A stretch of 20,123 nt of DNA from a virus. The notes under the pieces were generated by a model. That model saw nothing but the letters and a program-made list of their open reading frames with translations, was not told where the DNA came from and did not search any database. A program made the translations under genes and the position numbers. Location: the IMG/VR virus record IMGVR_UViG_3300005513_000035, positions 1 to 20,123 of that record; one strand, 5' to 3'. Shown piece by piece: positions 1 to 20,123 of this stretch; position 1 is the stretch's first letter, and every line of letters starts with the position of its first letter.

Positions 1-49
1 TGACGCTCGGCGTCACATTGACGTCGATACTGGCGGGAATGGTGCTCAT
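1..49 (-). CDS. Start of a probable DUF3383/tail-sheath-like protein (partial)
   Basis: Sixteen codons are visible before the window edge, reading MSTIPASIDVNVTPSV. A CGGAG ribosome binding site lies 9 bases upstream of the ATG at 49, which supports a true start. It follows the neck terminator gene on the same strand, the place where related phages carry the DUF3383/tail-sheath-type protein. The short Ser-Thr-Ile-Pro N-terminus with a Val-rich strand resembles such proteins from memory. The family assignment is an inference from position and a very short stretch; that a gene starts here is much more certain. Confidence 0.6.
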   Translation of the reverse strand, partial: MSTIPASIDVNVTPSV

Positions 50-100
50 GGAAACGGGCTCCGGATGGAATTGGGGGGATCTGTCAGGGATGAGTGTTTT

Positions 101-119
101 GCGCGCGAGGGACGCGCGC
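101..119. other. GC hairpin between neck terminator and next tail gene
   Basis: A perfect 7-bp inverted repeat, GCGCGCG and CGCGCGC, with a 5-base loop lies in the 86-base spacer between the neck terminator stop and the next start. No T-run follows on the minus strand, so it is not a canonical intrinsic terminator. It could be an attenuator or an mRNA-stabilising hairpin. Confidence 0.35.
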
Positions 120-135
120 GCGGGTCGCTGGCCGG

Positions 136-1077
136 TCAGCTTGCCGCCGCGGCGTCGACGACATTGACTTTCAGCGTGTCCGCGAACTGCTGCGGCACGG
201 TCACGGTTTCGTCGACCTGCAACTCGACGTCGACCAGCCAGCGATTTTCATACTGCTGCTCGCCATCACTTAGCGCGAGCTGGCGCGGCTCATCCGCGTA
301 GAGCGGTGCGATCGCGGACGAGAGCTCGGCGAACAGCGAGACCCCGTATTCATCGCGCAACAGCGTCGAGATGATCTGCGCGAAGTTGCCGCTGTTGGGC
401 CCGTACACATCGACCTGAACGGCCAGTTGTACGGATTCCGTGGTTTCCTTCGTGCCGGCTGCCATGGCCTCGGAAGCGACTTCCTGACTAGGCGAAACGA
501 AATAGGTGCCGGTCCCGCCGGTACCGGAACCGAAGGCCTGCAGCAGCGTGCCGACGGCAACCCCCACCCCGAAGATGCGGCCGCCTTGCGCAATTGCGCC
601 GGTTTTCAATTCCGTCACCGTCATCGCGTTGCCGTCGATTGAGGCGGTGAACGTCACGTCGGTCGGCGTGTCGACGTTCGTCGAGAGACGCGTCCGGCGA
701 AGCGGTGTCATGGTCACGTAATCCGAACCCACCGGCTCGGGAACGCGATTGTCCTGCGCCTGGATGACTTCGACGCCCGTCGTGAGCACGCGCGTGTCGT
801 CGGCTCCGCCGATCGTTTGCGCGATGCTGATCACATAGGTGCCGAGGCCCCCGGTTCCGGTACCGAACGCACTGATGTACGTGCCATAGGTCACGTCCTG
901 GCCGAGAACCGGATCCCCGAGGCTGATCGCCGCGCTGCCGTCGAGCATTGACGCCACGGTCAGCATGTTGCCGTCGATCGAACCGTTGAACTGCGCGCCG
1001 CCGGCCGGCAGCACGGCGAGCAGGAACGACCGAAGCGTCGCGAAGACGTCGGATTCGCTCGGGGAAATAGTGAACAT
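136..1077 (-). CDS. Phage neck terminator protein (gp12-like) carrying two inserted Gly-rich beta modules
   Basis: This 313-aa protein contains the conserved pieces of the gp12-like neck terminator (LIC_12616-type) family: an N-terminal helix (residues 1-25), a core strand with EVIQAQDNRVPEPVGSDY (about 103-120) and TPLRRTRL, and a C-terminal part with VDVYGPNSG (222-230), PLYADEPRQL and GEQQYENRW. The product is expected to close the neck or tail tube. The core is interrupted twice, at residues 29-92 and 142-206, by a Gly/Thr-rich module ending in GTGTGG(L/T)GTY, which also occurs twice in the cement protein. The ATG at 1077 overlaps the upstream stop as TGATG. An earlier in-frame start at 1155 would lie inside the neighbour and is rejected. 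Family from memory; module boundaries are by eye. Confidence 0.85.
   Translation of the reverse strand: MFTISPSESDVFATLRSFLLAVLPAGGAQFNGSIDGNMLTVASMLDGSAAISLGDPVLGQDVTYGTYISAFGTGTGGLGTYVISIAQTIGGADDTRVLTTGVEVIQAQDNRVPEPVGSDYVTMTPLRRTRLSTNVDTPTDVTFTASIDGNAMTVTELKTGAIAQGGRIFGVGVAVGTLLQAFGSGTGGTGTYFVSPSQEVASEAMAAGTKETTESVQLAVQVDVYGPNSGNFAQIISTLLRDEYGVSLFAELSSAIAPLYADEPRQLALSDGEQQYENRWLVDVELQVDETVTVPQQFADTLKVNVVDAAAAS
460..654 (-). repeat. Gly-rich beta module, copy B (neck terminator residues 142-206)
   Basis: This encodes FTASIDGNAMTVTELKTG, a middle section with GVGVAVGTLLQAF, then GSGTGGTGTYFVSPSQEVAS. It is the best match to the consensus SIDGN..LTV.....G...G..L.G.G...GT.I....G.GG.GTY.V...Q. 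The insertion separates two conserved parts of the neck terminator fold. Confidence 0.75.
802..993 (-). repeat. Gly-rich beta module, copy A (neck terminator residues 29-92)
   Basis: This segment encodes FNGSIDGNMLTV, then a Gly-Asp turn, then FGTGTGGLGTYVIS and a Gln-Thr-Ile end. It matches copies B, C and D in layout: short strand, 'LTV', G-x-x-x-G, 'GxGTGGxGTY', and a closing x-Q-x strand. At DNA level, bases around 834-872 are about 82% identical to 4340-4378 in copy D (7 mismatches in 39 by eye). Confidence 0.75.
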
Positions 1078-1460
1078 CAGGCCGCCTGATCTTGCAGCGT
1101 CACGGCGCACTTTGCCCAATCGGCCCATTGCTCGAGCACCAGCGCGACCAGCCACGTGCCGGCGTTCGGGCCCGTCGCGATCTTGATCAGATCCCCGCCC
1201 TGCCGGTTGATCCGCTTCACGCTGTCGATGGTGCCGTTCAGATAGATCGCGCGGCGGATGCCCTGGATGTTCAAGCCGTCCAGATGCACCATATCGTTGT
1301 ACTGAAGCGCCTGGACCTGAGCCCGAAACGGGAGGTTGTCGTATTTCGGGACGCGGTTGCCGTCGGCCCGGGTGTCATAGCCCGCGCTCACGCGCACGGT
1401 CGCCGCGATGTTCGGATTGACCGCGCGCGTCTGGCCGTTGGCGATGCCGCGCAGGTTCAT
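1077..1460 (-). CDS. Conserved phage neck-region protein, 127 aa
   Basis: The protein resembles an unnamed family found between gp10-like and gp12-like neck genes in related prophages: N-terminal LRGIANGQTRAVNPNI, a central LQYNDMVHLDGLNIQGIRRA, and a C-terminal GTWLVALVLEQWADWAKCAV strand. It is probably a small head-tail joining or tail completion component; the exact role is unknown. The ATG at 1460 is preferred over the GTG at 1463, because GAGGTG lies 5-6 bases before the ATG but only about 2-3 before the GTG. The ATG overlaps the upstream stop (TGATG), and the stop overlaps the next start in the same way, so translation is probably coupled. No signal peptide or membrane segment is seen. 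Confidence 0.8.
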   Translation of the reverse strand: MNLRGIANGQTRAVNPNIAATVRVSAGYDTRADGNRVPKYDNLPFRAQVQALQYNDMVHLDGLNIQGIRRAIYLNGTIDSVKRINRQGGDLIKIATGPNAGTWLVALVLEQWADWAKCAVTLQDQAA

Positions 1461-1993
1461 CACGTCACCTCGGAGCCGACCGAATTCTTCATGTGGCCGG
1501 TCCAGTCGAGCGGTTTGGTCGAGACGCCGCCATAGGACTCGCCGGCTGCCACGCGCCGCGCCGCCTCGCCGACATCCTTGCCGGTGATCTCCTCCGGATG
1601 GTTGCCGAACATCTTGCGCAGCATGAGCGTGACCGGGCTTAGCGGCGGCTGCGTCGTGTCGACGATCGACTGTTGCAGCTGCCCCTTTATGCCCTCGCCC
1701 ACGATTTCGAGCGTGGTCCGGACGTCATAGTTGTTCTGCGGCAGCAGTCCGCCAATTGCCGGCGCCCATTCGTCCGACTTCGATGCGATCATGTTGCGGA
1801 AGTACGGCCGCGGCGGAACGTTCGCCCTCGGCGCGCCGAATACCTGGATTGCCGCGACCATCGCAACAGAGGTGCCGTTCGGATAGGTCGCGCCCTCGAG
1901 GAAGCCGACGCGCAGCTTCCCGGGCTTGGCGACCTTTTGCGAGATCTCGCGCAAGGCCGCCTCGAGCTTATCGCCACCTTTCAACGCGGCCAT
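1460..1993 (-). CDS. HK97 gp10-like neck/tail completion protein
   Basis: A 177-aa protein with a predicted N-terminal helix (about residues 1-25) followed by KLRVGFLEGATYPNGTSVA and PPRPYFRNMI. These are features of HK97-gp10-like tail completion proteins (Gly-Phe-Leu-Glu strand and a Pro-Pro-Arg-Pro-[YF]-[FL]-Arg motif). A helical C-terminus with PPLSPVTLMLRK and TKPLDWTGHMKNSV agrees with that family. It would sit between portal/adaptor and tail. The ATG at 1993 has GGAGGGGG just upstream; the longer reading to 2023 adds an Arg-rich stretch that is out-of-frame coding of the neighbour. The start lies inside the DUF4054 gene by 13 bases. Confidence 0.82.
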   Translation of the reverse strand: MAALKGGDKLEAALREISQKVAKPGKLRVGFLEGATYPNGTSVAMVAAIQVFGAPRANVPPRPYFRNMIASKSDEWAPAIGGLLPQNNYDVRTTLEIVGEGIKGQLQQSIVDTTQPPLSPVTLMLRKMFGNHPEEITGKDVGEAARRVAAGESYGGVSTKPLDWTGHMKNSVGSEVT

Positions 1994-2442
1994 CGCCCGC
2001 CCCCTCCGACGCCGCCCCGCCATGGCCCGGCGCCGACGACGGGCTTCTTATTCGACAGGTAGCGCGCCCCCCGATAGGCCACGGTCGCGGCCCAATAGGC
2101 GCTGCCGTAACGCGTTTGCTGGAACCATTGCGCGGTGCCCGGCGGATAATCGTTCTGCGCCTGCACCGACACCGAACCTTCGGTGGCATTGCTGATGCGG
2201 CCGACCAGCGGCGGGGCCGGCTCACCGTCTGCCGACGGCGCATTGAGTGCGGCAATGTGCGCCGTCAGCATATTCATCAAGAGCAACTGCGTCGCCGCGT
2301 CCCGCACGGGCCCGGTGCCATCGTTGCGCAGATATAGCCCCGCCTCACCGAAATACGCTTGCGCGGTCGCAGGCTGGACCTGCGAGAATTCCGGATAACG
2401 CGCGATCCATTGCGCGTAGCTAAATTGAACGATGACACCCAT
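1981..2442 (-). CDS. DUF4054 family head-tail adaptor protein
   Basis: This 153-aa protein has the DUF4054 layout: FSYAQWIARYPEFSQV at the N-terminus, AQAYFGEAGLYL, a conserved LLLMNMLTAHIAALNAP helix, PLVGRISNATEGSVSV, and PGTAQWFQQTRYGSAYWAAT. DUF4054 proteins lie after the capsid gene in many phages and are regarded as head completion or head-tail connector proteins. The last 20 residues are Gly/Arg-rich and overlap the next gene start, so they may be a poorly conserved tail. It follows the 158-aa gene by 15 bases on the same strand. Confidence 0.88.
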   Translation of the reverse strand: MGVIVQFSYAQWIARYPEFSQVQPATAQAYFGEAGLYLRNDGTGPVRDAATQLLLMNMLTAHIAALNAPSADGEPAPPLVGRISNATEGSVSVQAQNDYPPGTAQWFQQTRYGSAYWAATVAYRGARYLSNKKPVVGAGPWRGGVGGGGRWPR

Positions 2443-2457
2443 GGGCCTGCTCCGCCT

Positions 2458-2934
2458 TCACCTGACGTCGGCCTTCCCGATCCCGATCTTGCCGGTGATC
2501 TGCTTGATGCGGCCGTCCGCATAGACGGTCTTGCCGTTCTGGATCGTTCTCTCCGGGTTCAGCGGCTCGAGGCCGGAAAGCACACCCTTTTGCTCTCTTG
2601 CCTGCCCGGTGACCATCGACTCCTTGGTGTTCGCAAAGATGAGGCCTGCTTTGACCGCCGGATGTTCTTTGTTCTGCTCCATCCATTCGTCAAAGAAATC
2701 CTTCGGCACGTTCGGCGTGAGCGCGTAGCCGCCGATGATCAGATAATCCCGGGCCTCGCCCTTCGGCACGGCAGAACCATGGATCTCGACCGTTTCGCCG
2801 ATTTGCTCGGCGCGCTTGATTTCCCGATATCCCGTCGGGGTGACCTCGCGGTCATCGATCATTTGAAAATTGCGCAGCAAGAGACCGTTCGGAAGCTTGC
2901 AAGCGACGGTAACGACACTGTTTTTCGTGGCCAT
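2458..2934 (-). CDS. Conserved hypothetical phage protein downstream of the capsid gene, 158 aa
   Basis: The protein has a beta-rich N-terminus (VVTVACKLPNGLLLRNF), a middle IIGGYALTPNVPKDFFDEWMEQ, and HPAVKAGLIFANTKESMVTGQAREQ followed by GLEPLNPER. I recognise this pattern from unnamed proteins that sit just after the DUF2184 capsid gene in related prophages; no function is established that I can name. The position suggests a head or head-tail joining component. No good Shine-Dalgarno sequence precedes the ATG at 2934, and the nearest GGAG is buried in a strong hairpin (2943-2973). Expression may therefore depend on coupling or on hairpin state. Confidence 0.75.
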   Translation of the reverse strand: MATKNSVVTVACKLPNGLLLRNFQMIDDREVTPTGYREIKRAEQIGETVEIHGSAVPKGEARDYLIIGGYALTPNVPKDFFDEWMEQNKEHPAVKAGLIFANTKESMVTGQAREQKGVLSGLEPLNPERTIQNGKTVYADGRIKQITGKIGIGKADVR

Positions 2935-2942
2935 GAATCACT

Positions 2943-2973
2943 AACGCGGAGACGGCTCGCGCCGCTCCGCGTT
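2943..2973 (-). terminator. Strong hairpin after the major capsid gene (attenuator-like)
   Basis: A perfect 9-bp stem (AACGCGGAG at 2943-2951, CTCCGCGTT at 2965-2973) with a 13-base loop that itself contains a CGGC/GCCG pair. It lies between the capsid gene stop and the next start. There is no T-run after it on the minus strand, so it may be a partial terminator or a processing/stability element that keeps capsid mRNA above downstream neck genes. Confidence 0.5.
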
Positions 2974-3014
2974 TCCCAAGGCTAGATTGTTGATGGAGGA
3001 AAACCCGGCGCCAA

Positions 3015-4133
3015 TCAGACGCCGAGCATGGAGACGAAAGCGACGGGCATACGGATGACCGCGCCCCAAGTGCCGCCGGTCAGCTTCTGCTTGAAGCTCG
3101 ACAGCCCTTTGATAATCGCATGAGAGCGCATCTTCTCATTGAAGGAGCAAGTGCCGGTTTCCTGGCCCTCGATACCCTCCGCGATCATCTGCACGAGGTT
3201 GCCACCGGCAACGCCCTGCGGATTGGCCGGCGATTTCACGCCGTACTGCACCGCAGTTTCGAAGCGGATGTTCGGGAAGTTCTTCTTCAGCATGTCCGTC
3301 ACGTTCACATTGAACGTGTTGGTCGCGGTCAATGCGACTTCTGTCGCCGGGTCCATCGCCACGACAACTTGAGCCTGCTTGTCGACCAGGCCGCCGGTCT
3401 GCTTGACCAGCTGATAAAACATCGCCTGGAAGTCGGCATAGATCTCGTTTGCAGTCGCGACGATCTGGCCGTTCTTGATCCACGCCACGCCGCCGGCCGC
3501 TTTCAGCGCCGGGGTGAGCGATGGCCCGAGATTCGGATCGTTCAGAAACCCGTAGTTCTCAAGGCCACGAATGCCGAAGAAATACGAGAGGTTCTGGAAC
3601 TTGTCCATGACGGTCGCGGCCGCCACGTCCAGCTCGGAGATCCAGTTGATCCGCGCCAGACCCGCACGCTCGAGCTCGCGCTCGCCGTATTCCTTGATGG
3701 TCTGGAACAGATATGACTGACGCTGCGGCCAGTTGGTGTTCGCGCCGGCGTGACCGTTCTCGGAGAAGTCGCCATAGCTGGAGACTTCGCCGGTGTGCTC
3801 GACCACCGGAAACAGCGCGGTATCGTCAAGCCAAGTGCCTTTCTTCGTCTCGCCGAGGATCTTCGTGGCATTGTTCGGGGCGAACAAGATTTTGAAGACC
3901 TTGGGGTCGATGAAGTTGGTCAGCTGGAACGGAACGGCCGAGTTCGGCGCCGTGGTCAGCGTCGGCTGGGCATCCGTGGCCATCTGGATCTCGGCCGCGG
4001 CGTCCATGGCCAGCTGATAGTTGTGGCCATAGCCGTCGGGGACGTACCCGATGACGTCGGGCAGAAAGATGCCCCGCTCGGCCAGATGAGCCTGATCGGC
4101 CCGCCAAACGGCAATTGCCTCTTGCAGATTCAT
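3015..4133 (-). CDS. Major capsid protein (DUF2184 family)
   Basis: This 372-aa protein resembles DUF2184 major capsid proteins with the HK97 fold. Visible family features are an N-terminal helix, PFQLTNFIDPKVFKILFAPN (about residues 68-87), a long segment with FSENGHAGANTNWPQRQSYL (about 123-142), EYGERELERAGLARINW, and a C-terminus with SSFKQKLTGGTWGAVI. It forms the icosahedral shell. It follows the cement protein and the DUF2213 protease, the standard order in such head modules. No N-terminal delta domain is seen, which fits a separate scaffold supplied by the protease gene. It is intact, with no frameshift or stop. Confidence 0.9.
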   Translation of the reverse strand: MNLQEAIAVWRADQAHLAERGIFLPDVIGYVPDGYGHNYQLAMDAAAEIQMATDAQPTLTTAPNSAVPFQLTNFIDPKVFKILFAPNNATKILGETKKGTWLDDTALFPVVEHTGEVSSYGDFSENGHAGANTNWPQRQSYLFQTIKEYGERELERAGLARINWISELDVAAATVMDKFQNLSYFFGIRGLENYGFLNDPNLGPSLTPALKAAGGVAWIKNGQIVATANEIYADFQAMFYQLVKQTGGLVDKQAQVVVAMDPATEVALTATNTFNVNVTDMLKKNFPNIRFETAVQYGVKSPANPQGVAGGNLVQMIAEGIEGQETGTCSFNEKMRSHAIIKGLSSFKQKLTGGTWGAVIRMPVAFVSMLGV

Positions 4134-4153
4134 GATTCTCTCACTCCGCTTGA

Positions 4154-4175
4154 TGCCGGTTTTTTCTGGCCGGCA
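4154..4175. other. Small hairpin upstream of the capsid gene
   Basis: A 6-bp inverted repeat, TGCCGG and CCGGCA, with a 10-base loop containing a T-run (plus strand) lies in the 77-base spacer between the cement and capsid genes. It may be an mRNA end-protecting or processing hairpin for the highly expressed capsid message. Evidence is only the symmetry and position. Confidence 0.3.
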
Positions 4176-4210
4176 AGACTGTTACGATGTTGGAGGGAAG
4201 CCTTCGGCGC

Positions 4211-5152
4211 TTAGCCGTAGGGCGTGGCGTCCATCTTCACGAGCTCACCAGGCGCGCCGGCCGATCGGGCGAAAAAGCTGGTTTCGATCGCGGTGCCGAC
4301 GGTGATCGTGCCGGACGCAAAGGTCTGCGTCGGATCGACCACATAGGTGCCGAGCCCACCGGCGCCGGTGATGAACGCGGTGATCGAGGTGCCGGCTGTG
4401 ATGCCGGCCGCCGTCAGCGCGTCGCCAACCGCAAGATGGCCAGAAGCGATCGCGGTGACGGTCAGCACGCCATAGGTCGCGTTGATCGCTTCCCCTTGGA
4501 CGTTCTGCTCGCCGATGTTCACGGCATAATCGCCGGTGCCGCCGGGAACGCCGTCCAGTTGCTCGACGATCTTGGTGCCGGCGGCAATGCCCGCGCCGCT
4601 GATCGTCGCGCCCGGGTAGAGCGTGCCGTTGGTGACGGCGCTGACGTTCAGGATGTTGTCGTTGATCGAGCCCGTGACCGCCGCAGTGGCCGCGGCGATC
4701 GCGCCCGTGACCGATGCGCTCGGCACGCTGCCGGACGGTGCAAACGACACGGTGCCGTCGGCGTAGCTTGCGAACGCCTTCATGCCCGGAAGCGCTTCGG
4801 TGTTGCCGTTGTTCCGCACCCAGAAGCCGGCGCGGGCCATCAGATGCACCTGGAAGCCCTGCGGAATGAGCATGCTCGATTCCTGCAGATAGCCGGTGAT
4901 GAGGCCTTGCTGATCGCGGTGGACGAAGCCAGCCGGCGAACCAGCACCGAAGTTGTTCGCGATCGCGGGCGCGTCGTTCGCGTCGACTTCCTCATAACTG
5001 AGCCATGCAAAGCGACCGACGATCAATCCGTTGTCGCCGGCGACCAGGCCACCGGGGCCAGCATCAACCGAGAAGCGCGGATTGGTGTTGCAGAAGTCGC
5101 CTTCAATGGCGGGCGCCGGCTGAGTGTTCACCACTCGCTGAAAACCGCTCAT
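4211..5152 (-). CDS. Structural cement protein (Gp24-like) with two Gly-rich beta modules
   Basis: The first ~140 residues of this 313-aa protein match the Gp24-type phage cement family: [20 protein letters not shown] at the start, GLIVGRFAW (42-50), [20 protein letters not shown] (75-94) and [14 protein letters not shown] (99-112). The cement protein binds the outside of the capsid lattice and stabilises it. Residues 157-223 and 224-285 are two tandem copies of the module also found in the neck terminator; after them the core resumes with [17 protein letters not shown]. The insertion point, a probable exposed loop, would display both modules on the capsid surface. AAAGGA lies 7 bases before the ATG. 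The family is from memory; surface display is an inference. Confidence 0.88.
4298..4483 (-). repeat. Gly-rich beta module, copy D (cement residues 224-285)
   Basis: Encodes [34 protein letters not shown], then [20 protein letters not shown]. It is the copy closest in DNA to copy A of the neck terminator around the GGLGTY turn, which suggests exchange or recent spread between the two genes. Confidence 0.75.
4484..4684 (-). repeat. Gly-rich beta module, copy C (cement residues 157-223)
   Basis: Encodes [36 protein letters not shown], then [20 protein letters not shown]. It keeps every landmark of the module, though the GTGTGG turn has become GVPGG and Thr-Tyr is replaced by Asp-Tyr. It is directly joined to copy D. 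Confidence 0.72.
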
Positions 5153-5221
5153 GGGTTTGTCCTTTCAAGTCAGATGTTTGCCAGCCGAAGCTGGCGCGTT
5201 GGTTGATGGAAATCTCGGCGC

Positions 5222-6073
5222 TTAGCCGAGCTTGATGCGGTTGGCGTCGGGGAAGCGTTCGGCGAAGCTCTTGGCGCCGGCCGCGTCCATTGCCATGCTC
5301 GGCTTGGGCTTCGGCTTGCTGCCGGGCAGCGGCTGCATGTCGAGAATGGTCGGCAGCGCCGAGGCGTGCACATCCTTGATCTTGTCGCCGAGGCCCATCG
5401 CGGTGAGCGCGGCGCGATAGACGCCCTCCGCGCTGTCGCACGCGATCGCGAGCTCACCGACATACGGGCGCACCTTGCGCTCCGCGTCGCGGATATCGCG
5501 CTGGTTCTTCGTGACTTGTGCAGTGGTGTCGGCAACCGCCTTTGCGATCGCCGCATCCATGGCGGGCTTGTCGACCATTTCCTTGTCCTTGTCTTCGTCG
5601 AGCGCTGGGGGCGCGTTGGGGTCCACTTCGGGATCTTCATCGGCAGCGCCGCCGCCATCGATCATCGAGCAGACCTTTGCGATGTCCTCATCGGACAGCT
5701 TGCCGGTGAGGAACTGGCGGACGCCTTCAGCACCGGCGTCCATGGTGGTTTCGTTGGGGCCTTTGCCGACAACCGGAAGGCCCGCGGTCCCGTCATTGTC
5801 CGCGGCCGCTTCCGCCGGCTCGACGCCATCCAGGCTGTCGAGCAGCGCCGTGACGTCATCCATCGAGGCGTCCTGCGCCAGCTTGCCGGCGGTGAGCGCA
5901 GTGAGGCCTTCGACGATCGCGGGCTTGCTCGCCTTGAAGTTCTTGGACGTGACGCCCTTGAACAGCGGGGCCAGATCGATCTTCGCGTCCATCGCCAGCT
6001 TGGGGCGCAACGCGATCATCAGCGCGCCCATGGCGACGGCCCCCTTACGGGTCAGCAGGTCTTTCTTCGACAT
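5222..6073 (-). CDS. Nested scaffold protein from an internal start in the protease gene
   Basis: The ATG at 6073 is in frame (codon 203 of the protease) and has GAGGAG at 6083-6088, 9 bases upstream. This is one of the best ribosome binding sites in the window and better than that of the full-length protein. Translation from here gives 283 aa starting MSKKDLLTRKG, that is, exactly the scaffold-like part without the protease. Phage lambda makes its scaffold Nu3 in the same way from inside protease gene C. The start signal is seen directly; the scaffold role is inferred by analogy. Confidence 0.6.
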   Translation of the reverse strand: MSKKDLLTRKGAVAMGALMIALRPKLAMDAKIDLAPLFKGVTSKNFKASKPAIVEGLTALTAGKLAQDASMDDVTALLDSLDGVEPAEAAADNDGTAGLPVVGKGPNETTMDAGAEGVRQFLTGKLSDEDIAKVCSMIDGGGAADEDPEVDPNAPPALDEDKDKEMVDKPAMDAAIAKAVADTTAQVTKNQRDIRDAERKVRPYVGELAIACDSAEGVYRAALTAMGLGDKIKDVHASALPTILDMQPLPGSKPKPKPSMAMDAAGAKSFAERFPDANRIKLG

Positions 6074-6679
6074 TAGAAACAACTCCTCGAGTTTTGGGAT
6101 AGCCGCATCACCGACGACGACATCGCTGCCGGCGCGGCCCTCGCGGACGGTCGCTACGTGGTTTCCGACGATGTCCCGCATGACGCCGTCATGGGCTTCG
6201 CCCTCATAGGTGCCGGGCGTCATGTCAGCGCGGTAGCGGTACGCTGCGGACAATTCTTTCTTGACGCCGTTCTCGACGTCGTCGATCGCATCGCGCGCCC
6301 AGATCACCAGGCTGTTGCGCAGAAACGGGGCTTCGAAAACCGCATCAGTGCCGGTCGAGCCAATCACCAGGTCCGGGTTGTGATCGTCGGCGGTGACGGG
6401 CTTGTGCCGCGAGAGTAGCGGGACGTTGTTGAAGGTCGACGCGGCCTTTGCGAGCTCATCCGGATCGCGGAGGAGCTTGTAGACCTTGTCAGGATTTAGC
6501 CCGAGCGCCTGCCAACCCGGGATCTCGCGGCCGATGTACGGATTGACCGCGGCCTTGCTGATGTTCGTGATTTCGACGTGCAAGCGACCATCGCGGTCAT
6601 AGGTCCGCACACTCGCGCGATCGAAGGCAAGCCCGTGCTGCGCCTCCGCGCGGTGCTGGCGCTCGGAGACAGACGGCAT
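5222..6679 (-). CDS. DUF2213 prohead protease fused to a scaffold-like C-terminus
   Basis: The N-terminal ~195 residues of this 485-aa protein match DUF2213, a phage head maturation protease family: NISKAAVNPYIGREIPGW (39-56), a RHKPV motif (His92), KKELSAAYRY (Ser144) and GNHVATVREGRAG (His174). His92, Ser144 and His174 are the likely catalytic or active-site positions by analogy with U35-type prohead proteases. Residues 203-485 are helical, Ala/Asp-rich and acidic, with a low-complexity Pro/Asp/Glu linker, as expected of a scaffold. The ATG at 6679 lies 10 bases after the upstream stop; earlier in-frame starts up to 6802 would overlap the upstream gene with an Arg-rich unlikely sequence. 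Catalytic assignment is inference. Confidence 0.85.
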   Translation of the reverse strand: MPSVSERQHRAEAQHGLAFDRASVRTYDRDGRLHVEITNISKAAVNPYIGREIPGWQALGLNPDKVYKLLRDPDELAKAASTFNNVPLLSRHKPVTADDHNPDLVIGSTGTDAVFEAPFLRNSLVIWARDAIDDVENGVKKELSAAYRYRADMTPGTYEGEAHDGVMRDIVGNHVATVREGRAGSDVVVGDAAIPKLEELFLMSKKDLLTRKGAVAMGALMIALRPKLAMDAKIDLAPLFKGVTSKNFKASKPAIVEGLTALTAGKLAQDASMDDVTALLDSLDGVEPAEAAADNDGTAGLPVVGKGPNETTMDAGAEGVRQFLTGKLSDEDIAKVCSMIDGGGAADEDPEVDPNAPPALDEDKDKEMVDKPAMDAAIAKAVADTTAQVTKNQRDIRDAERKVRPYVGELAIACDSAEGVYRAALTAMGLGDKIKDVHASALPTILDMQPLPGSKPKPKPSMAMDAAGAKSFAERFPDANRIKLG

Positions 6680-6689
6680 AGACAGGCTC

Positions 6690-6944
6690 TTACTTCTTCG
6701 CGGGCGCTTCGAGCTTTGCTGCCGGCGCCGGGGCCTCGCCCTTTGGCGTCTGCGCCTGCAGCTGGTTCTGCAACTCGAGCAGCAGCGGGGCGGCCGTCTC
6801 ATAGGGCAACTTCATGATGCCCTGCCCGATCGTCTGCAGGTCGCCGCGCGTGACATCGATCTTGACATGATCGGTTGGCGCTTGGGCGAAAGCGGCAGGG
6901 ACAAGGGCAAGCGTGAGGGACGCAGCAAGTGCAAGTTTCGGCAT
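6690..6944 (-). CDS. Small secreted or periplasmic protein of unknown function, 84 aa
   Basis: The protein starts with a clear signal peptide (MPKLALAASLTLALVPAAFA, probable cleavage after Ala20), then a short helical mature part with VKIDVTRGDLQTIGQGIMKL and LLLELQNQLQAQ, and a Pro/Ala/Lys-rich tail. Two ATG codons are adjacent; AAGGAG lies 2 bases before the one at 6947 but 5 before that at 6944, so 6944 is preferred. I cannot name the family. An exported protein directly upstream of the prohead protease is odd for a head operon and points to a cargo gene, or a host-modifying protein made late. Confidence 0.7.
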   Translation of the reverse strand: MPKLALAASLTLALVPAAFAQAPTDHVKIDVTRGDLQTIGQGIMKLPYETAAPLLLELQNQLQAQTPKGEAPAPAAKLEAPAKK

Positions 6945-6947
6945 CAT

Positions 6948-7320
6948 GACTCCTTGTGTTAGAACAGCTCGGAATTTCCGAGACACGGCGGGCTGTCCGT
7001 TGATTATCCGGCTCCAAGCCGATGCTATTGCCCGGCGAGAAATGCGCGGTCGGGGACGCCTTTGATGTCCGCTATGCCGCTGGCAGCCGAAGGAAAGTAG
7101 CTGTCGCCGATGGTCCCTGATGCCTCCGCGTTGCAATGCGCACACGCAGCGTGGGCGGTTAGACATACAGGGGACAATTATCGGACAATCGAGTCTCGCC
7201 AAAGATCAAGCGAATGCGACACAATAACATCCTTTGATTGTGCGTTGGTTCACATGCACGTCGCGCCGAACAATCTACCAATACTCCCACTCTAATTGCT
7301 AACCATGAAAGGAAGACGCG
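6948..7320. other. 373-bp spacer with a 15-bp palindrome at 6968-6982
   Basis: No convincing gene is seen. A perfect dyad, CTCGGAA-T-TTCCGAG, lies at 6968-6982, 24 bases upstream of the 84-aa gene, and could be an operator or a stem. The right part (about 7200-7310) is more AT-rich and precedes the plus-strand 71-aa gene, so it probably holds that gene's promoter. A short plus-strand reading frame (7110-7295) shows no ribosome binding site or coding pattern. Confidence 0.4.
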
Positions 7321-7536
7321 ATGGCAATCCCACTTCCTGATGCGGTGACTGCGACGCAGAACGACTGGCGGTTTTGCGTAAAGTGCTTGGGACTATTTTG
7401 GAACGGCAGACAGGATAATGGCTGGTGTCCTCACCCCGGTGGCGGAGCACACCAAGCCATGAGTTGGGACTTTTATCTTCCTGCTGATCCGAGCAACGCA
7501 GTGGAGCAGCCGCCCAATCTGCCAACCGGGCCCTGA
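7321..7536 (+). CDS. 71-aa Cys/His-rich protein with a WRFCxKCxGLFW motif
   Basis: Residues 13-53 read NDWRFCVKCLGLFW, then GWCPHPGGGAH, then SWDFYLP. The Cys19-x2-Cys22, Cys36 and His44 spacing suggests a small metal-binding knuckle. I recall the same W-x-F-C-x-K-C-x-G-L-F ... C-P-x-G-G-x-H pattern as a short repeat in larger secreted or toxin-associated bacterial proteins, usually in several copies; here there is one. AAGGAAG lies 7 bases before the ATG. It is on the strand opposite to the phage genes and converges on the 332-aa gene. Function unknown; metal binding is an inference. Confidence 0.6.
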   Translation: MAIPLPDAVTATQNDWRFCVKCLGLFWNGRQDNGWCPHPGGGAHQAMSWDFYLPADPSNAVEQPPNLPTGP

Positions 7537-7683
7537 TCCGTGCGCACGCGCGGCCGCCAGTAAGCGCCACGTTGGTGCAGCTGTGGGTCCAGCGCGGTAG
7601 CAGTTCGTGAGACGTCCAGCAAATAGCGGGAGCGGACGGCGCCCTTGGCGGCTGGCCGACCACAGCCACACCGCACCACGCTG

Positions 7684-8682
7684 TCAGACAGTACCGCCGC
7701 TTTCGCTCATCTTGTTAGGCGATTCGTAATTCGCCGTTGGCGCGGATGTGGGTGTGTCGAGGGACGCGTCCCACTCTTGAGGTCTGAGCAGGAGACGCCT
7801 CAGGCTTACTTTCCTTAGCCGCTCCAACACTATATCCCGCATTTCCCGTATCACGAGCAGCATGCAGGCGTCAGAAACGAGCTTGTGCCTCTGACCGCCG
7901 GACCTACCGGTCTTACAGATGATCGACTTGAATGCGCGGTAGCGCTCAGCAGTAGAGAGATCGCCACGCATGGTCTTAAGATCGTCTTCAAATTCGGCGG
8001 GCATCCGACTCTCACAAAGAAAATCGGTCAACATCTCGCATGAGTCTGAAAAGCGGCAACACCCATCAATCCAAGATACTTTCCTCTCCTCAAATTCCTG
8101 CACAACGTCGTGGAGATATTCTTGAGAATATTCAATTACTGTTCGTATTCGTCGCTTTCTCTCGCCATCGAATAGATCGGGACGCGTCCGAATGATGTTA
8201 CGAGTCTGCTCGAGCTTAAGCTGAGTGTTACTCAACTCTTCCATCCGCGCAGCGAAAAACACAGCATCTACTTCATTTCCGTCGGTGCTTTGCCTGAGAC
8301 GTGAGCGGATCATTCGTTTGGATTGCTTGGTTGAGCGATACAGTTCGTCAACCTGCTTGATTAAATCGCGCAGTGAGGAGAGTTCGGAGTCTTTTCGCGC
8401 CGCATTGTCACGCAAGCGCGCAATTGCAGCTGTGAGGAGGGCGCCCAAAACGCCTACGAGGAAAAATTGTATAATGATCTCTTCGCACTTTCCTTTCGAT
8501 ATATTCTCTCCTTTAAGCGAAGCCGTAAAGGTGCCAGACACGCCGGCCTGCGAGTGATCAAGTTGCTGAGCGATTGAGCTCGTTGACGTCACTATCAGTG
8601 CCGCCCCAACGACAAGCGCCAAGCACAGGACGCGCTTGTTTAGACCCACCAATGTCCGCGGTAGACGGAGCATATTGCGCAT
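7684..8682 (-). CDS. Membrane protein of unknown function with a cytosolic helical domain, 332 aa
   Basis: The N-terminus has a hydrophobic segment (residues 18-34) ending SIAQQ, which could be a signal peptide. A second membrane segment (69-88, IIIQFFLVGVLGALLTAAIA) is followed by RLRDNAARKDSELSSLRD and a charged, probably coiled-coil region with many Arg/Lys/Glu. The rest is helical with several Cys residues (about 205-225 and 250-280). No catalytic motif is seen. AGAGGAG lies 7 bases before the ATG, a strong site. Codon use is visibly more AT-rich than in the capsid genes, so it looks recently acquired. A two-segment membrane anchor plus helical domain is common among sensor or effector proteins of phage-borne defence or exclusion cargo, but nothing here proves that. 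Confidence 0.7.
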   Translation of the reverse strand: MRNMLRLPRTLVGLNKRVLCLALVVGAALIVTSTSSIAQQLDHSQAGVSGTFTASLKGENISKGKCEEIIIQFFLVGVLGALLTAAIARLRDNAARKDSELSSLRDLIKQVDELYRSTKQSKRMIRSRLRQSTDGNEVDAVFFAARMEELSNTQLKLEQTRNIIRTRPDLFDGERKRRIRTVIEYSQEYLHDVVQEFEERKVSWIDGCCRFSDSCEMLTDFLCESRMPAEFEDDLKTMRGDLSTAERYRAFKSIICKTGRSGGQRHKLVSDACMLLVIREMRDIVLERLRKVSLRRLLLRPQEWDASLDTPTSAPTANYESPNKMSESGGTV

Positions 8683-8811
8683 ATCCGCGCTCCTCTGGAG
8701 TTCGGATCAGGACACGTCTCTATCGAAATCTACCAGAACTTGCGGGAACACAATGTAACCTGCGTCACAGTAGGAGCGACTGCGATTGGTCTTACATCGC
8801 TCCCTTCTTGG

Positions 8812-9273
8812 TTAGAAGAATCGGAGCCTGCTCTCGATCTTCGTGATGCGATCCGCGAGGGATGGTTCGAGGACCGCAATCGCCGGCTGAACCACGGGCT
8901 GGACCTTCGGCGCGAGCTTTTCCGCGATCGCCTCGCCTATCTGGTCGGTGTATTCTTTCAAGCCTCCGGCCGTCACGAAGTTCGCCGCCTCGAGCTGCCC
9001 GATGCGGCCGTCCAGCGCGGTCTGCGCATCGAGCATGTCGTGCAAATCCTGATGCAGCGGATCCACGCTGGCGCTGAACTGCGTTGCAACCTCTTGGCGG
9101 AAGGCTTAGATCGTCGCGTTCACCTGCCCCGTTAACTGAGCCGCCAGCTCGGCGAAACGCTCGTCGATCGCGAGCACGCTCGCCGCGGCTGCTCGTGCTG
9201 CGACCGGTGGGGTGTCTGTGGGCGCAACGGGTTCTTTGGCTGCCGATGCAGCCGGCGCTTTCGGGTCAGGCAT
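8812..9273 (-). pseudogene. Small coiled-coil phage protein split by an in-frame TAA
   Basis: An ORF starts at 9273 (MPDPKAPAASAAKEPVAP, with AAGGA 8 bases upstream) and runs 55 codons to a TAA at 9106-9108. The same frame then continues without another stop to 8812 as AFRQEVATQFSASVDPLHQD and a heptad-like helix (QTALDGRIGQLEAANF), ending IESRLRFF. Both halves read as one amphipathic protein of about 152 residues, and a Gln codon CAA to TAA is the simplest explanation. The only later start is a GTG at 9066 without a suitable binding site. It lies in the head operon between minor head protein and protease. Its function is unknown. It could instead be two separate ORFs. Confidence 0.6.
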
Positions 9274-9548
9274 GGCTGTTTCCTTAGAGGGGTAAGCTCG
9301 TAGAAGCACGGATGTCGGCTGTTGGGGCTAAGCAGAAATCTTATACTTGATCAGAGCTTTACCGGCTGTTGCCCTAAGCCGATCCCCGTGAGCTCAGGCG
9401 CCGAGCATGTGATCCAACTGACAGAGATAAATTGCACAATCGGGTATCGTCGCGGGCGTGAAGATGCCCTGTTGTATTGCGTTGGTATGAAGAACCTCGA
9501 TTTTTCAGCAGCCCAGCTTCAAGTTCAGCCTACGAGGAGGGCTTCACC
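9274..9548. other. 275-bp divergent spacer upstream of the hydrolase
   Basis: No gene is seen. It separates the minus-strand coiled-coil gene from the plus-strand hydrolase and must hold their 5' signals. A direct repeat of CGGCTGTTG, each copy followed by a related CTAAGC, lies near 9316 and 9363. No confident promoter pair can be picked by eye. Confidence 0.4.
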
Positions 9549-10610
9549 ATGCCGATCGGAGACAACCTGCCGACCCAATCTGAGCGATCCTTTCTCGACC
9601 TTTTTGAGCCGCCGCCACAGTTGATTGAACCGGCCGTTCGCGCCTGCCGCTTATTCAACACGGCGCTGGATATCATTTTTTACGACGTACCGACATTGGC
9701 CGCTCAGCTCGCTGAAAAGGACGCGCCCATGCGAGCTCGCGAAGAGAAACCTCCTTCCCGCATCGTCCAGTTCGATGCACTCAGTGACCCTGAAGGCTCC
9801 CTTCTGCTCATCGACGCTAATACCGCGCCCTATGTGCACAGATATACTAATGTGGAGCGGTTCCTCACTTCACCTCACCCAGAAACGCGCACTGTCGAGA
9901 TTGTTACAATCACGGGGGTCGGAAGCTCGGCGCTCGGCAGCGGCGCGCTCGCGTGGGACATCTCGATCGCGCTAGGAAGATCCGTGCTTGCTATCGTTCC
10001 GGGATATGGCATGGCGGACGTCATTCTGCAGGCGCTCGGGGGCTGGTTCGGCTTCGGCCTCTACGACTATCTACATGCAAAGAGCCTAATCCAGAACGCT
10101 CTCGCGAATGCAGCGCCCCGGACAGCGAGCATCGGCCGCCAACTGCCCGCGTCCACGCCGGACGCGAGGACCCTTCACGGCGCGCCTGTCTTTCGCAACG
10201 GCTCCGGCTCCTCCGACGTGCTGCACGCCCTCCTCCTTCATCGCGAGGCGCCGTTCAAGCTTCTCGTTGGACACAGCAAGGGTGCCCTGCAGATCGGGAA
10301 TGCGATCAGGTCCCTTCCACCGAACCGAGCGCATGGACTCGACATCGTGACGCTGGGTTGCCCGATCTCGACGGACGTCAAAGGCGTCACCTACTACCAA
10401 TACCTTGGACTGTTCGACGCCCTGGGACAGCTCAACATGTGGGGACACTGGCCGGACCAATGGCTACCAACCTGGCACAGCACGAACCCCATGCTGCCAC
10501 CCGCAATGGCGGCGGGGAAAAGCACGGCTGACGCTCTGCGAGGCTCCTGGCATCGCGATTTCCTCGATCTCGCTTGCGAGCGCAGACGGCGTGATCGCAC
10601 GAAACAATGA
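9549..10610 (+). CDS. Alpha/beta-hydrolase-like protein (GHSKG), cargo gene in the head operon
   Basis: This 353-aa protein carries the nucleophile elbow LLVGHSKGALQIG, with Ser243 in Gly-His-Ser-Lys-Gly, followed by a helix and a strand (DIVTLGCPI), a typical lipase/esterase-like arrangement. An earlier block, ITGVGSSALGSGALAWDI and VPGYGMADVILQALGGWFGF (about 121-170), looks like a conserved oxyanion or lid region. His300 or His310 and Asp residues near the C-terminus are candidates for the rest of the triad. No signal peptide is seen, so it acts in the cytosol. The ATG at 9549 has GAGGAGG 7 bases upstream; a TTG at 9477 is rejected. It lies antisense to the surrounding phage genes. Substrate unknown. 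Confidence 0.75.
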   Translation: MPIGDNLPTQSERSFLDLFEPPPQLIEPAVRACRLFNTALDIIFYDVPTLAAQLAEKDAPMRAREEKPPSRIVQFDALSDPEGSLLLIDANTAPYVHRYTNVERFLTSPHPETRTVEIVTITGVGSSALGSGALAWDISIALGRSVLAIVPGYGMADVILQALGGWFGFGLYDYLHAKSLIQNALANAAPRTASIGRQLPASTPDARTLHGAPVFRNGSGSSDVLHALLLHREAPFKLLVGHSKGALQIGNAIRSLPPNRAHGLDIVTLGCPISTDVKGVTYYQYLGLFDALGQLNMWGHWPDQWLPTWHSTNPMLPPAMAAGKSTADALRGSWHRDFLDLACERRRRDRTKQ

Positions 10611-10695
10611 CGTTTGCCATTGGCCCGACTCCGACTTCCGGCGATATCTGCTTTTCGTTCCGTATTGAAGGCATAGCGGACGTAATTCTCCATCC

Positions 10696-11502
10696 TCACG
10701 AGAAGCCAGGAATGACCGATCGACTGATGCAACGGCAGTTGATCTCCTCGCCGGGAAAGATCCAGCGGTTCACGGCCGAGTCCCACATGCCTTTGTTCAC
10801 GTCGTATTTCTTGCCGTTCATGGCGACGTGAGTTGGCCGCGGATGCTTGCCGGCGCCGGAGTGCACCCAAATCGCTTGCGTGATGCCCAGCTCATCCTGG
10901 CGCGCCCGCGTCATCGAGGCGGTGGCCTTGTTGTTCTGGTCGCGCGCGATGAAGGCGGCGCGCCGGCGGGTGACACCGAACTGCTGTTGCAGGTCTTGCG
11001 TCAGCTGCGCGAGGTCCCGCCCGGTCTGCACCGAGCGCATCACCAGGCCCTCGATGTTGGTAAAATACCGGCTCGGAATCGACTTGATCAGCGAGACCTG
11101 CTGACCAGCCGTCGCCGCCATGATGTCGCGCATCGCTGGTGTCATCTTGAATTTCACGGTGAAGCCCGCCTTTTTCAGGATGGCTTTCAGCGCGCCGCTC
11201 GAGCGCGACGCAACCGACTGGGCGAAGTATTCCGCCAGCTGCGGCGCCGCCTCATCAAAGTTCGTCTGCCAGCGCTTCGCCAGCTTCCGCATCGCGTCTC
11301 GGAGCTCGTCGGCCGGCGTGCGATCCTGCGCCATGACCGGCTCATTGGCCCGGTATGCCGCGCGCAGCTAATACCGGACCGAATTGTCCATCTCGGCAAT
11401 CAAGGCCTGCATCCGCTTCCGATAGGCCTGCTCGATGCCGGCATTAGGCCGGACCGCCGACAGGACCTTGTCGGTCTTCTTCGTCTCGATGCGCCTGGCC
11501 AT
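10696..11502 (-). pseudogene. Minor head protein (Mu F / SPP1 gp7 family) interrupted by an amber codon
   Basis: The C-terminal half has the family signature: VTRRRAAFIARDQNNKAT, RPTHVAMNGKKYDV, then FPGEEINCRCISR. It would be an internal head component loaded with the portal. The frame starts at 11502 (TGATG overlap with the upstream stop) as MARRIETKKTDKV and reads to SVRY, then TAG at 11368-11370, then continues as LRAAYRANEPVMAQD to the end at 10696. Homologues, from memory, have Trp at this place (VxYWLRAAYRAN), so TGG to TAG is the likely change. Full length would be 268 codons. An internal ATG at 11334 could give a 212-aa fragment but has no clear ribosome binding site. A sequencing error or amber suppression remain possible. 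Confidence 0.78.
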
Positions 11503-11744
11503 CACAGCCACTTCGCGGCCACGTGCCGGATCATGCCGGTGATTCCGCCGCGCTTCCAAAGCGTCGGCATGAGTAATCCGTCGAGCTTCTGCGCCGCGGT
11601 GACCAGCGACGCACCGATGATCGCGTCCCGGATATGGCCGGCCGGGATGTGGTCGGTATGCTTGGCAACCACGGCCAACAGCTCATTGGTGAGCGCTTCG
11701 ACGTCTTCGACATAGACCGCGGTCTCATAGCTGAACGTGGTCAC
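11502..11744 (-). CDS. Small conserved phage protein between portal and minor head genes, 80 aa
   Basis: The protein has an acidic N-terminus (FSYETAVYVEDVEALTNELL), a helical middle (GHIRDAIIGASLVTAAQKL) and a basic end. No family is recognised. The start is a GTG at 11744 that overlaps the portal stop (GTGA), with GAGG about 4 bases upstream; its stop overlaps the next ATG (TGATG). This tight coupling on both sides supports a real gene expressed with portal and minor head proteins. No membrane segment or signal peptide. Confidence 0.7.
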   Translation of the reverse strand: MTTFSYETAVYVEDVEALTNELLAVVAKHTDHIPAGHIRDAIIGASLVTAAQKLDGLLMPTLWKRGGITGMIRHVAAKWL

Positions 11745-13432
11745 GCGGCCTCGCGCTCCGGCGGCTCGTCGCGATCGCTCCCGTCCTCCTGGTCGCGATC
11801 GCCGCCGGCCTCCTCCGCGATCCGGGCGGCGCCGCCCCTCGGCTCGAGCCCTTCTTCCTCCTCCTCGAGGAGGTCCGGAACGTCATCGGGATCGATCCCC
11901 GGATAGCGCGAGTCCGGATTGTTCGCGATGCTCTTTCGGGTCTCCGCCGGGTCGAGCACTCCGCCATTGATCCTAATATCGTCCGTCTCCGCCTCGAGCT
12001 TCTCGACCTCGGCCTTTTCCTTCGGCGTCAGGTCGGTCAGCGGCACGAACGTGAACGTGATGGCCGGGTCGACCTCGCCCCAAAGGGACAGCATCACGAA
12101 ATGCATAAGCCGTGTCAGGTTGGGCCGGATCTGCGCTTCCTGGCCGGCGTTGATCGTGTCGTCGAAGGTTTCGATTTCGCCCTCGGAGGACGCATTGAGG
12201 CCTGCCGGCGAGATGCCGAGCAGTTTTACCAGCGGGATGCGGCTCACGCTGGCCATGTGCTCCTGGGCTTGCGCCTGCAGCTGGTCCAGCGTCCCGAGCG
12301 GCGTCGAAACGTTGAAATATTCCTCGGTGTCCTTGTTGAGGACCAGAAGCCCCTGATTGTCTCGGTTGCTGTTGAACAGCACCAGGCGCTTGAACAGCTG
12401 CTCGCCGCCGGCCGCCAACATGGTCGACATGTCGGTCTTGATGCCGCTGGTCGAGAAAGTGCTGACCAGGTCGGAGACCGCTTGCCGGACGCGCAACCAG
12501 TTGTCGACGTAGGGCTTGGCCATCTGCGACATCGACAGGCCGCCGAACGAATACGCAGGCTTGAGATGGTCAGGCACCTCGCGGCCGATGAAGGTCAAGA
12601 GGCGCGTGGAATGCACCTCCTTACCCTGCACAAACCAGGATGATGGCTTGTACCAATCGGGCTTGAGCGGATCGGTGGCGTTGTAGCTCGACGGGTAGGT
12701 CCAGACCGGCTCAATGACGCGGAGACTCTTGAGCGAGCCCTTCGCGACCTTGAGTTTGCTCATCGAGTTCGTGCCGTTGCCGATCGGCAATTTCAACTCA
12801 TCCCGATCGTCGGTGGTGCCCAGATCAAGATAGATGTGCGAGCGGCCAAAACCGCCATCGATCTCAAGCCCCTTCCGGATCCGATCCTTGACCTCGAGCC
12901 GCGTAAACTCGTCCTCAAGCTCCTTGATGCGCGCGGTCTTGTCGACCTCGCCGACGGCCTGGAATTTGATCCACTTCCGGGTCATCTCCGTCGCGATCGT
13001 CTCGATGATGACGCGATATTCCGGCCGCTGCATCAGTTCGGCGAGATACGGATAGCCGAGGAATTCGAGGCCTTCGGCAAACACCTGGTTGGCGAACGCG
13101 CCGGCCCAGCCGAGCGCCCCGCCCATTGCGCTGTCCTGCGCCATGGTCGCCGCCTCGATGCCATCAGGCAGGACACCCGGCGGCGGCACTGCCATCTTGA
13201 ACGGATTGACCCGCGGCCGCGCAGGCCCGGTGCCGGCCGCGCGGAGGATCATCTCGTCAGTGAGCTTCGGCAGGAACGCCGGGATGTCGAGCGGCTTCTC
13301 GACCTCAGCGCCCTTGGCCTTCTTCGGCGACTTCGCCTTCTTCGCCTTCTTCCGCTTCGGCTTCTCGGCCTTGGCGCGCTCGACCTCGAGCAGCACCTCA
13401 AGGACGGTTTTGCGGATGTCAGAGGATTTCAA
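11741..13432 (-). CDS. Portal protein (DUF1073 family)
   Basis: This 563-aa protein matches DUF1073 portals: YRVIIETIATEMTRKWIKF, LEIDGGFGRSHIYLDLG, FGGLSMSQMAKPYVDNWLRV, KLLGISPAGLNASSEGEIE and FDDTINAGQEAQIRPNL. Twelve copies form the ring through which DNA enters the head. The first ~45 residues are Lys-rich (RKKAKKAKSPKKAKG) and the last ~50 are very acidic (LLEEEEEG, RDQEDGSDRDE), both probably disordered. The start chosen is a TTG at 13432 with GCGAGG 8 bases upstream, since no ATG is available before the conserved part; the terminase stop lies 2 bases before it. Some databases label this family 'Acb1 anti-CBASS' by shared domain name, but size and position here indicate a portal. Confidence 0.9.
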   Translation of the reverse strand: MKSSDIRKTVLEVLLEVERAKAEKPKRKKAKKAKSPKKAKGAEVEKPLDIPAFLPKLTDEMILRAAGTGPARPRVNPFKMAVPPPGVLPDGIEAATMAQDSAMGGALGWAGAFANQVFAEGLEFLGYPYLAELMQRPEYRVIIETIATEMTRKWIKFQAVGEVDKTARIKELEDEFTRLEVKDRIRKGLEIDGGFGRSHIYLDLGTTDDRDELKLPIGNGTNSMSKLKVAKGSLKSLRVIEPVWTYPSSYNATDPLKPDWYKPSSWFVQGKEVHSTRLLTFIGREVPDHLKPAYSFGGLSMSQMAKPYVDNWLRVRQAVSDLVSTFSTSGIKTDMSTMLAAGGEQLFKRLVLFNSNRDNQGLLVLNKDTEEYFNVSTPLGTLDQLQAQAQEHMASVSRIPLVKLLGISPAGLNASSEGEIETFDDTINAGQEAQIRPNLTRLMHFVMLSLWGEVDPAITFTFVPLTDLTPKEKAEVEKLEAETDDIRINGGVLDPAETRKSIANNPDSRYPGIDPDDVPDLLEEEEEGLEPRGGAARIAEEAGGDRDQEDGSDRDEPPEREAA

Positions 13433-13434
13433 CG

Positions 13435-14886
13435 TCAGCGCCTCGCGCCCACGGCCGGGGCGCCAGCGCGCCGCAAGACGTCGTCGCTGATCACCATTGG
13501 TCGTTTTCCAGTCAGTTCGTTAAACGCTTCGCTCGTCGAGTCCGCGTCGTCGTCATGTCCCGCGTTCTTCGCTGGCGGGAAGCCTTCCAGCGCCGTGAAC
13601 CAGGCCTCATTCCAGGCGCCGCGCAGCACCACCACGTTGCCGCCTTCTGCCTGGGCGGAGAACGCGCCGAAGCGGACCACTTTGTCGCCGGATGCCGGCG
13701 CGAAGCGCGCGCGATAGCCGGCTAAGAGCTTCAGCAAAGTCGCCGCCTGCGCCTTACCCGCCTGCGCCGGGTCCTGCGGCAGCGCGATCACGCACGCGAA
13801 GCCATCTTGCGAAGCGATGTTTTTCAGAAGCCGTTCGACCTCCGAAGGCGTGCCGCGGATGCGGACCGAATGAGCGACGATAAAGCGCCCGTCCGGCATG
13901 CGGCCGATCTTCGTGCCAACGGTCCAGTCAGGATCATTGCCCTCGGTCTTGGGCGTCGCCGCCAAGTCCCAGCCACGAACAAAGTGCGTCCCCTCCGGGA
14001 TCGCATCGACCACCTGGCACCACTCGTGGCGAAAGAGCAGGCCTGCAGCGGCGCGGATTTTCCAGTTGCCGCCGAGAAGCCGCTCGCGCTCGACCTTTGG
14101 CAGCGCCATCAGGTTGGCGTAGTAGCCCGGGTCCGCAGCCATCAAGGCCCGGTTGTCCGTGAGCTTCGCCGCGATAAACGTCAGCGACTTCGGCGGAATC
14201 GGGACTTGGTTGCCGTTCTCGTCCGGCGCGGTGTGTTCCGCCAGATCCTCGGGCCGACCCGCCCAAATGATCTCGTCGCCAATGCGGATGAACCAGCGCA
14301 GCACGCCCGCGCGCTCAGGGATCGGATATCCCGTGTCCGGGTTGATCCACCAGGCGATGAGCTGCGCAACCCAACTGTCCGCATCGGGGTTGCAGGTCGC
14401 CCGGATGTACGGCCGCACGCCGCACATCGAACGGTTTCGGCTGACCATGTACCAGAATTGCTTCTGGGTGAAATGCGTCAGCTCGTCGAAGCAAATCAGC
14501 GGGATCTGCGATCCCTGCCAATTGAGCACGGTCTTATCGTGCTCGAGGTGCTTGAACGATACCGTCGAGCCCGACGGGAACGACCAATAAAGGTCACCCT
14601 GGTTCGGCTTGGCGCCGAGCAACGGATAGAGCTTTACGCTCTCGTCCCAGAGCGCGCCTTCGTTCGTAATCTGCGGCGTGGTCCGCCGGAAGATGACGGC
14701 GCCGAAATCCTTGTTGCCGATGTGGCGAAGCGGCTCGAGCAATTCGGCAAACGATTTCCCCCCGCCGGCCGCGCCCCCGTAGATGGCGATATCGGCCGAC
14801 GAACTGAGGAAAAGTGATTGAGGACCAGGTTGCGGACCGATGCGAACATTGAACGTCTGACGGACGTGCGCGCTACCCTCGCCCAT
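13435..14886 (-). CDS. terL: Large terminase subunit
   Basis: This 483-aa ATPase/nuclease packages DNA into the prohead. The ATPase domain has Walker A GGAAGGGKS (37-45) and Walker B PLICFDELTHF (129-139), with catalytic Glu135. RATCNPD (162-168) is a coupling-type motif typical of terminases. The C-terminal RNase H-like nuclease has acidic positions in RGWDLAAT (Asp307), PQDPAQAGK (Asp372) and the GHDDDADSTSEAFN block (445-449). All motifs are present, so the enzyme looks intact. It begins 21 bases after the small subunit stop and ends 2 bases before the portal. The ATG at 14886 has no strong ribosome binding site, but no better start is seen. Confidence 0.94.
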   Translation of the reverse strand: MGEGSAHVRQTFNVRIGPQPGPQSLFLSSSADIAIYGGAAGGGKSFAELLEPLRHIGNKDFGAVIFRRTTPQITNEGALWDESVKLYPLLGAKPNQGDLYWSFPSGSTVSFKHLEHDKTVLNWQGSQIPLICFDELTHFTQKQFWYMVSRNRSMCGVRPYIRATCNPDADSWVAQLIAWWINPDTGYPIPERAGVLRWFIRIGDEIIWAGRPEDLAEHTAPDENGNQVPIPPKSLTFIAAKLTDNRALMAADPGYYANLMALPKVERERLLGGNWKIRAAAGLLFRHEWCQVVDAIPEGTHFVRGWDLAATPKTEGNDPDWTVGTKIGRMPDGRFIVAHSVRIRGTPSEVERLLKNIASQDGFACVIALPQDPAQAGKAQAATLLKLLAGYRARFAPASGDKVVRFGAFSAQAEGGNVVVLRGAWNEAWFTALEGFPPAKNAGHDDDADSTSEAFNELTGKRPMVISDDVLRRAGAPAVGARR

Positions 14887-14907
14887 TGTCAGGCAAAGCC
14901 ACGATCA

Positions 14908-15348
14908 TCACCTGTGCAGCCGGCTGGGCCGGAAGGTCTTTGCCATCCTTCCCCGTACCTCATGCTGGTGCTTGTTCGTAAAGGCGCCGCCGACTTCCTT
15001 GGCCGCGAGCTCGCCGAGTTCGGCGGCAAGAACCATGTTGCCCCGTTCCTCGGCGAGGGTTGCCATGCGGTCGAGCCGCCGCAGCCGGACCGCCTTGTTC
15101 GCGATCGGGATATCATCCAGCTCTTTCCGGAATTTCTCCCGGGTTTCGAAGAACAGCACCTTGAACTCCTCGCTCAGCGCCGCGCCATTCTTCGACGTCG
15201 GGTCATAGAAGTGCACCCGCTGGCGGGTAACATCGAGCCCGAAATCCTCTTTGACAGCCTTCACCACGAGAGAGGGCGGATCGAACTGTGCAAGCCGCTG
15301 GACGATAAACCGTTTTACGACGAACGGTAGTTCCTCAGAGTTGGCCAT
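14908..15348 (-). CDS. terS: Small terminase subunit (DUF2280 family)
   Basis: A 146-aa DNA-recognition subunit with the DUF2280 pattern: VKRFIVQRLAQFDPPSLVV, VKEDFGLDVTRQRVHFYDPT (a helix-turn-helix-like segment, about residues 32-51), LSEEFKVLFFETREKF, then IPIANKAVRLRRLDRM and AAKEVGGAFTNK. It would bind the pac or cos site and load the large subunit encoded just downstream. It is the first gene of the packaging operon; its upstream 67 bases are shared with the plus-strand 155-aa gene, so divergent promoters probably lie there. No strong Shine-Dalgarno is visible. Confidence 0.9.
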   Translation of the reverse strand: MANSEELPFVVKRFIVQRLAQFDPPSLVVKAVKEDFGLDVTRQRVHFYDPTSKNGAALSEEFKVLFFETREKFRKELDDIPIANKAVRLRRLDRMATLAEERGNMVLAAELGELAAKEVGGAFTNKHQHEVRGRMAKTFRPSRLHR

Positions 15349-15415
15349 GGGCGTAAAAGAGCGTCAAACGAAATCGGGATAGCGTGGCTGGGGCGAAGGA
15401 AGGGAGACCATCCGG

Positions 15416-15883
15416 ATGTCTGACGTGATCAAAGCTCTTCAAACGTTTTTCCCATGGGCTGCGGCCCTTCCCCTCCTACCAAAGCTCTTGCTGAGCGCGG
15501 TGCTGGTTTTACTGACAGTGCTGGTGTTGGCGGTAGTCTGGACTTCGCCAGCCAATCCAGAGTCAGACGGGACAATGTGGCCGCAAGATCGGACCTTACA
15601 GGGTTTGAAACGCCGCCTTAGCGCACTATCGGCTACGAACGCGCGTGTATTAAAAGTCGTGGCGCATGGCGGCCAGTACGGCGTTTATCCCGATGATGTT
15701 GCAAAGGCGCTGAAGATCGAGCGCGACTCGGCAGTTTTGCGCGCAAAAGAGCTTGACGCGGGCGGTCTGATAACGAGCAAATATCTCACGGATCTTAATT
15801 ATCGAATAGACCCACGAGTCGTTGAGGTATTGCATCCGGCTGACGCGGCACAATTTTTAGACGGATACCTTCCAGACAAATGA
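15416..15883 (+). CDS. Membrane-anchored protein with a winged-helix-like C-terminus, 155 aa
   Basis: Residues 17-43 form one strong membrane segment (LPLLPKLLLSAVLVLLTVLV). The rest is soluble: RTLQGLKRRLSALSATNARVL, then VVAHGGQYGVYPDDVAKALK and RAKELDAGGLITSKY, which reads like a helix-turn-helix plus wing. No exact family is recognised. GGGAG about 10 bases before the ATG supports the start. It is on the plus strand between the small terminase and the ABC-GNAT gene, so it is a single-gene cargo insertion rather than part of the operon. A membrane-tethered winged helix could act in superinfection exclusion or sensing, but this is speculation. Confidence 0.7.
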   Translation: MSDVIKALQTFFPWAAALPLLPKLLLSAVLVLLTVLVLAVVWTSPANPESDGTMWPQDRTLQGLKRRLSALSATNARVLKVVAHGGQYGVYPDDVAKALKIERDSAVLRAKELDAGGLITSKYLTDLNYRIDPRVVEVLHPADAAQFLDGYLPDK

Positions 15884-15911
15884 CGTGGCTGACCGTGAAC
15901 GCGATCGCGCG

Positions 15912-15950
15912 CAGTTGCCACATGCGAAATCAATATCGGCGGCAGCGATC
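15912..15950 (-). pseudogene. Remnant of a second metallopeptidase C-terminus
   Basis: The minus strand reads IAAADIDFACGNCAR, nearly the same as the last residues IAEAEIDFACGNCAR of the metallopeptidase at 17641. The 39 bases match 17651-17689 at 31 positions, and most differences are at third codon positions, so the piece comes from a diverged coding copy. The stop codon after Arg is lost and nothing upstream of the fragment remains, because the ABC-GNAT gene ends at 15960. It looks like a recombination scar next to the inserted 155-aa gene. Confidence 0.6.
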
Positions 15951-15959
15951 CCGATAAAC

Positions 15960-17075
15960 CTACGCGCCTTCGACATACCTGAAGCCTTGGATCGCTCGAA
16001 AGTGGCCGCCGAAGCCTGTTCCTTGCCAAGCACCGCGGCCGGATGACTTGAGGGTCGCTTGCGACCGAGCCTTGCTTTCCCCGTAAAGCCGCGCCGACAC
16101 CTGGGCCCATAACGGGTCGCGCCGCAGAGCTGCCGCAAGGCCGGGATGGCTGGTGTGGAATAACGTCAGCATGGGCCGCTCATATCGGTTCTGCCCCCTC
16201 CTCCACGCCGCGCAAACGGCGTTGAGAAAGCGCATGCCGACGCCGGCGCCTTGCCATTCCGGCATGACGACCAGGCGGCAAGCCCGCGCCTCGACGAAGC
16301 CCTGACGGGTCGAAAACGCGACATGGGCCACGGGCTCGTCATCGACAAACCCGACGTAGCATGTCGCGGCGATCATCTTCGGCGCTTTCAGATAGTGATG
16401 CGGCTCAAAATAGGGCCACCATCGCCAGTCGGTTTCGACGATCCGCAACCCGATTGGAGGACGTCGCTGAAGCCACCTCCCGGAAAAGCTGCCGGTTCGG
16501 GTGTCAAAGACCCAATCCGGCTGCAGCCAATCCAGAATGTCATAGTGGCAGGAAAGGACGACGACCTGGCCGCCGGTGCGGCGCCAAGCTTTCGCAAAAG
16601 CGTGCGCGCCAACCTTGGCGATCTGTCGATCGACCACGCTGGTGAACTCGTCCACCACCGCCCTGGCCGGCGCAGCGCACACGAGCCGGGCGAGATCGGC
16701 GCGAAATCGTTCCCCGGTCGAAAGCACCTGATAAGGCCTCAACCATGCCGGAACGGCGCCAAGCCCGACGGCAGAAAGTGCGCCCGTGACCTGGTCGAAG
16801 TCGGCGGCGGGCGCGATCGCGTCTATGATAGGCGCGTCAGCGGGCCAACCGTCGGCCGCCCAAAGCGCCTCGGCGCCGAAGAGCGCGCGGCCGATTGACG
16901 ATTTCCCGGAGCCGGATGGCCCGACAACCGCACCGATCTTCCAGTCGAGACCGTCGATGGGCAGGTCCGCCTCGAGGTGGAAGGACGAGCCGTCATCGAC
17001 ATTGAACAGCGACTTTACCCGAGCAGCGCGATAACTGGTCGCATCGGCGCACTGATGATGAACGTCAACCCTCAC
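15960..17075 (-). CDS. ABC-type ATPase fused to a GNAT acyltransferase (COG2401-like)
   Basis: This 371-aa protein has a complete ABC ATPase: Walker A VVGPSGSGKSS (50-60), signature LSTGE (118-122), Walker B AVVDEF (139-144) with Glu143, and switch His177 in LSCHYD. There is no membrane segment, so it is not a transporter. The second half is a GNAT domain: RLVVMPEWQGAGVGMRFL with the acyl-CoA loop Gln275-G-A-G-V-G, then FHTSHPGLAAALRRDPLW (306-323). The C-terminus ends GHFRAIQGFRY. COG2401 describes this fusion. The GTG at 17075 overlaps the 85-aa gene stop (GTGA) with GGTGGT about 6-8 bases upstream; the TTG at 17099 is rejected. The target is unknown; nucleic acid modification is an inference from phage GNAT enzymes such as Mu Mom. 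Confidence 0.82.
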   Translation of the reverse strand: MRVDVHHQCADATSYRAARVKSLFNVDDGSSFHLEADLPIDGLDWKIGAVVGPSGSGKSSIGRALFGAEALWAADGWPADAPIIDAIAPAADFDQVTGALSAVGLGAVPAWLRPYQVLSTGERFRADLARLVCAAPARAVVDEFTSVVDRQIAKVGAHAFAKAWRRTGGQVVVLSCHYDILDWLQPDWVFDTRTGSFSGRWLQRRPPIGLRIVETDWRWWPYFEPHHYLKAPKMIAATCYVGFVDDEPVAHVAFSTRQGFVEARACRLVVMPEWQGAGVGMRFLNAVCAAWRRGQNRYERPMLTLFHTSHPGLAAALRRDPLWAQVSARLYGESKARSQATLKSSGRGAWQGTGFGGHFRAIQGFRYVEGA

Positions 17076-17329
17076 GTCGTCACCACCCGAAGCTTGCAAT
17101 GCGTAAGCGTCTGCAATGCGTCGTAGAGCGACCGCTGAACCGCCGCGTTCGGGCAGATGACGATCAGCCCGTATTGCTCACGGTAACGATTGTCCGGAGG
17201 CCTGCGCGTCGAGTTCGGCGCGAGCGCCGGCAATTTTCTCTTTCGCTTTTGCGCCGCCTTAACGACGCGGGCGACTTCGGTCGGACGAAGTCCGGCCGGT
17301 GACTCGTGTTTGGGCATGAACTTTGGCAC
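17072..17329 (-). CDS. Small basic partner protein of the ABC-GNAT gene, 85 aa
   Basis: The N-terminal part is basic and includes GLRPTEVARVVKAAQKRKRK (about residues 14-33). The C-terminus, EQYGLIVICPNAAVQRSLYDAL (50-71) followed by LRVVTT, is a compact beta-alpha-beta unit. I recall a similar 'YG-hydrophobic-V-C-x-x-E-x-x-Q' segment in phage ParB-like and DNA-modification-associated proteins, but cannot name the family. The stop overlaps the ABC-GNAT start by 4 bases, so the two are translationally coupled and probably work together. The start is uncertain: GTG at 17329 has GGGA 6 bases upstream, while ATG at 17317 has no site. Confidence 0.72.
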   Translation of the reverse strand: MPKFMPKHESPAGLRPTEVARVVKAAQKRKRKLPALAPNSTRRPPDNRYREQYGLIVICPNAAVQRSLYDALQTLTHCKLRVVTT

Positions 17330-17335
17330 TGATGT

Positions 17336-17457
17336 TCCCGCCGTGCGTACGGTGGCGGGATGATCGCGGGCGCGATCGGCTCAAGATCATGCGAGTGACA
17401 GCTCGCGGTTCGGGGTGCGTCAACACCCCTAGCCCCCGTCTCGTTCGATAAGGGGGC
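17336..17457. promoter_or_regulatory. Four tandem hairpins in the leader of the 85-aa/ABC-GNAT operon
   Basis: Four inverted repeats fill the spacer: TCCCGCC/GGCGGGA (17336-17342 and 17354-17360), GATCGCG/CGCGATC (17362-17377, 2-base loop), GGGGTG/CACCCC (17412-17429) and GCCCCC/GGGGGC (17432-17457). The first hairpin contains the GGGA that would serve the GTG at 17329, so it could block initiation. The last two follow the 54-aa gene and could act as weak terminators, though no T-run follows. Symmetries are seen; the role is inferred. Confidence 0.5.
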
Positions 17458-17470
17458 AAGATCGATATGC

Positions 17471-17635
17471 TTATCCGGGCGCTCCACCGCCGCAGGTCAG
17501 GCACGGCGGAGCCGCAGTCGGATCAGGCCTTGGCTGCATCCAATGCGGCGGCCACCGACCCGTCACGGTCTCATAGACGAAGCCCCACAACGGATAGCTG
17601 GCTGCAACCAGCAGGATGATACGCAGCACACGCAT
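17471..17635 (-). CDS. 54-aa single-span membrane peptide
   Basis: The peptide is MRVLRIILLVAASYPLWGFV (membrane segment or signal anchor, residues 4-21), then YETVTGRWPPHWMQPRP and a short Pro-rich tail ending with a CLTC pair. The ATG at 17635 has GAGGTG 6 bases upstream and lies 5 bases after the metallopeptidase stop; that binding site overlaps the metallopeptidase stop, which suggests coupling. No family is recognised. Small membrane peptides next to phage peptidases may be anchors or lysis-related, but there is no direct evidence. Confidence 0.65.
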   Translation of the reverse strand: MRVLRIILLVAASYPLWGFVYETVTGRWPPHWMQPRPDPTAAPPCLTCGGGAPG

Positions 17636-17640
17636 CGGGC

Positions 17641-18306
17641 TCACCTCGCACAGTTGCCGCATGCAAAGTCGATCTCGGCCTCGGCGATCGTCGGCCCCTG
17701 GGCAGCGGCGTCGATCATGGCCTGAACGCCGGCAGCTGCCGCGCCATAGCGGCGGATCACACCAAGGAATTCCTCAACGTCATGGCCACGGAGCGTGAAA
17801 GCCGGCACGCCGGTTGACTCGCGGAACTTCGGCGCGCCGTAAGGGTCCCGCTCGACGCCGCAATGAGACAGCTCATGCTCTACCAGGGCGCACCATTGGG
17901 CGTCTGAGCAGAGCGCGGCATAGGACGCAGCAAACGTCAGGATAAAATCGGGAATGTCCCCGAACCATTCCGTGAGCTGTAGCTCGGCGCGGGCCTTGGC
18001 CCATTTGCCCATCGCCGTCGGGTCGCCGCGCTCGGCCTGGCCGACGACGCGCCGGCCGTGCCGCGCGTTCTCGATCGACGTCCAGAGCACCCCGATATGC
18101 GCGTGGCGCAAATGGAAATGGTCATCGTTCTGCAGCGGCGCGCCTTCGTCGATGAAGGTCGAGCGCAGCCACGTTTCGAGCTCGGGCGCCGGGATGAAGG
18201 TCGGCGCCTCGAGATTCGCGGGGTCGAGCATGGCTGCGGGAGGCGCCGGGCGCTTCAACCGTGATGGCTCCGGAAACAGCCGGATGATCTCTGCCATGGA
18301 CATCAT
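17641..18306 (-). CDS. Putative phage metallopeptidase
   Basis: This 221-aa protein has the zinc-peptidase motif HELSH (144-148) in a family-typical context, QWCALVEHELSHCGVERD, followed by GHDVEEF (174-180), where His175 or Asp176 could be the third ligand. DHFHLRHAHIGVLW (62-75) and WFGDIPDFILTFAASY (114-129) agree with the putative phage metallopeptidase family (PF18894). The last residues, DFACGNCAR, hold a Cys-x2-Cys pair that also survives as a remnant at 15912-15950. The substrate is unknown. The start is ambiguous among ATGs at 18306, 18303 and 18297, since TAAGG lies just before the first; 18297 has the best spacing. It follows a structured spacer. Confidence 0.82.
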   Translation of the reverse strand: MMSMAEIIRLFPEPSRLKRPAPPAAMLDPANLEAPTFIPAPELETWLRSTFIDEGAPLQNDDHFHLRHAHIGVLWTSIENARHGRRVVGQAERGDPTAMGKWAKARAELQLTEWFGDIPDFILTFAASYAALCSDAQWCALVEHELSHCGVERDPYGAPKFRESTGVPAFTLRGHDVEEFLGVIRRYGAAAAGVQAMIDAAAQGPTIAEAEIDFACGNCAR

Positions 18307-18507
18307 ACCTTACGTGAGCGTCACGCGCGGCAAAGAAGCGTGATGCCTATCCCGAAGGACTGAGGCACCTAAACCTTGCCGCCGTCGAAGCCGGGGCGTC
18401 CCCGGGCCGCTCAACTTATTCGAAAGGGGGTGCGGCCCGATCAGACTGGACAATGGGACCAGCAACCAACCTGGCCGGGCCGCACAACGCGCCGGGGAAA
18501 GGGCGCG
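18307..18507. other. 201-bp spacer with a long GC-rich inverted repeat
   Basis: No gene is seen. A perfect 10-bp inverted repeat, GTGCGGCCCG at 18430-18439 and CGGGCCGCAC at 18476-18485, encloses 36 bases. A second tight hairpin, CCGGGG-CGT-CCCCGG, lies at 18391-18405. They are downstream of the 57-aa ORF and upstream of the metallopeptidase, so they may end one transcript or form a structured 5' leader. No T-run follows on the minus strand. Confidence 0.45.
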
Positions 18508-18681
18508 CTATCTCAAGACGAAGCCGGCCAAGGGATCGGCCCGCTTGTTGCGCTGGAATTCATCCGCCGCGGCGATCATGCGCGCAGCCCAGTCCGTCAA
18601 ACGACTATCGTCGGGGAACGGCTTCGTCAGAGCCTTCGCGCGATCGGCGGCCGGCTGTGAAGGCGGCGGCGTGCTGATCAT
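18508..18681 (-). CDS. Short unrecognised ORF, 57 aa
   Basis: An ATG at 18681 opens a frame to TAG at 18508. It encodes a charged helical peptide: MISTPPPSQPAADRAKALTK, then PFPDDSRLTDWAARMIAAAD and EFQRNKRADPLAGFVLR. The DDSRLTDWAARMIAAADEF block reads like a genuine amphipathic helix and the codon third positions are GC-rich as in the neighbours. It begins 21 bases after an intrinsic terminator, and no good ribosome binding site precedes the ATG, which weakens the call. Function unknown. Confidence 0.5.
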   Translation of the reverse strand: MISTPPPSQPAADRAKALTKPFPDDSRLTDWAARMIAAADEFQRNKRADPLAGFVLR

Positions 18682-18701
18682 GCGGCAGGTCCGGAATCAA
18701 A

Positions 18702-18731
18702 AGAGCCCGCGCGCGGGATGCGGCGGGCTCT
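18702..18731 (-). terminator. Intrinsic terminator after the 275-aa/63-aa operon
   Basis: A perfect 9-bp stem, AGAGCCCGC and GCGGGCTCT, with a 12-base loop is followed on the minus strand by TTTTGATT. This is the best canonical Rho-independent terminator in the window. It would end the transcript that starts in the regulatory region near 20000, isolating it from the 57-aa and metallopeptidase genes. Confidence 0.7.
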
Positions 18732-18925
18732 CAAGGGGATGTGTCCAAACTCGAATTTCGGAAATCATAGCGATGATTCCAGAGAAGTCAAATCGCTGCG
18801 CTAGCACTGGTTAACAACAAAGGCGAAACGAACTAATCGCCGCGGCTCTCGACCACAAAATTAGTTAACAGCGATGTGGAAAAGCGGCGCCGCGAAGCGC
18901 GAATCATCAATGGGATTTTCGGAAT
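18732..18925. other. AT-richer spacer, possibly regulatory
   Basis: No gene is seen. The segment is clearly more AT-rich than its surroundings. It holds a dyad AATCAT-AGCG-ATGATT (18763-18778) and two GTTAACA motifs (near 18810 and 18864). The operon stop at 18926 and terminator at 18702 bracket it, so it is a 3' untranslated region, or holds a promoter that cannot be proved by eye. Confidence 0.35.
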
Positions 18926-19117
18926 TTATTCGCGTGGCACGCGCTCGACGATATGCTCCGGAAAAACCGGCACGTAATGCGATCGCCACGTCTCCTCATC
19001 GTGGATCCGACAATACACCGTCCCGAACTCGCCGAGCGGCCGGCGCACCACCATCCGGACGAGAACAACATCGCCCTCCTGGAGCGCCGCGACTTCCTGT
19101 CGACTGAGCGCGTTCAT
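18926..19117 (-). CDS. Small beta-rich protein of unknown function, 63 aa
   Basis: After an N-terminal MNALSRQEVAALQEGDVVLV the protein has alternating hydrophobic strands (VRMVVRRPLGEFGTVYCRI, then SHYVPVFPEHIVERV), giving a small SH3-like or OB-like barrel impression. No family is recognised. The ATG at 19117 overlaps the upstream stop by 4 bases (ATGA), so it is coupled to the 275-aa protein; the longer reading to 19183 would lie inside that gene. Probably a partner of the upstream protein. Confidence 0.7.
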   Translation of the reverse strand: MNALSRQEVAALQEGDVVLVRMVVRRPLGEFGTVYCRIHDEETWRSHYVPVFPEHIVERVPRE

Positions 19118-19941
19118 GCCGTTGCCGTCTCTTTCTGCCGGCGGAAGTCGGCGCGCGCAATCAGCGCGTGATAGACGCCCCATGCCTGCTCGAGCTGATC
19201 GTCGTCGAGATCGGGGCGAAGGATGCGGAGCGTCTGCACATACGGCGCCTTACGCGGGTCGACGCGTCTCGGCGCGGGTTCCACCAACTCACCCGGCTTA
19301 TGAGCAGGTTTGGCTTTCCCCTTCTTCGGCCTATAGAATTTGATCTTTGGCGCGTCGGCGTCGAATTTCCTGCTGCGCTTCGATCGATAGTTCTTGTCGT
19401 CGCGGAAGATCTCGAAAAAATACTGCAGCACCATCTTGAGCACCGGCATCGATACCGGATTGATGGGGCGGCTCGTGACGCAGACTTGCTCGACCAGGTC
19501 GCGTTGCGCTGCCGGCATGTAGTATTGAAGCACGTCGAAATCTTCGCGCGCGTCGCGCTCGCGCTCCTCCTGATCCAGGCTGACATAGTCATCGCTGCGC
19601 CGACGGCCGATTTCGATCGGCTTCTCCTGGTCGGCGACGAATTGCCGGAAGAACGACGAGCCGGCGGCCGATCGCGCGCGGCCGTGGAAGCGTTCGAAGG
19701 TGTGATAAATCTCGGCAATGCGGAAGCCGGCGGAGACCTCCGCCGACGTGAGCTCGTCGTGCAGCGCGAGCCGCCCGAGCTCGGTGCCGAGGCGCGGATC
19801 CAGCCCGATCTTCTGCCCGTTGGTCTTGATCCGCTGCCATAGCGCTGGCGAGATCGGCTGCTTTGAAGTGTCCCCCGGCTTCAGCTTCCCACAATTGTAT
19901 CGCTCGCCCGACTTCGCCGGCCGACCGCGCTTTGCAGCCAT
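19114..19941 (-). CDS. Phage protein with AT-hook-like N-terminus, 275 aa
   Basis: The N-terminus KRGRPAKSGERYNCGKLKPG contains Arg-Gly-Arg-Pro (residues 5-8), the core of an AT-hook that binds the minor groove. The middle is helical (LGRLALHDELTSAEVSAGF, then IAEIYHTFERFHGRA) and the rest is charged, with PINPVSMPVLKMVLQYFFEI and a Lys-rich PKIKFYRPKKGKAKP. I recall unnamed proteins of this type at the start of late or middle operons in Rhizobiales prophages, without a known function. GGGGAG lies 9 bases before the ATG, and a dyad-rich promoter region lies just upstream. DNA binding, perhaps a regulator, is an inference. Confidence 0.75.
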   Translation of the reverse strand: MAAKRGRPAKSGERYNCGKLKPGDTSKQPISPALWQRIKTNGQKIGLDPRLGTELGRLALHDELTSAEVSAGFRIAEIYHTFERFHGRARSAAGSSFFRQFVADQEKPIEIGRRRSDDYVSLDQEERERDAREDFDVLQYYMPAAQRDLVEQVCVTSRPINPVSMPVLKMVLQYFFEIFRDDKNYRSKRSRKFDADAPKIKFYRPKKGKAKPAHKPGELVEPAPRRVDPRKAPYVQTLRILRPDLDDDQLEQAWGVYHALIARADFRRQKETATA

Positions 19942-19961
19942 GATGCATATCTCCCCGCGCC

Positions 19962-20047
19962 AACGTTGACGATATGATATGTTTCGCGCGAAAAATCTAC
20001 TGCTATCAACTAATTAGTATATCCGTCAACGTTCCGCGAGCGGAACG
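19962..20047. promoter_or_regulatory. Dyad-rich operator/promoter region upstream of the 275-aa gene
   Basis: Three symmetries cluster in 86 AT-rich bases. AACGTTGACGATAT (19962-19975) mirrors ATATCCGTCAACGTT (20019-20033). Between them lies the perfect palindrome TTTCGCGCGAAA (19982-19993). Beside them is CGTTCCGC-GA-GCGGAACG (20030-20047), 8-bp arms. Both outer repeats contain TTGACG, a good -35 box, facing inwards. This looks like a repressor-controlled switch region; no repressor gene is in the window. Exact -10 boxes cannot be assigned with confidence. Confidence 0.6.
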
Positions 20048-20084
20048 GCATAGAGCGTGTACCCATCTGTGGACGCCCCGCGAG

Positions 20085-20123
20085 ATGCAAGCGGTTTTTG
20101 AAGAGCATTGGCGCGAAGTCGGA
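20085..20123 (+). CDS. Possible start of a plus-strand gene, cut by the window edge
   Basis: An ATG at 20085 opens a frame (MQAVFEEHWREVG) that is uninterrupted to the end of the window. It lies beyond the operator region, where a divergent gene would be expected, but only 13 codons are visible and no strong ribosome binding site precedes it. Weak call. Confidence 0.2.
   Translation, partial: MQAVFEEHWREVG

Follow-up and report, generated by a model that had tools for sequence, protein, structure and literature searches.

The window, a 20,123-nt stretch of viral DNA (IMG/VR record IMGVR_UViG_3300005513_000035), carries two virion genes that each contain two copies of a Gly/Thr-rich segment, which we refer to as the module (Table 1). 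The first carrier is a neck/tail terminator whose core comprises aa 1-27, 97-139, and 210-313. It belongs to PF23961 by both profile and fold: It scored 74 bits against Phage_tail_terminator_9 (cut-off 27) and 62.5 bits against NF047498 (cut-off 28), and its AF2 model (pLDDT 88.6) matched the XM1 neck protein (7kjk_A5; VIA Z 14.5) and an Sf14 protein (9c39_F; VIA Z 16.8). The second is a capsid decoration (cement) protein, placed by its profile in PF23982 (XM1_gp53_minor_capsid; 80.8 bits, cut-off 27, aa 4-162); the N-terminal part of its structure model is poor. The separate Pfam and PHROG families of the two proteins agree with an earlier note on this DNA, made from sequence alone, that had called the carriers unrelated. 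The contig ends within an adjoining tail sheath gene, whose counterpart in close relatives has a single module (the sheath of contig L094 and a Bradyrhizobium STM 3843 contig, G003:C205).

Table 1. Genes and module copies at the locus
Feature	Position	Strand	Site or context	Family or profile score
Tail sheath, first codons (MSTIPASIDVNVTPSV), cut by contig end	1..49	-	Gene next to terminator	
Neck/tail terminator, 313 aa, two inserted modules	136..1077	-		PF23961, phrog_1876
Module copy B	~451-660	-	Site B, hairpin between RLSTNVDTPTD and ESVQLAVQVDVYG	80.1 bits
Module copy A	~790-996	-	Site A, between LPAG and VEVIQAQDNRVPEP	58.7 bits
XM1 gp53-like capsid decoration protein, 313 aa, two tandem modules near C-terminus	4211..5152	-		PF23982, phrog_2122
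Decoration protein remainder after insertion	4211..4291	-	Matched by C-terminus of module-less homologues	
Module copy D, second of tandem	~4292-4471	-	Decoration protein	61.9 bits
Module copy C, first of tandem	~4475-4690	-	Decoration protein	75.1 bits

A search of the contig with one copy matched exactly these four sites (E 1e-30 to 7e-6). We scored the copies with a profile built from modules of other phages, to which neither the window nor the closely related L063, L094, and L256 contributed, and obtained 58.7-80.1 bits; the best score among 300 x 195 shuffled window ORFs was 12.3 bits. The four copies that the earlier note had located are thus confirmed, with copy D lacking the first short strand segment (TGSI) in the alignment. 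The composition of the module is skewed (G+S+T 48.8%, charged residues 3.2%, Y 2.4%, W 0.1%), as would be expected if low-complexity segments rich in Gly and Thr merely resembled one another by chance. We rejected this reading, to which we assign next to no probability, owing to the wide gap between real and shuffled scores and to an ordered pattern, GTGGxGTYxxxxxQ, in which the placement of Gly, Thr, Tyr, and Gln is conserved across carriers.

Structure prediction of both proteins gave a common run of strands in all four segments, and in each carrier one copy could be superposed on a single solved barrel, that of the Arthrobacter phage Bridgette decoration protein (PDB 8eci chain 1). The model of copy B (aa 139-209) superposed at 2.0 A over 64 residues and that of copy C (aa 155-228) at 2.1 A over 66 residues (Z 7.1); the Z-scores for one module per carrier were 7.1 and 7.2 at 23-24% identity, and the Foldseek E-values 0.11 and 0.19. 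The same chain was the best profile-to-PDB sequence match (E 0.28, not significant), and the carrier profiles had no sequence match among solved structures. EF-Tu domain II barrels aligned over about 70 residues (Z about 5.6-7.2, 2.2-3.0 A, about 10% identity), in a range (Z <8) that may mean merely a common arrangement; Foldseek matches to EF-Tu and E1 barrels were weak (E >0.1). A weak match also linked module B to the structure of the Mystique tail-tube insert (Z 5.9), on which a literature search found nothing. The likeness to the Bridgette protein and to EF-Tu domain II is suggestive only, and the models are consistent with four copies of one autonomous, predicted beta-barrel domain of ~65 residues, a component of an overall explanation that we hold to be slightly better than an even bet. 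The module could instead be an ordinary phage Ig-like domain that goes unrecognized by sequence, given that it shares the habit of occurring in decoration, sheath, and fiber proteins and in tandems. We consider this very unlikely: Twenty diverse copies gave no Pfam Ig/Big match, and the structural matches listed include EF-Tu type barrels and the Bridgette protein but no Ig domain, an absence that still leaves some room for an Ig fold.

Relatives with empty sites show where the modules are inserted in both carriers. Homologues were picked by their core only; a module above threshold was absent from 30 of 66 neck homologues (among them L319, whose module is divergent) and from five of 68 decoration homologues (one of them cut by a contig end). 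Empty-site relatives came from viral contigs in both families, and homologues in phage records were matched over their cores only, never over the modules. At site A, LPxG and xEV are directly joined in many homologues, and at site B the empty form reads, for example, RLETNVHTYSDGYPSAPSTKSILEPTKVTVQLDVHG (L303). In the decoration protein, a first alignment had placed the modules as a C-terminal add-on. We rejected this placement; the modules are internal, because module-less relatives keep the ETxF...GELVK end that lies after the insertion (L386 reads ATVTGSVETKWFARSVGAVGEKVKI, and Klebsiella and other phages likewise match the end of the decoration protein). Hence the segments are not carried by all homologues, and the claim of a discrete protein-level cassette, dispensable for either carrier family, stands. 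The insertion points marked by module-less relatives are tips of beta-hairpins; in the terminator model, strands 135-159 and 190-225 form a hairpin that runs on into module B. The first and last strands of the module would thus prolong an antiparallel hairpin of the carrier, as modeled for the neck protein and by extension in other carriers, which may be why insertion at such tips leaves the carrier fold intact.

The earlier note had spoken of at least two virion proteins. We counted 717-724 module copies in about 420 ORFs, which formed 29 masked-sequence clusters corresponding to about 20 real, unrelated carrier families. These include tail sheath, head closure, adaptors, baseplate J, tail fibers, a second decoration protein, and an esterase, with one to three copies in tandem at a single site. 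Among XM1-like loci, the choice of which favors module carriers, the module was found in 146 of 159 decoration proteins, 101 of 155 neck terminators, 101 of 152 sheaths, and 15 of 149 head closure proteins; it was absent from terminases (0/6), portals (0/38), Mu F-like (0/84), DUF2213 (0/28), capsid (0/192), gene 2458 (0/172), DUF4054 (0/166), and neck-1 (0/159) proteins. Capsid proteins are not always spared, since a protein named HK97 capsid protein in BFVD has a similar domain. No Pfam or NCBIfam model exceeded its cut-off on the module, and the string GTGTYTVS was not found in a literature search. The sole PHROGs containing the module are two whole-protein families, 38233 ("tail fiber") and 21413, portions of which match the module where it lies within sheath, neck, and decoration proteins. 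Searching phage records by tblastn with a single copy or a consensus returned nothing or only two records, and whole carriers were therefore needed as queries. Outside phages, a 6731-aa bacterial protein has three module copies beside cadherin-like, VCBS, and Big_9 repeats, and fold matches occur in collagen-repeat proteins of giant viruses; this co-occurrence is a hint of adhesion through guilt by association.

We found little to suggest that the module is currently spreading within genomes by recombination, as the earlier note had proposed. The DNA match between copies A and D that it had reported is real (32 of 39 bases, 82%) but uninformative on recent exchange: Random synonymous codons drawn from the phage's own codon usage gave a mean of 29 of 39 identical bases, with at least 32 in 9% of draws, so codon usage suffices to explain the match. 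Module identity between carrier families within a genome was 0.442 compared with 0.431 when permuted, an excess that is statistically detectable (reached in only three of 500 permutations) but tiny, and the nearest neighbors of modules were mostly at the same site in another genome. With the DNA match explained and same-site copies elsewhere closer, recent intragenomic spread is unsupported, and codon expectation (P 0.09) together with the permutation test led us to reject a recent duplication of DNA within the genome. The first modules of decoration protein and sheath are more alike (identity 0.52) than the first and second modules of the decoration protein (0.44), and the tandem pair may have moved as a block between the two proteins at least once. 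The module tree (68 columns) was poorly resolved (nine of 167 branches starred) and was therefore used for label clustering only, with 55 changes compared with 116 when shuffled. Modules had dN/dS values of 0.17-0.55 and cores of 0.17-0.20. The insertions would be old, the module being inherited with its carrier under purifying selection while the tandem number shifts.

Our analysis leans, by a modest degree, toward an old, promiscuous surface-display domain under purifying selection, inserted at hairpin tips and serving accessory adhesion. The module appears to be placed mainly in proteins of the particle exterior (decoration trimer, neck terminator, head closure, sheath, adaptors, baseplate, and fibers), where it would be shown as a neutral knob rich in Gly, Thr, and Ser, singly or in tandems of one to three. 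XM1 gp53 is located on the capsid surface (PMC10457771) and extra sheath domains point away from the tube (PMC9230969); in the neck terminator and the head closure protein the module would likewise face outward, against which stands a loop of the XM1 head completion protein gp4 that faces the DNA (PMC10457771). The module probably decorates the particle surface, as Ig-like domains do in known phages, and probably has an accessory role in adhesion or surface conditioning, possibly through weak multivalent contact with the host envelope or extracellular polymers. Its few aromatic and charged residues, unlike typical carbohydrate-binding sites, count against adhesion.

The strongest competitor, which we nevertheless consider rather unlikely, is that the modules brace the particle by touching neighboring capsid, neck, or sheath subunits and have no partner outside the virion. 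The carriers are indeed cement, neck, and sheath proteins, purifying selection acts on the modules, inserted domain 2 of the YSD1 tail tube stabilizes its own ring (PMC8718954), and stability is one hypothesis on extra sheath domains (PMC9230969). A brace fits poorly, however, with sites that are module-free in close relatives, with a copy number of one to three at one site, and with the presence of the domain in tail fibers, an esterase, and a giant bacterial protein, which offer no common interface. The many unrelated carriers and variable presence would also suit a tolerated passenger, a cassette of no use to the phage that spreads among permissive loops and stays there, but the dN/dS values, the long-term retention of a given module at a given site, and the scarcity of signs of recent within-genome copying make this improbable. 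Tentatively, and with somewhat less confidence than in surface display as such, the distribution could reflect an undescribed family that is a general surface brick of tailed phages of multiple morphotypes, of fiber-like proteins of protist giant viruses, and of giant bacterial adhesins, which would cover virions with a nearly uncharged adhesive layer at several unrelated places simultaneously.

If surface display is correct, one unnamed domain explains extra segments in some 20 virion protein families of uncultured phages, segments that, unexplained, confuse the annotation of virion proteins (as in PHROGs 38233 and 21413). It would also add, next to the Ig-like domains, another promiscuous domain of virion surfaces that is not of the Ig type, and so make it possible to test for what reason phages carry such coats; pairs of empty and filled sites among close relatives are a ready-made experiment.

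A close precedent is the Ig-like domains of phages, which are likewise small beta domains in unrelated virion proteins, often dispensable and absent from some homologues (Fraser et al. 2006, J Mol Biol 359:496, via PMC9230969 and PMC8718954), exterior, sometimes tandem, and horizontally exchanged, with weak carbohydrate binding proposed (PMC9230969, PMC8718954). The module differs in its sequence family, its predicted small barrel with EF-Tu-domain-II-like matches, its position inside hairpins, often two per protein, and its presence in decoration, head closure, neck terminator, and sheath proteins of the same virion group. The carbohydrate-binding modules of 936 lactococcal siphophages also recur as building blocks of neck, tail, and Dit proteins, and their host binding has been demonstrated (PMC6669499), whereas the module has no CBM match and almost no aromatics. 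In Bridgette, the barrel is a whole small decoration protein, and here it would be an inserted cassette. The XM1 sheath InD is, like the module, an extra domain inserted into an XM1-type sheath, in its N-terminal domain, but it resembles D3 of the flagellar cap protein FliD, is reported from the sheath only, and is described as unique to XM1 (PMC10457771). Finally, RIFT-related domains are barrels that recur across classes of structural proteins, including tail and neck (Smug et al. 2023, PMC10684548); in the parts of that work considered here, this is a statement at the level of fold, in which the sequence family and insertion habit of the module are not named.

A single module copy, searched against the contig, matched exactly four places (A–D, tabulated below). 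A profile built from other phages' modules, with the window and its near relatives excluded, scored these copies at 58.7–80.1 bits, against a top score of 12.3 bits in a shuffle control (300 × 195 shuffled window ORFs). The two carriers are unrelated, the neck terminator belonging to PF23961/NF047498 and the decoration (cement) protein to PF23982 (XM1 gp53-like), both far above cut-off. The earlier note's claim of four copies in two unrelated virion proteins was thus borne out. Its 82% DNA match between copies A and D is real but lies within the expectation from the phage's codon usage for those amino acids.

The window is an entire IMG/VR contig (20,123 bases), and its minus-strand block holds head-and-neck genes of an XM1-like contractile-tailed phage. 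As sheath relatives carry a module, the full genome should contain a fifth copy. A Bradyrhizobium-like host is likely, because the Bradyrhizobium sp. STM 3843 genome contains a close relative (neck core, the carrier minus its modules, 89% identical) and viral contig L063 encodes a decoration protein 85% identical to the window's.

Features of the window
Feature	Position	Strand	Remarks
Tail sheath gene start	1-49	-	cut by left contig end after MSTIPASIDVNVTPSV
Neck terminator gene	136-1077	-	
Module B	~451-660	-	neck site B
Module A	~790-996	-	neck site A
Decoration protein gene	4211-5152	-	
Module D	~4292-4471	-	tandem with C
Module C	~4475-4690	-	tandem with D
Degenerate partial repeat	4655-4715		of the module's first strand
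377-aa ORF	9477-10610	+	between Mu F-like gene and capsid genes, inside morphogenetic block; no Pfam match
Fusion ORF	15960-17099	-	ABC/AAA-like ATPase part + GNAT acetyltransferase part; upstream of morphogenetic block
Putative phage metallopeptidase	17641-18306	-	PF18894, E 6.6e-35
Other block genes		-	terminase, portal, Mu F-like protein, DUF2213 protein, major capsid protein, connectors, head closure protein

Among the matches listed in 56 and 131 phage records for the two carriers, coverage was confined to the cores, barring the tail fibre of a Sinorhizobium phage and an adaptor-like protein with a "portal" annotation, each matched by the module alone. Homologues for presence/absence counts were collected with core-only queries. 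Modules were recognised in 36 of 66 distinct neck terminators and not in the other 30, one of which (L319) has a divergent module below threshold. Of 68 decoration proteins, 63 had modules (mostly two each) and five had none, one of these being cut by a contig end. As the earlier note held, neither family needs the module, and rather than being integral to all homologues it is missing from empty sites in both families, which define its borders. The decoration site reads ATVTGSV/ETKWFARS when empty (L386; slash, junction) and ASVTGAIA followed by modules C and D and then the rest of the carrier when filled. Neck site A has the empty form LPxG/VEV, and at site B the module takes the place of the hairpin tip TYSDGYPSAPSTKSI seen in L303. 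The degenerate partial repeat also precedes tandems in decoration and sheath proteins of related loci, and may be a remnant of the recombination event by which they arrived.

The module tree had 55 label changes versus 116 when shuffled, and a module's nearest neighbour was usually at the same site in another genome. Different-carrier copies were only slightly more alike within genomes than between them (identity 0.442, a value reached by 3 of 500 permutations, vs. 0.431), and the intragenomic spread by recombination that the earlier note proposed is not supported as a recent process. First modules of decoration and sheath tandems shared 0.52 identity, versus 0.44 between a decoration-tandem first module and its own neighbour, and second modules shared 0.48; the pair therefore probably moved as a block. 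Sites hold one to three modules. The modules are unlikely to be passengers, because they are under purifying selection (dN/dS 0.17–0.55; cores, 0.17–0.20).

The AlphaFold2 model of the neck protein (mean pLDDT 88.6) has a core that aligns with neck proteins of XM1, Sf14, Pa193, and E217. In this model, the carrier hairpin passes into module B without interruption along strands 135–159 and 190–225, a predicted continuity that offers a possible reason for insertion at hairpin tips. Quality of the decoration model is poor ahead of residue 110, whereas most of modules C and D is well modelled (block means 78–94). Instead of differing in fold, all four copies are predicted to share one run of strands. 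In separate alignments, modules B and C each matched one and the same segment of the Arthrobacter phage Bridgette decoration protein (PDB 8eci chain 1; 2.0 Å over 64 and 2.1 Å over 66 residues, respectively; 23%–24% identity), as well as EF-Tu domain II type barrels; at this level (Z ~7), the matches may reflect only a common arrangement. The profile search against the whole of PDB likewise ranked the Bridgette protein first, though not significantly (E 0.28). In fold comparisons with viral proteins, the decoration model was matched best by BFVD A0A1V0SDM6 and A0A1V0SCQ2 (Indivirus ILV1, a giant virus of protists).

Scanning viral contigs with the four copies, together with carrier scans, yielded 344 distinct module-bearing proteins with 724 copies in 29 masked-sequence clusters, or ~20 real carrier families since some clusters are contig-end fragments. 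PHROG/Pfam named tail sheath (DUF3383), SU10-like adaptor, head closure Hc3, Hc2/baseplate wedge, baseplate J, head protein phrog_1912, decoration-like phrog_3645, tail fibres, and esterase. The module is promiscuous, yet its placement is non-random. Within XM1-like loci it was present in decoration proteins (146/159), neck terminators (101/155), sheaths (101/152), and head closure proteins (15/149), and absent from terminases (0/6), portals (0/38), Mu F-like (0/84), DUF2213 (0/28), capsid (0/192), gene 2458 (0/172), DUF4054 (0/166), and neck-1 (0/159) proteins; the positive fractions are inflated because loci were partly picked via module-bearing queries, which does not account for the zeros. 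The sparing is not absolute, as an HK97 capsid protein listed by BFVD, outside this group, has a similar domain. Directly before the neck terminator gene, L060:3147-3806 and L111:858-1466 encode small proteins that probably have a signal peptide and that carry divergent modules; a longer member of their cluster (L130) had no PHROG match. An esterase-like phage protein (L231:183-1751; phrog_8480) has one module near its N-terminus.

The modules comprise 48.8% G+S+T and 3.2% charged residues, versus 24.6% charged in four other block proteins. On the surface of the XM1 capsid, gp53 is present as trimers (PMC10457771); extra sheath domains point away from the tube (PMC9230969), and phage Ig-like domains are found at comparable outer positions (PMC8718954). 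We infer that the modules are displayed on the particle's outside; the neck's DNA channel could hardly hold six or twelve barrels. Less certainly, they may provide weak multivalent adhesion, by analogy with lactococcal phage CBMs, which bind hosts (PMC6669499). In favor are three module copies (65–77 bits) in a bacterial protein of 6731 residues that also has cadherin-like, VCBS, and Big_9 repeats (G084:C1:7307669-7327861; L436, L437), from a genome in the family of STM 3843, and fold matches to Indivirus collagen-repeat proteins (E 2.9e-11, 31% identity); against it, aromatic residues are nearly absent from the module. Only 2 of 120 bacterial genomes in the family and 3 of 297 in the order have the module, a rarity indicating that it is mainly viral.

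A literature search of a limited library found no description of the module. It stands as an undescribed family among promiscuous virion surface domains, a known kind; compared with phage Ig-like domains, its insertion style differs and, judging from the models, its fold probably does too.
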